Part shown: piece by piece, positions 1 through 64,000 of the stretch | Position numbering within the stretch: position 1 is the first letter of the stretch | Layout of the letters: every line of letters starts with the position of its first letter | DNA from: Scytolyngbya sp. HA4215-MV1 | GTDB lineage: Bacteria > Cyanobacteriota > Cyanobacteriia > Leptolyngbyales > Leptolyngbyaceae | DNA: 64,000 bases | Direction: 5' to 3' | NCBI GenBank assembly: GCA_019359045.1 | Contig: JAHHIA010000018.1 | Coordinates: 1-64,000, forward strand | Translations under genes and position numbers: made by a program | The notes under the pieces: generated by a model | Seen by the model: only the letters and a program-made list of their open reading frames with translations | What the model was told of the DNA's origin: nothing | Database searches by the model: none

Positions 1-2
1 CG

Positions 3-146
3 GCGGAAGACCCTGAGTTTGAAACCTTCTACACCAAGAACATCTTGTTGAATGAGGGCTTGCGCGCCTGGTTGGCAACCCAAGACCAACCTCACGAAAA
101 ATTTGTATTCCCTGAAGAGGTTCTGCCTCGCGGAAACGCTCTGTAA
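3..146 (+). CDS. psbD: Photosystem II D2 protein, 3' end only
   Basis: The last 47 codons of the D2 reaction-centre protein, cut by the window start. The C-terminus [11 protein letters not shown] followed by TAA is diagnostic of D2. D2 pairs with D1 in the thylakoid membrane and carries pheophytin, QA and chlorophyll ligands, all of which lie upstream of the window. A strong palindromic terminator begins 34 nt after the stop. psbC, which normally overlaps the psbD 3' end in the psbDC operon, is absent, so this is most likely the monocistronic second copy (psbD2 type), which is light-regulated in several cyanobacteria. The copy assignment is inferred from the missing psbC. Confidence 0.95.
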
Positions 147-179
147 GGAAACCAATTTTGGGCTATTGGGCTATTTTTT

Positions 180-207
180 AAAGCTCTCACCCATGGGTGA
201 GAGCTTT
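180..207 (+). terminator. psbD terminator palindrome
   Basis: A perfect 28-bp palindrome: AAAGCTCTCACCC on the left, its complement on the right, centred on CCATGGG. It lies 34 nt after the psbD stop and is followed by a short CTTTCTT tract. It very likely ends the psbD transcript, although the U-run is not long. Confidence 0.75.
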
Positions 208-564
208 CTTCATAGCAGCCTTTTTAAAAAATCGCGCGCCTACTGCGGAAGGAGACACCTCCATTGCTTTATCCCTTTATTGAGCGCTCCATGAGACATA
301 TTATTCTGCCTGTATCGTTGGGGAATCATCACAGACCTACCCAGAAAACAGAAGAGAGGGCAAGCCAAGAAGTTCATAAAAGCTTCTATAGCTTCGCAAG
401 CCTTTTCAACGGACCCTGCCAATAGTCAGAGTTACCTATCTTCACCCTTAATCGTGGGACGAACCTTGGGGAATCTGGAAAGCTGTGCTAGTTTATATTT
501 AGGTGATTAAACACCGAATAAACCCTTGAAATTTGTCCGTATAGGCAACAAGGAGGTGATGCCC

Positions 565-636
565 ATGCAAGATAGTAGTAAATGCTTGGGTCATCAGATT
601 GAAGTAAGCCGACTGTGTGCCGGGGCTGCTCTCTAA
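565..636 (+). CDS. Possible 23-aa peptide with a very strong ribosome binding site
   Basis: ATG at 565 opens 23 codons ending in TAA at 634. The peptide begins MQDSSKCLGHQIEV and ends RLCAGAAL, with two cysteines. Immediately upstream, AAGGAGGTGAT (550-560) matches the full anti-Shine-Dalgarno region of 16S rRNA, with 8 nt between GGAGG and the ATG. An alternative ATG lies two codons upstream, inside that site. Such a strong site in front of so short an ORF suggests a real micro-protein or a regulatory leader peptide. I do not recognise the peptide. The hairpin at 780-837 lies downstream, before the pterin dehydratase gene, so a leader role is possible but unproven. Confidence 0.45.
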   Translation: MQDSSKCLGHQIEVSRLCAGAAL

Positions 637-779
637 GGAGTAAGCCTTAGCTCTAGGGATTGACCAAGATGAGTTTCGATCGATTCATTATACTTTCGAG
701 TTATTTTGGTGAGTCCCAGTCTTAAGGCTGACTTGGAGTTCCTTCTGGCAGTCTGGTTTCAATCTGAAGACCCGCTACA

Positions 780-837
780 CCGCTCCTGCTCCATCTGATA
801 AGTTGGTTTTAGACCTTCTTACCAGGAGTAGGAGCGG
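780..837. ncRNA. Stable hairpin upstream of the pterin dehydratase gene
   Basis: CCGCTCCTGCTCC (780-792) pairs with GGAGTAGGAGCGG (825-837), with one G-U pair. The 32-nt loop contains a smaller TAAG/CTTA pairing. No clear U-tract follows, so it is not a typical intrinsic terminator. It could be part of a small RNA or of a 5' leader for the gene at 935. Nothing I can see assigns it to a known RNA family. Confidence 0.4.
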
Positions 838-934
838 ATAGTTTTAAATAGGCTTGCTTGCACTCGACATGACTAAAGATCCAAAATTAAGGCTGTAAGA
901 CCGCTAATTTGCATAAAAGAAGAGGGTTGCCGAG

Positions 935-1216
935 ATGACTCAATTGCTGAGTGATGCTGAGGTTCAAGCACGTATCAAGGAACTGGAGAGTTGGGCAGTT
1001 GAAGGCAATCAACTCAAGCGCACGTTTAAATTCCAGGATTTTTTAGAGGCGATCGCATTTATCAACGATCTCGTCGAACCCGCTGAAGCTTCTGGACATC
1101 ATCCAGACATCGAGATTTCTTACAATCGGGTTACGTTATCATTGACGACTCATGATGCTGGCGGTCTAACAGAAAAAGATTTTGAACTAGCGAAAATTCT
1201 ATCTCAATTTGTTTAA
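935..1216 (+). CDS. 4a-hydroxytetrahydrobiopterin dehydratase (pterin-4a-carbinolamine dehydratase)
   Basis: A 93-residue protein of the PCD/DCoH family, close to the usual 95-110 aa. It dehydrates 4a-hydroxytetrahydropterin, recycling the pterin cofactor of aromatic hydroxylases; in bacteria it can also act in pterin metabolism more broadly. The catalytic signature GHHPDIE lies at residues 54-60 (His55, His56, Pro57) and the third active-site histidine is His73 in THDAGGLT. The ATG is preceded by AGAAGAGGG at suitable spacing. It is a single-gene unit. No aromatic amino acid hydroxylase is visible in the window, so the physiological substrate is not shown by context. Confidence 0.9.
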   Translation: MTQLLSDAEVQARIKELESWAVEGNQLKRTFKFQDFLEAIAFINDLVEPAEASGHHPDIEISYNRVTLSLTTHDAGGLTEKDFELAKILSQFV

Positions 1217-1448
1217 CCTGTTTAAAGTTTTGGATGGAAAAGATACGTGAGCCCGAAAATCACCCTCCTAGCAAGGGATTGCCATGCCAAAATCGTTTGT
1301 GAACACCAAACTTATCAAAATCAAACAATTGATGAACTTAGGAGGCTTTGTGCACAAGCTTGCAAAGCGACTCTCTATCATAATCTAGGTAGGATCGTGA
1401 TAAACGCCTCATTTTTTCTAGCTTGGATCAGTTGTAAGGAGCTTCAGG

Positions 1449-3101
1449 ATGTCTGCCGTCCATTCTCTTCAGTTCGTTCATTCTGAGAACCAGACGCTGA
1501 TGCGAGAGATAACGGAGCGAGCAGAACTAGTAGAGCAGCTTTTGGCGATTGGTACAGCCCTTTCGGGAACGCACGATTTGGGAGAGTTGCTCACGCTGAT
1601 TTTGAAGAAAAGTCGTGAAATTACTTGGAGCGATGCTGGCAGCGTTTACTTAATCGATCGCCATAGCGAAGTCCCCATGCTGCTTTTTAAGGTGGCTCAG
1701 AATGATTCTCTTCCTGCCACCTCTTTCAAAGAGTTTGCCATGCCGCTAACCCAAAATAGTCTGGCAGGCTATGTGGCATTGACGGGAGAAAGTCTGATGA
1801 TCCCCGATGCTTATGATCTCCCCGCTGACTTACCTTATCAACTAGATCGCAGCTTCGATCATAGTATTTCGTATCGCACCCGATCAGTTTTGGTTTTGCC
1901 CATGCAAAATCAAGAGGGCGAAACAATTGGGGTATTGCAACTTATCAACCGCAAAGTTCGTCCTGAAGTCAGTATCAATGCTGAGAATGCGCTGGAAGCA
2001 ACGCAGCCTTACTCCGAGTGGGAAGCGCGTGTTTTGCGATCGCTCGCAAGTCAGGCAGCGATCTCGATTGAGCGCAATCATCTTCAAGAGAGCATTGAAA
2101 AATTATTTGAGGGCTTTGTTCATGCTTCAGTGCAAATCATTGAAGCTCGTGATCCCTGCACATCAGGACATTCGGAACGAGTGGCTGACCTCACGGTTCG
2201 GCTAGGAGAGGAAACCAACGCCATTACCAAAGGTTCTCTAAGAGCGATTTACTTTGACGATCGCCAAATGCAAGAAATTCGTTATGCGGCGTTGCTCCAT
2301 GACTTTGGCAAAGTCGGTGTACCTGAAGCCATCTTAGGCAAAGAAAAAAAACTGTATCCGTTACAAATGGAAGTGATACGGCACCGGTTTGCTTTAGCTC
2401 AACGCACCTTAGAAATGGAATGTGCTCAGACAAAATTTCGCTACCTGGTCGAGCATCCCAGTCATCACCTCAACCACACAGATGAATCAAGCTGTCCACA
2501 TTGTCATCAGCTCACACAACTAGAGAAAAAGTTAGCAGCCGCCATCAACCAACTGGACGATTATTGGGAAATCTTACTCGAAGCAAATGAACCCCGTATC
2601 CTGGCAGAAGCGCCTCTGGCGCAGTTGAGAGAATTGGCAAGTTATACCTACCGGGATGTAGACGGTGATCTCAAGCCGCTCATTTCAGCAGAAGAAATGT
2701 TGCAACTCGTGATTCCTAAAGGAAATTTGACGGTCGAAGAAAGACTTGCCATCCAGTCCCATGTGACCCATACTTACGAATTCCTAAAGCGAATTCCCTG
2801 GACTAGTCACTTGAAAAACGTACCTGTCATTGCCTACGGGCATCATGAAAAATTAGATGGCACAGGCTACCCCAGAGGGTTGCAAGAAACCGACATCCCG
2901 GTCCAATCTCAAATTATGGCGATCTCTGATATTTATGATGCCTTAACCGCGGGCGATCGTCCCTACAAACGTGGATTATCGGTGGAAACCGCCTTGAGAA
3001 TTTTGCGCCAAGAAGCCGATCAAAACAAACTCAACCCAGAACTCGTGGAGTTGTTTGAGCAGCGCCAGGTATTCAGCGTGCTCAAGCATTCTTTAAGCTG
3101 A
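1449..3101 (+). CDS. GAF-domain HD-GYP protein, probable cyclic-di-GMP phosphodiesterase
   Basis: A 550-aa cytoplasmic signalling protein. Residues about 28-210 form a GAF domain of the type found before HD-GYP or HD domains. The HD-GYP domain starts near 220: GHSERVADL (240-248), the metal-binding LLHDFGK with His284-Asp285, then YGHHEKLDGTGYP (463-475) with His465-His466 and the GYP signature, and the conserved IYDALTAGDRPYK. HD-GYP enzymes hydrolyse c-di-GMP. Unusually, about 120 residues (roughly 305-430) are inserted between the HDFGK motif and the NLTVEERLAIQSHV segment, including a CPHC pair at 349-352. The start has a good AAGGAG site. The GAF ligand is unknown. Confidence 0.88.
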   Translation: MSAVHSLQFVHSENQTLMREITERAELVEQLLAIGTALSGTHDLGELLTLILKKSREITWSDAGSVYLIDRHSEVPMLLFKVAQNDSLPATSFKEFAMPLTQNSLAGYVALTGESLMIPDAYDLPADLPYQLDRSFDHSISYRTRSVLVLPMQNQEGETIGVLQLINRKVRPEVSINAENALEATQPYSEWEARVLRSLASQAAISIERNHLQESIEKLFEGFVHASVQIIEARDPCTSGHSERVADLTVRLGEETNAITKGSLRAIYFDDRQMQEIRYAALLHDFGKVGVPEAILGKEKKLYPLQMEVIRHRFALAQRTLEMECAQTKFRYLVEHPSHHLNHTDESSCPHCHQLTQLEKKLAAAINQLDDYWEILLEANEPRILAEAPLAQLRELASYTYRDVDGDLKPLISAEEMLQLVIPKGNLTVEERLAIQSHVTHTYEFLKRIPWTSHLKNVPVIAYGHHEKLDGTGYPRGLQETDIPVQSQIMAISDIYDALTAGDRPYKRGLSVETALRILRQEADQNKLNPELVELFEQRQVFSVLKHSLS

Positions 3102-3476
3102 TGATGCCTGGTTAACTTGAGCGAGACGATTTAAGTCAGCCATCTCACAATTCATAATGGCAAGCTTTTCATCCAATAGCGGCAGGACTTCTCGCCTACG
3201 CTTCCAAAGAACCTAGAAGAGACTTTATTTTTAGAAAATAAAATTTCAGCTCCTGATTTGAGCTTGTTCGCTAGTTGAAGACATGGGAAAAGGGTTCTCT
3301 TTTCTAGGAAAGATCTGCTATATTACTGGGAACTGTAGCTTGACGTACAATATCGCATCAATCCAGCCATTACTCTGGAGAGTGTTTGAATGAATAGCGG
3401 CAAATTTACAGTCTTGTGTGTAGTTATAGAAGACACCTCTAGTCATCTATATCTGGTGTGAGGAGAGCAAAAAATA
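3102..3476. other. Intergenic region with porin leader
   Basis: No gene seen. An AT-rich inverted repeat (TTTATTTT TAG AAAATAAA, 3224-3242) may weakly terminate the HD-GYP gene. The 3' part is presumably the promoter and leader of the porin gene, ending in GTGAGGAGAGC just before its ATG. Confidence 0.4.
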
Positions 3477-5333
3477 ATGTCAAAAATCTTGTGGAATTCA
3501 CTGCTGCTTAGTCCAGCAATTCTAGGTGCTGTTCTAGCTGGTTCTGCGTCTGCGACGACTGTAGCTGCTCAGGCAGCTAGCACCCAAGCCAGCCAACCTC
3601 AGGCTGTACAGGTTCAGGCTCCAGTTAGCCCATCTGCTGGTGTGCTCGTCGCCCCAACTGCTTCTCAAGAAGTTGCACCTGAATTTTCAACTGCTGCCCA
3701 AGCTCAGCCTTCGACGCTAGTAGCTCAAACTGCTACTCAAGCGACTGCTGCTCCCGCTGCTCCCGCATCGGTTGAGGCTGCACCTGCTGCTGAGTCGAAC
3801 ACTGATTCTTTGAGCCAGATTAACCGCTATAGCCGTGAAGGTCGAGTGAGTAATAACTCGATCGGGCAGGTGACCTCGGTTTCCCAATTGTCTGACGTTC
3901 AACCCACCGACTGGGCATTCCAAGCGTTGCAATCCCTGGTTGAGCGCTATGGCTGTATCGCTGGTTATCCCGATGGTACTTACAAGGGTAATCGGGCAAT
4001 GACTCGCTATGAGTTTGCCGCAGGTCTGAATGCTTGTTTGGATCGGGTCAATGAGCTGATTGCTGCTGGTACAACTGGTCTGGCAACGAAAGAAGATTTG
4101 GCGACTCTGCAAAAACTCCAAGAAGAGTTTGCAGCTGAGTTGGCAACTCTGCGTGGTCGGGTCGATGCACTTGAAGCTCGTACAACCGAGTTGGAAAAAA
4201 ATCAATTTTCCACAACGACCAAATTGGCAGGCGAAGTCATTTTTGCGGTTACTGATGAGTTCGGTCAACCCACCAATAATGAAACTGTCTTCCAAGACAG
4301 GGTTCGTTTGGCTTTTAACACCAGCTTCTCGGGTAAAGACTTGTTGGTGACTCGTCTTGATGCGGGTAATGCGAATACTTTCACCCTTCAAGGTGGCGGT
4401 ACGGAAGGTTTCCAAACGTTTAACTTCGGCAATACGGGTGGGAATGACATCAAATTGGGTTGGTTGGCTTACTACTTCCCCATTGGTGACAATCTCCAAA
4501 TCTATATCCCTGCCTATGCTGGTCTCCATTATGACTACGCACCCACGGCAAGTTCTTTCTTAGAGAATTTTGACGGTGGTAATGGTGCACTGTCCTACTT
4601 CGGTCAGCGTAACCCCATCTATGCGATCGGCGGTGGTACTGGGATTGGTGCAACCTATAAGTTCGGCAATTTCCTGAGCTTTAGTGCTGGTTATTTGGCA
4701 GACAACTCTGATTTGGGCGGTTTTGGTGGAGCAAATGTTCCTGCAGACAAGGGTGGCTTGTTCGACGGTAGCTACGCTGCTCTCGGTCAAGTAACTTTGG
4801 GTTCGGGCGAACCTTTCCAAGTTGCGTTGACCTACATCAATGCTTATCGTCAAGGCGCTATCTTTGACACTGGGTTCGGTGGTCTTCCAGCGCCTGGAAC
4901 TACCTTTGCTAACTATCTATTCACAGCTTCTCCAACCGAAGTGAATGCTTTTGGTGCTTCTGGTACGTTGAAGCTCGGCAAGAAGTTAGCAATCAACGGC
5001 TTCTTCTCCTTCTTGGATGTTGATGAGCGAGTTGGCAACTTTAAGAATGGTGAAGTTTGGACTTATGGCGTAAGTCTGGGTCTAGCCGACTTCGGCATGA
5101 AGGGTAGCTTGTTGGGTCTGGTTGCGGGTGTAGAACCTTACTTGGGTAACCCCAACGAAGTTCAGGTTGCTGCTGACAATAGCGTGCCCCTGCACTTTGA
5201 AGCCTTCTACAAGTTCAAGATGAACGAGTACATTTCTATCACTCCTGGTGTGATCTACATCATCAATCCTGGACAGGATAATAACAATGATGATGCCTTC
5301 ATTGGCACCCTGAGAACAACCTTTACCTTCTAA
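3477..5333 (+). CDS. SLH-domain outer-membrane porin (iron-uptake porin / SomA type), copy 1
   Basis: A 618-aa cyanobacterial major outer-membrane protein. Residues 1-30 are a signal peptide. Residues 30-115 are an unusual Ala/Gln/Pro/Val-rich low-complexity linker. An SLH domain (about 138-192, QLSDVQPTDWAFQAL to CLDRVNELI) anchors the protein to cell-wall-linked glycan. A short coiled coil follows (203-243). The C-terminal 370 residues are a beta-barrel of the OprB/carbohydrate-selective family, ending TLRTTFTF with the terminal Phe expected of barrel proteins. These porins pass inorganic ions and small solutes, and NCBI names many of them iron uptake porins. It is followed by a paralog, each with its own terminator, so the two are separate transcription units. 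Confidence 0.9.
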   Translation: MSKILWNSLLLSPAILGAVLAGSASATTVAAQAASTQASQPQAVQVQAPVSPSAGVLVAPTASQEVAPEFSTAAQAQPSTLVAQTATQATAAPAAPASVEAAPAAESNTDSLSQINRYSREGRVSNNSIGQVTSVSQLSDVQPTDWAFQALQSLVERYGCIAGYPDGTYKGNRAMTRYEFAAGLNACLDRVNELIAAGTTGLATKEDLATLQKLQEEFAAELATLRGRVDALEARTTELEKNQFSTTTKLAGEVIFAVTDEFGQPTNNETVFQDRVRLAFNTSFSGKDLLVTRLDAGNANTFTLQGGGTEGFQTFNFGNTGGNDIKLGWLAYYFPIGDNLQIYIPAYAGLHYDYAPTASSFLENFDGGNGALSYFGQRNPIYAIGGGTGIGATYKFGNFLSFSAGYLADNSDLGGFGGANVPADKGGLFDGSYAALGQVTLGSGEPFQVALTYINAYRQGAIFDTGFGGLPAPGTTFANYLFTASPTEVNAFGASGTLKLGKKLAINGFFSFLDVDERVGNFKNGEVWTYGVSLGLADFGMKGSLLGLVAGVEPYLGNPNEVQVAADNSVPLHFEAFYKFKMNEYISITPGVIYIINPGQDNNNDDAFIGTLRTTFTF

Positions 5334-5382
5334 GTTGGTCTACTACTAATTTAGTCGCAATTGGGTTGAGATAGTTTGTTAC

Positions 5383-5418
5383 AAAAGGGTAGACCTACAA
5401 ATTGTAGGTCTACCCTTT
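5383..5418 (+). terminator. Strong terminator of porin copy 1
   Basis: A near-perfect 36-bp inverted repeat: AAAAGGGTAGACCTACA and its complement around a tiny loop, flanked by A-runs and T-runs on both sides. It can therefore terminate in either direction. It begins 50 nt after the porin stop codon. Confidence 0.85.
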
Positions 5419-5802
5419 TGCTTTGCTGACTTAGACCATCAACAAACTGAATCAAGCAGCGATAAAGCATTAAAATTTGATTAAAAATTAACGCTATCAA
5501 TGAGCCAATACTGAGTTCTAAAAATGAAGATTTATTGAATACTCAGTATCTAGTATTCAGGGCTTAAAGGATTACAGGATGTATCGCAACGCTTTTTTCA
5601 ATAGATATCAACACACGCAAGCTCAAATCGTCAATCTAAAATCCCATCAGGTATTGGTTGTCCTTACATGATTGAAGTAGAAAGAGATGTGTTCTACAAA
5701 ACACGGGTTTCCTACAATGCAGTGATAATTTCTTAGTAAATCAGTATCGTTTCTATTGAGACGATCGATTGAGCGATTCATTGTAAGGTGTGAGGATTCG
5801 TG
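5419..5802. other. Leader region of porin copy 2
   Basis: AT-rich, with no gene. It contains ATACTGAGT (5508-5516) inverted as ACTCAGTAT (5541-5549), and GAATACT/AGTATTC overlapping the right arm. These nested repeats could be an operator or mRNA structure. I see no convincing Fur box, despite the iron-porin annotation often given to this family. Confidence 0.35.
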
Positions 5803-7542
5803 ATGCACAAGACTCTATTAAATTCGTTATTCATTGCACCAACCCTTTTGGGTGCGGCTGTGTTTTTTTCTGCTCCGGTAACCGCCTCGCAACTTCAATC
5901 ATCAACCGAGGTTACCACCGAGGCTGCTGTTGACACCACTTCGCTTGCCCAACTCCAGCAGTACAGCAACGAAGGTCAGGGAGTCCCTACAGAAAATGCA
6001 GCTGGGGCAGATACGGTCGATCAGGTGACTTCAGTTTCCCAACTGTCCGACGTTCAGCCGACTGATTGGGCATTCCAGGCACTACAATCCCTGGTTGAGC
6101 GCTATGGTTGTATTGCTGGCTACCCCGATGGTACCTACAAAGGGAACCGGGCAATGACTCGCTATGAGTTTGCCGCTGGCGTAAATGCGTGTCTCGATCG
6201 CGTCAATGAACTGATTGCCGCCGGTACGACTGGGCTAGCTTCTAAAGAAGATTTGGCAACCCTGCAAAAGCTGCAAGAAGAGTTCGCAGCTGAGCTTGCC
6301 ACGATTCGGGGCCAGGTCGATGGATTAGAAGCACGCACTACCGAACTCGAAAAGAATCAGTTTTCTACCACCACCAAGTTAGCGGGTGAAGTAATTTTTG
6401 CCGTCGCCGATACCTTTGGTGATGCAGCAGTCTCCAGTGGTTCCAAAAATCCAAGAGCAATTCGCGGCGACGAAGACAATACTGAAACCATTTTTGGCGA
6501 TCGGGTTCGTCTCAACTTTGAAACCAGCTTCACAGGTAAAGATAAGCTAAGAACTCGGCTTGAAGCGCTAAATATTCCTAATTTCAACCGTTCTGTTGTG
6601 GCAGGTGAAGAGACCCTCACGGGTACCAACATGACCCGCTTATCGTTTGATGGGGGTGGGAGCAATAATATCGCGATCGATGAATTGTGGTATCGTTTCC
6701 CCTTAGGCAATCAACTAACGGTTCAGGTGGATGCCGTTAAGTTGGAAGTTTATGATGCTCTTGTCGATACGCTCAGTCCGTTTGCCAGTAGCGGCAGTGG
6801 TGCTATCTCACGATTTGGACGCTTTAACCCCATCTTTCGTGCTGGAGCGACTGCGGGTGCTGGTGTTACAGCTCGCTACAAATTTAGCGAGTTTAAGGAC
6901 ACTTTTACGCTGGAACTGGGCTATGTTTCTGACACCAACAGCAATATTCCCACTGAGAAAAATGGTTTGTTTAATGGAGCAACCGCTGCATTCGCCAATC
7001 TGATCTTTAAGCCCAACAACAATCTGTCCCTAGGTTTCACCTACTCTCGTGGCTATTTCCCTTCAGATTCAGTGAACTTGACGGGCAGCACAGGTAGCCG
7101 TCTGGCAGCCAACCCCTTCAATAGCTCGGCAGCTAACCGCCGATCGGTGACAGAAGACGTGGGCGCTGTTCAGATCCAGTACAAACTCAGTCCTACCTTG
7201 ACGCTCGGTGGATGGTTTGGTGCCATTTTCGCAAATGAGCAAAACTCTAACAAGGATGCCACGATTCTGAATGGAGCGGTTTACCTATCCCTCAAGGATC
7301 TGTTTAAGGAAGGGAGTCTGACTGGGCTGTTAGTAGGTATTCCGCCTAAGGTGGTTGACAATAGTTTTGACAGTAATCGTGAAGATCCTGATACCTCAAT
7401 TCACGTAGAAGCGTTCCATCGTTTCCCGGTTAGTGACAATATTGCCATTACTCCTGGCTTCTTCGTGATTTTCAATCCGGAACATAACAGTGACAATGCC
7501 ACCCAGTTCGTTGGCACCATCCGGACAACCTTCACCTTCTAG
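5803..7542 (+). CDS. SLH-domain outer-membrane porin, copy 2
   Basis: A 579-aa paralog of the preceding gene. I chose ATG 5803 over the adjacent GTG 5800 because it gives the standard signal peptide start MHKTLLNSL. Signal peptide to about residue 28, a short linker lacking the long Ala/Gln stretch of copy 1, an SLH domain (about 81-135), a coiled coil and a C-terminal barrel ending TIRTTFTF. From the SLH domain into the first barrel strand the two proteins differ at only 5 of about 128 residues, whereas the barrels diverge strongly. This points to duplication with conservation or gene conversion of the anchoring half and functional divergence of the pore. Confidence 0.9.
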   Translation: MHKTLLNSLFIAPTLLGAAVFFSAPVTASQLQSSTEVTTEAAVDTTSLAQLQQYSNEGQGVPTENAAGADTVDQVTSVSQLSDVQPTDWAFQALQSLVERYGCIAGYPDGTYKGNRAMTRYEFAAGVNACLDRVNELIAAGTTGLASKEDLATLQKLQEEFAAELATIRGQVDGLEARTTELEKNQFSTTTKLAGEVIFAVADTFGDAAVSSGSKNPRAIRGDEDNTETIFGDRVRLNFETSFTGKDKLRTRLEALNIPNFNRSVVAGEETLTGTNMTRLSFDGGGSNNIAIDELWYRFPLGNQLTVQVDAVKLEVYDALVDTLSPFASSGSGAISRFGRFNPIFRAGATAGAGVTARYKFSEFKDTFTLELGYVSDTNSNIPTEKNGLFNGATAAFANLIFKPNNNLSLGFTYSRGYFPSDSVNLTGSTGSRLAANPFNSSAANRRSVTEDVGAVQIQYKLSPTLTLGGWFGAIFANEQNSNKDATILNGAVYLSLKDLFKEGSLTGLLVGIPPKVVDNSFDSNREDPDTSIHVEAFHRFPVSDNIAITPGFFVIFNPEHNSDNATQFVGTIRTTFTF

Positions 7543-7566
7543 TTTCCTCACATCAAGAGAATTTTT

Positions 7567-7593
7567 AGCCCCGTAATGAACGGGGCTTTTTTG
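7567..7593 (+). terminator. Intrinsic terminator of porin copy 2
   Basis: AGCCCCG (7567-7573), loop TAATGAA, CGGGGCT (7581-7587), then a T-run. It starts 25 nt after the porin stop. A textbook rho-independent terminator. Confidence 0.9.
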
Positions 7594-7672
7594 TTGCACA
7601 AGATAAACCTGAAACCCTAGTGGAAAACCGGAGTATACTAGAGAAAAGAAGATTTATTCCCCTTTCTTGCCT

Positions 7673-8110
7673 GTGGAACTTTCGTGTAAGAGTGAATATG
7701 CGCTATTGGCACTGTTGGAGTTAGCCGATCGCTATCGCAGCGGCGAACCCCTACAAATTCGCCAAATTGCGGCTCAGCAAAATATCCCCGATCGCTATCT
7801 GGAGCAACTGTTAGCCATGATGCGGCGAGGTGGTCTCGTTCGTAGCCAGCGAGGAGCCAAGGGTGGCTATATTTTGGCGCGGGAACCTTGGAAGATTACA
7901 CTGTTTGATGTGGTCACCTGTCTTGAGGGGCTGGATGCCCAAGCCAAAGAAGTAGATGTCGATCTGCAAACCATTGAAGGAAGTGTCATTTGCGAAATTT
8001 GGCAGGAATCTTATCAAGCAGCCAATACGGTGTTGCAAAAATATACTTTGCAAGACCTGTGTGAAAAACGAGATGCAAGGCGACAGTTGGATATTATGTA
8101 CTACATCTAA
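7673..8110 (+). CDS. Rrf2-family transcriptional regulator
   Basis: A 145-aa winged-helix regulator beginning VELSCKSEYALLALLELA, the classic Rrf2 N-terminus. I chose GTG 7673 over the upstream TTG 7667 because family members start MELSCKSEYA. The helix-turn-helix spans about residues 22-60 (QIRQIAAQQNIPDRYLEQLLAMMRRGGLVRSQRG). The C-terminal half has only one cysteine (VICEIW) instead of the three-Cys cluster of IscR, so it probably does not bind Fe-S. It lies 28 nt upstream of cysteine synthase, which fits a CymR-like or sulfur-related regulator in an operon with its target. That role is inference from context. Confidence 0.88.
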   Translation: MELSCKSEYALLALLELADRYRSGEPLQIRQIAAQQNIPDRYLEQLLAMMRRGGLVRSQRGAKGGYILAREPWKITLFDVVTCLEGLDAQAKEVDVDLQTIEGSVICEIWQESYQAANTVLQKYTLQDLCEKRDARRQLDIMYYI

Positions 8111-8138
8111 GCATCAATAACTCACATTATTTGAAATT

Positions 8139-9095
8139 ATGCGAATTGCTCAGAATGTGACCGAGCTAATTGGTCGGACACCGCTCGTTCAACTCAATCG
8201 AATTCCCCAAGCTGAGGGATGTGTGGCACGCATTGTGGTGAAGTCGGAAGGCATGAATCCCTCGGCTTCAGTGAAGGATCGAATTGGCATTAGCATGATC
8301 CGTGCGGCGGAGCAGGAGGGACTGATTCAACCCGGTAAAACCATTTTGGTTGAACCGACTTCTGGTAATACTGGAATCGCCTTGGCAATGGCTGCTGCTG
8401 CTAAAGGCTATCGCTTGATTTTGACCATGCCAGATACGATGAGTGCAGAACGGCGCGCCATGTTACGAGCTTATGGTGCAGAATTGGAACTCACCCCTGG
8501 CATTGAAGGGATGGCAGGTTGCATCCAGCGTGCTCAAAAAATCGTGGATACGATGCCGGATACCTATATGTTGCAACAGTTTCGGAATCCGGCAAATCCA
8601 CAAATTCATCGGGAGACGACAGCAACAGAAATTTGGGATGACACAGATGGGCAGGTGGATTTTTTGATTGCAGGTGTAGGGACGGGCGGTACAATTACGG
8701 GCGTGGCCGAAGCGTTGAAAGCCAAAAAGCCTTCGTTTCAGGCGATCGCTGTTGAGCCAGCTAATAGCTCGGTGCTTTCCGGCGGCAAACCGGGACCACA
8801 CAAAATCCAGGGAATTGGAGCTGGGTTTATCCCTCCCGTTTTGGATATGTCGCTGGTGGATGAGGTGATTGCTGTCAAAGATGAGGATGCGATCGCTTAT
8901 AGCCGCCGTCTGGCCAGAGAAGAGGGGTTGCTTTCTGGAATCTCTAGTGGGGCTGCCTTGTATGCAGCAATTCTGGTTGGACAACGTCCCGAAAACGTGG
9001 GTAAATTGATTGTCATGATCCAACCCAGTTTTGGTGAACGGTATCTGAGTACGCCCTTGTTCCAAGAAGCAGAATCGAGCACCTCAAATACTTAG
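8139..9095 (+). CDS. cysK: Cysteine synthase (O-acetylserine sulfhydrylase)
   Basis: 318 aa, the usual length of CysK-type PLP enzymes. It forms L-cysteine from O-acetylserine and sulfide in the cytoplasm. PLP lysine Lys46 lies in SASVKDR, the substrate loop TSGNTG is at 74-79 and the phosphate-binding loop GVGTGGT is at 179-185. The SSGAA motif near the C-terminus completes the fold. It follows the Rrf2 regulator by 28 nt and is probably co-transcribed and autoregulated with it. CysM is the alternative assignment, but the overall sequence fits CysK. Confidence 0.93.
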
Positions 9096-9133
9096 CCCCC
9101 TTGCGTTCTGATGGTTGGCGGTAGAATGACTTT

Positions 9134-9865
9134 ATGGCTATTTCCAACCATTACCAAACCCTGAATATTAGCCCAGAAGCGACCCAGCTAGAGATCAAAA
9201 AAGCTTACCGTCGCCTTGCCAAGCTTTTTCATCCAGATAGTAATCAAGCGATCGGCAATCACGACCAGATTACGCAAATTAATGCTGCCTATGAGGTTTT
9301 AGGCGATCCACAAAGTCGCCAGTCCTACGATCGTCAACTGCAGTACCATGCTGGGCTAGAAGCCGTCGGTTTCGCTGGCTGGGACGAAAAACCAACCCCG
9401 CAACAACGAACCGCCGCTGCGCAGCGACACTATCAACGACGCCAAACTGGGCAGGATGCTGACGAGCAATTAGAAATTTGGCTGAGCCGAGTTTACGTGC
9501 CCGTCAATCGTCTATTAGCCCGGATTCTCAACACTTTAGATGAGCAAATTGATGACCTTGCTGCCGACCCCTTTGATGATGAATTGATGGAAGATTTTCA
9601 AGATTATCTAGAAGACTGTCGTCAATTTTTAGGTCAGGCACAAGCGGCTTTTCGATCGTTACCCAATCCACCTACAGTGGCAGGCGTCGCAGCTCATCTC
9701 TATTATTGCCTTAACCAGGTTAGTGATGGGATTGAGGAACTTAGCCTCTTTACCCTTAACTATGACGATCACTATCTGCATGTTGGGCAAGAGATGTTTA
9801 GAATTGCCCGTAGACTACGCCGAGAAGCTCAATTTTCCCTTAAGGAAGTTACCGCAAGTCGGTAA
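9134..9865 (+). CDS. J-domain (DnaJ-like) protein
   Basis: 243 aa. An N-terminal J domain (about residues 5-68) has the essential HPD at 33-35, so it should stimulate a DnaK ATPase. The Gly/Phe region, the cysteine zinc-finger and the C-terminal substrate domains of true DnaJ are missing. The rest (90-243) is predicted helical and acidic around DPFDDELMEDFQDYLED, and I do not recognise it as a known domain. It is a specialised J-protein; its client is unknown. It starts 38 nt after cysK but shows no functional link to it. Confidence 0.85.
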   Translation: MAISNHYQTLNISPEATQLEIKKAYRRLAKLFHPDSNQAIGNHDQITQINAAYEVLGDPQSRQSYDRQLQYHAGLEAVGFAGWDEKPTPQQRTAAAQRHYQRRQTGQDADEQLEIWLSRVYVPVNRLLARILNTLDEQIDDLAADPFDDELMEDFQDYLEDCRQFLGQAQAAFRSLPNPPTVAGVAAHLYYCLNQVSDGIEELSLFTLNYDDHYLHVGQEMFRIARRLRREAQFSLKEVTASR

Positions 9866-9925
9866 AGTGTAGAAAGAAAATGACAACTGTTTTCCCATCA
9901 GCTTTACCCTTGCAATCAAAACTCC

Positions 9926-11014
9926 ATGGCAGATCTCCAGAATGCGCCTTCAATTCCCCGTCGATTATTGATTACGGGAGGTGCCGGGTTTATTGGTTCC
10001 AACTTCGTGCATCATTGGTGCCACTGCTATCCCGCTGATCGAGTGGTTGTACTGGACGCACTCACCTATGCTGGGAACCGGGCAAATTTGAAAGATCTGG
10101 AAGGGAAAACCAATTTTCGCTTTGTTCAGGGCAATATTTGCGATCGCACGCTGGTCAATTCCCTTTTGAATGAAGAAGAGATTGATACGATCGCCCACTT
10201 TGCGGCTGAATCTCATGTCGATCGCTCGATTTTGGCACCCGATGCCTTTGTTCAAACCAACGTTATTGGAACTTTTACTTTATTGGAAGCATTTAAGCAG
10301 CACTGGTTCGCCTACGAAAAACCAGCGCATCACCGCTTTCTTCATGTCTCGACCGACGAAGTCTACGGTAGTTTGCAGCCCGATGATCCTGCATTCAGCG
10401 AAACTACACCTTATGCGCCCAATAGCCCCTACTCGGCTTCCAAGGCCGGCAGCGATCATTTGGTACGGGCATATCATCATACCTATCAGCTGCCTACCCT
10501 ATTGACCAACTGCTCCAACAACTACGGCCCCTACCATTTTCCAGAAAAGCTCATCCCATTGATGTGCATCAATATTCTGTTGGGAAAACCTTTGCCAGTT
10601 TATGGAGATGGCCAAAACATTCGAGATTGGTTATATGTGGGGGACCATTGTACAGCCCTTGACACTGTAATTCAGAAAGGTAAGCCTGGTGAAACCTACA
10701 ACGTGGGTGGCAATAATGAGGTCAAAAATATCGATCTGGTCAATCTCCTGTGCAACCTGATGGACGAACTCGCAAACGATTTGCCCGTTTCTCCGAGCCA
10801 AAAGCTAATTAACTTTGTCAAAGATCGTCCAGGACACGATCGCCGCTATGCCATCAATGCCAACAAAATTCGTACCGATCTCGGTTGGGTACCCAGTGTC
10901 ACAGTGGCAGAAGGCTTACGAAAAACCGTCATCTGGTATTTAACCCATCGGGAATGGTGGCACCCCCTGTTGTCTTCTGACTATCAGACTTACTATCAGC
11001 AAGTTTACGGCTAA
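9926..11014 (+). CDS. rfbB: dTDP-glucose 4,6-dehydratase
   Basis: 362 aa, an extended short-chain dehydrogenase. It converts dTDP-glucose to dTDP-4-keto-6-deoxyglucose, the committed step to dTDP-rhamnose and related sugars for surface glycans. The NAD-binding loop GGAGFIG is at 18-24, the catalytic TDE at 143-145 and the YSASK motif (Tyr169, Lys173) is present. Family signatures NNYGPYHFPEKLIP and YGDGQNIRDWLYV are intact. The other rhamnose genes (rfbA, C, D) are not adjacent, which is common in cyanobacteria. Confidence 0.95.
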   Translation: MADLQNAPSIPRRLLITGGAGFIGSNFVHHWCHCYPADRVVVLDALTYAGNRANLKDLEGKTNFRFVQGNICDRTLVNSLLNEEEIDTIAHFAAESHVDRSILAPDAFVQTNVIGTFTLLEAFKQHWFAYEKPAHHRFLHVSTDEVYGSLQPDDPAFSETTPYAPNSPYSASKAGSDHLVRAYHHTYQLPTLLTNCSNNYGPYHFPEKLIPLMCINILLGKPLPVYGDGQNIRDWLYVGDHCTALDTVIQKGKPGETYNVGGNNEVKNIDLVNLLCNLMDELANDLPVSPSQKLINFVKDRPGHDRRYAINANKIRTDLGWVPSVTVAEGLRKTVIWYLTHREWWHPLLSSDYQTYYQQVYG

Positions 11015-11069
11015 GGTCATTTGGGCAAAGATTTTACCCGCTGTCCGAGCGCCAGAAATTTTTGCGCGC

Positions 11070-11597
11070 CTACGATCCTGTTGAGAGGGTCGAGAGACTG
11101 GGAAATGTTGTGACTAAAAAGATAATCATCGTTGCCAGTGCGAGTACAGCCTGAAGCAATCGCCCAACGATCGTGCCTACCACAATGCCAATTCCTGCTT
11201 TCAGTGCCACCGTAAAATCACGACAGTAAAGATATTCGCCAACAATTGCGCCAAGCAAAGGACCCAAAAACATTCCGACCAGAGGTCCACCAACCGGCAG
11301 CGCAGGCAGCAACCCTAAAACGCCCACCACGAAGCCTACAAAAGCACCAATTTGCCCCCAGTGGCTTGCACCGGCTTTTTGGGCACCTAAGTAACCTGCC
11401 AGAAAATCAATGCCGATACAAAGCAACAACACAAAGACCCCAACACCGAGGGCAATTCCCACACTGCTAAAGCCTTTCACCAAGCCCCACACCACGATCG
11501 CCACCACCACCAAACTGGGACCTGGCAAAAGGGGAACGATCGACCCGATTACCCCGACCAGCATCACCGCGACCAGCGCCCAATAAAGAATTAGCAT
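11070..11597 (-). CDS. DUF456 family membrane protein
   Basis: 175 aa, almost entirely hydrophobic, with about four to five transmembrane segments and glycine-rich loops (PLLPGPSLVVVAI near the N-terminus, GPLVGMFLGPLLGAIVGEY in the middle). This pattern is the DUF456 family. Its function is unknown. It is convergent with rfbB and there is no sign of an operon. Confidence 0.8.
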   Translation of the reverse strand: MLILYWALVAVMLVGVIGSIVPLLPGPSLVVVAIVVWGLVKGFSSVGIALGVGVFVLLLCIGIDFLAGYLGAQKAGASHWGQIGAFVGFVVGVLGLLPALPVGGPLVGMFLGPLLGAIVGEYLYCRDFTVALKAGIGIVVGTIVGRLLQAVLALATMIIFLVTTFPSLSTLSTGS

Positions 11598-11817
11598 GGC
11601 TTTTCAGGTTACTTCAATCTCTATTCTAGAAGAGACAGGGTTCTTCTGAGTTTTGGGAAGACTCACAAAGCGACTTATCTCAAGCAAGTCAGCCTTCTTT
11701 GCAGAGTAGGGCTTAAATACCAGTTCTTATCCCTTTGAACGCCCGGTAGGGAAAAAACGAAGAGGTTGTCAAAATCTTAGAAGGGATAGATTTTTTTGGG
11801 GGTCTTCTTTCCAAACC

Positions 11818-13764
11818 CTATTTCCCGAAAGATTTTCCTTCTTTCGTAATCCGAAAAACAGCTGCCAGAGAATCTTGAAAAACGACTTCAAAAGCTTTGG
11901 GCTGGTTAAATAAAAAAGCTAAATCTTTGGGTACGGTCGTGGAAAAGGGATCTCGACTAATTGCAATAAATTGGGGTTGGAAATCACGGATTGTTTTCAA
12001 TCCTTCTTGATAAGTCCAATCAACTGAACCGAGCCGATAAATCACTTGATTGCTGAATGGAAATCCATACAATCCATAGGGGCGTAGCCCGACTGAATAG
12101 ATGACGGTGTGATGAAGGTTTTTTTGCACCCAGTGATAAATTTCGCTAGGTTTTACATTGCTGGCAAAGAGCACCGAATCAAACCCCGGCAAACCAACCG
12201 GAGGTTGATACGTTGCAATCTGAGAAACGAGTAAGAATAGACCGATGAAATTGAAATACCCTAATAAACGGAGCGTAGAGTACGATCGCGGAGGTTGGTG
12301 TAATTCAGCCAGAAAAGTAGTCGATCGATGCTGAAAATCTGCATGACGAATTTTGAAAGTTTGCCAAGCTTGATTCAGTATCCCCAGCATTAAAAGAACG
12401 GTGGTTGGCACCATAGCAATGCCATAGCGAATTTGGATTAAGAAAATGGGTGTATCCCCTGCCCAATAACCCGCACCAGAAGGAGTCAAAATTAAAGCAA
12501 TATTAACAATCCAACTAAAGCCAGTAAGTAATTTGAAATTGAGAGAAACTTCAGGCAAATTCCTGACCCATAATCCGGTTGCAAATAGAGTCATTCCCAA
12601 ACTTAACGCAAAAAAGAAAAACGGGAAATTCAATTGGTAAAAATTAGGATTTAGGAGACTTCTGAAAATACTTAAAGCAGCAGCGGCAGTCGTGAGTTCT
12701 TTGTCTGATAGTGTGCCCAGCTTAATCAGGTTTCTGATATACCAAAAACCTGCTAGGAAAACTGATGGAACGAAGATAAAGGGTAAAATGCCAAAGAGCT
12801 TGGAACGAATCGGATGGCTACGATCGGGCGCTGGAATAACCTTAGTCAAAAGTAAGGCGATAAACCCAACTAAGTAGAAAATCCCAATCGGTTTCGTCCC
12901 CACAGCCATGCCCAAACTCACACCTGACCAGAGCCACCATTTCTCTGAATGAGCTATTTTTGAGCAGGCTTGCTGTAATGTCCACAGCGCTACCAGTTCC
13001 CAAAAAGCTAGAGTGATATCATTTCGCCCAAAATCGAATAAGATGTCTTGAAATGGAGGTATGAGCAAACAAATAGCCCAGAGAAAAACTGTGCATATCC
13101 CCCATTCAAAGGCTGAAAGTTCAGGCAAAAGATTTCTCAAAAGCAAGGTAGAAACTAATAGAATTCCCAATCCTAAAATTGCTGTAGTTACACCCAACAA
13201 GGTATCTAACTTAAAAGGTAGAAAACTCCAAATTTGAAGAATTTCATTTCCTGCTGGATACTGATTGAAAAACCCTTGAATTGTCCAAAAACTACCCGTC
13301 TGAATATAATCCAGTACATTCGGTAAATGATAGCTAACGACATCCCAACTGAGGGGATGAACCCAATGAATTTGTTGTAAAAGTTCGGCGAGTGGACGAG
13401 ATAGAGGAATCGCAAAAAGGGCGATCGCCAGGAATAAAAATACCCATCCCTTGGAATTGATAGAGGGTTCCAGTGAGGGCTGGATGTGCGCTTCTCCTGA
13501 TTGAAGCTTGGCTGAAGCAACCCATCGAAATGCGGCAAATATCAGAACCATTCCTGAGATAATTGCCCCTACTAAGATGCCCCAAAGGTTGAGTATGTTG
13601 CTGATGCCCAGCATCAACTCAATGAGAGTCATTTGAACCAAAACGAGGCAAAGATAGAGTAAAGCTGCCGACAGGAATTGGTGTCGAAAAGCTCGACTGG
13701 CAACGAACCAGGCAGGGATCAGAATTGCCAGGGAAGCGATCGCAAAAAAGAGAATTCCAGACAT
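11818..13764 (-). CDS. Polytopic membrane protein, glycosyltransferase-like (GT39/ArnT fold)
   Basis: 648 aa with roughly 12 hydrophobic segments and a soluble C-terminal part. An early periplasmic loop reads SWDVVSYHLPNVLDYIQTG, resembling the Asp-containing first loop of dolichyl-phosphate-mannose/ArnT-like glycosyltransferases of the GT-C superfamily, followed by FGRNDITLAFWEL. These enzymes use polyprenyl-phosphate sugars at the outer face of the membrane. The match is by topology and loop pattern only; the substrate is unknown. It stands alone, 59 nt from the CCB gene on the same strand. Confidence 0.6.
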   Translation of the reverse strand: MSGILFFAIASLAILIPAWFVASRAFRHQFLSAALLYLCLVLVQMTLIELMLGISNILNLWGILVGAIISGMVLIFAAFRWVASAKLQSGEAHIQPSLEPSINSKGWVFLFLAIALFAIPLSRPLAELLQQIHWVHPLSWDVVSYHLPNVLDYIQTGSFWTIQGFFNQYPAGNEILQIWSFLPFKLDTLLGVTTAILGLGILLVSTLLLRNLLPELSAFEWGICTVFLWAICLLIPPFQDILFDFGRNDITLAFWELVALWTLQQACSKIAHSEKWWLWSGVSLGMAVGTKPIGIFYLVGFIALLLTKVIPAPDRSHPIRSKLFGILPFIFVPSVFLAGFWYIRNLIKLGTLSDKELTTAAAALSIFRSLLNPNFYQLNFPFFFFALSLGMTLFATGLWVRNLPEVSLNFKLLTGFSWIVNIALILTPSGAGYWAGDTPIFLIQIRYGIAMVPTTVLLMLGILNQAWQTFKIRHADFQHRSTTFLAELHQPPRSYSTLRLLGYFNFIGLFLLVSQIATYQPPVGLPGFDSVLFASNVKPSEIYHWVQKNLHHTVIYSVGLRPYGLYGFPFSNQVIYRLGSVDWTYQEGLKTIRDFQPQFIAISRDPFSTTVPKDLAFLFNQPKAFEVVFQDSLAAVFRITKEGKSFGK

Positions 13765-13823
13765 ATTGGAATGATTCGTCAGGAAGTAGGGGTATTTTTA
13801 CAGGGCTACAATTTTTTATAGCG

Positions 13824-14468
13824 TTATAAAGATTGCTCCAGTGTATTGGCTAACTTATCCGCGATCGCGCTAATCCAGTTTTCATCCTGCCGAGTATAGC
13901 TCCGTGGAGCATTCGCTGCCAAAATCAACACTCCCTGCTCTCCGATCGGCTGGCAAATAACGCCCTGCGTGTTTTCTGGTAAATAGTCAAATTCAACGCG
14001 CCCCGGATAAACTTTCAAATCCACCAAATAAATCGCTTTTCGCTTTTCTTGTACACGTTGCAAAATGGGACCTGGTTTCACCTCAGCCTTTGCACTCAGA
14101 ATGCCCCGTCGCAACAGGACTCTGTCCCCCCACCAAACGACTAATGATCGGGTCACTGTATTGGTTAGCAAAATATGAGATGCCCAGGCAAGTTCTGTTT
14201 TCGCTGATTCAGGCAAATCTGCATCTAGTTCAAATCCTTCGGTTCCAAGCAGGTTTACGGCTTCTGGCAATCGAGGTTGCACCTGTTGCCATAGCAACCC
14301 AGTCAGAATTAACAAAGCACTGAGAATCACCCCCAACGCATCCGAACGTGCCTGGGATTCGGTTAAGTCTACCGTGAGCAACCGATTACTCAACAACAAC
14401 AATCCTGCCAATCCCCCGGCAACCAAAGGTAAGCGACGCAAGACTTGATTCTGATCGGACTTTGTCAT
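13824..14468 (-). CDS. Cofactor assembly of complex C subunit B (CCB2/CCB4 type)
   Basis: 214 aa. Two transmembrane helices near the N-terminus (about residues 14-28 and 43-60) are followed by a soluble domain with GDRVLLRRGILS and CQPIGEQGVLILAANAPRSYT. This is the architecture of the cyanobacterial/plastid CCB2/CCB4 family, which helps attach heme c(i) covalently to cytochrome b6 (PetB) of the b6f complex. Family assignment is by recognition of the sequence. The gene lies upstream of the GT-C-like gene on the same strand and may be co-transcribed with it, with no obvious functional link. Confidence 0.75.
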   Translation of the reverse strand: MTKSDQNQVLRRLPLVAGGLAGLLLLSNRLLTVDLTESQARSDALGVILSALLILTGLLWQQVQPRLPEAVNLLGTEGFELDADLPESAKTELAWASHILLTNTVTRSLVVWWGDRVLLRRGILSAKAEVKPGPILQRVQEKRKAIYLVDLKVYPGRVEFDYLPENTQGVICQPIGEQGVLILAANAPRSYTRQDENWISAIADKLANTLEQSL

Positions 14469-14821
14469 GGCTTACACTCGTAATCAGTAATTGATGGCAG
14501 AGAGAATAAAAACGGAATGTCGCATTGGGGTCGATGCGGTCACTTTTCCCTCAACGATAGCAATGATTCACTGTGCCTCAATCTCTATCCTTTTCAAGCC
14601 TTTTCCAGGCAAGAGGTGTAGCAGCAGTTGATTTTTGTCATACCTGAATCAATTCTGTCAACTGAAATCCGGTATCTATGCAAAAGAGGTGGTATTTGTT
14701 TCAATAGATGAGCCGTCTCACGCTTAAAAGCAGGTGATAAAGTAACGATGCTGCTAGCGTGATTAATATTACACGGTTTGAATTGCACGGTTTGAATTGC
14801 ATTGTGTGAGGAGAGAAAGGA
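14469..14821. other. Intergenic region between divergent genes
   Basis: No convincing gene; a 64-codon minus-strand frame has no ribosome binding site or recognisable product. A 14-bp unit, ACGGTTTGAATTGC, occurs twice in tandem (14773-14786 and 14787-14800) just upstream of the carboxypeptidase start. The rest is presumably divergent promoters. Confidence 0.4.
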
Positions 14822-16132
14822 GTGCTGGAATTATTCAGTTCCGGGTTGGTTTCCTTGTGGCTCAATATGGCAGGGGTTCCTAATGCCCTGAGTGTAGGCG
14901 ATCCGAGCTCCTGGCAAGAAACTCCCTGGATTATGCTGCCTGGTCTGACCGACCCGATCGCGCAAACGAATTTACAAAATTATCTAAAGTTACTGAAAGC
15001 AAAAGGACTGCCTGAAACCAGTCAGGGAGTGTGGATTCAAGAGGGCGCAACCTTACTTTCAGAACATCAGGGCACGACTCCGTTACCTGCAGCTTCTTTG
15101 ACTAAGATTGCTACTTCCCTGGTGTCCTTAGAAACTTGGGGTCCTTACCATCAGTTTGAGACGCTCGTGGGAGGAACGGGCATATTGCAAGGGGGGGTTC
15201 TCCAGGGAGATTTGGTGATTCAAGGGGGAGGCGATCCGTTTTTTGTTTGGGAAGAGGCGATCGCATTAGGCAACGCTCTCAACCAACTTGGGATCAAGCG
15301 TATCACTGGCAATTTGGTGATCACGGGCAAATTTGCCATGAATTATGAAACCGATCCCGCTAAAGCAGGCAAAATGCTCAAAGAAGGATTGGACTCTCGC
15401 ACTTGGACAGAAGAACCCCAGTATCAATACCAAACCTTGCCCCTAGGCACCCCGCGTCCGCAAGTGGAGATCGGGGGGAGCGTGCAGGTAGTCACTCAGC
15501 CCCCCAGAAGCCAATTTTTGCTCATTCGCCATCAGTCTTTACCCCTGGCACAAATTTTGAAGCAAATGAATATTTACAGCAACAATGCCATTGCTGAAAT
15601 GCTGGCTGAATTATTGGGTGGAGGAAAATTGGTTGCGCAGGAGGCTGCTGCTGCTGCAAGCATTACTCCAACCGAAATTCGTTTAGTGAACGGTTCTGGT
15701 TTGGGGGCAGAAAACCGAATTTCCCCTAGAGCGATCTGCGCCATGTTGATGGCAATTCAGCGGTATTTACGTCCTTACCGTCTGACCGTGGCAGATCTCT
15801 TTCCGGTCGCTGGAAAAGATGTGGGGACGATCGAAGGGCGTAAGATCCCAGAAAATTCTGCTGTCAAAACTGGGACGCTATCAGATGTCAGTGCTTTAGC
15901 TGGGGTCATGCCAACCCGCGATCGGGGCTTGATTTGGTTCGCAATTGTCAACCGAGGGACGGACTTGGAGGGTTTAAGGGCAGGACAAGACGTGCTCTTA
16001 CAAAGCCTGTCAAAGCAATGGGGAGGATCTTTATCCCCTGCCATTGCGCTTCCCCTCAACACTGAAACACAACAAAACAATTTTCGTTTAGGCGACCCCA
16101 ACCGACTGCAAAGGCTCGTCTTCAAGCCTTAA
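14822..16132 (+). CDS. D-alanyl-D-alanine carboxypeptidase/endopeptidase, PBP4 (S13) family
   Basis: 436 aa, starting at GTG behind GAGAGAAAGGAG. An N-terminal hydrophobic stretch fits export. The penicillin-binding motifs are all present: SLTK with nucleophile Ser92 and Lys95, SNN at 253-255, and KTG at 349-351. S13 enzymes trim or open peptidoglycan stem peptides in the periplasm. The large insert between the first two motifs is shorter than in E. coli DacB, as often in cyanobacteria. It is convergent with the LptC-like gene, overlapping its 3' end by 4 nt. Confidence 0.9.
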   Translation: MLELFSSGLVSLWLNMAGVPNALSVGDPSSWQETPWIMLPGLTDPIAQTNLQNYLKLLKAKGLPETSQGVWIQEGATLLSEHQGTTPLPAASLTKIATSLVSLETWGPYHQFETLVGGTGILQGGVLQGDLVIQGGGDPFFVWEEAIALGNALNQLGIKRITGNLVITGKFAMNYETDPAKAGKMLKEGLDSRTWTEEPQYQYQTLPLGTPRPQVEIGGSVQVVTQPPRSQFLLIRHQSLPLAQILKQMNIYSNNAIAEMLAELLGGGKLVAQEAAAAASITPTEIRLVNGSGLGAENRISPRAICAMLMAIQRYLRPYRLTVADLFPVAGKDVGTIEGRKIPENSAVKTGTLSDVSALAGVMPTRDRGLIWFAIVNRGTDLEGLRAGQDVLLQSLSKQWGGSLSPAIALPLNTETQQNNFRLGDPNRLQRLVFKP

Positions 16133-17283
16133 GGAATAATTTCCGTCACCACTCTCCCACCGCTCACAACCACCGTTTGATCCCTGATCTTGCCAAAGGC
16201 TTTGGGTCCTTTCAGGTTAAACGCCGGATTATTTTGTCGATAAAATACGTTGCCTTGAGCAACAAATTCCTCAGTTGTCATATTCCAATCAAGTAAGTCA
16301 GAACGAAGCTGGGATTGGTTACGTTGCCCAATTCCCTGGACATTGCCTACCAATTGTGCCGTTTTTTGCTTGAGATTAAAGCTCCCCTGGTTGCCAGTTA
16401 ACATCATCTGCTGCTGGCGATTCAAAACACTCACAGGTTGGTCTGAACTCACCGTTTGTACACCTAGATTCCAGAGCAAAGAATTACTTGCAACCTGAAT
16501 CGGGGGATCAAGCAACAGTAACTGAGCATTTTGCTGCAAGAGGGCAGTTTGGGCATTGAGATTTACTTCTGCCTGATCGCCAAGTGCCTGATCGGTCGGT
16601 TTGCCATTGATAAACCGGACAATCTGAATCGGGCGATCGCTGGTTAACCGCTTCTGCGGGATCTGCCAAGTTAAGTGCTCTGTCCTCATTTGCAAGGCAG
16701 GCTTCTGCGAAACTGCAACCACCTGCCCCAAAAATTCTACTTGGCGCTTACGGCTATAAGCACGCGCCTCATTGGCAGACATCTGTACCTGTTGATGCAC
16801 CCCAGTAATTTTATTGCGAACAATCAATAAGTCTTCTTCGGGTCGCCACTCTAACTCATTCCCTCGTAGCACTAACTTATCTCGAACATCCGTCGCAATA
16901 ATCTGCCCACTGAGAAAGATCTTCTTACCATCCTGCTGTACCTCTCCCTTCTGAGCTGAAATTTCAAAGATAGGCTTACCATCCTGAAACAGCTCTCCCT
17001 TCGGGCTTTCTATCTGTGCTTGCTTCTTGTCGTTACTATAAATTGCCTTTTTTGCCTTTACCTTCCACCAAAGTTGCCCTTTTTCATTCGCTTGTTCCAG
17101 GGTGACTGAGTTAAAAGTCAAGCTACCATCAAAATCTTCGGTATTAGAAGCATCTTTTGCCAGGCGTTCGACCTCATGATTACGATTGGCACAGGCTCCT
17201 AGCCCCATTAAAGCCGCAACTAAGACCAGCCCTAACAAAACTGTTTGTGAAAAAGCATTTTTCTTAGCGGCTGATAACAACAT
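16129..17283 (-). CDS. LptC-like LPS-export lipoprotein
   Basis: 384 aa. I chose ATG 17283, preceded by TAGGAGGAAT, over the upstream in-frame start at 17340 because it gives a normal lipoprotein signal: MLLSAAKKNAFSQTVLLGLVLVAALMG is the hydrophobic leader, followed by lipobox LGAC. The rest consists of repeated beta-strand modules of the LptA/LptC/OstA type. LptC bridges the inner-membrane LptBFG exporter to periplasmic LptA in LPS transport. This cyanobacterial form, nearly twice the length of E. coli LptC, may combine LptC and LptA functions; that is inference from length. Confidence 0.75.
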   Translation of the reverse strand: MLLSAAKKNAFSQTVLLGLVLVAALMGLGACANRNHEVERLAKDASNTEDFDGSLTFNSVTLEQANEKGQLWWKVKAKKAIYSNDKKQAQIESPKGELFQDGKPIFEISAQKGEVQQDGKKIFLSGQIIATDVRDKLVLRGNELEWRPEEDLLIVRNKITGVHQQVQMSANEARAYSRKRQVEFLGQVVAVSQKPALQMRTEHLTWQIPQKRLTSDRPIQIVRFINGKPTDQALGDQAEVNLNAQTALLQQNAQLLLLDPPIQVASNSLLWNLGVQTVSSDQPVSVLNRQQQMMLTGNQGSFNLKQKTAQLVGNVQGIGQRNQSQLRSDLLDWNMTTEEFVAQGNVFYRQNNPAFNLKGPKAFGKIRDQTVVVSGGRVVTEIIP

Positions 17284-17749
17284 GATTTTATTCCTCCTAA
17301 CCTGGGCATAGGGGTAGTGTCGCAAAGACATTGCTGGCATTTTCGCAAGCTTTGCTCAGTACAGCTCGAAAAAATACCAGCAATCGTCTCAGAACATCCT
17401 CAGCATTACAGTCCAAAATCCAGTTTACTGGAGTTTAGACGATTGACCTCAGGCTGAAACCTAAGGCTACTTCAGTCCGCTTGCGAAAAGCTTATCAATG
17501 CTTACCAGTCAGAAGTTCAGCAGCGATCGCTTAAGCTCTAATAGATTAGAAATTAGGACGTTGTTCTTTGGCAAATGATTCCTAAAAGTTTAATGGAAAC
17601 TCAAAAATAAGCAGGGAATCAAGAATGCGTCTGTGCCACTTCCTGACTCCCTGTTTTGAATCACTCAATCTCTGTTTGGCTATTTGCTTCTCGTTTCCGA
17701 ACTTAAATCAGCAACCACAAGCAAATGCTACGATGACATCAATTACCCG
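17284..17749. other. Intergenic region upstream of the LptC-like gene
   Basis: No gene seen in about 465 nt. It holds the labA-side terminator (17612-17653, listed separately) and presumably the promoter of the LptC-like gene, whose AGGAGG site abuts 17284. Confidence 0.4.
17612..17653 (-). terminator. Probable terminator of the LabA-like gene
   Basis: CAGGGA (17612-17617) pairs with TCCCTG (17648-17653), extended by TCA/TGA and GAA/TTC with two mismatches. Read on the minus strand, the hairpin is followed by CTTATTTTTGAG, a U-rich tract. It lies about 100 nt beyond the labA stop. Confidence 0.55.
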
Positions 17750-18352
17750 TTAATTTTCCTGCGTTTCTTCTACCAACCCAATGCCCGACAAAGGACGATA
17801 GGTATAGCTACGAGGTGTTTTCTGAATGTCTTCTTTGATGTTATCAAGGTCAATGTAGCGGTCTGCAACGTTAATTAGGCTATCGCTTGTCATTGATCTC
17901 AAGCTGACCACTTCAACCCGCACACCGCGATAGCTCACCGCATCGACCGCATAAGCAAGATCCCCATCGCCACTGACCAAAACAGCGGTGTCATAGGAAC
18001 CGACCAGAGCCATCATATCTACAGCAATTTCCACATCTAGGTTGGCTTTTTTAGAACCATCGGGAAGCTGTACCAGGTCTTTAGAGATGACACGGTAGCC
18101 ATTGCGACGCATCCACAACAAGAAACCTTGCTGTTTTTCATTTGTACGATCGACCCCTGTATAGAAAAATGATCTTAATAATCGGGAGCCTGCTGTCAAG
18201 CGACAGAGAAGCTTGGTGTAGTCAATTTCGATTCCAAGTTGTAAAGCAGCATAAAACAGATTGGAGCCATCAATAAAGATGGCAACCCGACCCCGATTTT
18301 CTAAAACTTGTTCTGGAGTAAATGCAGATTCGTTATCCAAATGATTCAACAT
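17750..18352 (-). CDS. LabA-like NYN-domain protein
   Basis: 200 aa. The NYN (PIN-like) domain covers about residues 20-175: VAIFIDGSNLFYA gives the first acidic residue (Asp28) and Asn31, followed by Asp106 and Asp112 (DVEIAVDMM) and SGDGDL with Asp129 and Asp131. These acidic residues form the metal site of the PIN-like RNase fold. In Synechococcus, LabA is needed for negative feedback of the clock protein KaiC and gives low-amplitude, bright reporter rhythms when lost. Several paralogs exist in most cyanobacteria, so the clock role here is only suggested. Confidence 0.85.
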   Translation of the reverse strand: MLNHLDNESAFTPEQVLENRGRVAIFIDGSNLFYAALQLGIEIDYTKLLCRLTAGSRLLRSFFYTGVDRTNEKQQGFLLWMRRNGYRVISKDLVQLPDGSKKANLDVEIAVDMMALVGSYDTAVLVSGDGDLAYAVDAVSYRGVRVEVVSLRSMTSDSLINVADRYIDLDNIKEDIQKTPRSYTYRPLSGIGLVEETQEN

Positions 18353-18434
18353 AATTCTTATGCCTCGTTTTTATAGAAAGTTCTTGTTTCGCAAGTAGCG
18401 GGCTAAATCAGAAGACTCTATTTTGAATCTCTTT

Positions 18435-20042
18435 TTAGGAAGAGACTGTCTCCAGCAATTCTAGCCGTCGAAAAACAGGTTGTGGATCACCGATCGGTTG
18501 ATTGGCTGGTAAAACTCCCCAACTCGAATGAGTTGTATAGGAAATTGAAGCATTGATTAAAGTTTTGTCATTGAAGTTAACCAGGAAACCCAGTTGCTGA
18601 TAAATTGCGGTACTGGTATCAGGAATGATGGGGGAAAGCAGGTAGGCTGCTAACCGAACCGATTCTAGAACAGAGTACAGCACCTGTTCTGCTAACGTTT
18701 TTTCTTGCTGTTTAAAAAGACTCCAAGGGGCTTGTTCATCAATATATTTATTCCCAGCTCTGACAAGAACCAGAACAGCTTCGCAGGCTTCTCCAAAAGC
18801 CATAACATCATAGGCTTGAGAGACTTTTGCTTCCAGAGTAGAAGCGATCGCTTTGAGGGGAGTTTCCGCTACAACATCTTGCTCTGCCAAAACAGGTACA
18901 CGAGCACCACAATACTTATGCACCATTTTCAGTGTGCGATTGAGTAGGTTACCCAAATCATTGGCAAGATTTGCATTCACAACATTCACAAAGCGCGACT
19001 CATTAAAATCTCCATCTCCCCCAAATTCGATTTCCTTGAGAAAGTAATAACGAACTGCGTCTGCACCGTAATGTTGCACTAATCCAATCGGATCAAGTGT
19101 ATTACCCATGCTTTTACCCATTTTCAAACCATCTTTGGTCAAAAAGCCGTGCCCAAAGATACAACTAGGAAGCGGTAACCCAGCAGACATCAGCATAGCG
19201 GGCCAATAGACCGCATGAAAGCGCAAAATGTCTTTACCGATTAAATGAACATTAATCGGCCACCATCTAGCTATTGCATTCTCCAGTGTGGGTTCTGTAT
19301 CCGGATCAAGCAATGCAGTCATATAGCCCACCAGTGCATCAAACCACACGTAAAGAGTATGGTTCGGATCGACAGGCATGGGAATGCCCCACTTTACATT
19401 GACTCGTGATATAGAAAAATCTCGCAAACCTTGTTTGACGAAGCTCAGGACCTCATTCCGTCGGGCTTCAGGTTGAATAAACTCAGGACGCTCTTGGTAG
19501 AGGATTTCTAGGGATTGTTGATAGTTTGAAAGACGAAAAAAATAGTTTTGCTCATCGCGCCATTCGACCTCTTTGTTGGTATGAATCGGGCAACGGTTTC
19601 CAACCAAGAGTTCGCGTTCTTCTTTAAATTCTTCACAAGAGACGCAATACCATCCTTTTTGATGACCCGAATAAATATCACCGCGTTCCCAGACTCGCTG
19701 AAAAAATGCTCGCACGATCGCTTCGTGACGAGGTGTAGTTGTCCGAATGAAGCGATCATGCTGAATATTAAGCTTTTGCCACAATAATTCGAATCCGGCA
19801 ACCATTTCATCGCAATGAGACTGAGGCGATCGTCCCCGACCCTCAGCCGCCTGTTGAATCTTCTGCCCATGTTCGTCCGTACCTGTAACGAATAACACGG
19901 GTTTACCGCGAAGACGATTAAACCTCGCTAAGGCATCAGCTGCCATAGTTGGATAAGCGCTGCCAATGTGAGGCAAATCGTTCACATAAAACAAAGGCGT
20001 TGTAATGGAAAACGTTTCTGTACGCTCGGAAGAGAGAATCAT
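18435..20042 (-). CDS. metG: Methionyl-tRNA synthetase
   Basis: 535 aa, class I aminoacyl-tRNA synthetase that charges tRNA-Met in the cytoplasm. The HIGH-type motif is HIGS (25-28) and the KMSKS-type motif is KMGKS (307-311). The zinc knuckle retains Cys133, Cys136 and Cys151. Length fits the short form lacking the C-terminal dimerisation (Trbp111-like) domain. The gene lies 82 nt upstream of the LabA-like gene on the same strand and may be co-transcribed with it. Confidence 0.96.
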   Translation of the reverse strand: MILSSERTETFSITTPLFYVNDLPHIGSAYPTMAADALARFNRLRGKPVLFVTGTDEHGQKIQQAAEGRGRSPQSHCDEMVAGFELLWQKLNIQHDRFIRTTTPRHEAIVRAFFQRVWERGDIYSGHQKGWYCVSCEEFKEERELLVGNRCPIHTNKEVEWRDEQNYFFRLSNYQQSLEILYQERPEFIQPEARRNEVLSFVKQGLRDFSISRVNVKWGIPMPVDPNHTLYVWFDALVGYMTALLDPDTEPTLENAIARWWPINVHLIGKDILRFHAVYWPAMLMSAGLPLPSCIFGHGFLTKDGLKMGKSMGNTLDPIGLVQHYGADAVRYYFLKEIEFGGDGDFNESRFVNVVNANLANDLGNLLNRTLKMVHKYCGARVPVLAEQDVVAETPLKAIASTLEAKVSQAYDVMAFGEACEAVLVLVRAGNKYIDEQAPWSLFKQQEKTLAEQVLYSVLESVRLAAYLLSPIIPDTSTAIYQQLGFLVNFNDKTLINASISYTTHSSWGVLPANQPIGDPQPVFRRLELLETVSS

Positions 20043-20527
20043 GGATTTATATCTTGCAACCGACCCAATTAACTGAACTTAATCATACACATGGGTCTTC
20101 AAAGTCGTTATCAAAAAAACGAATGAAAATCACCCTTCCTAATGGGTGCATTAGGACTGTATAAACATTTACATCCTAGCTCCAAACCCACTCAAAAGAC
20201 AGGTTGAAAATCTTAAATAAATCAAAATTACTCATCAAAAAAACAATATCAGTTACTAAACTTACTCATTTGCAATTCTGATGAAGTAATGACTCGCACA
20301 GTTTTTCATTTTGTCTTTCAAGACATATTCCTGCGAACCGAGAGCCTAGACCGGATTCACAAGACCATACATTCTAAAGCACCTCTCAAGAAAAGTAAAG
20401 TTTTCTAAAGAACTTCCAGCGATTTGAAAAATTCTTCATGTTTTGTTTTGAATGTGTTGATAGAACGATTGTTGGAACCCAGGGTGGCTCCGACTTTCTG
20501 TTGTCTTTATCTGCAGTCTTGAAGAGC

Positions 20528-20550
20528 ACAGCTTAAAGTCCTGATATTCA
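20528..20550 (+). repeat. 23-bp direct repeat, copy 1
   Basis: Begins ACAGCTTAAAGTC and is identical over 23 bp to 21028-21050, 500 bp downstream. No inverted partner is seen at this copy. Confidence 0.7.
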
Positions 20551-21027
20551 GGAAATAATAGATGTCATTAAGAAATGAATTCTATTTCCAGTTGCTGCGA
20601 GCCTATGACATTTGGACAAGGATTGTTCGGAATTCTAAGAACGTTGCAGCCAACCCTCCCCTTCATCGAATCCACCTAAAACGTCTCCTCATGCAATTTT
20701 GTAACCACATTGCTATCGCACAGAAATTGAGCGCATCGCTCACATGTAACCTTTTATCTGTGCCAATCATGTGCAATTTTTAATTCTTCAAGTGCCATCG
20801 AGACATTTGCATTCATCGTGCTAATTAACAACTACGCCACCTCTCTATTCATGCGGAACGATCGCTGAACGTCGGGTTCTCACTGCTGTCTTACCACCCG
20901 AACTCTCATTCATGATTGCCCCAATCCGTAGCGATGCACTGGATATTTCTGAGGCGTTGGCGTTGAGCACGCCCCGATATTGCCTTCTTCCTACCTAAAA
21001 TCTAGGGTTGCTATGATTGGGATCAAG

Positions 21028-21050
21028 ACAGCTTAAAGTCCTGATATTCA
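21028..21050 (+). repeat. 23-bp direct repeat, copy 2
   Basis: Identical to 20528-20550. Here the CTTAAAGTC part (21032-21040) is followed by the inverse GACTTTAAG at 21052-21060, giving a 9-bp stem that the first copy lacks. Confidence 0.7.
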
Positions 21051-21930
21051 TGACTTTAAGCCTCCATAAAGCACCCAGTCTCCAGAACCAGATTGTCCAG
21101 GTTCAGCGCGCGCCATTCTGGTCATTTCAGAAAATCGTCTTTATCCCGATCGCCTCTCAGGATCCAAATCAGATCGGAATATTTGCGAGATTTCCTGGTT
21201 TTCGGCAAAATCTGAAGTTACAATCAGTCATAAAGATATGTTTCTTGCCCGATTGAACTTATCACGGTCAAATCTTGCTGAGGAATTTAAAACTTCGCTG
21301 AAGCGATCGTCTTGCTTAGTGATTCACCCAAAATTGCCAAACGATCCATTGTGCAGCTAGTTCTCCGCGCAGATCGTTTGAAGCATCGGGTTAAAAAACA
21401 TCCATCAACATTTTGTAGTACAAGCATATGGGTGGCGAGACGGCGAGAAAATAATGCTCCCGTTTGAGAGTGACTCTAGGCTATAGAAGCCTTTTGGAGA
21501 ATCATCAATTTTTTCGCTTTGTCTGAAATCAGAAAATTTACAAAACACAATGTTTTAACGCTCTATTGTTTAGATTTTGTTATTTGAATCATCCTATCGG
21601 GTGATTCTGTTGGATGAAGCTTGGTTAAGAGCATCTGTATTATCCTGAGCAGCAAGTTATTTTTATAGTTTTCGTCAATTTGGGGTTAGGGATTGAGGGT
21701 TATCGAGTAGAGACATGATTTGGGTTTGAAAAAATTTGCATGGGTTCCAAGTTTATTTTGTAGAAAAAACACTGCTCTGGACGATCGAAATTGTAGATAA
21801 AATCAGACTTGCAAAATTTTCTTTAAGAATTCCAAAAAATGAGGTCAACCATTTTCGTATCTCTATGAATTGGAGCGCGATCGTTAGCAATTTGTTGTAG
21901 CAAAAACTCGCGAGAAGGCATACAAGACCT

Positions 21931-23397
21931 ATGAGTGGTGAAGATATCACAAGAACTCCAGTAGCTCAGCCTGTGCTGCAAGAAGAAAAGGCTGATTCTT
22001 CCCAAGAGGTTCAAGAGACAGAGAACACAGAACCTATCTCTGGAAAACGACGTTTCTTAGTGCCTGGAATTATTGGGTTGGTCGTGCTGGGTGGTTTAGG
22101 TTGGATCGTATTTAACCGAGTCATTCTGCCAATCCTCATTTTTAGTCAGATGGGTGCACCTCCACCAACCCCTGTGCAAATTAGTAATCCCCAAACAGCA
22201 ACCGTGGAAGATAGTTCAGACTATGCTGCAAGCCTGGACTCACGCCAGTCTGTGACTTTGCAGCCACGAGTTGCAGGGCAAATTTCAGCCATCTATGTCA
22301 AATCTGGTCAGCAGGTCAGTGCAGGTGACCCCATTTTGCAAATCGATGCAGCGGAGCAACGCGCCCAAGTTGCCAGTCGTGCGGCTGCGGTCGACACGGC
22401 AGAAGCTGACATCTCCGCTGCTCAAGCAGATGTTGCCAATGCGATCGATAACTTGAATTCGCTTCAAGCAAAGCGAGCATCGGCTCAGTCCACTGTAGAG
22501 CTAAATCAGCGCGAATATGCCCGATACCAGGATCTCTATAGTCAGGGAGCAACCAGCAAACAAGTGCTGGATCAGAAGCTCAATGCCTTGCAAACCTCCC
22601 AGGCTGATTTGCGACAGGCAGATGCAGATATTCGGGCACAGCAGTCTGCAATTAACCGCAATCGGGCAACTGTCGTCAAAAATCAGCGGGCAATGCAAGA
22701 AGCTGAGGCTAACGTCTCACAAGTATCAGCCCAATTGGGTTATTACAGCATCAACGCGCCTTTTTCGGGCATTGTGGGCGATATTCCAGTGAAAGAAGGG
22801 GATTTTGTCGATGTTGGCAACCAACTCTTGATTTTGACCCAAAATCGAGAATTAGAAATTCAGATTGCTATTCCACTGGAGCGATCATCGTTGTTGCGAC
22901 GAGGCTTACCAGTGAAATTGTTGGACGATCGCGATCAAGTCTTGCAAACGGGGCGAATTTCTTTTATTGCCCCTAATGTAGACGCTGCGACTCAATCGGT
23001 CTTGATCAAAGCAAAATTTGCCAATGCTGGTAATAAACTGCGAACGGCACAGTTTGTCCGCGCCAGAGTGGTTTGGTCCGCCAGTGCTGGAGTTGTAGTA
23101 CCCACATCTGTAATTTCTCGTTTAGGGGGAAAAGACTTTATCTTTGTGGCAACGTCCTTTAAAGAGTCAAAGTGTGAAGCCCCTGCCCAAACTGGCTTTG
23201 GCGGCGCAAGCAAGGTACAACCCAACCAACTTACAGCTGCACAAAAACCGATTAAGCTCGGCAAGATCGTCGGCAATAATCAGGAAGTGTTGGAAGGATT
23301 AAAGGCAAGCGATCGCATCATCACTTCTAATATTTTGCAGTTGCAAAACTGTATGCCCATCTCAGACGCAGCTGCACAGCCAGCAAAATCTCCTTAA
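21931..23397 (+). CDS. RND efflux periplasmic adaptor (membrane fusion protein, HlyD/AcrA family)
   Basis: 488 aa. A cytoplasmic N-terminus of about 40 residues is followed by one transmembrane helix (about 42-60) instead of a lipoprotein signal. A biotinyl-lipoyl-like half (SVTLQPRVAGQISAIYVKSGQQVSAGDPIL), a long alpha-helical hairpin with coiled-coil heptads (about 145-265, containing YARYQDLYSQGATSKQ), the second lipoyl half (YYSINAPFSGIVGD) and a beta-barrel domain follow in the standard order. It links the RND pump downstream to an outer-membrane TolC channel. It is 104 nt upstream of the pump gene and is probably its operon partner. No TolC gene is nearby. Confidence 0.92.
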   Translation: MSGEDITRTPVAQPVLQEEKADSSQEVQETENTEPISGKRRFLVPGIIGLVVLGGLGWIVFNRVILPILIFSQMGAPPPTPVQISNPQTATVEDSSDYAASLDSRQSVTLQPRVAGQISAIYVKSGQQVSAGDPILQIDAAEQRAQVASRAAAVDTAEADISAAQADVANAIDNLNSLQAKRASAQSTVELNQREYARYQDLYSQGATSKQVLDQKLNALQTSQADLRQADADIRAQQSAINRNRATVVKNQRAMQEAEANVSQVSAQLGYYSINAPFSGIVGDIPVKEGDFVDVGNQLLILTQNRELEIQIAIPLERSSLLRRGLPVKLLDDRDQVLQTGRISFIAPNVDAATQSVLIKAKFANAGNKLRTAQFVRARVVWSASAGVVVPTSVISRLGGKDFIFVATSFKESKCEAPAQTGFGGASKVQPNQLTAAQKPIKLGKIVGNNQEVLEGLKASDRIITSNILQLQNCMPISDAAAQPAKSP

Positions 23398-23501
23398 GCC
23401 CATATTGGATTGGCGATTTCGGATTGGCAATTGGATACTCTATCGCATCTTGAGCTAACCTCCGAAATTGTCTGCGAACTCCTCACTATTGGAACCAGGT
23501 C

Positions 23502-26500
23502 ATGATCCTGTCCATTTCTACTTTTTTCATTAAACGACCTGTTTTTGCAACGGTCTGTTCTATCGTCATCACATTGTTAGGGATTGCTTGTATCCCCATC
23601 CTACCTGTTGCCCAATATCCAGAAATTGCGCCTCCCCAGGTCAGTGTGACTTCTAACTATGTAGGTGCCAGTGCAGAAACGGTTGAATCAACGGTGACCA
23701 ATATTCTGGAGCGGGAACTGAACGGGATCAAAGGGGTCCGATACATTTCCTCGACCAGTGCAAATGATGGTACTAGCAGCATTAACCTGACGTTTGATCT
23801 AGGCACCGATCAAGATATTGCCGCAGTCGATGTGCAAAATAAGGTGTCTACGGTGCAATCTCGGTTGCCTGGACCTGTAACCCAGACTGGGGTACAAGTT
23901 TCTAAGGCAAATAACAATTTTTTGCTCGCGATCGGGGTGTATTCCGATCGTGATGGCAAAACGGATAAGGATATCTATGATGATGTCTATCTCAGTAACT
24001 ACTCCGATTTGTACATCAGCGATGCCCTGAAACGAATTAAAGGGGTGGGTGGAGTTCAAATATTTGGCGAACGAAAATATGCGATGCGACTCTGGCTTGA
24101 CCCAGAGCGGCTTGCCAGTCGAGGGCTAACGCCTCAAGATGTGATCACCGCTTTGCAACAGCAAAATTTGCAAGTGGGGGCTGGACAGATTGGGCAACCG
24201 CCGGCTGCGTCAGGACAACAGTATCAATATGCAGTGACAGCGCAAGGGCGGCTGAAAGATGCGGAAGCTTTTAACGATCTCGTCATTAAGACCACCGAAT
24301 CGGGAACTTTGGTTCATCTCCGAGAAGTAGGACGAGCGGAACTGGGGGCAGAGAATTATAGTTCCGTCTTACGGTTTACCCCGGCAGGTGGGGTCACCCA
24401 CCAGGGTGTAGGGCTGGGGATTACCCAGCAATTTGGCAGTAATGCACTGGATGTTGCCAAAGCGGTTCGAGAGGAGATGAAGCAAATCTCAGCCAGTTTC
24501 CCGCCCGGAATGAGATATGCAGTTGCATTCGACTCTACAACCTTTATTCAAGCGGGGGCGGAGGAAGTTGTCTACTCGCTACTGTTGGCGATCGCCCTGG
24601 TGGTGCTGGTTATTTTCTTGTTTTTGCAGAATTGGCGATCGGCACTGATTGCCTCGATCGCGATTCCCGTTGCCTTAATTGGGACGTTTGTTTTTGTTAA
24701 ACTTCTCAATTTTTCGATTAACACACTCACCTTGTTTGGTTTGACGCTGGCAACGGGTTTGGTGGTAGATGATGCAATCGTCATTGTAGAAGACATCACC
24801 CGCCGCATTCAGGATGAAGGGATGCGCCCGATCGACGCTGCGATCTCCTCCATGAACTCCTTGTTTAGCGCTGTTGTGGCAACATCCATTGTATTAGTCA
24901 CGGTGTTTGTTCCCGTGGCGTTTTTCCCAGGTACCACTGGGCAACTCTACAAACAATTTGCGCTGACCATCGCCTTTTCAATTACAGTTTCTACCTTTAA
25001 TGCGCTGACCTTTACGCCTATGTTGTCCGCCCTACTCTTGCGACGCGGACAAGTTCCTAACAACTGGTTGTTTAATCGCATCAATCAGATCATTGACAAC
25101 ACTCGCCAGGGATATGGTCACAATATTCAGACTGTACTCAAGCGTAAAGGATGGATATTGGGGCTGTTTTCGGCAGCCCTTGTGCTAACTTACTGGGTTT
25201 ACACCATCGTACCGGCGGGTTTTTTACCCGAAGAAGATCAGGGCTACTTTATTACGATCGTGCAAGCGCCCGAGGGTGTTTCTCTCAATTACACCGAAAA
25301 GGTTTTGGAAGAAGCTGAAACCGTGATGAAGCAACAGCCGGAAATTGCCAGTATTTTTGCGATCGGCGGTTTTAGCTTTGCTGGATCAACCCCTAACAAT
25401 GGATTGATCTTTACTTTGTTAAAGCCATGGGATGAGCGGAAAGCGGCAAATCAATCGGCAACCAGTGTGATTGGCGGATTTTTCCCGAAACCGTTTGGTT
25501 TGTTCCCCAAGTTAATTTCCATTAAGGATGCGATCGTGGTTCCCTTTGCCCCTCCCGCTATTCAGGGATTGGGAAACTTTGGTGGGTTTGATTTTTATCT
25601 GCAAGATCGCACTGGATTTGGGTTCGATACGCTAGGAGAGGTACTGGGTAAATTTATGGGACGGGCAACCACCTATCCCTCTGCCCAAAGTCCACAGTTA
25701 AGTGGTTTGCGACCAACTTTTAATGCAAATACTCCCCAAATCACGGTTGAGGTAGACCGGGTCAAAGCTAACCAGCTACAAGTCACCGTTGAGGATATCT
25801 TCAACACACTGCAAACCCTGCTGGGTTCGACTTATGTTAACGATTTCAACCAATTTAACCGGGCGTACCGGGTCTACGTGCAAGCAGATAGCCAGTTTCG
25901 CTCTAACCCAGAAGATATTAAGCGGCTATATGTTCGCTCGCAGTCGGGCAAGATGATTCCGCTTGCCAATCTAGTCAGGGTGAGTCAGACGATCGGCCCT
26001 TCCATCATTCCTCATTACAATCTATTCCGCGCTGTTAATATCACCGGAAATGCCTCACCCGGAGTTAGCTCGGGGCAAGCCATCAAAGCCATGGAAACCG
26101 TTGCCAAGGAAGTCTTACCGAAAGGATTTGGCTATGAATGGTCTGGACTATCACTGGAAGAAGTACAAGCAGGGGGATCGGCTATCTTTATCTTCGCCCT
26201 CGGTATTATCTTCGTCTTCCTGACGCTCGCGGCCCAATATGAAAGCTATTTTGATCCGTTGATCATTATGCTGACGGTTCCTTTGGCGATTTTGGGGGCA
26301 TTGACCGCAGTACTCTTACGGGGCACTGCCAATGATGTCTATACCCAGATTGGTTTTGTCATGCTGATTGGCATGGCAAGTAAGAACGGTATTTTGATCG
26401 TCGAGTTTGCCAATCAGTCTTACGAACGAGGTTTGGGGATTGTCAAGTCGGTGCTCGAAGCCTGCCAGGAACGGTTACGACCCATTTTGATGACAGCGAT

Positions 26501-26816
26501 CGCAACCGTGGTTGGGGCGCTGCCACTGTTTTTAGCAAGCGGGGCAGGCGCAGCAGCGCGGCAGTCTTTGGGAACTGCGATCGTCGGCGGAATGTGCATC
26601 GCCACCATTTTGAGCTTGTTTATTGTTCCAGTGCTTTATGTCATGATTAAGTCCTTGGAATTGCGTCTAATCCGTAAGCGTAAACCCGGATGGGTAGAGG
26701 CTTCTGGCTCTACTGGCAATGGTATGGGACATTATACTGAAGACGTTGTCTCCCCTCTTTATGGTGAAGATGGAGATGGCAAAAGTCCTGTGCCAAAATC
26801 AGAGAAGCACAAGTAG
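23502..26816 (+). CDS. RND multidrug efflux transporter, HAE1 (AcrB-like) family
   Basis: 1104 aa, slightly longer than AcrB. Twelve transmembrane helices with the two large periplasmic loops of the family. The N-terminus (FFIKRPVFATVCSIVITLLG) and the TM4 proton-relay motif VVDDAIVIVED, with its Asp pair, are intact, as are GFLPEEDQG and the second-half LIGMASKNGILIVEFANQ. It exports hydrophobic or amphiphilic compounds using the proton gradient. The C-terminus extends about 60 residues past the last helix and is hydrophilic and Gly-rich. It pairs with the adaptor just upstream; substrates are unknown. Confidence 0.95.
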   Translation: MILSISTFFIKRPVFATVCSIVITLLGIACIPILPVAQYPEIAPPQVSVTSNYVGASAETVESTVTNILERELNGIKGVRYISSTSANDGTSSINLTFDLGTDQDIAAVDVQNKVSTVQSRLPGPVTQTGVQVSKANNNFLLAIGVYSDRDGKTDKDIYDDVYLSNYSDLYISDALKRIKGVGGVQIFGERKYAMRLWLDPERLASRGLTPQDVITALQQQNLQVGAGQIGQPPAASGQQYQYAVTAQGRLKDAEAFNDLVIKTTESGTLVHLREVGRAELGAENYSSVLRFTPAGGVTHQGVGLGITQQFGSNALDVAKAVREEMKQISASFPPGMRYAVAFDSTTFIQAGAEEVVYSLLLAIALVVLVIFLFLQNWRSALIASIAIPVALIGTFVFVKLLNFSINTLTLFGLTLATGLVVDDAIVIVEDITRRIQDEGMRPIDAAISSMNSLFSAVVATSIVLVTVFVPVAFFPGTTGQLYKQFALTIAFSITVSTFNALTFTPMLSALLLRRGQVPNNWLFNRINQIIDNTRQGYGHNIQTVLKRKGWILGLFSAALVLTYWVYTIVPAGFLPEEDQGYFITIVQAPEGVSLNYTEKVLEEAETVMKQQPEIASIFAIGGFSFAGSTPNNGLIFTLLKPWDERKAANQSATSVIGGFFPKPFGLFPKLISIKDAIVVPFAPPAIQGLGNFGGFDFYLQDRTGFGFDTLGEVLGKFMGRATTYPSAQSPQLSGLRPTFNANTPQITVEVDRVKANQLQVTVEDIFNTLQTLLGSTYVNDFNQFNRAYRVYVQADSQFRSNPEDIKRLYVRSQSGKMIPLANLVRVSQTIGPSIIPHYNLFRAVNITGNASPGVSSGQAIKAMETVAKEVLPKGFGYEWSGLSLEEVQAGGSAIFIFALGIIFVFLTLAAQYESYFDPLIIMLTVPLAILGALTAVLLRGTANDVYTQIGFVMLIGMASKNGILIVEFANQSYERGLGIVKSVLEACQERLRPILMTAIATVVGALPLFLASGAGAAARQSLGTAIVGGMCIATILSLFIVPVLYVMIKSLELRLIRKRKPGWVEASGSTGNGMGHYTEDVVSPLYGEDGDGKSPVPKSEKHK

Positions 26817-26843
26817 GAAAGTCTGTAATCAACCGTAGGTAAT

Positions 26844-26880
26844 AAAAATGACTGCTTTGTTTACCAAAGTGGTCATTTTT
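26844..26880. terminator. Bidirectional terminator between convergent genes
   Basis: AAAAATGAC-TG-CTTTG, loop TTTAC, CAAAG-TG-GTCATTTTT: an A-run/T-run flanked stem with a small internal mismatch. It sits between the convergent RND pump and DUF928 genes and overlaps the last codons of the latter by 2 nt. Confidence 0.8.
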
Positions 26881-27658
26881 ATGGGTGTGCTAGCCGATGT
26901 TTTTCTTGTTCAATTACTTTAGTCAACCCCACCTGCTCCAGCAGGCTTAACCGAGCGTCCAAAAGACTGGAATCCTGCGGATTCACAAAATAGGCACTTG
27001 AAACAGCTGCCAGCGTGTCATACCAAATGCCTGCTGCACCGTAAATCTCAGCCTTTTGCAACAAATTTTCAATCGGGGAGCCTGTTTTTGAGACCGCTGC
27101 CAATTGTTGAGTAACCTCTGGAGGGGGAGCGATGCGTTCAATATAGCCCTGGGCAAAAGGTCGGGCAGATTCCCGATTAAACCCTGGACAAACCATAGAG
27201 ATCGACCAACGATAGTTTCGTCCGACCAGCAATTCAGGAGCGTCTTTAGGCAGTGTAAACTGCGTGATTCCAGCCTGGACAGTTAACCGCGTGTCTAATA
27301 AGGGGGCAGGCGCGTGTATTTCTGTGAGAACCAACTCCACTTCGCTGGCGATCGGCATATACCAGAACAGCGTCGGATGTCCCGATAGGGTTAATCCAGC
27401 GTATCCATCCGGCACCAGTGGCATCATGGCAACCTCGATGGGACCCTGGCAACCGCGAGCCCCGGCTCCAGCGGTACGACGAGGTCCGCGTCGTTTGGGT
27501 GGGGTATAGCCAGCCAGGGCAGGCGTTCCCAGTTGTAACCCGACGGAAAAGGGTTGCCCGGCAGCGCCCGGAGCAGCATTATGCCAACTGAGCGATTGAA
27601 CCACCAGGATGGAAGCCAGAGGAACTGTGAAGATTTTGAGGAAACGCAGGGCGAACAT
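26879..27658 (-). CDS. DUF928 family protein
   Basis: 259 aa. I chose ATG 27658 (MFALRFLKIF) because GAAAGG lies about 11 nt upstream; GTG codons at 27661 and 27670 are alternatives. A signal peptide (about 1-30) precedes the signature PPKRRGPRRTAGAGARGC. The following beta-rich domain (LTLSGHPTLFWYMP, VGRNYRWSISMVCPGFNR) and helical C-terminus are typical of cyanobacterial DUF928 proteins, many of which lie next to CHASE2 genes. Function unknown. The next gene upstream on the same strand is a CHASE2 cyclase, matching that habit. Confidence 0.85.
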   Translation of the reverse strand: MFALRFLKIFTVPLASILVVQSLSWHNAAPGAAGQPFSVGLQLGTPALAGYTPPKRRGPRRTAGAGARGCQGPIEVAMMPLVPDGYAGLTLSGHPTLFWYMPIASEVELVLTEIHAPAPLLDTRLTVQAGITQFTLPKDAPELLVGRNYRWSISMVCPGFNRESARPFAQGYIERIAPPPEVTQQLAAVSKTGSPIENLLQKAEIYGAAGIWYDTLAAVSSAYFVNPQDSSLLDARLSLLEQVGLTKVIEQEKHRLAHP

Positions 27659-27833
27659 CACAGTTAACACCTTTCAAACAACGTCTAACAGAGCACACAG
27701 TCTTTTCAAAGAATTTTTTACAAGAAAAATTCAGTATATCTGATGAGATAGACCAGGTTGGGAAAGTATATTACGAAGCTTAATCAATCTTCGTGGTATT
27801 TTCGCAGACTAGAGTTGTCGAACCGGACGATCG

Positions 27834-29741
27834 TCATTCCAGCAAAACTTGATAAACCCGAGTCGATTGCGCCCGCCCTTTGAGTTGCACGGTATTGATA
27901 AATTGCGTCTGAAATTGTTCTTTCGTATACTGATGAGCTTCCTCGTTGATTAAGATGCGACAAATGCCACCATCTAGGGATTTGTCATAACTTTCTAAAC
28001 GAGATGCCACATTCACGTTATCGCCGATCGTCGTATATTCCAGACGCTGTTGTCCTCCCAAACTGCCTGTAACCACTGTACCTGTGGAAATCCCCACCCG
28101 CATGGAAGGAGCCGGGAGTCCCTGTTCCTTCCAGCGTAGATTGAGCGCCTTCAAAGTGGTCGCCATTTGCACAGCACAACGAACTGCTTTTTGGGCATCT
28201 TCTGCAATTTCTTCGGGTGTGGTGCGTGGGATGGGTACGCCAAACACTGCCATGATGGCATCACCGATAAATTTATCGACTACACCGCCTTGCTCTAGTA
28301 CGATTTGAGACATAGCACTCATGTATTCATTGAGCCATAGCATCAAATCTTCAGGTTCCAATTGTTCGGAGATCGTGCTGAAGTTTTTGAGGTCGGTAAA
28401 CAGCACGGTTGCCGTGACCCGTTGTCCCAGTAACCGTCCCTCTTGCAGAAATTGGTCCCGATTTTTCCAGATGGTTTCAGCAATTTCTGGCGTGACATGC
28501 CGACCAAAGAGCTGCATTACCAGTTGTCGTTCTTCGTGTTCTTGGTTGGCAAGGTAGCCTGTAACGACGATCGCTGACCCGGCTAGGGTTAGCAGGGCAG
28601 GTACCAGCGGAATCCACCAACCCACCCAAAAGATTAGCAAGTAACTGGTGACTAGCGTTGCACCTGCCAGCGTCAACGTAAACACAGTCCAACGAGGAGA
28701 TCGTACCGTGGCACTGATTGTAGTGCCGACGATCGACCAGACCCAGATCCAGACCCATTCTATCGGCTTATTCCAGACCCGAATCAAGGGTCTTTGATTA
28801 AGTGCAGCACTGATAATTTGACTCGTGAGGTTTGCCTGCACCTCGACACCACTGGTGTTTTCTGGAGAAATAAAAGAAGCTTGACTGCTATAGGGAGTGT
28901 CAAAGAAATCATTTTTGCTAGTAGCCGTGGCACCAATCAAGACAATGCGATCGCGTGCCCAATTCGCTTCTAATTTGTCTTGGAAAATATCTCTGGCTGA
29001 AACAATGCGAAACGTGCGGGCGGGACCGCGATAGTTCAGCAGGATTTGGTAACCCCCATCATCCGCATTTACATACGCACCATCATTGGAATTAAACAGG
29101 GGAAAGATAGAAGAACCTAACTTGAGGTCTTCGGAATTTGGAGCAGTTTCTGGCTCAACATTTTTAGCTTTTAGATACAGAAGGGCAATCTTCAACCCAA
29201 AACTTTCGAGCGGTTCTTCTGTTTCACTGGTCAGATAAAGATAGCTGCGTCGAACTTTGCCATCCGCATCCCGGGGGACATCATTTGCCCCAATTTGCCC
29301 CCTTTTTTGCAAAACTGGAGCCGGAGGAATTGCTGAACTGATCGCATCTCCCGTATGTTTTGTAATGCCAATCAAATTTGGGGTGGTTGAAAACACCTCG
29401 GTTAGCTTTTCAGTGCCTCTTCCTTCAGTGAGGTTGCGATAAAGATCTAACCCGATCGCCCGAGGCTGCTGTTGTCTAATTTTTTTGAGCAGAGTTGCTA
29501 ATTGTTCATCTGAGAGAATGGTACCGTAGGTTTGAATATCGGTCTCATCAATGCCAACAATCACGATACGATCGTCTGGCTTTTCCGCGGGACGCAGCTG
29601 AAATGCCATATCCAGGGCCGTCCATTCCCACAACTGCAAGATACCCGTCAGACGCAACATAATAACGGCCATGGTTACCGTTGGAGCGATAAATAATAAA
29701 CCGCGCCATTCCCAAAGTTGTTGTCTAACTTTTGCCCACAT
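27834..29741 (-). CDS. CHASE2-domain class III adenylate/guanylate cyclase
   Basis: 635 aa. One N-terminal transmembrane helix (about 16-32), an extracytoplasmic CHASE2 sensor (about 40-310: DDRIVIVGIDETDIQTYGTI near its start), a cluster of three transmembrane helices (about 325-395), then a class III cyclase catalytic domain (about 430-630). The metal-binding aspartates are in LFTDLKNFS and in FIGDAIMAVFG, and the purine/transition-state segment is EYTTIGDNVNVASRLE. It should make cAMP (or cGMP) in response to an unknown periplasmic signal. It lies upstream of DUF928 on the same strand. Confidence 0.92.
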   Translation of the reverse strand: MWAKVRQQLWEWRGLLFIAPTVTMAVIMLRLTGILQLWEWTALDMAFQLRPAEKPDDRIVIVGIDETDIQTYGTILSDEQLATLLKKIRQQQPRAIGLDLYRNLTEGRGTEKLTEVFSTTPNLIGITKHTGDAISSAIPPAPVLQKRGQIGANDVPRDADGKVRRSYLYLTSETEEPLESFGLKIALLYLKAKNVEPETAPNSEDLKLGSSIFPLFNSNDGAYVNADDGGYQILLNYRGPARTFRIVSARDIFQDKLEANWARDRIVLIGATATSKNDFFDTPYSSQASFISPENTSGVEVQANLTSQIISAALNQRPLIRVWNKPIEWVWIWVWSIVGTTISATVRSPRWTVFTLTLAGATLVTSYLLIFWVGWWIPLVPALLTLAGSAIVVTGYLANQEHEERQLVMQLFGRHVTPEIAETIWKNRDQFLQEGRLLGQRVTATVLFTDLKNFSTISEQLEPEDLMLWLNEYMSAMSQIVLEQGGVVDKFIGDAIMAVFGVPIPRTTPEEIAEDAQKAVRCAVQMATTLKALNLRWKEQGLPAPSMRVGISTGTVVTGSLGGQQRLEYTTIGDNVNVASRLESYDKSLDGGICRILINEEAHQYTKEQFQTQFINTVQLKGRAQSTRVYQVLLE

Positions 29742-30050
29742 GAGTCAGGGTAAGCTCTAGAGATTAAGCTCTAAATGATAGCTTCCCTTGAGAAATTAAT
29801 CTATTGGCGATTCCAGCCGTTTTCCCTTGGACGAGTCACACTCATCACTCATCGACCCATCTCCCCATCCACACTATTCACTACAACTGTGGTTGATTCG
29901 CCTGAAACTGACGGTCGGACTTTGACGGGTTGCATCTTTACTTAACGATCGACAAAGCTTTCAACGTATCTGCCTATTTAGCACAGTAAAATAATCTCCC
30001 GGTGAACCCGCTCCTCCCTTCCTACCTTCTACCCTCTAGTTTCCACCCTC
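29742..30050. other. Divergent promoter region
   Basis: No gene. Separates the divergent cyclase and aminotransferase genes. The last 50 nt before the aminotransferase ATG are a pyrimidine-rich tract with no Shine-Dalgarno sequence. Confidence 0.4.
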
Positions 30051-31373
30051 ATGCAAGACACCAACCCTTCAAAATTGAATCTTGAGCCGTATTGGATGCC
30101 TTTTACCGCTAATCGGCACTTTAAGGCAAATCCTCGTTTATTTGTTGCGGCACAAGGAATGCACTACACCACTGCGGATGGGCGTCGTGTGTTGGATGGA
30201 ACCGGAGGGCTATGGTGCGTCAATGCGGGGCATAGCCGCCCCGAAATCGCCCAGGCAATCCATGACCAGGTAATGACGTTGGACTATGCCCCCGCCTTTC
30301 AGATGGGGCATCCCGGTGCGTTTGAACTCGCCGACCGTCTGAAAAACATGATGCCGGGTGACCTCGACTACATCTTTTATGGCAACTCTGGCTCAGAGGC
30401 AGTGGAAACCGCGTTGAAGATCGCGATCGCTTACCACCGGATGCGCGGCGAAGCCAGCCGTACTCGTCTGATTGGACGTGAACGGGGCTACCATGGGGTT
30501 TGCTTTGGCGGCACCTCTGTCGGCGGCATTGCCCCGGTGCGTAAATTTTTTGGTAGCTTGCTCCCTGGCGTTGATCACCTACCCCATACCCATAATTTGG
30601 AGCAGAATGCCTTCAGCCGCGGACAGCCCGAATGGGGTGCTCACCTAGCAGACGAACTAGAACGTCTGGTTGCTCTGCATGATGCTTCCACTATTGCTGC
30701 CGTTATTGTTGAACCGATCGCGGGTTCCACGGGTGTACTCATTCCGCCCAAAGGCTATCTGGAGCGGCTTCGGGCAATTTGTGACAAGCATGGCATCTTG
30801 CTCATTTTTGATGAAGTGATTACTGGCTTCGGACGATTGGGTTCTAGCTTCGCAGTGAATTATTTTGGCATCCAGCCCGATCTGGTCACAGTTGCCAAAG
30901 GTATCACCAATGGAACAGTTCCCATGGGCGCAGTCTTTGCCCGCAAAGGTATTTATGATGCCTTTATGCAGGGACCAGAAGCAGCTGTCGAATTATTCCA
31001 TGGATACACCTACTCCGGACACCCCGTCGCTTGTGCCGCAGCCCTTGCCACCCTCGATATTTACCAAAAAGAAGGTATTTTCGATCGTGCTCACTCCCTA
31101 TCTACCTATTGGGAAGATGCGATCCATTCACTCAAGGGTTTACCCCATGTCATCGACCTACGAAATCTGGGCTTAGTGGGAGCCATCGAGTTTGAACCCA
31201 TCCCCGGTAAGCCTGGCAGTCGTGCCTTCGACTGTTTTCTGCGCTGTTATGAACAGGGTCTCCTCATTCGCCAGACTGGTGACATCATCGCCCTCTCCCC
31301 CCCCCTAATCATCGAAAAATCTCACATCGATCAGCTTTTCGAGACCCTCAGTTCGGTGATTCAAACGCTTTGA
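30051..31373 (+). CDS. Class III omega-aminotransferase (beta-alanine--pyruvate transaminase type)
   Basis: 440 aa, a PLP fold-type I aminotransferase. NSGSEAVETALKIA (112-125) binds the cofactor phosphate, Asp254 (FDEV) contacts the pyridine nitrogen and Lys283 (TVAKGITNG) is the Schiff-base lysine. The N-terminus (YWMPFTANRHFKANPRLF) and the RxG-type GLLIRQTGDIIALSPPLI segment are those of omega-amino acid:pyruvate aminotransferases. Exact amine donor cannot be told from sequence. DUF554 starts 4 nt downstream, so the two are almost certainly co-transcribed. Confidence 0.88.
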   Translation: MQDTNPSKLNLEPYWMPFTANRHFKANPRLFVAAQGMHYTTADGRRVLDGTGGLWCVNAGHSRPEIAQAIHDQVMTLDYAPAFQMGHPGAFELADRLKNMMPGDLDYIFYGNSGSEAVETALKIAIAYHRMRGEASRTRLIGRERGYHGVCFGGTSVGGIAPVRKFFGSLLPGVDHLPHTHNLEQNAFSRGQPEWGAHLADELERLVALHDASTIAAVIVEPIAGSTGVLIPPKGYLERLRAICDKHGILLIFDEVITGFGRLGSSFAVNYFGIQPDLVTVAKGITNGTVPMGAVFARKGIYDAFMQGPEAAVELFHGYTYSGHPVACAAALATLDIYQKEGIFDRAHSLSTYWEDAIHSLKGLPHVIDLRNLGLVGAIEFEPIPGKPGSRAFDCFLRCYEQGLLIRQTGDIIALSPPLIIEKSHIDQLFETLSSVIQTL

Positions 31374-31377
31374 AGCT

Positions 31378-32169
31378 ATGCCACTCACTTTTTGGGCAAA
31401 AACCAGCGGCACTTGGATCAACGCCGCCACCGTCTTCATGGGCACCTATTTGGGGCTACTCCTGCAAGGACGCTTGCCCCTCCCCATGATCACCATCCTG
31501 ACCCAAGGGGTGGGGCTAATCACGCTCGCCATCGGCTTCAGCATGGCAACGAGTCTGGGCAAAGTCAAAATTGGATCGATGGACGGGATCATCCTTGCTC
31601 TGTTCGCGATCGTTCTCGGCGGCATCCTGGGCGAATGGCTGAAAATCGAAAATCGCCTTACCCAACTCGGCAACTGGCTTAAAGCGCGTCTTCATGGCAG
31701 AGGTCGCTTTACCGAGGGCTTCGTCGCTGCCAGCCTACTCTTTTGCGTGGGACCGCTCACCCTGCTTGGCAGTTTCAACAACGGACTCACGGGCAATAAC
31801 ACTTTACTCAGCCTCAAAGCCACCATGGATGGTATTGCCGCGATCGCCCTCACTAGCAGCTTTGGCATAGGTGTCGGCTTCTCCGTGATTGTCATCCTTC
31901 TGTACCAGGGTGGGCTCTCTCTCCTTGCCGCCGAACTGGCACAAACCCTCCCTCACCCCAGCACCAGTCCCTCGGTCCTGCTGCTCACGGGGGTGGGTGG
32001 CTTAATGATCCTCGGTATCGGACTCAATTTGCTGGAAATTGCCCAAATTCGCGTCGCTTCCTTTTTACCAGCCTTGTTCCTGGCACCTGTCGCTTATGAG
32101 ATCGTCGTAAAAGGGATAGTTTATTTTTCTATCCTGTGCCAGAGGACGACTCCCTCAATCTGCCTCTAA
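31378..32169 (+). CDS. DUF554 family membrane protein (YdfK-like)
   Basis: 263 aa with about seven transmembrane helices. The start (WAKTSGTWINAATVFMGTYLGLLLQGRLP) and the glycine-rich GPLTLLGSFNNGLTGNNTLLSLKATMDGIAAIALTSSFGIGVGFS core identify DUF554. No function is established. It starts 4 nt after the aminotransferase and may move a related amine or amino acid, which is speculation from coupling. Confidence 0.82.
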   Translation: MPLTFWAKTSGTWINAATVFMGTYLGLLLQGRLPLPMITILTQGVGLITLAIGFSMATSLGKVKIGSMDGIILALFAIVLGGILGEWLKIENRLTQLGNWLKARLHGRGRFTEGFVAASLLFCVGPLTLLGSFNNGLTGNNTLLSLKATMDGIAAIALTSSFGIGVGFSVIVILLYQGGLSLLAAELAQTLPHPSTSPSVLLLTGVGGLMILGIGLNLLEIAQIRVASFLPALFLAPVAYEIVVKGIVYFSILCQRTTPSICL

Positions 32170-32243
32170 GCTGCAACGAGCAAGTCTGCAACACATAGGA
32201 CTCACATTGGGGATACACGAGCAGATAAGGTTCTAGACATATC

Positions 32244-32286
32244 GGTATTTTTGAACGCTTTGCCTCGCAAAGCGTTCAAAAATACC
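32244..32286. terminator. Perfect 20-bp hairpin between DUF554 and SIMPL genes
   Basis: GGTATTTTTGAACGCTTTGC, loop CTC, then its exact complement ending AAAAATACC. The T-run and A-run are inside the stem, so it resembles a bidirectional terminator or a dispersed palindromic repeat. It lies 75 nt after the DUF554 stop. Confidence 0.6.
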
Positions 32287-32337
32287 AACAGTACCTTTGA
32301 AACACAACCAAACTATTTCTAGAGGAGATTTTTCAAC

Positions 32338-33192
32338 ATGGGAAAATCCTTAATTCTTCCCTTGTTTGCGACGATCGCCCTGAGCAACGGTCTAGGAGGA
32401 GCGATCACCCAGCCGGGTTTCGCCCAGAGCCAACCTGCTCCTCCTTCCACCCCACCCTCCAGGGAAGAGCCACTCCAACTGGGGCAACCCAATACTGGGC
32501 TGTCTCCCCAACTCATCACCCCACAACGAGCCGTGACCATCATTGGACAGGGACAAGTAACCGCTCCCGCAGACATCGCCCAGCTTGAGTTTACCTTGGG
32601 CAGCCAAACCGACTTCAGTGATAAAACTTCTGCGAACTCGCCACTCTCCATCGAAGACAAGCGTCAAGCGATCGAAACCGCGATGCAGCCGATCGTCAAT
32701 GCCCTGCTGGAACTGCAGATCACCAAAAGCGACCTGACCCTACAAACCAATGCGCTGGAAAGTCCCAAATTACGTGTACAAATCAACAAACCTACCCAGG
32801 AGCGCTTACAACAAATTGTTTCAGTTGTCGATCGAGCTGCCAAAGCCAATCGCCAATTTTTTGTCCAAAGTATTGGAGCCGCTTACAGCATCAACAATTG
32901 TCAACCGCTGGAACGAGTTGCCCGTCGTCTCGCCATCAACGATGCTCAAACCCAGATCAAAATCCTGGCGATTGATCTGAATGTGTCACTGGGCGAACTC
33001 CTGTTTGCAACAGCCTTTCCACTCTCTGGTTCACCCGCAGCCTTTTCTAACTGTGGTAGTAAAGTCAGTACTCCCGCTCCTAATTTGATTGTGCCAGATG
33101 AAAACACCTTTCCTCCTTACAGCCCCTCCGACCCGATCGAGGTCAAAGTCAGAAGTCAGATGAGTCTCACCTACACAATCCAGTCCAGATGA
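32338..33192 (+). CDS. SIMPL domain (DUF541) secreted protein
   Basis: 284 aa. A signal peptide (about 1-27, ending near GFAQS) is followed by a short proline-rich linker and the SIMPL domain from about 62 (AVTIIGQGQVTAPADIAQLEFTLG) to the C-terminus, with the characteristic SYSINN-like stretch AAYSINNCQPLERVARRLAINDAQTQIKILA. Periplasmic SIMPL proteins are linked to oxidative stress tolerance and signalling, but their biochemical role is unclear. The ATG follows AGAGGAGA at 9-10 nt. It is a single-gene unit. Confidence 0.82.
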   Translation: MGKSLILPLFATIALSNGLGGAITQPGFAQSQPAPPSTPPSREEPLQLGQPNTGLSPQLITPQRAVTIIGQGQVTAPADIAQLEFTLGSQTDFSDKTSANSPLSIEDKRQAIETAMQPIVNALLELQITKSDLTLQTNALESPKLRVQINKPTQERLQQIVSVVDRAAKANRQFFVQSIGAAYSINNCQPLERVARRLAINDAQTQIKILAIDLNVSLGELLFATAFPLSGSPAAFSNCGSKVSTPAPNLIVPDENTFPPYSPSDPIEVKVRSQMSLTYTIQSR

Positions 33193-33447
33193 ACTTTTTC
33201 GCCTGTATTCGCAATCCTTAGTCTTCTCATTCACTCATCTCTATTGTCAGGCTTCAAATCTAGCGTCCAACGAACAATCCAATCACTAGCGTCCAGTTCC
33301 TATCGCCTCTTGCAATTGGACAAAACCATGGCTGAAAACTGCAAGAAACTCCACATAAAACCTAAACGACAACCCTTTTTCTCATGCCTTACATTGTGTT
33401 CAGAAGGTTCATTATTCCTAATCACAAGCCCATTCATAACTCGTCCT

Positions 33448-33663
33448 ATGGAATTCTCATTTGCTCCCGTTCCTGATGCATCCACTCCTTTTTTGCAGCA
33501 ATTCTTTTTCAGCAGCCAGCCACCTGCTGTTGCCAATCAAACTTCAACCAAAGCTAACAATCTGGTAGAGCAGCGTCATGGCATCAACTATCGCCTGGGA
33601 GCAATTCACTGCCACGCATCATCGAATTCCTCTGAGTTAGAAACCCTAATGCGGTTCATCTAA
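33448..33663 (+). CDS. Doubtful 71-aa ORF
   Basis: ATG 33448 opens MEFSFAPVPDASTPFLQQF and runs to TAA, overlapping the 3' end of the convergent REC-GGDEF gene by 18 nt. Amino acid composition is protein-like but no family is recognised and there is no Shine-Dalgarno sequence. The frame stays open upstream to 33244, though that part looks non-coding. Confidence 0.22.
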   Translation: MEFSFAPVPDASTPFLQQFFFSSQPPAVANQTSTKANNLVEQRHGINYRLGAIHCHASSNSSELETLMRFI

Positions 33664-34611
33664 ACAAGTGGCAGCATGGAGACAATAGCGATCGCGTCCC
33701 TCATGTTTTGCTTGATAAAGCGCTTCATCTGCTGCCTTAATCAACGCAGATTCCGAAACCTCTGATGCTGGAGACTGGGTGGCAATCCCCAAACTCAGCG
33801 TAACGACTTGGCTAATCGGCGACGCCAGATGGGGCAATGCCAGATTTTTCACATGCATCTGAATTTCTTCGGCAACCCGCACAGCCCCGCGACTCGGTGT
33901 ATTCGGCAAAACCACCACAAATTCTTCCCCACCATACCGGGCAACCAAATCAGTGGAACGCTTCGCTGCCCGACTGATTGCCTCTGCTACCTGTTGCAAG
34001 CACTTGTCTCCCGCCTGATGCCCATAAGTATCGTTATAAATTTTAAAGTGATCCACATCACAGAGAATTAAAGAAATAGGTCCCTGCTCCCGGCTCATTC
34101 GTTGCCATTCTCGATAAAGATACTTGTCGAAATAGCGACGGTTTGCCAAGTGAGTCAATCCATCGGAGCCTGCCAGTCTTTGCAACTCCAGATTTGCAGC
34201 TTCTAATTGTTGATAGAGCCGGAGTTGATTGATTAAGCGACGAACCCGATGGCAGAGGACAGGCCAATGGATCGGTTTGGTCACGTAATCTGCTGCACCG
34301 ACTTCAAACGCGCGATCAACCGAAGCCTTATCCTCTAAGCCCGTAATAATGAGTACTGGCGTCCGATTTGCTTCTGGCAATTTTTGGAGCTGAAGGCAAC
34401 ACTCAAACCCATCCATAATTGGCATCATGGCATCCAGCAGGACAATATCTGGACGCAGTCGAGTATAGATTTCTAAACATTCTTGTCCGTTACTCGCTTC
34501 CGCCACCCGATACCCTTGTTTCTCCATCGCCCGCCGCAGCAAAATCCGCATCGTGGAGTCATCATCCACAACCAAAACTAATGGTAAAGATTGCTCAGAG
34601 GCGAGAATCAT
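33646..34611 (-). CDS. Response regulator with GGDEF domain (diguanylate cyclase, PleD-like)
   Basis: 321 aa. The receiver domain (about 10-128) has acidic residues Asp16-Asp18, phosphoacceptor Asp60 (LLDAMMP) and Lys112 (YVTKP). A linker helix leads to the GGDEF domain (about 145-315) with active motif GGEEF at 227-231. An RxxD inhibitory site (Arg218-Asp221) lies five residues before it, so product feedback inhibition is expected. It should make c-di-GMP when phosphorylated. It lies 8 nt after the Hpt gene, which is probably its phosphodonor. The HD-GYP protein elsewhere in the window would act in the opposite direction on c-di-GMP. Confidence 0.93.
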   Translation of the reverse strand: MILASEQSLPLVLVVDDDSTMRILLRRAMEKQGYRVAEASNGQECLEIYTRLRPDIVLLDAMMPIMDGFECCLQLQKLPEANRTPVLIITGLEDKASVDRAFEVGAADYVTKPIHWPVLCHRVRRLINQLRLYQQLEAANLELQRLAGSDGLTHLANRRYFDKYLYREWQRMSREQGPISLILCDVDHFKIYNDTYGHQAGDKCLQQVAEAISRAAKRSTDLVARYGGEEFVVVLPNTPSRGAVRVAEEIQMHVKNLALPHLASPISQVVTLSLGIATQSPASEVSESALIKAADEALYQAKHEGRDRYCLHAATCLDEPH

Positions 34612-34619
34612 GGTTATCC

Positions 34620-34973
34620 CTACTGAATAACCTGTTCTAGGGCAGCTTTGGCTTTAGCATATTCCTGGGCAACAGCCTCTCCGCGATCGAGCGGAATGCC
34701 TGTCGCCCCAGCTTTGCCTAATTCTTCCAATTCGTTACAAAGCTCGGTCAGCGTCACAGCCCCCAGCACCGTACTGGTTGATTTGAGCGTATGGGCTGCA
34801 TGTTGCAATTTCTTTGCATCTCCTTGCAATACAGCAAGTTGTATATCCTGAATCAGTTTTGGCGCTTCTTCAAAATAACTATCCAAAACTTCTTGCAAAA
34901 ATTCGTAATCCCCCCCTTCGCTGATCCCTAAAAAGGTCTGCCAGGCTTCACGGTCGATAATCGGTTTGCTCAT
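34620..34973 (-). CDS. Hpt (histidine phosphotransfer) domain protein
   Basis: 117 aa, a stand-alone Hpt domain forming a helical bundle. The phosphoacceptor is His61 in AAHTLKSTSTVLGA. Such proteins relay phosphate between the receiver domain of a hybrid kinase and a terminal response regulator. Translation ends 8 nt before the REC-GGDEF gene, which implies a two-gene phosphorelay operon feeding c-di-GMP synthesis. The hybrid kinase is not in the window. Confidence 0.9.
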   Translation of the reverse strand: MSKPIIDREAWQTFLGISEGGDYEFLQEVLDSYFEEAPKLIQDIQLAVLQGDAKKLQHAAHTLKSTSTVLGAVTLTELCNELEELGKAGATGIPLDRGEAVAQEYAKAKAALEQVIQ

Positions 34974-35544
34974 ACTTGACGACTCTTAATAACTTCTTAA
35001 ACCCAACGAATACGGAATATGATTTATTTGTACAATATTTTTTATCCCGCTTAGGGTTTTCTCGATCGAGAATCAGATCGGCATCACAACCTGCTTGACT
35101 TAACCGAAGCTAGCATGAAGAGCATAGGGCAAAGTAAGCAAGCGTATTTTCCCTCATCTCTTCAATTTCTATGGATTGATCCCTCACAAGTTCCTCAAAT
35201 TCTTGATTTATAAAAGAACTATAGAGACTTGGAACCACTCAGTTATAAATTGAAGATTCCCTAGATTTATCCCCCGATCGCATTTCAACAAAAGTTGGGG
35301 TTTTATCATCTGATTAAAGAGTGCATGGCAAGTGTGTGTTTCGACCCTCAACATGCCCCTGCCCGATCTATTTGCCAAGCCCTTGATCAGTTCCTCCTTC
35401 AAACAAGTCTCTGATTTGAGCCGCCTTGTGAGTTCGCCACTCACAACGTGGGTTTAGATTGGGCATCCGTGCGGCACATGATTTCTCAATTCGGTGTCCC
35501 AATCCATCTACATCCATCAATCAGAAGTCGCAGAGGTCAAGGTT
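34974..35544. other. Intergenic region upstream of ppsA
   Basis: About 570 nt between the divergent Hpt gene and ppsA, with no supported gene. A small inverted repeat, TTGTGAG-TTCGCCA-CTCACAA, lies around 35430-35450. GTG 35494 is in frame with ppsA and could extend it by 17 residues, but no ribosome binding site precedes it. Confidence 0.35.
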
Positions 35545-37980
35545 ATGGTGCAGGCAATTGTGAATACTCAAAATTCCTCTAAGGCACGCGAAAATTCCTT
35601 TGTCTTACAGTTTCGGGAAGTTGGGATTGTAGATATTCCCCTGGTAGGAGGCAAGAATGCTTCCTTAGGTGAAATGCTGCAACAACTTACCCCGCAGGGG
35701 ATTGGTGTACCCGATGGTTTCGCTACTACTGCCTATGCTTATCGGTATTTCATTGAAATCGCGGGGTTAGAAAAACGGCTGCGTGCCCTCTTTGCGGAAT
35801 TGGATGTAGAAGATGTGCTGAGTTTGCGCGAAGTGGGAAAGCAAGCTCGATCATTGATTTTGCAAACCCCATTCCCTGACGAGTTACAAGAAGCGATCGT
35901 GAAGGCATATCGCAAACTCTGCCAGCGCTACGGAGAGGACACGGATGTCGCAGTTCGTTCTAGTGCCACTGCCGAAGACTTGCCCGATGCTAGCTTTGCT
36001 GGGCAACAAGAAACCTATCTCAATGTCCATGGGGTAAGGGGGGTACTGGAAGCTTGCCACAAGTGTTTTGCTTCTATTTTCACCGATCGTGCCATTTCCT
36101 ATCGGCAGATCAAGGGATTTGACCACTTTGAAGTTGCCCTCTCGGTGGGGGTGCAAAAGATGGTGCGTTCGGACTTGGCAGCCTCAGGTGTGATGTTTTC
36201 GATCGACACCGAAACCGGCTTCAAAGATGCGGCACTGATCACTGCTGCCTACGGTTTGGGCGAAAACGTAGTACAAGGAGCGGTGAATCCGGATGAATAT
36301 CTGGTCTTTAAGCCAACTCTACAACAGGGCTTCACACCGATTTTAGAAAAACGGCTGGGTTCCAAAGAAATTAAAATGGTCTACGATTTGGGCGGTTCCA
36401 AGCTGACCAAAAATGTGTCTGTTTCCCCTGAAGAACGCCGGCAATTTGCCCTAACGAATGACGAAATTCTCACTCTGGCACAGTGGGCATGTGACATTGA
36501 AGCTCACTATTCAAAGGTGCGGGGGCTTTATACCCCCATGGACATCGAATGGGCAAAAGACGGCATCACAGGTGAGTTATTTATCGTGCAGGCACGTCCT
36601 GAAACGGTGCAGTCCCAGCGAGCACAAAATCTTTTGCGAAGCTACGAACTCAAACAAAAGGGACAGGTTTTGGCAACTGGGCGTGCTGTCGGCGAAATGA
36701 TTGGTCAAGGCAAAGCGAGAGTCATTTTAGATGTACACAAAATTGACCAGTTTCAGGCTGGCGAAGTGTTGGTGACCAACCGCACTGACCCTGACTGGGA
36801 ACCGATTATGAAAAAAGCCAGTGCGATCGTCACCAATCAGGGAGGACGCACTTGCCATGCTGCCATCATTGCCAGAGAAATGGGGATTCCAGCGATCGTC
36901 GGTTGCAGCAATGCCACTTCGGTGATCCAAACGGGACAGGAGGTGACCGTGTCTTGTGCTGGAGGTGAAGAGGGACAAGTCTACCAGGGATTGCTGCCCT
37001 TTGAAATTAAAGAAGTGGCACTGGAAAACTTACCCCGTACCCGCACCCAAATCTTAATGAATGTGGGCAATCCTCAAGAAGCCTTCGGTTTATCAGCGAT
37101 TCCCAATGATGGGGTGGGGCTTGCCCGGATGGAGTTCATCATTGCCAACCATATCCAGGCTCACCCACTAGCGCTACTTCACTTCGACCAGCTAGAAGAT
37201 GAACTCGCCCGCTATAAAATTGCCGAGTTGACGGCTCAGTACGAGAATAAAGCCACTTTCTTTGTCGATCGATTGGCGCATGGAATTGGGACAATCGCCG
37301 CTGCCTTCTATCCCAAACCTGTTGTGGTTCGCCTATCGGACTTCAAGAGCAACGAATATGCCAATTTGCTCGGTGGTCGGCAATTTGAGCCGAAAGAAGA
37401 AAATCCCATGATTGGTTGGCGAGGTGCTTCGCGCTACTATGACGATCGCTACCGTGAAGGGTTTGCCCTAGAATGCCAGGCAATGAAGCGAGTGCGGGAT
37501 GACATGGGCTTGACCAACGTCATTCTTATGGTGCCTTTCTGCCGAACGCCGGACGAAGGTCGCCGAGTACTGGCAGAAATGGCAAAACATGGGTTAGTGC
37601 AGGGTGAAAATGGGCTGCAAGTCTACGTCATGTGCGAACTTCCTAGCAACGTGGCGCTAGCGGACGAGTTTAGTCAGGTATTCGATGGCTTTTCGATCGG
37701 TTCGAATGACCTGACTCAACTGACTTTGGGACTCGATCGCGACTCGGCTCTGGTTGCCCATCTGTTTGATGAACGCAACGAAGCAGTCAAGCGCATGGTT
37801 GCCCAAGCGATCGCCACTGCCAAAGCCCAGGGACGCAAGATCGGCATCTGCGGTCAGGCTCCTAGCGACTATCCAGAGTTTGCTCGCTTTCTGGTTGAAC
37901 AAGGCATTGATTCCATCAGCCTCAACCCCGACTCGGTCTTGAAGACACTGCTGGAAATTGCCCAGGTCGAAAAGGGCTGA
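35545..37980 (+). CDS. ppsA: Phosphoenolpyruvate synthase (pyruvate, water dikinase)
   Basis: 811 aa from ATG 35545, preferred over GTG 35494 because GAGGTCAAGG precedes it. Makes PEP from pyruvate and ATP in gluconeogenesis. Domains in order: N-terminal ATP-grasp (FREVGIVDIPLVGGKNASLGEML onward, with AVRSSATAEDLPDASFAGQQET), the swivelling phosphohistidine domain with His438 in GGRTCHAAIIARE, and the C-terminal PEP/pyruvate TIM barrel with VMCELPSNV and GSNDLTQLTLGLDRDS. All catalytic signatures are intact. It stands alone. Confidence 0.95.
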   Translation: MVQAIVNTQNSSKARENSFVLQFREVGIVDIPLVGGKNASLGEMLQQLTPQGIGVPDGFATTAYAYRYFIEIAGLEKRLRALFAELDVEDVLSLREVGKQARSLILQTPFPDELQEAIVKAYRKLCQRYGEDTDVAVRSSATAEDLPDASFAGQQETYLNVHGVRGVLEACHKCFASIFTDRAISYRQIKGFDHFEVALSVGVQKMVRSDLAASGVMFSIDTETGFKDAALITAAYGLGENVVQGAVNPDEYLVFKPTLQQGFTPILEKRLGSKEIKMVYDLGGSKLTKNVSVSPEERRQFALTNDEILTLAQWACDIEAHYSKVRGLYTPMDIEWAKDGITGELFIVQARPETVQSQRAQNLLRSYELKQKGQVLATGRAVGEMIGQGKARVILDVHKIDQFQAGEVLVTNRTDPDWEPIMKKASAIVTNQGGRTCHAAIIAREMGIPAIVGCSNATSVIQTGQEVTVSCAGGEEGQVYQGLLPFEIKEVALENLPRTRTQILMNVGNPQEAFGLSAIPNDGVGLARMEFIIANHIQAHPLALLHFDQLEDELARYKIAELTAQYENKATFFVDRLAHGIGTIAAAFYPKPVVVRLSDFKSNEYANLLGGRQFEPKEENPMIGWRGASRYYDDRYREGFALECQAMKRVRDDMGLTNVILMVPFCRTPDEGRRVLAEMAKHGLVQGENGLQVYVMCELPSNVALADEFSQVFDGFSIGSNDLTQLTLGLDRDSALVAHLFDERNEAVKRMVAQAIATAKAQGRKIGICGQAPSDYPEFARFLVEQGIDSISLNPDSVLKTLLEIAQVEKG

Positions 37981-38271
37981 ACCATCGTAGGACATCGACC
38001 ATGACGTCCGTAGCAGTTCCCCGGTTTCTGGTTTAGATTCAACAGTCAATTCTGTCATCACTACGGAAATCGGGGGATCTGTTCTCCAGAGTCTATCTCT
38101 CCTTGTCCAAAAGCCAAGTCATTAAGATTTTTGAGTCAGAGAAGCAATAGCCCAGCGAAACTGTGAAGGAGTTGTAAATTAAAGATATCCCTTCAATTTT
38201 CCTTAACCCCGCTCCGGATTCAGAGGATGCTTGACAAGTCGCAATCTGCTGCGACCAGAAAGGAGTATCAG

Positions 38272-38373
38272 ATGAATACTCTCTCCGAATACGAAAATTT
38301 CTCTAAATACTATGGTCTTGCGGTTCGCATTGAGTCAGACCTAAAGCCGTCCCTCCAAAACCAAGGTATCTGA
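38272..38373 (+). CDS. Possible 33-aa protein upstream of the stress protein gene
   Basis: ATG 38272, preceded by AGAAAGGAG at ideal spacing, opens 33 codons (MNTLSEYENFSKYYGLAVRI and on) to TGA at 38371. The strong ribosome binding site and codon use look real. It ends 53 nt before the universal stress protein start, so it may be co-transcribed with it or act as a leader ORF. No family recognised; only sequence conservation could settle whether it is expressed. Confidence 0.5.
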   Translation: MNTLSEYENFSKYYGLAVRIESDLKPSLQNQGI

Positions 38374-38426
38374 AAAAGCGATTGATTGAAAACTTGTATT
38401 TCATCTCGTATAAGAGGTTTCAGCGT

Positions 38427-38954
38427 ATGTTTCAACGAATCTTAGTTGCCGTAGACAGTTCCGATGCTGGCAAACATATTTTTGAAGCAGCCTTATCTTT
38501 TGCTAAAGCAACCCACGCCAGTTTGATGCTGTTGCATGTCCTGTCTCCGTTTGATGAAGGCTACCCTAATCCGGTTTATCCGGGTTCAGATAGCGTTTAT
38601 CCATCCCTCCATACCGAAGCACTTCGACAATATATGGGGCAACTCGAACGTTTGGAGAAAGAAGGCATTGAGCTGTTGCAGGAGCTAGCGGATCAAGCTG
38701 CTGAAGCGGGTATCACGGCTGAATTTACCCAAAATCTGGGTGATCCTAGTCGGATTATTTGTGATTTGGCACGCACCTGGAATGCTGACTTGGTCGTCAC
38801 GGGGCGGCGAGGACGTAAAGGGCTGACCGAATTCATTTTAGGCAGTGTTAGTAACTATGTGATTCATCATGCACCTTGCTCTGTCATGGTCATTCAAGGA
38901 AAAAATGAAGTGGCGATCGACAGCAATAACGAAAAAGCAGCCGTTGTCAGCTAG
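38427..38954 (+). CDS. Universal stress protein (UspA family)
   Basis: 175 aa. I chose ATG 38427, giving MFQRILVAVDSSDAGK, the family's canonical start, with AAGAGG upstream; the frame is open to 38382 but those residues do not belong to the fold. The ATP-binding loop GRRGRKGLTEFILGS fits the G-2x-G-9x-GS pattern and is followed by VSNYVIHHAPCSVMVIQ. It is the nucleotide-binding class. Usp proteins bind ATP and support survival under stress; targets are unknown. Confidence 0.9.
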   Translation: MFQRILVAVDSSDAGKHIFEAALSFAKATHASLMLLHVLSPFDEGYPNPVYPGSDSVYPSLHTEALRQYMGQLERLEKEGIELLQELADQAAEAGITAEFTQNLGDPSRIICDLARTWNADLVVTGRRGRKGLTEFILGSVSNYVIHHAPCSVMVIQGKNEVAIDSNNEKAAVVS

Positions 38955-39408
38955 CGATAGGAATACTGCACGCCAGGATTTCAGGGTTTATTCTTCAGGT
39001 TTGTTCGCCATACTTAGAGATTTGCCCCGCTCGTCTAGGTATTGCTAGCTTTCCCAGATATCCGCTTCGCTCCTGCCTGTTCCTTCAAGGGAATTAACCC
39101 AACCGCGTAGAGATTGTCCATCTCTGCGCGGTTTGTATATGCCTCTTCAGCATCCCTTACCCACTAAAACATCTGATCAGAACCCGCATCTACTGAAGAC
39201 TTGCTGTGGTAACTTATAGGGGTTTGGTTTTTTGCTTCATGAAGGGGGAACCTGGTGTATATGCAATAAGTCAGGCATATCGAGTCTTTTGCAATGAAAA
39301 CTGCTTGAAAGATTCGCAACTTTAAAGGGATTTCAGGCGCCAAGAATCCTCAATCGTATCGTCTCGACCAATAAGCTTTTACCAGCTGTCCTTTTTACCC
39401 CCGCTCAA
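38955..39408. other. Intergenic region before the glycosyltransferases
   Basis: No gene in about 450 nt. Holds one terminator-like hairpin (39101-39133) and the promoter region of the glycosyltransferase gene. Confidence 0.4.
39101..39133 (+). terminator. Terminator-like hairpin
   Basis: AACCGCG-T-AGAGAT, loop TGTCC, ATCTCT-G-CGCGGTT, followed by TGTATATGCC. The stem is strong but the T-tract is weak. It lies about 150 nt after the universal stress protein gene. Confidence 0.55.
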
Positions 39409-40869
39409 ATGAACTTATTATTTGTACTGCACAATTGGATTGGTTATGCCCCACATGGCGGCACCGAGATTCATGCTCAGGACATTATTAAAGCGTTCAA
39501 ACAGTATTCAACTCATCATATTTATATCCTGTTTCCTGATCTCAGAGAATGTAAAGGTGCGATTGATAAATTCCTAATTCTGGATACTCGCAACGGGGCA
39601 GTTAAAACAATTAAATTAAATTTTCCAATTACTTTTGAATGCTATAAACATGCAGAATGGTCTACGATCGCAGCCTCCATCATTCATCAATATCAGATTG
39701 ATATTGTCCATTTCTTTCATCTTCTGCATTACCCATTAAATTTTCCGCTAATTGCCAAGCAATCGGGTGCGAAAGTAATCGTTTCTTTTCATGATTATTT
39801 TCTGGTGTGTCCTCAGTTTAATCTTTTAAAGGAGAATGTAAGGTTCTGCGGTTATCCTGATGCTTCACTAAGTACTTGCGATCTGTGCTTAAAGCAGACC
39901 TTTGGCTATCAACCAGGTACACAGGAAACCAGACGACATTTAATTTCTCAGGTCTTGTACCATATCGATGCAGTGCACTATGCTTCACAAGATCAAAAAT
40001 CAAGAATTGAGGCAGCATACCCTTACTTACAACAAAAAGCCAGCATGACGATGGGGGTCGGCTTAGAGCGCAGTTTAGATCCAATTCTACTAGGAGATAA
40101 AAAACTCGATGCCAGTCAACCTTTGACTGTGGCTTGTGTCGGCAATTTTAGTATTAATAAAGGCGCCGATTTACTTTTAAGAGTGATTGATTATTACTGT
40201 TTTAAGGGATTTTCAAATATTCAAATCAATATTTATGGGAATTTGCATCCTCCTTACGAAGCAGTGCTCAAAAATATTGCCCAAGTTGCTCCACTCAAAT
40301 TGCACGGGGCATACTCTCCCGATCAACTCCCTGTATTGCTTAAAGCGTGTGATGTTGCTCTATTTGCTTCAATTTGGCCCGAAACATTTGTCCTCGCTCT
40401 CTCTGAAGCTTGGGCGTGTGGATTAATACCGATCGCCCCCAAACTAGGAGCCTTTCAAGAGCGTATTATTCATGACAAAAATGGTATTCTTTACGATCCG
40501 CTCGATCCAGGTTCTATTATCGACATACTCAATGATTTGGCAGCGCATCGAGAGAAGCTTTCTCATTTTTTGAGTGAGATTCATCACGTCCAGTACCCAT
40601 CTATCAAGGATAATTTGACTGAATATCTAGCGTTATATGAAAAAGTTTTGAGCAGTCCAGAGCCGCTTGCAGATGCCCTCGCACGTATGGTGATGACCCC
40701 TTATCCAGATTTTTGGCATAGCCAATCTACGCCTGCCATTGTGCAAATAAATCCAGTGCAATCAAGCAACTTAATCAAAAAAGCCTGGAGGATTTATCGC
40801 CAAGAGGGATTGAATTATATGCTAGTAAAAGGGCTGAAGTACATCAAAGTGCGGTTACTCAAGATGTAA
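39409..40869 (+). CDS. Glycosyltransferase family 4 protein
   Basis: 486 aa, GT-B fold. The N-terminal acceptor half starts MNLLFVLHNWIGYAPHGGTEIHA, with the glycine-rich GGTE loop. Residues about 125-170 hold a cysteine cluster (CPQFNLL, FCGYPD, STCDLCL) after HDYFLVC, common in GT4 enzymes and probably metal-binding. The donor half contains VGNFSINKGADLLL and the nucleotide-sugar motif ETFVLALSEAWACG (E-x7-E). It likely builds a cell-surface or extracellular polysaccharide. Two CgeB-like genes follow, suggesting one glycan-related locus; lower GC and AT-rich spacing are seen across this trio. Confidence 0.85.
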   Translation: MNLLFVLHNWIGYAPHGGTEIHAQDIIKAFKQYSTHHIYILFPDLRECKGAIDKFLILDTRNGAVKTIKLNFPITFECYKHAEWSTIAASIIHQYQIDIVHFFHLLHYPLNFPLIAKQSGAKVIVSFHDYFLVCPQFNLLKENVRFCGYPDASLSTCDLCLKQTFGYQPGTQETRRHLISQVLYHIDAVHYASQDQKSRIEAAYPYLQQKASMTMGVGLERSLDPILLGDKKLDASQPLTVACVGNFSINKGADLLLRVIDYYCFKGFSNIQINIYGNLHPPYEAVLKNIAQVAPLKLHGAYSPDQLPVLLKACDVALFASIWPETFVLALSEAWACGLIPIAPKLGAFQERIIHDKNGILYDPLDPGSIIDILNDLAAHREKLSHFLSEIHHVQYPSIKDNLTEYLALYEKVLSSPEPLADALARMVMTPYPDFWHSQSTPAIVQINPVQSSNLIKKAWRIYRQEGLNYMLVKGLKYIKVRLLKM

Positions 40870-40983
40870 ACCAACCCTAAAATCATCTTTAAAAAACACT
40901 GTTTTTATATTGAGACTCAAGCGATTTCTAACCTGCCAATCAAGCTGATCATTCTCCATTTTCAACATTTGAGAACTTTGTTT

Positions 40984-41946
40984 ATGCCGGATAAATTAAT
41001 TCACTTCGTCTGGCTGCTTCCCGAGCCAAAAGATAGCAATAAACATATTCGCCGAATGATCCAATCTGAAGCCGCTTTTGTAGACGAAAAGATTATTTTC
41101 TTACAAGCCGAAGACTATCATCTCAAAGTTGGAAAAGTTGAGCAACCTGATCTGATCATCTTCTATGGATCATTCTATAAGCCTCACTTTGACCCCTATT
41201 GCCTCATTTCAAAAATTCGCCAAACCTGGCAAACCACTTATTTATCGGCATGGCTGACTGATGATCCCTATGAATTTGATAGTGGCTATTTATTGACTGG
41301 CTATCTCGACTTTTTGTTTATTAATGACAAAAATGCCAGCCGTTACTATCATTCTGCCAAAGTCCATCCTTTACCCTTGGCGGCGGCTATGAACTTGATC
41401 GACGATCGTCCACCACTGGCACCAGAATGGGACTTTGTCTTTTGTGGAGTGGGTTTTGCTAATCGGGTTGAAGCCCTGACCGGGTTACAAAGCACGCTCA
41501 AACAGTATTCAACCTTAATTATTGGCTCTGGTTGGACGGAAGAATTAAAGTCCAGTTGTTTTTGGCTGCCTTCTGTCCCTTATGAGGAATTGTTAACTAT
41601 TTATCAAAAGAGCAAGATTGTGCTCAATTTTGCTCGTAATTTTGATTTCTGCAATACATTGTACGAGATTGTTTCTTCGACCACAGCCCCTCGGACTTTT
41701 GAAGTTGCGGCATTAGGAATTTTTCAGTTGGTATTTTTTGATAAGCCAGAAGTTTATGAGTATTTCAGTCGGGATGAATTAATTACATTCAGCAGTAAAG
41801 ATGAATTTGATCAGTTGGTCAAAAAATATTTAAGCAATGCAGAATTGCGGACTGAAATTGCTCAGAAAGCACAGAAACGAGTGCTGAATCAACATCTTTA
41901 TCGGCATCGGTTTCAAACTTTGTTAACCCGTGTCTTTAGCAGTTAA
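40984..41946 (+). CDS. CgeB-like glycosyltransferase, copy 1
   Basis: 320 aa from ATG 40984; a TTG five codons upstream is less likely. Resembles the CgeB / DUF3880 glycosyltransferase group: an N-terminal half with LIIFYGSFYKPHFDP and TDDPYEFDSGYLLTGYLDFLFINDKNA, then a GT-B-like C-terminal half with FCGVGFANRVEAL, IVLNFARN and APRTFEVAALGIFQLV. CgeB is a Bacillus spore-surface glycosylation protein; cyanobacterial relatives are assumed to modify surface glycans or proteins. It shares its layout with the next gene, 34 nt downstream, so the two look like an ancient tandem duplication. Confidence 0.75.
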   Translation: MPDKLIHFVWLLPEPKDSNKHIRRMIQSEAAFVDEKIIFLQAEDYHLKVGKVEQPDLIIFYGSFYKPHFDPYCLISKIRQTWQTTYLSAWLTDDPYEFDSGYLLTGYLDFLFINDKNASRYYHSAKVHPLPLAAAMNLIDDRPPLAPEWDFVFCGVGFANRVEALTGLQSTLKQYSTLIIGSGWTEELKSSCFWLPSVPYEELLTIYQKSKIVLNFARNFDFCNTLYEIVSSTTAPRTFEVAALGIFQLVFFDKPEVYEYFSRDELITFSSKDEFDQLVKKYLSNAELRTEIAQKAQKRVLNQHLYRHRFQTLLTRVFSS

Positions 41947-41980
41947 TGCGTTATCCTTATCATGTATCGCTAGTGGTGCA

Positions 41981-42958
41981 ATGCGCATATTAATTCATAA
42001 CCCCAAGCTTCCAAATAATAATTTCCATCTAATTCTTTCTATCTGGCGTGCCTGTTTAGAATCTCTACAGCTAGAAGCAGAAATTGCCAATGCTCAGTCA
42101 TTTCATTTGGCAATTCGGAACTTTCGACCGGATATCGTTTTGACGATCGGGGGCGAACAAATTCCAGACTACACATTTAAAACACTGCGAGAACAAAAAC
42201 AATTTCAATGGGTGCTTTGGACAACGGAAGATCCATTTGAAATTGCGTATCATCAAACCATTGCAAAATACTTTGACTATGTTTTCACATCTGACCAGAT
42301 GAGTCAGTCACTTTACGATCATCCGCACTGTTATTATTTGCCCTTAGCTGCGGACAGCGAACTCTTTTTTCATCCGGTCATTGAGCATCTCGAAGATTTG
42401 TTTTATGATCTGACGTTCATCGGTACAGCATGGCCCAATCGAGTTCAATTCCTCAAAAATCTCGTCACGCAAGCTAAAGTTTACGACCTCAAAATTCGCT
42501 TTATCTTGCCGACAAACCCCTATATTCCTTTGGATGTAACACAGGAAATTGGCTTGCATAAATTTGAGCATAATTTTCGTGTTTCTCCCTCAGATCTGGC
42601 AACATTACAAAACTATTCGTTATTTACCCTCACAATTTTGCGGGATTTTTCAGCCGATGGAAAGAGTAGACCGCAAACCTCACCAACTAATCGTTTTTTT
42701 GAAACCGCTTTGGCAGGCACAGGGCAGATTTTTGTCTCTAAAGAAACTACGATTACCCATTTCTTTCCGGAACTGGCAAATAGTATTTATCAGTGTCAGG
42801 AAGTCCACGAAATCATTGAGACAATCTTAGCTGCTAAAAAAACGCCTGTATCACGTAATTTGGCAGCGCAAAAGGTACAAAAATTTGTGTTGGATCATCA
42901 TTCCTATGCGCATCGCTTGCAAGAAATTCTGGCAAAGGTTTCAGGGAAACCGATCTAA
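41981..42958 (+). CDS. CgeB-like glycosyltransferase, copy 2
   Basis: 325 aa from ATG 41981 (MRILIHNPKLPNNNFH), chosen because the in-frame residues before it do not fit the family. Layout as in the preceding gene: VLTIGGEQIPDYTFKTLREQ, TTEDPFEIAYHQTIAKYFDYVFTSDQMS, FIGTAWPNRVQFL, and a C-terminal SPTNRFFETALAGTGQIF. Together with the GT4 gene it makes a three-gene glycosyltransferase run on the plus strand. Sugar donor and acceptor cannot be told. Confidence 0.75.
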   Translation: MRILIHNPKLPNNNFHLILSIWRACLESLQLEAEIANAQSFHLAIRNFRPDIVLTIGGEQIPDYTFKTLREQKQFQWVLWTTEDPFEIAYHQTIAKYFDYVFTSDQMSQSLYDHPHCYYLPLAADSELFFHPVIEHLEDLFYDLTFIGTAWPNRVQFLKNLVTQAKVYDLKIRFILPTNPYIPLDVTQEIGLHKFEHNFRVSPSDLATLQNYSLFTLTILRDFSADGKSRPQTSPTNRFFETALAGTGQIFVSKETTITHFFPELANSIYQCQEVHEIIETILAAKKTPVSRNLAAQKVQKFVLDHHSYAHRLQEILAKVSGKPI

Positions 42959-42973
42959 ACTACGATCGCGATT

Positions 42974-43435
42974 TTAACGATCGTCGCCTTTGTCCCAATA
43001 ATCTCGATGTACTGCGATCGCTTCTTCTTCCAGCACTGGACCAATCACTTCGGTTGATCGATGTCCATAGGAAAAGACCAATCGACTGGGCACATCCAGC
43101 GCTTTACCTGCATAGTCTGCAAACGCTTCTTGCGAACAGGCAAACACCACCCGCCCAATCCCTGCCCAATAAATTGCTCCCGCACACATGGCACAGGGTT
43201 CGGTACTAGTGTAGAGCGTACATTGCCGCAAGGTTTCCAAATCAAACGCTTGCGATGCTGCACTTGCCAGATTGGCTTCTGCATGTTGAGTTTTGTCGTG
43301 GTTGGTATAGATAGTGTTCTCTGCGGTCAGCAAAATTTTGTCCTCCTTGACCAGACAAGCGCCAAAGGGTTGATTGCCTTTTTGGACTGCTTGTCGAGCC
43401 AGGGCGATCGTTTTCCGGATAAAGGGTTCGTGCAT
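42974..43435 (-). CDS. Nucleoside deaminase (cytidine/deoxycytidylate deaminase fold)
   Basis: 153 aa from ATG 43435 (MHEPFIRKTIALARQA); an upstream ATG at 43501 would add 22 residues not belonging to the family. The zinc site is HAE (in TQHAEANLA) and PCAMC (in TSTEPCAMCAGAIYWAG). The sequence is closer to guanine deaminase / general nucleoside deaminases than to TadA, which normally has a different N-terminal helix and acceptor-stem contacts. Substrate uncertain. Convergent with the CgeB-like gene, 15 nt apart. Confidence 0.85.
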   Translation of the reverse strand: MHEPFIRKTIALARQAVQKGNQPFGACLVKEDKILLTAENTIYTNHDKTQHAEANLASAASQAFDLETLRQCTLYTSTEPCAMCAGAIYWAGIGRVVFACSQEAFADYAGKALDVPSRLVFSYGHRSTEVIGPVLEEEAIAVHRDYWDKGDDR

Positions 43436-43507
43436 TGCCAAAAACAAGAGGTTGCTAGATGAGGTATAAATGCCGAAATGAGAACAACCAGAGATAGTCA
43501 CTAAAAT

Positions 43508-43909
43508 TTAATCTGAAGCAGTAGTAATCAAATCACCCCGTACCCAACCTGTTACTGTAATGACCGCTTGAGTGGTACTTTGCCCCGTTACCACCCTGAC
43601 ATTAAGCCAGCAGTAGCCATCCTCTCCAGCCACTTGTTTCAAAATATCCACTGGATTACGAGAGGCAGCCACATAGCGAACTCGCGCCCGCACCGACGGC
43701 TTTTCTCGAATATTAATTGGACCATCGTGATTCGCAGACCGATCGTTGCGATCGAACAACATATAATTACCTCTGCCGCTCATCGCCTGACGAAGATTCG
43801 TACTATCCAAACAACCTTTTAATTTGGGGGCAGAACGCGCAGCATCGGGAACTACTACTACGGCTGGGAAAAAAAGTGCGATCGCAATCAGGAAAGAAAA
43901 TGCTTTCAA
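43508..43909 (-). CDS. Secreted SH3-like domain protein
   Basis: 133 aa. Starts at TTG 43909 with AGGAGATAG seven nt upstream. A signal peptide (about 1-26) precedes a small domain with ININIREKPSV-like content (GPINIREKPSVRARVRYVA) and WLNVRVVTG...TGWVRGDLI, the pattern of bacterial SH3 domains used in cell-wall or extracellular binding. Two cysteines (CLDS and YCWLNV) may form a disulfide. Function unknown. It lies 72 nt upstream of the deaminase gene. Confidence 0.68.
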   Translation of the reverse strand: MKAFSFLIAIALFFPAVVVVPDAARSAPKLKGCLDSTNLRQAMSGRGNYMLFDRNDRSANHDGPINIREKPSVRARVRYVAASRNPVDILKQVAGEDGYCWLNVRVVTGQSTTQAVITVTGWVRGDLITTASD

Positions 43910-44028
43910 GGCTATCTCCTGGGTTTTCTATTTTGCTTATAAGAGGCTTTTCCTACTGATTGAGGTAGCAAAGCCTTTAAGAAACGTTCCTAAGCAGGAC
44001 GGAGGAACTAGAAAAATTCAAAAAACAA

Positions 44029-44056
44029 GACACAGAGAATTTTACCTCTCTGTGTC
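44029..44056 (-). terminator. Terminator of htpX
   Basis: GACACAGAGA (44029-44038), loop ATTTTACC, TCTCTGTGTC (44047-44056). On the minus strand it is followed by TTGTTTTTTG. It lies about 30 nt beyond the htpX stop codon. Confidence 0.85.
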
Positions 44057-44084
44057 CTTTTAGCCCTGTGGAATAATCAGAATT

Positions 44085-44963
44085 TTAGAAACTGGGCGAA
44101 ACCCTCTGCGGCAGTTCTTGCTCCAGCCTCAGCAGATTCTCGATCCGCGCTTCAGTCGAAGGATGTGTGGAGAACAGACTGGCAAGTCCTTTACCGGAGA
44201 AAGCGTTCACAATTAGCAACGGTTCAAAGGAAGGGTTGGCTTGGAGTGGCATCTGGCGTGCGCCCATCTCTAACTTTCTCAATGCGCTTGCTAGGGCACG
44301 AGGATTGCCAGTCAACCGGGCAGAACCCGCATCGGCTTCAAATTCGCGGGTACGAGAAATTGCCATTTGGATCAGTGTAGCTGCTACCGGAGCCAGAAAT
44401 GCCGCCAGCAATAGTCCGATCGGGTTACTTCCTCGGCGATCGTCATTGTTAGAGTAGGCTGCTCCATAACTTGCCCATTGTGCCATATACGCCAGTTGCG
44501 AAATTGCCCCCCCCACCGTCGCCGCCACGGCTTGCGTTAACGTGTCCCGGTTAACGACGTGGCTCAACTCGTGGCCAATCACGGCTTCCAACTCATCAGG
44601 CGTTAGCAGATTGACAATCCCCTCAGTGACTGCAACCGCCGCATGTTGAGGGTCACGTCCAGTCGCAAACGCATTCGCTGCCGGACTAGGCACCACATAA
44701 AGCGGTGGCGTGGGAATCTCTGCTTTTTGGCTCAGCCGCTCTAACATTTGATAAAGCTCTGGGGCTTGCTCGGAGCTGACAGGTTGCGCCCCATAAGCCG
44801 ACAATGCAATTTTGTCTGAGAAAAACCAGGAACCCAGATTTAGGATGGCGGCAATCCCCAACCCTATTAATGCGCCTTCCGGGCTACCGACTATCCAGTA
44901 ACCAATTAGCGTCAACAATCCGGTGAGTAAGCCTAGCAGCGCCACTGTTTTGAACTGATTCAT
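44085..44963 (-). CDS. htpX: Membrane zinc metalloprotease HtpX (M48)
   Basis: 292 aa. Two N-terminal transmembrane helices (about 6-24 and 30-47), then a cytoplasmic M48 domain with the zinc motif HELSH at 131-135, a pair of hydrophobic segments after it, and the third-ligand region TREFEADAGSARLTGNP. HtpX degrades misfolded membrane proteins in quality control, often with FtsH. The start is supported by AAGGAG 7-8 nt upstream. It has its own terminator and appears monocistronic. Confidence 0.92.
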   Translation of the reverse strand: MNQFKTVALLGLLTGLLTLIGYWIVGSPEGALIGLGIAAILNLGSWFFSDKIALSAYGAQPVSSEQAPELYQMLERLSQKAEIPTPPLYVVPSPAANAFATGRDPQHAAVAVTEGIVNLLTPDELEAVIGHELSHVVNRDTLTQAVAATVGGAISQLAYMAQWASYGAAYSNNDDRRGSNPIGLLLAAFLAPVAATLIQMAISRTREFEADAGSARLTGNPRALASALRKLEMGARQMPLQANPSFEPLLIVNAFSGKGLASLFSTHPSTEARIENLLRLEQELPQRVSPSF

Positions 44964-45294
44964 CTTTCTCTACTCCTTGGCTTGACGATGTGCTCGAGCA
45001 TTGATATCAGCTCGCTGTCATCTTTTCATATTTCTTTCATTTTATCGATCGGTTTCTTTTAGCATCAGGAAGGAAAACCGTCCTTCAAGGTACGGAGGGC
45101 GCGTTCTAGATAGAATCTGCACTTGAGAGGCATCTCTATTAGAGATTACTTTCGTTATCGCTCAAACTAATCCCACTAGAGAAATACTTCTTAGACCTCA
45201 TCAGTACAGTTCAGCATTACGATCAACAGAAAATTCGCCAGAGGATAAAATTTCGGAGTAATCTTGGGTTTTCCCTTTATTCGTTTATCAGGTA
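44964..45294. other. Divergent promoter region htpX / MFS transporter
   Basis: No gene. AT-rich stretches on both sides probably hold the two divergent promoters; no operator is obvious. Confidence 0.4.
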
Positions 45295-46614
45295 ATGCTG
45301 CGCCTTAATCGTTATCAATGGACTGTTTTATTTGCCGCCTGGTTAGGTTGGGGCTTCGATATTTTTGACGGACTTTTGTTCAATTACATTGCCCCTAATT
45401 GTGTTCCCACACTCCTGGGTCTAACAATCGGTTCTGCCGCTGCAAAAGCTGCAACACTTTATTGGACAGGATTGTTGACTTCTATTTTGCTAATTGGGTG
45501 GGCGATCGGCGGGGTGCTGTTTGGTCAGGTCTGCGATCGCATTGGACGCACAAAGACCCTGTTGCTAACCATGCTCCTCTATGCCTTAGGAACGTTTGCT
45601 TGTGCTTTTGCCCCCAATATTTGGGTACTGGTCCTATTCAGAATCATTGCAAGTTTGGGGATTGGTGGAGAATGGGCTGCCGGAGCTTCTATGGTGGCTG
45701 AAGTTGTCCCCGAAAAATCTCGCATCGAGGCAGGTGCATTGTTGTATACCTCTGCCCCAATGGGTTTGTTTCTAGCAACCTTCGTCAATTCGCAAATTGC
45801 GGGTGCGTTGTTGCCAGGTAGCCCCGAAATCTCCTGGCGGTATGTGTTTCTCTGTGGGTTGATTCCGGCAGCGATCGCCTTCATTGTACGGTCCTTTATT
45901 CGAGAGCCTGAGCGTTGGCAACGGGTTACAGAACAGGCCGCCATGGCCAAAATTAGTGAACTGTTCACTCCGCAAATGCGACCTGCCACTCTCAGTGGAT
46001 TCTTGATGGCAGTGACTGCCCTATTGACCTGGTGGAGTTGCAATGCATTTATCCCAGTGGTCTCTGCGGGACTGGCGCAAGTTGCTGGAAAAACTCAGGG
46101 CATCATCGATCCGAAAGCCATGCAGATTATGATTGAGCATTGGAAGACCTCGACCACCTTCAGTTTCAATACGGGGGGATTGATCGGCACGCTGCTTACC
46201 ATCCCAGCAGCTAAATATTTGGGCCGCAAGTGGATGTTTTCTATCTATTTCTTGCTCTCTGCGATTGCAGTCACCGTCACATTTGGTGCCAAAATACCGG
46301 CTGAGATCCAACTATGGTCGGCGCTATATTTTGCGATCGGGTTGACAGTATTTGGCATTTTTGGCAGCTTTACCTACTATCTACCTGAGTTATTTCCAAC
46401 CCGTCTTAGAGCAACGGGTTCCGGTTTTTGTTACAACGTCGGGCGCATCATTACTGCGGCGGGTCCTTTTTTGGTGGGATATGTAGCATCCCATGCAACC
46501 AATGTTTTGCAAGGAGCCTTTGGTGTTCTGTTTTTGGTGGGTTTTGTACCTCTACTGGGACTCTGTTTTATGCCCTGGGTGATCGAAACCAAGGGTCGAT
46601 CGTTAATAGATTAA
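45295..46614 (+). CDS. MFS transporter, aromatic acid:H+ symporter-like (AAHS)
   Basis: 439 aa with 12 predicted transmembrane helices. The first helix contains GWGFDIFDGLLFNYI, with the Asp pair typical of the AAHS / sialic-acid-metabolite group; the TM2-3 loop is GQVCDRIGRTKTLL, the MFS signature, and GIGGEWAAGASMVAEVVPEKSR follows TM4. Members import aromatic acids or related carboxylates with protons. Its neighbour 134 nt downstream on the same strand is 4-hydroxyphenylpyruvate dioxygenase, so an aromatic substrate is plausible but not shown. Confidence 0.85.
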   Translation: MLRLNRYQWTVLFAAWLGWGFDIFDGLLFNYIAPNCVPTLLGLTIGSAAAKAATLYWTGLLTSILLIGWAIGGVLFGQVCDRIGRTKTLLLTMLLYALGTFACAFAPNIWVLVLFRIIASLGIGGEWAAGASMVAEVVPEKSRIEAGALLYTSAPMGLFLATFVNSQIAGALLPGSPEISWRYVFLCGLIPAAIAFIVRSFIREPERWQRVTEQAAMAKISELFTPQMRPATLSGFLMAVTALLTWWSCNAFIPVVSAGLAQVAGKTQGIIDPKAMQIMIEHWKTSTTFSFNTGGLIGTLLTIPAAKYLGRKWMFSIYFLLSAIAVTVTFGAKIPAEIQLWSALYFAIGLTVFGIFGSFTYYLPELFPTRLRATGSGFCYNVGRIITAAGPFLVGYVASHATNVLQGAFGVLFLVGFVPLLGLCFMPWVIETKGRSLID

Positions 46615-46748
46615 GAGATCTCGGTTCGATGGCTTGGTCTCAATTTGTTGGTTTCAATTAATGTGTTCTCCGGATTTCCACCTGTAGACTCTAGACTGTC
46701 AGATGTTCATCGTCTAAAGTCCAGGCGTGACCGAACAAGTTGAGACCT

Positions 46749-47891
46749 ATGCAAATTGACCATATCCATTTCTATGTCCCAGATGCCTGCGCTACGAGAG
46801 ACTGGTTTGTTCGCAGGCTGGGGTTTCAGGGGGTTGGGGCAGGGGGCACGATCGATACTTGGTCAGAAGTGGTGCGAAGTGGATGCATTTACGTAGTGAT
46901 CTCCTCGCCCCTATGCTCATCCAGCCCGATCGCCCATTTTCTGGCAGAACACCCCCCTGGCGTGGTGGATGTTGCCTTTCGCGTGCCTCAACTCACTCCA
47001 GTGCTGACCCATGCGATCGCTCAGGGCGCGACCCTTTTGCAACCTTTGCAAATCAGCCAAACGACAACGGGATTTTTAGAATGGGGACAAATCGCCGCTT
47101 GGGGTACATTGCGGCATACCTTACTCGCTCGCACTGGGATAACGGCGCTATTGCCTAGCTTGCCTCATCTCCAGGTGCAAGTGGAAGCCATGGAATTGAC
47201 CGATCGTTGCACACCCAATCTCCCACCGATTGCTGCAGCCACGACCAAATTCGGGTTGCCGTTTACCAGCATTGATCATGTGGTGGTAAATGTGGCGATC
47301 GGGCAACTGGAACAAGCTATTCACTGGTACGAGCAAGTCCTCGGATTTCAGCCGCAGCAGATGTTTGAAATCCGCACCGCCTATTCTGGGTTATGCAGTC
47401 GAGTGATGGTGCATCCCAACAGTCAAATCAAGTTGCCGATTAATGAACCCACCACTGCCACTTCCCAGATCCAAGAGTTTCTGGATGTGAACCGGGGCGC
47501 AGGCGTTCAGCATATTGCCCTGCATACAGACGACATTCTGAGTACGATCGCCCAACTGCGGGCAAGAGAACTCCCCCTATTGCAAGTCCCCACCACTTAC
47601 TACGATCAGTTACGGCAGCGATTACCCCAATTCAACTGGCAAGCGATCGAAACGGCTCAAGTCCTTGTGGACTGGCAAGACGATGTGCCTCAAGCCATGT
47701 TGCTACAAACCTTTACCCAACCGATTTTTGAACAACCGACTTTCTTCTTTGAAGTGATTGAACGCCAACCCTACTGGAACCAGGGACAATCCAGACGAGT
47801 GCAAGGCTTTGGCGAAGGGAATTTTCGGGCTTTGTTTGAGGCGATCGAGCAAGAACAAATGAAACGCGGCACCCTAAAAAGTGGTGTTTAG
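46749..47891 (+). CDS. hppD: 4-hydroxyphenylpyruvate dioxygenase
   Basis: 380 aa from ATG 46749 (a TTG three codons upstream is unlikely). Two VOC (glyoxalase-like) modules: an N-terminal one (IDHIHFYVPDACATRDWFVRRLGF) and a catalytic C-terminal one with His ligands in SIDHVVVNV and GAGVQHIALHTDDI and the Glu ligand in the FFFEVIER region. The end, GFGEGNFRALFEAIEQEQMKRG, is characteristic of HPPD. It converts 4-hydroxyphenylpyruvate to homogentisate, the head-group precursor of tocopherols in cyanobacteria. Other VOC enzymes are less likely given full length and C-terminus. Confidence 0.92.
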   Translation: MQIDHIHFYVPDACATRDWFVRRLGFQGVGAGGTIDTWSEVVRSGCIYVVISSPLCSSSPIAHFLAEHPPGVVDVAFRVPQLTPVLTHAIAQGATLLQPLQISQTTTGFLEWGQIAAWGTLRHTLLARTGITALLPSLPHLQVQVEAMELTDRCTPNLPPIAAATTKFGLPFTSIDHVVVNVAIGQLEQAIHWYEQVLGFQPQQMFEIRTAYSGLCSRVMVHPNSQIKLPINEPTTATSQIQEFLDVNRGAGVQHIALHTDDILSTIAQLRARELPLLQVPTTYYDQLRQRLPQFNWQAIETAQVLVDWQDDVPQAMLLQTFTQPIFEQPTFFFEVIERQPYWNQGQSRRVQGFGEGNFRALFEAIEQEQMKRGTLKSGV

Positions 47892-48226
47892 GCACCAAAA
47901 AAAGATTTTGTAGAGGCTTTGCATTTGGCGCGTAGATTGTGCCATCATTGCAACCATTTTATCCAAATGCGAAGCCCATACAGGCAAGTTGGCATCGCAT
48001 GATCCAAAGTTTAAAGCCTATAATTATTTCCTATTCAGCAATGCTCAAATTCCTATTCAGCAATGCTCAAAATCTTTCCGGCACCATAGTCCTCAAGATA
48101 GAGAACACTCCACTTTGGCACCCTTCACTTCTGCCATGCGCTAGATGTATTGCCTAGTTTGAACATTAGACAATGCAGCCATCTAAATTTCTATTCTGCT
48201 ACAAAAAGCAGGCTACAAGGAGTTTT
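47892..48226. other. Intergenic region with a tandem repeat
   Basis: No gene. A 22-bp unit is repeated in tandem (48028-48049 and 48050-48071). The 3' end carries ACAAGGAG before the GH13 start. Confidence 0.4.
48028..48071 (+). repeat. Tandem 22-bp repeat (two copies)
   Basis: Two identical 22-bp units beginning TTCCTATTCAGCAATGC, directly adjacent, about 155 nt upstream of the GH13 start codon. Probably replication slippage; a regulatory role cannot be excluded. Confidence 0.8.
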
Positions 48227-49882
48227 ATGGCAAGTATCGAATTTAAACTATTTGCTCCCTATAACAAAGACGCTGCGCTCATCGGCTCTTTTTCCGATTG
48301 GCAAGAAATTCCCATGCAGAAAGGCAAAGACGGCTACTTTCAAACTACCGTCGATCTAGAAGATGGCACCTATCAATATAAGTTTCGCGTGCAGTCAAAA
48401 AGCTGGTTTTTTGAACCGGATCAGTGGGTCGATGTTACCGACCCCTACGCCACCAATATTGACGGCAATAGTTCTGAAGAAAATAGCATTGTTCGCATCA
48501 AAGAGGGTGAGCGAATTGTAGACACCTATGTCTGGCAGCACGACGACAAACCCTTGCCCCCCGACCATGCGCTGGTAATTTACGAGTTGCATGTCGCGGA
48601 TTTTTCGGGTGGGGAGAATGACCCCAAACCTAGAGGGCAATACAAGCACGTCATCGAGAAGCTGGACTATCTTTGTGAACTGGGGATTAATGCGATCGAA
48701 CTCATGCCCGTCAAAGAATATCCCGGCAGTTACAGTTGGGGCTACAATCCGCGCCACTTCTTCGCCACTGAAACCAGCTACGGCACCACCGACGAACTAA
48801 AACGCCTGATTGATGAATGTCACGCCCGTGGCATCCGAGTCTTAATGGATGGGATATACAACCACTCAGAAGCTTCCTCGCCCTTGACCCAGATCGACCA
48901 CGACTACTGGTATCACCACCAACCCCGCGATCCTGACAACAACTGGGGACCCGAATTTAACTATGAACACTACGATGAAGCCTTAGAAACTTACCCAGCC
49001 CGACGTTTCATCGGCGATTGTGTTCGCTTCTGGGTTAGGGAATATCACATTGATGGCATTCGATATGACGCTGCCCGACAAATTGCCAATTACGACTTTA
49101 TGCACTGGATCGTGCAAGAAGCTAAACAAACTGCCGGAGCCAAACCCTTTTACAACATTGCCGAACACATCCCTGAAACCACCAGCATCACCAATCTGGA
49201 TGGTCCCATGGATGGCTGCTGGCATGATAGTTTCTATCATTGCGTGCTAGAGCATATCTGCGGCGATACCTTTGATTTGGAGCGGCTCAAAGATGTATTG
49301 GATGCCAAACGCCAGGGCTTTTTGGGGACAACCAACGTGGTCAACTATTTGACCAATCACGACCACAATCATGTTATGGCAGAATTGGGCGAGCGAGGCA
49401 TTCTCGACGAAGCGGCTTTCCGGCGTCGCAAATTGGGCGCGGTGCTGGTGATGACGGCAATGGGTGTGCCTCTGCTCTGGATGGGCGAAGAGTTTGGCGA
49501 ATACAAGTACAACACTCAAGATCAAGCCAAAATTGATTGGACGTTGCTCGATGGCGACCAAAATCGCAGCTTATTTGATTACTACAAAGGCTTAATTGCT
49601 CTGAGAAAAAATAACCCTGCCTTACACACCGAAAACGTTGAGTTCTTCCACGAAAATCCGGAAGTGCGGGTGCTAGCGTATACCCGTTGGAATAATGAAG
49701 GTGCGCGGGTGGTCATCGTTGCTAACTTCTCAGACAACTTCCTGGCAGGCTACACGGTTCCCAACTTTCCGACCGATGGCACCTGGCACGAATGGACAGG
49801 CGACTACGACATTGACTCAGGTAATGGACAATTAATGACCGACCTGGGCGAATGGGAGGCAAAGGTGTTTGTTTGGAAATAA
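48227..49882 (+). CDS. GH13 alpha-amylase family enzyme with N-terminal CBM48-like domain
   Basis: 551 aa from ATG 48227 (CAAGGAG upstream). An N-terminal glycogen-binding Ig-like (CBM48/E-set) domain (about 1-95) precedes the GH13 barrel. Conserved residues: VLMDGIYNHSE (206-215), nucleophile Asp281 in GIRYDAARQIA, acid/base Glu313 in YNIAEHIPE, and transition-state Asp379 in LTNHDHNHV. It acts on alpha-glucans such as glycogen. Layout resembles branching and trehalose-hydrolase-type GH13 enzymes, but it is shorter than GlgB and lacks GlgB's usual motif contexts, so specificity is open. It is a single-gene unit. Confidence 0.85.
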   Translation: MASIEFKLFAPYNKDAALIGSFSDWQEIPMQKGKDGYFQTTVDLEDGTYQYKFRVQSKSWFFEPDQWVDVTDPYATNIDGNSSEENSIVRIKEGERIVDTYVWQHDDKPLPPDHALVIYELHVADFSGGENDPKPRGQYKHVIEKLDYLCELGINAIELMPVKEYPGSYSWGYNPRHFFATETSYGTTDELKRLIDECHARGIRVLMDGIYNHSEASSPLTQIDHDYWYHHQPRDPDNNWGPEFNYEHYDEALETYPARRFIGDCVRFWVREYHIDGIRYDAARQIANYDFMHWIVQEAKQTAGAKPFYNIAEHIPETTSITNLDGPMDGCWHDSFYHCVLEHICGDTFDLERLKDVLDAKRQGFLGTTNVVNYLTNHDHNHVMAELGERGILDEAAFRRRKLGAVLVMTAMGVPLLWMGEEFGEYKYNTQDQAKIDWTLLDGDQNRSLFDYYKGLIALRKNNPALHTENVEFFHENPEVRVLAYTRWNNEGARVVIVANFSDNFLAGYTVPNFPTDGTWHEWTGDYDIDSGNGQLMTDLGEWEAKVFVWK

Positions 49883-50064
49883 GGGATTATAGATAAGTTT
49901 CTCGTGCCAGTCGCAAGCAGGCTTGATAAGATAGAACTAAGGCGGAATCAGTCCGAGATTCAGCGATAGTTTCACGATCTTGGGAAGCCTTGATGCAGTT
50001 GCTTCGCGCACGCAATCAAGGCTCCCCCCTTAGCCCATACAATAAACTTGCGAGTGACGGATTC

Positions 50065-50628
50065 ATGACATCTGAGGTTGTGGTTGAGAAGAAAAAGCTG
50101 GCAAATCCCCCGTTAGAAGTTCATCATTTGGGCGATCGCGTGTTGCGTCAACCCGCTAAACGGGTTGCTAAAGTCGATGCCGAAATCCGGGAGTTGGTCC
50201 GGGAAATGCTGCAAACCATGTATAGCAAAGATGGGATTGGGCTGGCAGCTCCCCAGGTTGCAGTCAACAAGCAAGTCATTGTGATCGATTGTGAACCGGA
50301 CAATGCAGCCAACCCACCGCTAGTGCTGGTGAACCCCGTAATTAAGCAAGCCAGTCGATCTATCTGCGTGATTCAGGAAGGGTGTCTCAGCATTCCTGGC
50401 GTTTACCTGGATGTGAAGCGTCCCACAACGATCGAAGTTGTTTTCAAAGATGAGATGGGTAGACCCCAAACGCTGAAAGCGACTGAGTTGTTAGCACGTG
50501 TGATTCAGCATGAAATGGATCACTTGAATGGCGTGCTGTTTGTTGATCGGGTCGAAAACCAACTGGCACTTACGCAGGAACTGTCCAAGCATGGCTTTTC
50601 AGTTCATGCAGTGAAATCGGTCGCGTAA
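50065..50628 (+). CDS. def: Peptide deformylase
   Basis: 187 aa. I chose ATG 50065 (MTSEVVVEKKKLANPP), the usual cyanobacterial start; upstream in-frame ATGs would add residues without family similarity. It removes the formyl group from nascent N-termini. All three metal-site motifs are present: GIGLAAPQV, EGCLSIPG (Cys ligand) and QHEMDHLNG (two His ligands and catalytic Glu). A small membrane protein gene starts 16 nt downstream. Confidence 0.95.
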   Translation: MTSEVVVEKKKLANPPLEVHHLGDRVLRQPAKRVAKVDAEIRELVREMLQTMYSKDGIGLAAPQVAVNKQVIVIDCEPDNAANPPLVLVNPVIKQASRSICVIQEGCLSIPGVYLDVKRPTTIEVVFKDEMGRPQTLKATELLARVIQHEMDHLNGVLFVDRVENQLALTQELSKHGFSVHAVKSVA

Positions 50629-50644
50629 TAACGAGGAACGAAAT

Positions 50645-50848
50645 TTGCTAACGCCTAAGAGTGGTTTATTTCTGGCAGGGTCTTGCATCGCCGCGATCGC
50701 CGCAGTCGGTTCCATTTTTGAACTGTCTTCCGGCGAACCTGAACTAGGTGGCATGGTGACTGGGATTATTCTGGCGCTGAGTGTGCCCTTGGTCGTGATC
50801 TTCTTCCTGGTGGCGATTCGGGATGCCAGGGCGAATGAGGGAAAGTAG
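50645..50848 (+). CDS. Small two-helix membrane protein
   Basis: 67 aa, starting at TTG behind CGAGGAACG. Two transmembrane segments (about 7-25 and 36-58), with the short loop ELSSGEPELGG between them and a charged tail RDARANEGK. I recognise no family. It is 16 nt after def and probably co-transcribed with it. The TTG start and short length leave some doubt. Confidence 0.6.
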   Translation: MLTPKSGLFLAGSCIAAIAAVGSIFELSSGEPELGGMVTGIILALSVPLVVIFFLVAIRDARANEGK

Positions 50849-50961
50849 AAAATTAGAATTCAGGGGGAAGTAGGAGACAGAATTTGGGAATCAAGAGCCA
50901 AGAGTCAGAATTTGGAAAGTTTTTATTCCTGAATTTTGAATCTTGTGCTCATACTGATGGT

Positions 50962-51423
50962 CTATTCCCAGGGCAAGGCATTTGACCAGCGATCAACGGC
51001 TCGTTGTCCTCCCCAGCGCGCCACAATCTTGTCATCATACTCGTCGGCAAACTGGAGTACAGCAGTCACCGAAGTTTTGAGTTCTTCGCGATCGCAGGTA
51101 GAACCGACCAAACTATCTTCAAAGATAATATTATTCTCAGCATCCATGCCAAAGCGCCCAAAGTAGAGATTATCGTTTTCTCTCAATAGGTAATGGGTGA
51201 GTTCGGCGCTGACTTCAACATGAGTCACCAGACAAGCCCGCGTTAAAATAATCGATTTATCTTCGCCCCAGGGTTCAACGCGAGTATAAGCAACGGCTGA
51301 GCCAAAGCGGGTCACGAATAAGGTGTCATTGTTGTACTCAACCACCGTACTCTCAAACAGTTCTTGCATCCAGGGTGCAATTTTTTCATAGCAGGAGGCA
51401 TGGGCTGGGGTCTTAAATTCCAT
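50962..51423 (-). CDS. YbjN domain-containing protein
   Basis: 153 aa cytoplasmic protein. The alpha/beta fold of the YbjN / type III secretion chaperone-like family is suggested by ESTVVEYNNDTLFVTRFGSAVAYTRVEPWG and LTHYLLRENDNLYFGRFGMDAENNIIFEDSLVGSTCDREELKTSV. Members are small dimeric proteins of unclear function; cyanobacteria have several copies. It is a single-gene unit. Confidence 0.75.
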   Translation of the reverse strand: MEFKTPAHASCYEKIAPWMQELFESTVVEYNNDTLFVTRFGSAVAYTRVEPWGEDKSIILTRACLVTHVEVSAELTHYLLRENDNLYFGRFGMDAENNIIFEDSLVGSTCDREELKTSVTAVLQFADEYDDKIVARWGGQRAVDRWSNALPWE

Positions 51424-51569
51424 AGAGACGACTTAACCTCCTTGCAGGCGAAACTGTCTGAGCCTCAATAGAGCGTGTTTGTACAACACAACCCGTGAAT
51501 GGACTGTGGGTTTAAGGCGATCTTAACCGATGCCAGGCGGCTGTCGGCAATTTGCAGCAAGGCGTTACA

Positions 51570-52079
51570 TCAGTCCCAGGCTCCAGCATTTTGAATGCCG
51601 TACTCTTCCCGTAGCGATCGCAACGATCGTTCCATCACCGTTTCTGGGTTAATATACGCATCAATTTTTTTACCAATACGCCATCCCTGAACGATGCCTC
51701 TGCCATAGAGTTGGCAGACCTGTAGTGGATTGTAATAGCGATCGCCCAACGATCGTCCCCGCAGCGACATACCCAACAATTCCAAAAACACCCCAAAGCT
51801 CTGAGCGTAGTAATACCAGGGTCGCCGCCAAGTAATGGCGGTCAACAAAAAGCCAATCAACCGAAGTTCCTGATCCAGTTGGGTGCTATAGCCTGTTACC
51901 ACATGCATCATGTCGTGTCGCTCCAGATCGCACCAGGGCACCCGAAACCTACCTACCCAAAAATCCTGATCGCGCATGAAAGTAGGATTCGCCTGATAAT
52001 AACGCTGCAATCCTTGTCGAAGCGTGAGGTCTGGCTGAGGTTCAGTGGGTGCCATTGGACAAAGGAAAATCGAATTCAT
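51570..52079 (-). CDS. Coq4-like protein with intact HDxxHx11E motif
   Basis: 169 aa. The Coq4 signature is exact: His55-Asp56-x2-His59-x11-Glu71 (RHDMMHVVTGYSTQLDQE). In eukaryotes and some proteobacteria this zinc or metal site is needed for ubiquinone synthesis, and recent work points to an oxidative decarboxylation role for Coq4. The rest is helical, with RRPWYYYAQSFGVFLELLGMS. Cyanobacteria make plastoquinone, not ubiquinone, so another substrate is likely. It is divergent from the ketosynthase-oxidase operon, sharing a 278-bp promoter region. ATG 52079 has an in-frame alternative at 52055. Confidence 0.75.
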   Translation of the reverse strand: MNSIFLCPMAPTEPQPDLTLRQGLQRYYQANPTFMRDQDFWVGRFRVPWCDLERHDMMHVVTGYSTQLDQELRLIGFLLTAITWRRPWYYYAQSFGVFLELLGMSLRGRSLGDRYYNPLQVCQLYGRGIVQGWRIGKKIDAYINPETVMERSLRSLREEYGIQNAGAWD

Positions 52080-52144
52080 GCCATCAAATCATGAGATTAC
52101 TTCTATTTTGAATTAGTAAAAATCGGATTGAACACCATCAAAGA

Positions 52145-52161
52145 CCACTTGTATGAAGTGG
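52145..52161. promoter_or_regulatory. Inverted repeat in the divergent promoter region
   Basis: CCACTT-GTATG-AAGTGG, followed by a second small palindrome, TTGCA-CTTTTC-TGCAA (52171-52186). Both lie between the Coq4-like gene and the ketosynthase-oxidase gene and could be operator sites controlling both. No regulator gene is adjacent. Confidence 0.3.
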
Positions 52162-52357
52162 CACAAACAATTGCACTTTTCTGCAAGGGCTGATTAAAGT
52201 CAAAAATATCGCGATGAATGGTGAGCGGTCAGTGAGTGGGGTTTGTAGCCAGAAATTTTTCGCAAATTCCTACGATCTCCAACGAACGAACCAGCGCATT
52301 CATTAGCAAGAAGCATCGACACTCACTAACAATATTTTCCTAAAAAAGGTATCTCCC

Positions 52358-54262
52358 ATGTACGGTGTTTACATCAACAGCATCGGCAAATTTTTGCCTG
52401 GAAATCCGATTAGCAATGATCAGATGGAAGACTATCTGGGACGAATCAATGGGCTGCCCTCAAAAGCTAAGAATCGTATTCTAAAAAGCAATGGCATTCA
52501 GCAACGCTATTACGCGCTCGATCATGAACAAAAAAGCACCCATCTCAATAGTCAAATGGCAGCCGCAGCCGTGCGTGATGCCCTCGCACATTTGGATTTG
52601 GAACCGGCTGCGATCGATCTCTTGTGCGCCGGAACTACCTGGGCAGACTTGCTCGTACCCGGCTTTGCCAGCATGGTGCATGGCGAATTGACAGAGTTTT
52701 TACCGATTGAAACCATCTCCACCCATGGCGTTTGTTGCGCCGGGATGAGTGCCCTCAAATATGCTGCTGCCCAAATCGAATTGGGCGCAAAAAGAACTGC
52801 GATCGCTGTTGCTTCCGAACAACCTTCTCGCCTGTTTAAAAAGACGAATTTCGAGGCAGAAAGTCAAATTAAAGCGGGAAAATCCCCTGCATTTGATACC
52901 GAGTTTTTGCGCTGGATGCTATCCGATGGTGCTGGAGCATTTTTGATTCAAAATTACCCTAATTCACAAGGCTTAAGTCTAAAAGTTGAGTGGATTGAAT
53001 TGGTCTCTCATGCGAATGCTTATCCAGTCTGCATGTATGCCGGAGCTGAGGATGAAACTGCCCAAAAAAGTTGGATGAATTACGCTTCTTATGTTGCAGC
53101 AGCGGAAGCCGGAGCCATCAATTTACGCCAGAATATTCGGCTGCTCGATCATGTGATCAAATTGGGCGTGGAAGGATGGTTAAAACTGATTGAATTGGGG
53201 CGAGTTCGTCCCGGTTCAATCGACTGGCTTTTGTGTCACTATTCCTCTCATTTTTTCCGAGGACAGATTGTAGAATTGCTGGAAAAAGCAGGTTGCATGA
53301 TTCCTGAAGAAAAATGGTTTACCAATCTTTACACCCGTGGTAATACAGGCTGTGCCTCCATTTATTTAATGCTGGAGGAACTGTTCCACTCTGGCAAATT
53401 GGCACCTGGGCAAAAAATTTTTTGCTTTGTGCCTGAAAGTGGACGATTCACCACAGCTTATATGATGCTAACGGTGGTGGATAGCAGAGCAAGAGAGCAG
53501 ACCAAGCCACCTACTATCTCAGAATTAAGGGACGTTCAACCTGCACAAAATCTACTGTCTAATCGTCGTGACATCCCGACGCTCTCCACTGCCGGGACAA
53601 TTGAAGAGCCAGTTTCTGCTGACCTATTACGACAACTAGCTTTGGTGTGGCTGGAGTTTGAGCGCAAGTTGAGATCGGTGCCAATCGTCCGTAAACTCCA
53701 TCGGGGCGATTTTACGATCGAAGATTACAAAGCTATGCTACGCAACCTGCGTCCTCAAGTCGTGGAAGGGGCACGCTGGATCGCTCGTGCCGCTTCCAAC
53801 ATGACCGATTTTCGGCTGCGATCGACCTTTATCGGGCACGCCCAAGATGAACACCGCGACTTTCAAATGCTGGAACGCAACTATGTCTCAGTCGGGGGTG
53901 CACTGGAAGAGATTACGCAAGCAGAGAAAAATATTGGTAGCGAAGCGCTGTCAGCATTCATCTTTCACCAGGCATCTCGTGAAAACCCTGTAGATCTGAT
54001 TGGTAGCATATTCATCATTGAGGGGTTGGGCAATCGGTTGGCAGCCCAATGGGCAGCCCAGATCAAACAAACGCTCAGTTTACGCGATGACCAGGTTTCT
54101 TTTCTGGCATACCATGGGGAAAATGATGCATCTCATATTGGCAAACTTGATGCTTTGATCCAGGCAGAGTGGATGACCGCAGAAATTGCCCATCGTATTG
54201 TCAAAACAGCTCAGGTTACAGCCCGCTTATACTTGTTGCAGTTGGAGGAAATTCAGGAGTAA
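52358..54262 (+). CDS. StlD/DarB-like ketosynthase fused to a heme-oxygenase-like di-iron oxidase
   Basis: 634 aa. Residues 1-375 are a ketoacyl synthase III-type condensing enzyme of the StlD/DarB group, which makes dialkylresorcinols or cyclohexanediones from two fatty-acyl units. The Cys-His-Asn triad is complete: Cys127 (GVCCAG), His294 (LLCHYSSHF) and Asn329 (RGNTGC). A linker (376-420) leads to a HDO-like domain (about 425-634), the CADD/UndA type, with H586-x3-D590-x2-H593, Glu555 and a ligand-rich helix HAQDEH (494-499). Such domains bind two irons and activate O2. The likely job is making and then oxidising a lipid-derived ring or chain. First gene of a three-gene operon; the next starts 7 nt later. 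Confidence 0.82.
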   Translation: MYGVYINSIGKFLPGNPISNDQMEDYLGRINGLPSKAKNRILKSNGIQQRYYALDHEQKSTHLNSQMAAAAVRDALAHLDLEPAAIDLLCAGTTWADLLVPGFASMVHGELTEFLPIETISTHGVCCAGMSALKYAAAQIELGAKRTAIAVASEQPSRLFKKTNFEAESQIKAGKSPAFDTEFLRWMLSDGAGAFLIQNYPNSQGLSLKVEWIELVSHANAYPVCMYAGAEDETAQKSWMNYASYVAAAEAGAINLRQNIRLLDHVIKLGVEGWLKLIELGRVRPGSIDWLLCHYSSHFFRGQIVELLEKAGCMIPEEKWFTNLYTRGNTGCASIYLMLEELFHSGKLAPGQKIFCFVPESGRFTTAYMMLTVVDSRAREQTKPPTISELRDVQPAQNLLSNRRDIPTLSTAGTIEEPVSADLLRQLALVWLEFERKLRSVPIVRKLHRGDFTIEDYKAMLRNLRPQVVEGARWIARAASNMTDFRLRSTFIGHAQDEHRDFQMLERNYVSVGGALEEITQAEKNIGSEALSAFIFHQASRENPVDLIGSIFIIEGLGNRLAAQWAAQIKQTLSLRDDQVSFLAYHGENDASHIGKLDALIQAEWMTAEIAHRIVKTAQVTARLYLLQLEEIQE

Positions 54263-54269
54263 GCAGGTT

Positions 54270-54794
54270 ATGAAAATAGGGTTGCACTCAGTCAGTTTAT
54301 TTGCCAGTCTGATCCTGGTGCAGACAGGGGGGGCCTGCTCATACGCCATACCGCTCCCCTCCAGCCATCCTGCGGCTCCCCATACTGCCACCGCATCTTC
54401 AACAGATTTGGCAATCCGCCTGGAGATTGCCCGCAAAAGCTACGAGTCCTACCAGGAACTCTATCAAGCCGGGGCAATTTCTCGGCAAGAACTGGATCAG
54501 GCAGAACAGAATTATCAAATGATCGTTCAAATGACTCGATCGTCTGCACCTAGTATTTTCTCCCAGCCTCTTTCTGTCAAAGTGGCTCGGCACAACCAAA
54601 GAACTGCTCTTCAGGCACAACTCACTGCGGCCGAAGCAACTGTGCAATTCACTCACCAAGACTACCAGCGCTATCAAGTGCTGTATCAAGAAGGAGCAAT
54701 TTCTCGGGAACAGTTTGAGCACCGCGAAAAAGTCTATCGAGAAGCTTTGGCAACCCGCGATACCCTACAAAAACAACTGCAACAGCGACCATGA
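54270..54794 (+). CDS. Secreted protein with two membrane-fusion-protein hairpin repeats
   Basis: 174 aa from ATG 54270 (an upstream in-frame ATG overlaps the previous gene). Residues 1-24 are a signal peptide, with a poor lipobox (GGAC, Cys23). Two similar segments follow: YESYQELYQAGAISRQELD (58-76) and YQRYQVLYQEGAISREQFE (132-150). This is the Y-x2-L-x3-GA-xS-x2-E/Q motif found in the coiled-coil hairpin of HlyD/AcrA adaptors, such as the one encoded at 21931. The lipoyl and barrel domains of adaptors are absent, so it is an isolated periplasmic helical hairpin. It sits between the ketosynthase-oxidase gene and the unknown gene at 54791, overlapping the latter by 4 nt. Confidence 0.7.
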   Translation: MKIGLHSVSLFASLILVQTGGACSYAIPLPSSHPAAPHTATASSTDLAIRLEIARKSYESYQELYQAGAISRQELDQAEQNYQMIVQMTRSSAPSIFSQPLSVKVARHNQRTALQAQLTAAEATVQFTHQDYQRYQVLYQEGAISREQFEHREKVYREALATRDTLQKQLQQRP

Positions 54795-55738
54795 ACCAAC
54801 TAGAACATTCGGCGCTCACTTCTACTTTTGCCGATGCTCCCAACCCTGAATCAATAACATCCCCTAAAACTCAAAATACCTATCTAGTCGAACCGCACAA
54901 TCGCCGCAATCCTAACGCCTGGGATGCTGTCTTCCTCGATCAGGCAATTCCGGTTGATCCGATTGCAAAGGCTTACATGGTCAAGGATTTGCGAAGTTGG
55001 ACGCGCAGCTATCTACTCATCCCAATTAAGGTGATCGCCAATGTATTGCTGGCACTCATCATGACCATCAAGCGTTTGCTACCCTTTCAGTTCAGCCATT
55101 ACTCACTGATGCATCGATCGGCTGCCTGGTTTCTCAACACCTTTGTTTCACCCGAAGCCTGCTACTTGATCGTGCGACATATTTGTCTGGGTTCCAATAT
55201 CGTCAACTTTTTGATTGATAATGGTCCCGATCGGACGATCGAAAAATCGCAACTCTATCCTCGCAAAGTCGAAGACCTAGCAGACAACGCCTTTTTGGAG
55301 CATGACCTGATTTTGTATAACTTTGTGCTGGACTACGCCAAAGCACAGCAAGCCAATCCCCAATGGGTCCACCAGGTGCGCCAACGGGGTATCGACTACA
55401 GCAGCATTCAACCTGTAGCGATCGAAATTGATTTCGATCGTCGTCGTTGGTTGCGGATTCTCGATCTGGAATCTGCGATCGAACTCTTCAAAGTCTTTTA
55501 TTCACTCTGCCTGACGAGCCAAGAATTTGAACGCGCCGTTCTTTCACTTCAGTTTGATGAAAACTTTGGCTGCTACTTCAGCACCGTCACAGAGGATTCT
55601 AGTTGGAACCACGTCATTACCAACCGCCACCCCCTGGCACCCAATAGCCCTTTTCATGCCGCCCGTGATCTTTTGCTCCACGGCATCATTAGCGAATACC
55701 TACACCGCTACCTGGAACTGCGAAAAATGTCAGGATAG
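54791..55738 (+). CDS. Membrane-associated protein of unknown function (possibly DUF6999)
   Basis: 315 aa. Starts inside the stop of the previous gene (ATGA), a sign of translational coupling. After a variable 40-residue N-terminus comes NRRNPNAWDAVFLDQAIPVDPIAKAYMVKDLRSW, then one or two membrane-seeking helices (about 73-95), a conserved-looking FVSPEACYLIVRHICLGSNIVNF and EHDLILYNFVLDY. I recall a similar pattern in DUF6999 proteins, but this is from memory and unverified. No enzyme motif is evident. It is the last gene of the ketosynthase-oxidase operon and probably serves that pathway, perhaps in substrate binding or localisation. Confidence 0.7.
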   Translation: MNQLEHSALTSTFADAPNPESITSPKTQNTYLVEPHNRRNPNAWDAVFLDQAIPVDPIAKAYMVKDLRSWTRSYLLIPIKVIANVLLALIMTIKRLLPFQFSHYSLMHRSAAWFLNTFVSPEACYLIVRHICLGSNIVNFLIDNGPDRTIEKSQLYPRKVEDLADNAFLEHDLILYNFVLDYAKAQQANPQWVHQVRQRGIDYSSIQPVAIEIDFDRRRWLRILDLESAIELFKVFYSLCLTSQEFERAVLSLQFDENFGCYFSTVTEDSSWNHVITNRHPLAPNSPFHAARDLLLHGIISEYLHRYLELRKMSG

Positions 55739-56105
55739 GCATTTCCACTCTTGCGGTAGAGTCCTGCCTGTCCGCTCATCAGATACGATCGCGAGAAACC
55801 GACTTGCCCCGCCATCTTGACAACCACAACCTTTAAAGTCATTTTCTCCTTGCAGGTTTCTCGTTAAGAGTTCATGTAGGTATCGCTTGGATGCCTTGAC
55901 TGGATTAGGGAGCAGCCATATCTTTGAGAGACAGGCATACTGATACGCTGGAAAACCACCGGGCGATCGCTCAATCCAGCAGCTGATCCTGTTCAGTTAC
56001 AATCACCTGTTCAATCACAACGGTTTAGGGGGAAACTCGCAGATCCATTTTGGCTTGGATGTCTCAAGGCATGAAATTTTTGTTTAAAATACCCCACCTT
56101 CACCT
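55739..56105. other. Intergenic region
   Basis: About 365 nt with no supported gene. A short stretch, CCTGTTCA, recurs around 55986-56015. No clear terminator for the upstream operon is visible. Confidence 0.35.
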
Positions 56106-56516
56106 GTGCAATCTCAGAAAGTTCAGAAGATTGACTTGAATACGGACTATCCCTGCCCTTGCCGTCGTCGTGGTCGTCTGGTGCCGATCGCCCTTACGGA
56201 AGCATTTGGCTGCAATCGGTGCCAGCAAATTTTCGTGGTCGAAGAAAGTGGATATGTGATTGAACAACTTTCTACGAGCTATCCCTACAAACGAACCTGG
56301 CGTTGGACTGGGCACCAGTGGAATATCGCCCACCCCAGTTTGCGAGAAAACTACTTGCCATTACTGTTGGCATTGGTGTTTGTCTTGCCAATTGTTTGCT
56401 TGCCAGTCGCGCTACGCTCCCCAACCAGTCCCGGTAGTGTCCTGCTCTGGTTGCTGGTGATGGGATCAGCCGCGATGCTGCCAGTTCTTATCCTCTGCAT
56501 TGCATACAGGCGTTAG
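56106..56516 (+). CDS. Zinc-ribbon membrane protein, conserved cyanobacterial type
   Basis: 136 aa from GTG 56106. An N-terminal zinc ribbon has Cys17, Cys19, Cys36 and Cys39 (YPCPCRRRG, GCNRCQQ). A Trp-rich segment (RTWRWTGHQWNIAHPSL) precedes two transmembrane helices (about 84-104 and 111-131). I recognise no named family or function. It ends 4 nt before the ProA start, so the two are likely co-transcribed. Confidence 0.7.
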   Translation: MQSQKVQKIDLNTDYPCPCRRRGRLVPIALTEAFGCNRCQQIFVVEESGYVIEQLSTSYPYKRTWRWTGHQWNIAHPSLRENYLPLLLALVFVLPIVCLPVALRSPTSPGSVLLWLLVMGSAAMLPVLILCIAYRR

Positions 56517-56520
56517 CTTG

Positions 56521-57783
56521 ATGACTACTGACCCTATGGATTTGGCTTCGGATACCAGCACTGCGGTTCGTCGTGCGTATCAATCTTCTTTGGAGTTAGC
56601 TGCGGCTCAAGGCATCAAGCGCAGTCGAGCCGTTCAAGCCATGGCAACTGCACTGAAATCTCAGCAAGATGCCATTCTAGAGGCGAACACCCTGGATCTC
56701 GAAGCAAGCCGGGAAATGGCTATACCCGAATTGGTTTTGGACTGGCTGAAACTGACACCCGAACGCTTGCAAAATACGGCTCAAATCCTGCAACGACTGA
56801 GTGAACTGCCTGATCCGATCGGGCGAGTCATGAATGCCACTCAGCACATTGACCAGTGCCAAACCTATTCCCAACTGATGCCTCTGGGAGTCATTGCTCT
56901 GATTTATGAAGCGTTCCCAGACTTGGCAGTGATCGCCGCAGGGCTATGTATCAAAACGGGCAACAGCTTGATTCTCAAAGGCGGCAGTGAAGCTAGCCAC
57001 TCTAATGCAGCCATTAGCCAAGCCCTGCAAACTGCGCTCGAAGAAGTTGGGCTACCTCCAGGGTGTCTGGAAACCCTTTCATCCGACCAGGGCACCACTT
57101 CAATGCGGGAATTAATCGTGCAAGATCAGTATGTCAATTTAGTGATCCCTTACGGCCGCCCCAGTTTGGTGCAGCAAGTGGTGCGGCAAGCTACTATCCC
57201 AGTTTTACGATCGGCAATGGGCAACTGTTACCTCTACTGGTCCCCTTCTGGCACGTTGGATGCGGTGCGGTGGATGATTTTAGACAGCCACCACCGCGAA
57301 CCTGATGCCATCAACGCGATCGAGAAAGTACTGATCCATCGGCAACAAAACCCCTCATCGCTCAGTATGCTCTGGAGCAGCTTGCGAGACAAAGGCTTTG
57401 AACTGCGAGGCGATGCAGAATTGGTTGCCGAATTTCCTGAGTTGCGCTTAGCAGAAGAAACTGACTGGAATCAGTCTTACCTCGATCGCATCGTTGCCTT
57501 TAGAGTGGTGGATAGTTTGGAGGCAGCGATCGCCTGGATCAACCAGCACAGCAGCGGACATGCAGACTGTCTGGTGACTGAGTCTTACAAAGAAAGTCGC
57601 CATTTTGCATTGGGGATCTACAGCGCCTCCACCTATATCAACGCATCGCCACGCTTCTATCGCAACCCCAAGCGTGGGGATGCAGTCTTTTTGGGCATGT
57701 CGAACCAGAAAGGCTACCGCCGAGGATTAATTGGTTTAGAAACCTTGACCACGGTCAAGCAAATTGTGCAAGGTAATGGGTAG
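56521..57783 (+). CDS. Glutamate-5-semialdehyde dehydrogenase-like protein, divergent
   Basis: 420 aa from ATG 56521; the upstream TTG 56500 would overlap the preceding gene. ProA reduces gamma-glutamyl phosphate to glutamate semialdehyde in proline synthesis. The region PLGVIALIYEAFPDLAVIAAGLCIKTGNSLILKGGSEA is clearly ProA, and a catalytic Cys is present in GNCYLYW. But the PRGS loop reads PYGRPSLV, and the C-terminal GFGLGAEIGIST segment is replaced by a different sequence (GDAVFLGMSNQKGYRRG). Some cyanobacteria carry two ProA genes; this looks like the second, divergent paralog. Its substrate may therefore differ. Confidence 0.8.
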   Translation: MTTDPMDLASDTSTAVRRAYQSSLELAAAQGIKRSRAVQAMATALKSQQDAILEANTLDLEASREMAIPELVLDWLKLTPERLQNTAQILQRLSELPDPIGRVMNATQHIDQCQTYSQLMPLGVIALIYEAFPDLAVIAAGLCIKTGNSLILKGGSEASHSNAAISQALQTALEEVGLPPGCLETLSSDQGTTSMRELIVQDQYVNLVIPYGRPSLVQQVVRQATIPVLRSAMGNCYLYWSPSGTLDAVRWMILDSHHREPDAINAIEKVLIHRQQNPSSLSMLWSSLRDKGFELRGDAELVAEFPELRLAEETDWNQSYLDRIVAFRVVDSLEAAIAWINQHSSGHADCLVTESYKESRHFALGIYSASTYINASPRFYRNPKRGDAVFLGMSNQKGYRRGLIGLETLTTVKQIVQGNG

Positions 57784-57864
57784 TGGTGACAGAGAATGAG
57801 TCGTGGGTGGATCGCAGTCAGAATACTCACGGCTAACCACCCCAAAAACCTCTGTACTCCGTCT

Positions 57865-58677
57865 CTACTTCTCTGCCAACCTTACCTTTTTGGCTAACCC
57901 CAAGGTTTGCAATAACTGAATCGTCATCCAGGTCATGTCAACTTCCCACCATTTGAGACCATGACGAGCTGAATGCTGAAAAGCATGATGATTGTTATGC
58001 CAACCTTCGCCATAAGTCAGCAACGCGACCCACCAGCAGTTGGTGGAACGATCGCCCGAATCATGACTCTGATAGCCAAACTGATGGGTCGCACTATTGA
58101 CCAACCAGGTGCAATGAAACACTGCCACCATGCGGACAAAAATGCCCCAAATCACAAAAGACCAACCCCCAATCAGATAGAGCACAACACCCAACGCCAC
58201 CTGAATGGGAATAAAAAAGTTCTGTAGGAACCGATAAACCGGATCATCAAAGATATCTTTTGTATATCGAGCGACTTCATCCCTACAAGGAATTTCGCAC
58301 AGCATCCAACCCATGTGACTCCACCAAAAGCCCTGGTTCGAATCATGCGGGTCACCCACCTGATCAGAATGGAGATGGTGCAAGCGATGCATCCCAACCC
58401 AATCGATCGGACCACCTTGGCAGGCAAGCGTGCCACAAAAAACGAAGAAGTACTCCAACCACTTAGGAGCTTGAAAACTGCGGTGAGTCACCAGACGATG
58501 AAACCCTAACGTAATCCCTAAGCCTCCTGTCACCCAGTGAAGGAAAATAGCAAGACCGACAGCTGCCCAGCTAAAGTTAGCAGGCAGTAAGGCAAAAAGT
58601 GCCCCAACATGAACCGCCACCATAAATAAAATGACGGGCCAGTCGAAGTTGAGTTTTTTGGAAGTTGCAACAGTCAT
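57865..58677 (-). CDS. desC: Acyl-lipid delta-9 fatty acid desaturase
   Basis: 270 aa membrane protein. The three histidine boxes are HRLVTH (60-65), HRLHH (97-101) and HNNHH (227-231), the DesC pattern; other cyanobacterial desaturases (DesA, DesB, DesD) have different boxes and lengths. About four transmembrane helices. It introduces the first double bond into membrane-lipid acyl chains at C9 using ferredoxin. Convergent with the ProA-like gene; it has a 188-nt upstream region shared with the next, divergent gene. Confidence 0.93.
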   Translation of the reverse strand: MTVATSKKLNFDWPVILFMVAVHVGALFALLPANFSWAAVGLAIFLHWVTGGLGITLGFHRLVTHRSFQAPKWLEYFFVFCGTLACQGGPIDWVGMHRLHHLHSDQVGDPHDSNQGFWWSHMGWMLCEIPCRDEVARYTKDIFDDPVYRFLQNFFIPIQVALGVVLYLIGGWSFVIWGIFVRMVAVFHCTWLVNSATHQFGYQSHDSGDRSTNCWWVALLTYGEGWHNNHHAFQHSARHGLKWWEVDMTWMTIQLLQTLGLAKKVRLAEK

Positions 58678-58865
58678 GCAGTAATCTCAATAAGAGTTGT
58701 AAAGCGCAATTGACGAGCCTAAAAACCTTCTCCCCATCGGAAATACGCCACCCCATTTAAGGTGGTGTAAACTAAACCTTCACAGGGCGAACCAGACTCT
58801 ATTGTAAAGCGATATAACGAAGTCCAGTAAAAAAACGTGAACGCCTTCCGAAGGAAAAAGTTGTC

Positions 58866-60095
58866 ATGCCTAGCTCCTTAAATCTGCAAGCAGCAGAACA
58901 GGCACTATCCCAGATTTTTTCTGGTATTGACGCACAGGTCAAGAAAAACCTTCAAAGAGTGCTCACTGCCTTCCGTCACCACCGGATTGGTGCTCATCAC
59001 TTTGCTGGGGTAACGGGCTATGGACACGATGATCTGGGACGACAAGCCCTTGATCAGGTCTTTGCAGAAGTGATGGGGGCTGAAGCCGCAGCAGTGCGGG
59101 TTCAGTTTGTTTCTGGCACCCACGCGATCGCCTGTGCGCTGTTTGGGGTTTTGCGTCCTGGGGATGAGATGCTGGCAGTGGCAGGTTCGCCCTACGACAC
59201 GCTGGAAGAAGTGATTGGCGTGCGGGGTAGTGGACAGGGTTCCCTGGCAGAATTTGGAGTGCGCTATCGTCAGCTGGATTTAACCGCAGAGGGGACGATC
59301 GATTGGCAGGCTCTAGGGCAAGCCGTCAAACCCGACACCCGTCTGGTTCTGATTCAGCGCTCGTGCGGGTATTCCTGGCGCAGCAGTTTATCGATCGCCG
59401 ATATCGAAAAGATTGTTTATCTGGTCAAGCAACAAAACCCCAATACCGTGTGCTTTGTCGATAACTGCTATGGCGAGTTCATTGAGGACCGGGAACCTCC
59501 AGCGGTAGGAGCCGATCTGGTTGCCGGATCACTGATCAAAAATCCGGGGGGGACGATCGTCTCCGCAGGGGGTTATGTGGCTGGACGCGCCGATCTGGTC
59601 GAAGCTGCCACTTGTCGCCTCACTGCTCCTGGCATTGGCAGTTCAGGCGGCGCCACGTTTGACCAAAATCGCTTATTGTTTCAGGGACTCTTTCTTGCAT
59701 CCCAGACGGTGGGCGAGGCAATGAAAGGCAACCATCTTACTGCTTATGTGTTTGAGCAACTGGGGTATCCAGTCAATCCCTTGCCCAGTGCACCCCGCCG
59801 CGATGTCATCCAGGCTGTGCAGTTAGGCACTCCTGAAAAACTGATCGCTTTCTGTAAGATCATTCAGCAGCATTCTCCGATCGGTTCTTATCTGGAACCA
59901 GTTCCCGCCGAAATGCCTGGATACGAGAGTAAATTGGTGATGGCAGGCGGTACGTTTATTGATGGCAGCACTTCAGAATTTTCGGCAGATGGCCCCCTGC
60001 GGAAACCCTATATTGTGTTTTGCCAGGGAGGCACCCATTGGACCCATGTCGCGATCGCCCTGGAAGCGGCAATCGACGCGATCGGCAAAGCCTAA
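58866..60095 (+). CDS. PLP-dependent C-S lyase family protein (methionine gamma-lyase / aluminium resistance family)
   Basis: 409 aa, fold-type I PLP enzyme. FVSGTHAIACALFG (81-94) is the cofactor phosphate loop, FVDNCYGEF (197-205) the Asp region, and Lys225 in GSLIKNPGG is the Schiff-base lysine. Family signature HRIGAHHFAGVTGYGHDDLGR lies at 39-59. NCBI names this family methionine gamma-lyase family or aluminium resistance protein; real substrate is unknown. The start follows GAAGGAAAAAG at about 8 nt. It is divergent from desC. Confidence 0.88.
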   Translation: MPSSLNLQAAEQALSQIFSGIDAQVKKNLQRVLTAFRHHRIGAHHFAGVTGYGHDDLGRQALDQVFAEVMGAEAAAVRVQFVSGTHAIACALFGVLRPGDEMLAVAGSPYDTLEEVIGVRGSGQGSLAEFGVRYRQLDLTAEGTIDWQALGQAVKPDTRLVLIQRSCGYSWRSSLSIADIEKIVYLVKQQNPNTVCFVDNCYGEFIEDREPPAVGADLVAGSLIKNPGGTIVSAGGYVAGRADLVEAATCRLTAPGIGSSGGATFDQNRLLFQGLFLASQTVGEAMKGNHLTAYVFEQLGYPVNPLPSAPRRDVIQAVQLGTPEKLIAFCKIIQQHSPIGSYLEPVPAEMPGYESKLVMAGGTFIDGSTSEFSADGPLRKPYIVFCQGGTHWTHVAIALEAAIDAIGKA

Positions 60096-60124
60096 CCCTC
60101 ATGCAAAGCCGTCTTCACACCATC

Positions 60125-60301
60125 TCAGCCAACTGCTGACGGCATCCAGCAACGAAACGTAGACTCGACAAAGGTAGGGTTGCAAGAAAAGAGCGTATAG
60201 CCGTTTACGCGCATCAGCGAGACAATGCCCTCTGCACAACTCACCACGCGGTATAACTGTCCATTGCAATCTAACAAGAGCTGCCCAGCTTCAAATTTCA
60301 T
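60125..60301 (-). CDS. Small 58-aa protein of unknown function
   Basis: ATG 60301 opens MKFEAGQLLLDCNGQLYRVV and runs 58 codons to TGA. The alternating hydrophobic pattern and mid-length hydrophobic run (IVSLMRVNGYTLFSC) look like a folded beta-rich mini-protein rather than random sequence. Four cysteines. Ribosome binding site weak. It is convergent with the C-S lyase gene, 29 nt apart. I recognise no family. Confidence 0.45.
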   Translation of the reverse strand: MKFEAGQLLLDCNGQLYRVVSCAEGIVSLMRVNGYTLFSCNPTFVESTFRCWMPSAVG

Positions 60302-60501
60302 GCGCTAATTCGGTATTGATGAGGTGATCTTCCAATTTCCCCGATTGGACTTCAGTATGACTTGCGATCCATAAACGCATCCCAACCGTCTGAGAAAATA
60401 CACACGAATTTTGAACGATGAATATTTTTGTTTGCTTTAGTCCAAGGAACTTTTTTTTTCCGGATGTTGGACTGAATTGACTGAACAGAGAAGTTTACCC
60501 C

Positions 60502-61710
60502 TCAGCTTTCAGGCAATTGATATTGAGCCACAATTCGCTTGGCATACTCTGGCACATGGGCATCCAGCTTTTCAGGATGCTGCCGTCTGACATAGAGATA
60601 ATTGCGTGTAAAGTGGGAGTCGATCGAAAATCGAGCATATTCCAGCCCCTTGGGACCCATCTTTTCAATGACCACGCCCATTAGCTTGGCTGCCCACATG
60701 GGCAAAGTCACCCCTTTGTCATAGGCTGGAATACTTTGCTGCACCGCATTCCGCCGATCGCCCTGAGACATCACAGGTTGAGTTTCCAACTGCTCGTGCA
60801 CCAAATCCAACATTTCCTGCCCACAATCGTTGCGAACTACAATCCACTGCCAGCCAAACGGCGCGCCCATGTAGCCCACTACCAAGTCAGCCAAAGAGTT
60901 GACATAATCAAAACAACTCATGCAAGAAGGGGCAAACACATCTTTCAGTTGATTCGTTTTTAGCCCAAAAAAAGGCACCAACTCCGTCGAGCCATCTTCA
61001 TGCTTAAAGTGAACGCGAAAATCTTGCATGAACTCGTAATGCACCACCGTGTCCGGAGATCGACTCGTGGTTTCCAAAAATTTTTGCAAGCCTGCCCGCG
61101 TTACATTATCCACACAAGGGGTACCGAGCACATAGAGCTTCTCTAGCCCTAATTGTTGCTCCACTGCCCGCAGCGCCTGAATTTGACACCCCACCCCAAT
61201 CACTAACAATCGCTTCATGCCCGATTGCTCAATCTGTTCCAATACAGAGAGGTTGGGGGAAAGGGTTGGTTTATTCACCCGCGCAGCTAAAATTTCTTCA
61301 GCGGTGTGCGCAATCACAGGTTTTGGCTGGAATCGATCGGCTTCCGTGTTCTGAACACAAACGACCCCTTCCACCATGCCACGATTCAGCATTTCGATCG
61401 CGATCGTGCTAACGATCCCTGTCCACTGTGCCCCTGAGATCGGTTCTCGCTTGCGTGCTGCCATCATGTCCTGGCTCACACCAAAATACCAATCATCTGA
61501 AGTATCCAGGTTGCGGCTTCGCCCATGCACCTGTTCCTCCAGTTCCTGGATTTGCTGATGAATAAAAGCGCAAGCTTCCTTTACATAATGAATATAGTAG
61601 GTATCGCACAAACCACACTCACTACACAGTTCTTTGGCAGGACGGCGACTCGAAGGCTTCAGCGCTCTAGCTTTCTTGTGTTTGGGGAAATCGGGAACTA
61701 CGGAGGTCAT
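60502..61710 (-). CDS. bciB: Ferredoxin-dependent 3,8-divinyl chlorophyllide 8-vinyl reductase
   Basis: 402 aa from ATG 61710 (MTSVVPDFPKHKKARALKPS), preferred over an upstream in-frame ATG whose extra residues do not fit the family. It belongs to the FrhB/FdhB family: an Fe-S motif CSECGLC at 29-35, then further cysteines in GTPCVDN and APSCMSCFDY, and a flavin-binding core. BciB reduces the 8-vinyl group of divinyl (proto)chlorophyllide, completing chlorophyll a synthesis, and is the form found in most freshwater cyanobacteria. The related 7-hydroxymethyl chlorophyll a reductase is the main alternative. Confidence 0.9.
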   Translation of the reverse strand: MTSVVPDFPKHKKARALKPSSRRPAKELCSECGLCDTYYIHYVKEACAFIHQQIQELEEQVHGRSRNLDTSDDWYFGVSQDMMAARKREPISGAQWTGIVSTIAIEMLNRGMVEGVVCVQNTEADRFQPKPVIAHTAEEILAARVNKPTLSPNLSVLEQIEQSGMKRLLVIGVGCQIQALRAVEQQLGLEKLYVLGTPCVDNVTRAGLQKFLETTSRSPDTVVHYEFMQDFRVHFKHEDGSTELVPFFGLKTNQLKDVFAPSCMSCFDYVNSLADLVVGYMGAPFGWQWIVVRNDCGQEMLDLVHEQLETQPVMSQGDRRNAVQQSIPAYDKGVTLPMWAAKLMGVVIEKMGPKGLEYARFSIDSHFTRNYLYVRRQHPEKLDAHVPEYAKRIVAQYQLPES

Positions 61711-62171
61711 TCGAGAAACAATGGGGATATCGAGAATTCCTTTCCCAACAATACCCCAGAGTTGGGAGAAGAAAATGCCTTTTCCCAGCATTCCTCCGCC
61801 CAACTCCTACAATTTTCATTTTGAAGCATCCTGTTCAAGGTCTCGGACATCGATAATTGTCCATGACAAAAGCCTGTTTGGAATCCATCAGCCCCTCAGA
61901 GACATCCCCTTCGCGGTTGGCTCAGCACAATAAAGCCTGTTCAGGTTTTATGTGCTTGAGGAGTTTTCCTGGCTCTAACTCAATTTGTGCTGATCCGGCG
62001 TAGGAGCGTGGCATTTGGTGCGAAATCCTGGCTTAACCTGAAAATCGTTGTTCAAATGCCACGCCCCTACAGGGTTTGACAGCTCCAACACAAAATCCAT
62101 CAGAAGCAGGAGCTTTCTACCCATTAGTGATCGTAATCTCGGTATTTTGTTGTGCTGGTGGTGAAACAACA
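61711..62171. other. Intergenic region with dispersed repeat
   Basis: No gene. Contains the palindromic element at 62000-62070. A minus-strand open frame (61975-62172) is only the translation of that repeat. The bciB promoter must lie here. Confidence 0.45.
62000..62070. repeat. Palindromic dispersed-repeat-like element
   Basis: GTAGGAGCGTGGCATTTG (62000-62017) pairs with CAAATGCCACGCCCCTAC (62053-62070), 18 bp with one mismatch, around a 35-nt centre. GTAGGGGCGTGGC-type termini are common in cyanobacterial intergenic repeats. It may be a non-autonomous palindromic element (MITE-like) or its remnant. Confidence 0.65.
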
Positions 62172-62984
62172 TTACTGACGAACTGTCTGAAAAGACGCAA
62201 CGCTGGAGCGCTCGATCTCATCCAGTAACTTTTGTGCTTTCAATCGCCGTCCCAGTCGCTGTTTCAGAATTGCCAGCTTATTCAAACAATCTTGCAGCTC
62301 ATCCAACGTTGGACGCAAGGGCTTCAAACTACTTACCAGGATAGGCACAATTTCCCTATCCACAAATCTTTGATTGGATTGGATTAATTGAACCAGCGTA
62401 TAAATAACACCGCCTAAAATTACAAGCCCACTCAACCCGGCTAACCATTCAGGGGCCTGATTGAACACGGCGAACAATACACAGACCAGGACAAAAGCCA
62501 CGATCGTCAACAAACAGCCCAAACCACTTTCTCGATCGAAGCGAGTTTCATTAGAAAAGCGAGCTTCTACAAGAGGAGAGAGGAGATAAAAAGGTTCTTC
62601 AATTAGAGCAGCTCTGGTATCAGCAGACAGCGATCGTGGATTCCATTGAATCAATTCCTCAATTTCTAGTCGATTCCGATAGCATTGATCCAGATTGGGA
62701 AAAGTTTCTTGAATCAAGTGAGTTAAATTAGAAGACAAACTTTTACTCACCGTTTGATAAAGATCAGGATTTGCCGATAAATGAATATGACAAGATTGGC
62801 ATTCAGCTAAATATCCAACCAATTCACCGTCACCCAATGAAATGTAGTAAAGATGCCCAACTTTCCCCACTCTAGAAACTGAAAAGGGACGAGCTTGACG
62901 GCATACTGGGCAAAAATCAGCCACATAACCCAATTTTTTTACTGTTCTTTTGGTACCCCAAATAATGACCCAGAAAATAGACAT
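62172..62984 (-). CDS. Zinc-ribbon membrane protein of unknown function
   Basis: 270 aa. Two CxxC pairs near the N-terminus (Cys25/Cys28 in DFCPVCRQ, Cys62/Cys65 in AECQSCHIH) form a probable zinc ribbon. A helical middle (about 75-150) precedes two transmembrane helices (about 157-200), then a Gln/Leu-rich C-terminus with coiled-coil potential. I recognise no named family. It lies between bciB and the protease gene on the same strand, but spacing argues against an operon. Confidence 0.65.
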   Translation of the reverse strand: MSIFWVIIWGTKRTVKKLGYVADFCPVCRQARPFSVSRVGKVGHLYYISLGDGELVGYLAECQSCHIHLSANPDLYQTVSKSLSSNLTHLIQETFPNLDQCYRNRLEIEELIQWNPRSLSADTRAALIEEPFYLLSPLVEARFSNETRFDRESGLGCLLTIVAFVLVCVLFAVFNQAPEWLAGLSGLVILGGVIYTLVQLIQSNQRFVDREIVPILVSSLKPLRPTLDELQDCLNKLAILKQRLGRRLKAQKLLDEIERSSVASFQTVRQ

Positions 62985-63347
62985 CTAAGTTCTCCAATTC
63001 TAAAGTGTCGTTCGCTAAATTCCAGATGCGAACTCATCACCATCTTTCTATTTTTCTGTTTTTGTTTCATTGTTTATGCAATATACCCATCTACTACAGT
63101 CGTTTTCATTTGCATGAGCCATACTCAGACCCATCGACTTATCCACTCATCCACCAAGCGATGGCTGACTCATCCGAAAATTGCTAGGTCACTACAATTA
63201 ACCGTCGGATGGGCAAAGAACATCGCCCATGCCCATCGACGAGACTATAGCCCTTTTCAAGGGTGTGAATTACAGTGAGGGTGCTTTGCACCCCGCTGTA
63301 ATTCACACCTCTGTACTTCACTCAGGTGAAAACTGCTATAAATTACA
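62985..63347. other. Intergenic region upstream of the zinc-ribbon protein gene
   Basis: About 360 nt with no supported gene. It holds the long hairpin at 63262-63309 and the promoter of the zinc-ribbon gene. Confidence 0.4.
63262..63309. terminator. Long hairpin after the protease gene
   Basis: GGTGTGAATTACAG (63262-63275) pairs exactly with CTGTAATTCACACC (63296-63309); inside, GGGTGC-TTT-GCACCC forms a second stem. Located about 40 nt beyond the protease stop on the minus strand. Very stable, but without a clean T-tract, so it may be a repeat element acting as terminator. Confidence 0.6.
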
Positions 63348-64000
63348 TTAAATACACCGCCCCTTGCTCTGAAGTCGCCAGGTTGGCAGTGCGGGATTAT
63401 CGCAAGCATCATAGACAAGCTTGCCGATATTGCCTGCTCCACGAGTCCCATAAGCACTATTGGGAAACTGGGCATTTTGCCCAAACCAGGATGATCCCTG
63501 CAACTGGGGGCCCCCCACATACCCATAGCTGGTGACCCCAACGACTACATTTCGCACACTGGCAGTCCCATAGGTGCCACCCAAAGCATTATCACCAAAG
63601 TTGACCAACCAGGGTCCCCCACTTGAACCACCCGTCATGGCTGATCCCAGGAGCGTATTCTTCAAGTTGCCAGATCCTAAGAAGGCTCCATAGGCAGTGT
63701 TGAGTTGCATTCTCAGCCCCGAATCAAAAGCACCGGGATAGCCGAGCTGGGTGATTGCGGCAAAGAGCTTGTTACCAAAAACGCTCTGAAAGCTGGCTGC
63801 GGGAACAGCAAAACTATAGCCATTCCAGCCATAGCCAAACCAACCAACCAGGTTGCCTGCTTGTTGCCCCAGGCTGTTGTTGTTGAGCGCCACCAGTGCC
63901 AGGTCGTTGTTGCAGACAACACCCGCGACGGTGCAGGTATCTGTGCCGTTGAAGTAGCTGGTGGCAATGATATATTGGCTGCTTTCAAACGATCGATAAG
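63348..64000 (-). CDS. Trypsin-like serine protease, 5' end missing
   Basis: The C-terminal 216 residues of a chymotrypsin-fold protease; the start lies beyond the window end. The catalytic Asp is in NNDLALVAL and the nucleophile Ser in TGGSSGGPWLVNFG, a GDSGGP-type motif. The catalytic His lies outside the window. The frame continues upstream through FESSQYIIATSYFNGT to the last base. The glycine/asparagine-rich sequence (YGYVGGPQLQGSSWFGQNAQFPN) suggests an exported protein. Substrate unknown. Confidence 0.85.
   Translation of the reverse strand, partial: YRSFESSQYIIATSYFNGTDTCTVAGVVCNNDLALVALNNNSLGQQAGNLVGWFGYGWNGYSFAVPAASFQSVFGNKLFAAITQLGYPGAFDSGLRMQLNTAYGAFLGSGNLKNTLLGSAMTGGSSGGPWLVNFGDNALGGTYGTASVRNVVVGVTSYGYVGGPQLQGSSWFGQNAQFPNSAYGTRGAGNIGKLVYDACDNPALPTWRLQSKGRCI

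Follow-up and report, generated by a model that had tools for sequence, protein, structure and literature searches.

A conserved ketosynthase, dimetal oxidase and DUF6999 gene unit in cyanobacteria and other bacteria: a candidate route to an aromatic lipid

Introduction

The closest described relatives of the locus analyzed here are the DarA/DarB and StlD systems, with which it has a ketosynthase family in common. DarB is described as forming 4-carboxy-2,5-dialkylcyclohexane-1,3-diones (PMC5515871), and its partner is the aromatase DarA. In cyanobacteria, DarA/DarB-type dialkylresorcinol clusters have been reported, including bartoloside-like clusters that carry DarA and DarB homologues together with CylC-type halogenases (PMC8406957). 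Related proteins are also found among the heme-oxygenase-like dimetal oxidases (HDOs), such as CADD and UndA, the latter of which converts fatty acids into 1-alkenes and CO2 (PMC13108848). The usual HDO ligand motif, E-H-X-H-D/E-H, is present in about 85% of the analyzed HDO groups (PMC11363339). A further relative is Coq4, the ubiquinone ring decarboxylase, whose human member contains an HDxxHx11E motif and, in vitro, decarboxylates the ring in a Zn-dependent manner (PMC7615680).

The window, i.e., the entire stretch of DNA that was analyzed, comprises 64,000 nt of Scytolyngbya sp. HA4215-MV1 (contig JAHHIA010000018.1, positions 1 to 64,000, forward strand). Here, a StlD/DarB-type ketosynthase (KS) has an HDO and a DUF6999 protein as its partners, apparently instead of DarA, and is often fused to the HDO; the same two partners set the locus apart from the bartoloside-type clusters. 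The KS, HDO and DUF6999 genes form a conserved unit, and this result is solid, while we infer the chemistry. The enzyme set probably builds a ring-shaped fatty lipid. With a probability of roughly 0.5, it represents a conserved module that has moved between phyla at least once and produces a membrane-associated aromatic lipid of the resorcinol or resorcylic acid type.

The route seems to be undescribed. Searches of the open-licence PMC literature found no mention of DUF6999, no description naming a StlD/DarB ketosynthase in cyanobacteria, no text combining “iron-containing redox enzyme” with a ketosynthase, and none combining the Pfam names of the unit with dialkylresorcinol. The words “ketosynthase” and “polyketide” are likewise absent from the main text of a 2026 review on HDOs (PMC13108848). 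The initial annotation had proposed a lipid not described in cyanobacteria, which is too broad for the ring class, given the DarA/DarB-type clusters reported there, and holds for the wiring with HDO and DUF6999, which is new.

Organization of the Locus

The locus was annotated as a Coq4-like gene with an HDxxHx11E motif, divergent from a gene that combines a StlD/DarB ketosynthase with an oxidase of HDO fold, followed by genes for a hairpin protein and a DUF6999 protein. All four open reading frames (ORFs) were recovered at their annotated positions within 51570-55738. The Coq4-like gene (51570..52079, minus strand) and the KS-HDO gene are separated by a divergent intergenic region of 278 bp (52080..52357). 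Re-measurement reproduced both the 7 nt gap between the stop codon of the KS-HDO gene (ending at 54262) and the start of the hairpin gene (54270), and the ATGA overlap of the hairpin stop codon with the DUF6999 start codon (54791-54794). The divergent arrangement of the Coq4-like and KS-HDO genes is seen again, for example, at loci L038, L039, L043, L048, L051, and L069. As the gene arrangement recurs in unrelated genomes, it goes beyond chance. Neither an acyl carrier protein nor an acyl ligase was found among the eight window proteins scanned with Pfam.

An HPPD-type gene, which might suggest a link to plastoquinone or tocopherol, is located about 4 kb away from the locus. It is absent from the gene families listed around the cyanobacterial units.

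Conservation and Spread of the Unit

The distribution of the unit was analyzed in 195 cyanobacterial genomes, evenly drawn with a requested completeness of 90% or more; the sampled class is identified as cyanobacteria because the DUF6999 of genome G209 matches an Acaryochloris MAG at 97%. DUF6999 was present in all 28 genomes carrying the KS (E below 1e-50). A collection restricted to a single genome per species yielded 434 stretches with DUF6999 relatives, the best 80 of which were examined as further loci. The ranking followed their similarity to the Acaryochloris-type DUF6999 of G209, a criterion that favors non-cyanobacterial members (77/80 outside cyanobacteria, 3/80 Acaryochloris). In 74 of the 80, KS and HDO are encoded on the same strand within 3.5 kb upstream of DUF6999, and five of the six remaining loci are located at contig ends. 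Besides cyanobacteria, the carriers include proteobacteria, myxobacteria, planctomycetes, Paenibacillus, and others, and a search of 72,556 plasmid records yielded one match, in Pseudoalteromonas, with the three genes adjacent. A control search also placed DUF6999 in Caulobacter vibrioides. Thus, a conserved neighborhood exists in related and unrelated genomes alike, and no known product of homologous clusters was found in the searched material. The idea of a cyanobacterial specialty has to be given up, as the unit is not confined to this phylum.

A single open frame encodes both KS and HDO in 51 of the 74 complete loci; in the other 23 they occupy separate frames, a number that may include frame breaks. 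In line with co-inheritance, pairwise distances between the proteins correlate with r values of 0.86 (KS-HDO), 0.64 (KS-DUF6999), and 0.54 (HDO-DUF6999), with 0.14 as the highest value in 200 shuffles, which are uncorrected for kinship. Some cyanobacterial copies deviate: in G016, DUF6999 is located on another contig than the KS-HDO gene, and broken-looking copies show an insertion sequence in the KS (G013), loss of most of the HDO (G145), or a frame break (G041). Gene-family clustering around the units revealed no third widely shared family beside the KS in addition to HDO and DUF6999. Beyond these and the Coq4-like gene, families around cyanobacterial units reach at most 6 of 39 stretches. 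Around the other units, the largest extra family is seen in 14 of 81 stretches, with the listed places mostly in Paenibacillus or its close kin.

The Ketosynthase and HDO Domains

The KS domain comprises residues 1-375 of the fused protein (52358..53482, plus strand) and matches StlD (PDB 5gk0) with an E value of 8e-92. It is a borderline member of the general StlD/DarB model NF005293, with 450.4 bits for the domain at a cut-off of 450 (448.6 when the fused protein is scored in full). The score for the curated DarB dialkylresorcinol model NF053539 (399.8 bits, cut-off 550) is far below the DarB level, which distinguishes this KS from DarB; both scores count against the pathway proposed below. 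The predicted catalytic residues C126, H294, and N329 align with the equivalent StlD positions in 5gk0. They are unchanged in all 103 loci of a conservation alignment into which 114 loci were entered and from which 11 with a domain not near full length were dropped, some close relatives being among those kept. In the 195 cyanobacterial genomes, StlD/DarB-type KS scores above 360 bits were confined to 28 genomes, all belonging to the KS-HDO-DUF6999 unit; the next-best scores were 64 bits, from a fragment of the KS of G013 itself, and 48 bits.

A variable linker, unconserved in its alignment columns (53483..53587, plus strand), connects the KS to the HDO domain (53588..54259, plus strand; stop codon 54260-54262). 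By sequence, the window protein falls just below the cut-off of PF14518 (27.2 versus 28.9 bits, E 4e-6). The fold is clear in the predicted structure (pLDDT 95.5), with Z scores of 25.8 to 3dde, 24.5 to CADD (1rcw), and 19.5 to UndA (4wwj). The model places a putative metal site at H494/E498/D501, E555, and H586/D590/H593, and these seven predicted residues are invariant in 103/103 loci. The later helices keep the Glu and the HxxxDxxH of the usual motif, as in UndA and CADD. The first helix departs from it: an invariant H-x3-E-x2-D, with no His following the Glu, replaces the usual Glu and His (PMC11363339). In addition, the HDO of the unit differs from UndA and CADD in being joined to a ketosynthase. 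With H, E, and D on the first helix in place of the common E-H pair, the chemistry of UndA may not be transferable to this enzyme.

A role of the HDO in defense is conceivable, as has been proposed for DtpC of Acinetobacter, a protein of HDO fold that restricts hydrogen peroxide in cells that have been dried (PMC13232832). The HDO would then be a peroxide or oxidative-stress protein, and the product of the unit would be a cyclohexanedione that stays non-aromatic, or a different signal derived from fatty acids. Such a function is improbable, as a general stress factor would hardly be coupled so strictly to a KS that keeps its catalytic-type residues in all 103 loci.

DUF6999 and the Hairpin Protein

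The DUF6999 protein (315 aa; 54791..55738, plus strand) matches PF22523 with 361 bits at a cut-off of 27. A single strongly hydrophobic stretch is located at about residues 73-94, and the conserved motifs are HD, DE, NxHP, and HGxxxE. H171, D172, D256, H297, and E302 are kept in all 103 loci and E257 in 102 of them, which suggests catalysis. No convincing fold relatives of the AlphaFold model (pLDDT 85.6) were found in the PDB: the best Foldseek E value was 0.6, and VIA-align reached at most a Z score of 4.3 over 135 residues, with unrelated helical proteins as matches. A sequence search against solved structures gave one chance-level match (E 0.99).

The hairpin protein (174 aa; 54270..54794, plus strand) is of the alpha-hairpin type and has two repeats; its N-terminus is hydrophobic, and it is probably exported, judging from its hydropathy. 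Partial matches to TIGR00999 and TIGR01730 relate it to the hairpin of membrane-fusion proteins. It stays far below the curated adaptor-family cut-offs, the best-ranked match covering only part of the protein with 39.8 bits against 319.3. Among the 33 KS-holding loci, window included, the gene clusters with the unit in only two, the window and G019. Consequently, it was rejected as a system component, contrary to its earlier inclusion in the conserved set, and is a lineage-specific extra.

The Coq4-Like Gene

The Coq4-like protein (169 aa) has the metal motif HDxxHx11E at H55, D56, H59, and E71. Among 15 aligned Coq4-like sequences, including that of the window, 14 retain this motif, and L042 has a Tyr in place of the second His. 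The window protein scores below the cut-off of PF05019 (14.7 versus 22.9 bits, E 0.019), unlike three other Coq4-family genes of the source genome, which exceed it in a search whose listed matches do not include the window copy. PF05019 matches with E values of up to 0.1 were obtained for 11 of the 15 members, with 0.019 as the best. A profile of the 15 relatives weakly matches Alr8543 (PDB 6e12, E 0.0035), followed by a designed protein (0.032).

Within the family of the window, the gene co-occurs with the unit (10/10 versus 0/11 genomes). Strong matches were found in 18 cyanobacterial genomes, 16 of which also carry the KS-HDO gene and two of which lack the unit; two more genomes, in which the match was weak (E between about 5e-4 and 8e-4), likewise lack the unit and were excluded from the 18. 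A strong match is missing in 12 of the 28 cyanobacterial genomes with the unit. The flanks (up to 8 kb) of the 80 further loci contained no Coq4-like matches, in a search that can miss such genes since, of 20 cyanobacterial cases, 5 have the gene away from the unit. For the unit, the Coq4-like gene is an optional partner that this analysis has so far encountered in cyanobacteria alone.

Its co-occurrence with the unit in the window's family and the O2-using type of the HDO would also suit a quinone-type product. In that case, the KS would make the ring, the HDO would hydroxylate it, and the Coq4-like protein would carry out an oxidative ring step, resulting in an electron-carrying alkylated hydroxyquinone lipid. 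According to a 2024 report, COQ4 is said to perform oxidative decarboxylation in cells. However, human COQ4 gave only the decarboxylated product in vitro, hydroxylation being due to COQ6 (PMC7615680). The core product may not need the Coq4-like protein, given the empty flanks of the 80 loci, and no conserved methyl- or prenyltransferase was seen with the unit, as no further family is widely shared, although most flanking ORFs are unannotated. A quinone-type product is accordingly judged unlikely. Of the polyketide- or quinone-like lipid originally proposed, the polyketide-like ring lipid stands, as a StlD/DarB KS and an O2-type oxidase fit it, while nothing points to a ubiquinone-type quinone.

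Proposed Pathway

For the aromatic lipid favored here, the KS would join a beta-ketoacyl and an enoyl thioester to a 4-carboxy-2,5-dialkylcyclohexane-1,3-dione in a DarB-like manner, a step proposed because of its family membership and its intact catalytic-type residues. Using O2 and its dimetal site, the HDO would then oxidize the ring to the aromatic state in place of DarA. A UndA-like loss of the hydrogen beta to the carboxylate along with CO2 might lead directly to a 2,5-dialkylresorcinol. If the HDO only dehydrogenates, the Coq4-like protein, where present, could act as a metal-dependent ring decarboxylase by analogy with human COQ4. At the membrane, DUF6999 might be either one more enzyme of the route or the protein that receives the lipid. 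A lipid context is supported by genes located within 1 kb of the unit, for which Pfam was checked in L099, L108, L152, and L109 only: a fatty acid hydroxylase-family gene like that of L099 (12/80 loci), a desaturase like that of L108 (7/80), and an MFS-acyltransferase-AMP-ligase gene like that of L109 (5/80), although all three are missing from most loci. In G025, moreover, genes for a CDP-alcohol transferase, a CdsA-like protein, an acyltransferase, and a methyltransferase are located between the KS-HDO gene and DUF6999. More tentatively, the unit may constitute an undescribed, phylum-spanning route to membrane aromatic lipids, in which an O2-using dimetal enzyme with a non-standard site replaces DarA and DUF6999 represents an enzyme family new to membrane lipid metabolism. 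If so, a common class of bacterial lipids would have been overlooked until now, O2-driven aromatization without DarA would be a new enzymatic solution, and the roles of DUF6999 and of the unusual HDO subgroup would become testable.

The two partners might also divide the work differently, with DUF6999 processing the carboxy-cyclohexanedione made by the KS and the HDO oxidizing an alkyl chain, e.g., by introducing a terminal double bond or a hydroxyl group. The conserved H, D, and E residues of DUF6999 would agree with a ring enzyme, and UndA, an enzyme of fatty acids, is an HDO (PMC13108848). Chain modification is further suggested by the fatty acid hydroxylase- and desaturase-like genes that recur next to the unit. 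The frequent encoding of KS and HDO in one open frame instead favors consecutive steps on one intermediate, and this division of labor is considered rather unlikely, if less so than a quinone-type product.

Gene Organization in the Window

Four open reading frames, proposed by the initial annotation within window positions 51570-55738, were confirmed at these positions. A Coq4-like gene on the minus strand (169 aa, with the HDxxHx11E motif) is separated by a divergent gap of 278 bp from a gene whose 634-aa product joins a StlD/DarB-type ketosynthase (KS) to a domain with the fold of heme-oxygenase-like dimetal oxidases (HDO). The gene for a 174-aa hairpin protein starts 7 nt past the KS-HDO gene and shares an ATGA overlap with the gene for a 315-aa DUF6999 protein. 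The identity of the KS is strong, as StlD in the PDB was matched at E 8e-92; in family models its score is at the threshold curated for StlD/DarB and far below the one curated for DarB. The HDO domain falls under the Pfam cut-off in a profile search by sequence. Its predicted structure (mean pLDDT 95.5) matches 3dde (Z 25.8) and CADD (1rcw; Z 24.5) over 209-214 residues, and this model clearly points to an HDO fold.

Roughly 4 kb separate the unit from a 4-hydroxyphenylpyruvate dioxygenase-type gene (window 46740-47891; TIGR01263, 323 bits). The opposite strand carries a fatty acid desaturase gene (PF00487; window 57865-58677) about 2 kb downstream of the unit, beyond a 136-aa ORF and a 427-aa ORF, the latter of which resembles proA.

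A Conserved KS-HDO/DUF6999 Unit in Cyanobacteria

Among 195 sampled cyanobacterial genomes, the KS-HDO protein was identified in 28 (E < 1e-50), all of which also encode DUF6999. DUF6999 itself occurs in 29, and the sole genome without KS-HDO (G123) contains only a 61-residue piece. In one genome (G016) the two genes lie on separate contigs, and in the Acaryochloris-type G209 KS and HDO are separate frames. The StlD/DarB family model retrieved the same 28 genomes, followed by a score gap to 64 bits (a piece of the split gene of G013) and 48 bits. Every StlD/DarB-type KS in this sample is a member of the KS-HDO/DUF6999 unit, although dialkylresorcinol clusters with DarA and DarB homologues have already been described from cyanobacteria (PMC8406957).

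Clustering of 39 stretches (38 fetched and the window) revealed three widely common families, namely KS-HDO (33), DUF6999 (32) and Coq4-like (21), while the next-largest occur in six stretches and the flanking genes vary. The suggestion of a four-gene set was thus narrowed: KS-HDO and DUF6999 are kept together, the Coq4-like gene is optional, and the hairpin gene, present in two of the 39 stretches, drops out. The KS, the HDO fold and the Coq4 motif are known kinds; searches of open-licence papers yielded no description of these elements combined with DUF6999.

A few copies are damaged. The KS gene of G013 is split by an insertion (L042:9759-10939) that has inverted ends of 18 nt, is flanked by an 8-bp repeat and contains a UPF0236-like ORF scoring below the Pfam cut-off. 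Most of the HDO is absent in G145, and G041 shows a frame break.

The Coq4-Like Gene as an Optional Partner

Strong Coq4-like matches were found in 18 of the 195 genomes, 16 of them with KS-HDO (one-sided Fisher p 4e-14, kinship ignored); this count leaves out two weak matches, both in genomes without KS-HDO. Within the window's family, the gene is present in 10/10 genomes with KS-HDO vs. 0/11 without (p 3e-6). Among the fetched stretches, it is located together with the unit in 15 loci, including the window, and apart from it in five genomes, so that co-occurrence is independent of linkage. As 12 of the 28 KS-HDO genomes have no strong match and two genomes carry the gene without KS-HDO (G083 and G086, the latter with a fragment at a contig edge), the Coq4-like gene is an optional partner of the unit.

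Three further Coq4-family genes above the Pfam cut-off exist elsewhere in the window's genome (contigs C31, C23 and C21; L157-L159); in one of them the matched frame contains an internal TGA. In two cyanobacteria from different families, YiaA/B two-helix proteins are encoded in the interval that separates the unit from the Coq4-like gene (L040:14324-14743 and L049:8011-8475).

Distribution Beyond Cyanobacteria

A one-genome-per-species scan with a DUF6999 alignment yielded 434 relatives, of which the best 80 were kept; 77 of these loci are not titled cyanobacteria. In 74 of the best 80, KS and HDO are encoded no more than 3.5 kb upstream of DUF6999 and on its strand, in one frame (51) or in separate frames (23). 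The remaining six have HDO only (three) or neither (three), and five of them start at contig ends. Only a Thiothrix MAG (L130) lacks both despite ample sequence; its DUF6999 gene (L130:7803-8861) is a possible clue to the role of DUF6999 alone. Titles among the best 80 comprise Alpha-, Beta- and Gammaproteobacteria, Myxococcus, Corallococcus, Archangium, Paenibacillus, Cohnella, Gemmata and Limnoglobus, and MAG labels also include Acidobacteria, Chlorobiales, Anaerolineae and others. On a Pseudoalteromonas plasmid, the genes for KS, HDO and DUF6999 lie side by side.

The proteins of G209 (L055) share 70% (DUF6999), 60% (KS) and 63% (HDO) identity with those of the gammaproteobacterium Saccharospirillum (L080), vs. 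30-34% between its DUF6999 and other aligned cyanobacterial copies. This proximity suggests transfer of the whole unit (L055, L077-L081).

Conserved Residues and Proposed Chemistry

Constraint was counted in 103 of 114 given loci, those with near-full-length KS, HDO and DUF6999. Invariant in 103/103 are the KS Cys, His and Asn, HDO H494, E498, D501, E555, H586, D590 and H593 (window numbering), and DUF6999 H171, D172, D256, N278, P281, H297, G298 and E302; E257 is found in 102/103. In the HDO, the later helices have the Glu and HxxxDxxH of the standard motif, whereas the first helix reads H-x3-E-x2-D instead of the H-x3-E-x2-H of the solved relative 3dde. A published survey gives Glu followed by His as the usual first helix in ~85% of groups (PMC11363339). 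Metal ligands are predicted among H494, E498 and D501.

DarB produces 4-carboxy-2,5-dialkylcyclohexane-1,3-diones (PMC5515871, citing Fuchs 2013) and DarA is listed as a DAR-aromatase (PMC3949708). Here, the HDO, often on the same chain as the KS, probably takes the place of DarA. The logic of UndA, an HDO enzyme converting fatty acids to 1-alkenes and CO2 (PMC13108848), would yield a resorcinol if applied to the carboxylated ring. An HDO that only dehydrogenates would instead leave a resorcylic acid with its carboxyl ortho and para to hydroxyls; the candidate ring decarboxylase would then be the Coq4-like protein, which shares its motif with human COQ4, an enzyme that decarboxylates the ring in vitro in a Zn-dependent manner (PMC7615680). 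The unusual HDO metal site and the few damaged copies count against this chemistry. DUF6999 combines one strongly hydrophobic stretch (hydropathy) with conserved polar residues, and structure comparison of its predicted model found no fold match.

Most loci have no hydroxylase-, desaturase- or AMP-ligase-like lipid genes alongside, which also counts against the proposed route. Where present, the neighboring genes fit lipid work (Pfam checked on L099, L108, L152 and L109). Among the best 80 of 434 loci, a fatty acid hydroxylase gene like that of L099 occurs in 12, always <1 kb from the unit (Myxococcota, Paenibacillus, Beta- and Gammaproteobacteria, a Planctomycetota MAG and a Flavipsychrobacter MAG); seven loci have a desaturase-like gene and five an MFS-acyltransferase-AMP-ligase-like gene. 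In the cyanobacterium G025, genes for a CDP-alcohol transferase, a CdsA-like protein, a PlsC-type acyltransferase and a methyltransferase are situated between KS-HDO and DUF6999 (L040:6641-9800), a set reminiscent of E. coli ynbABC.
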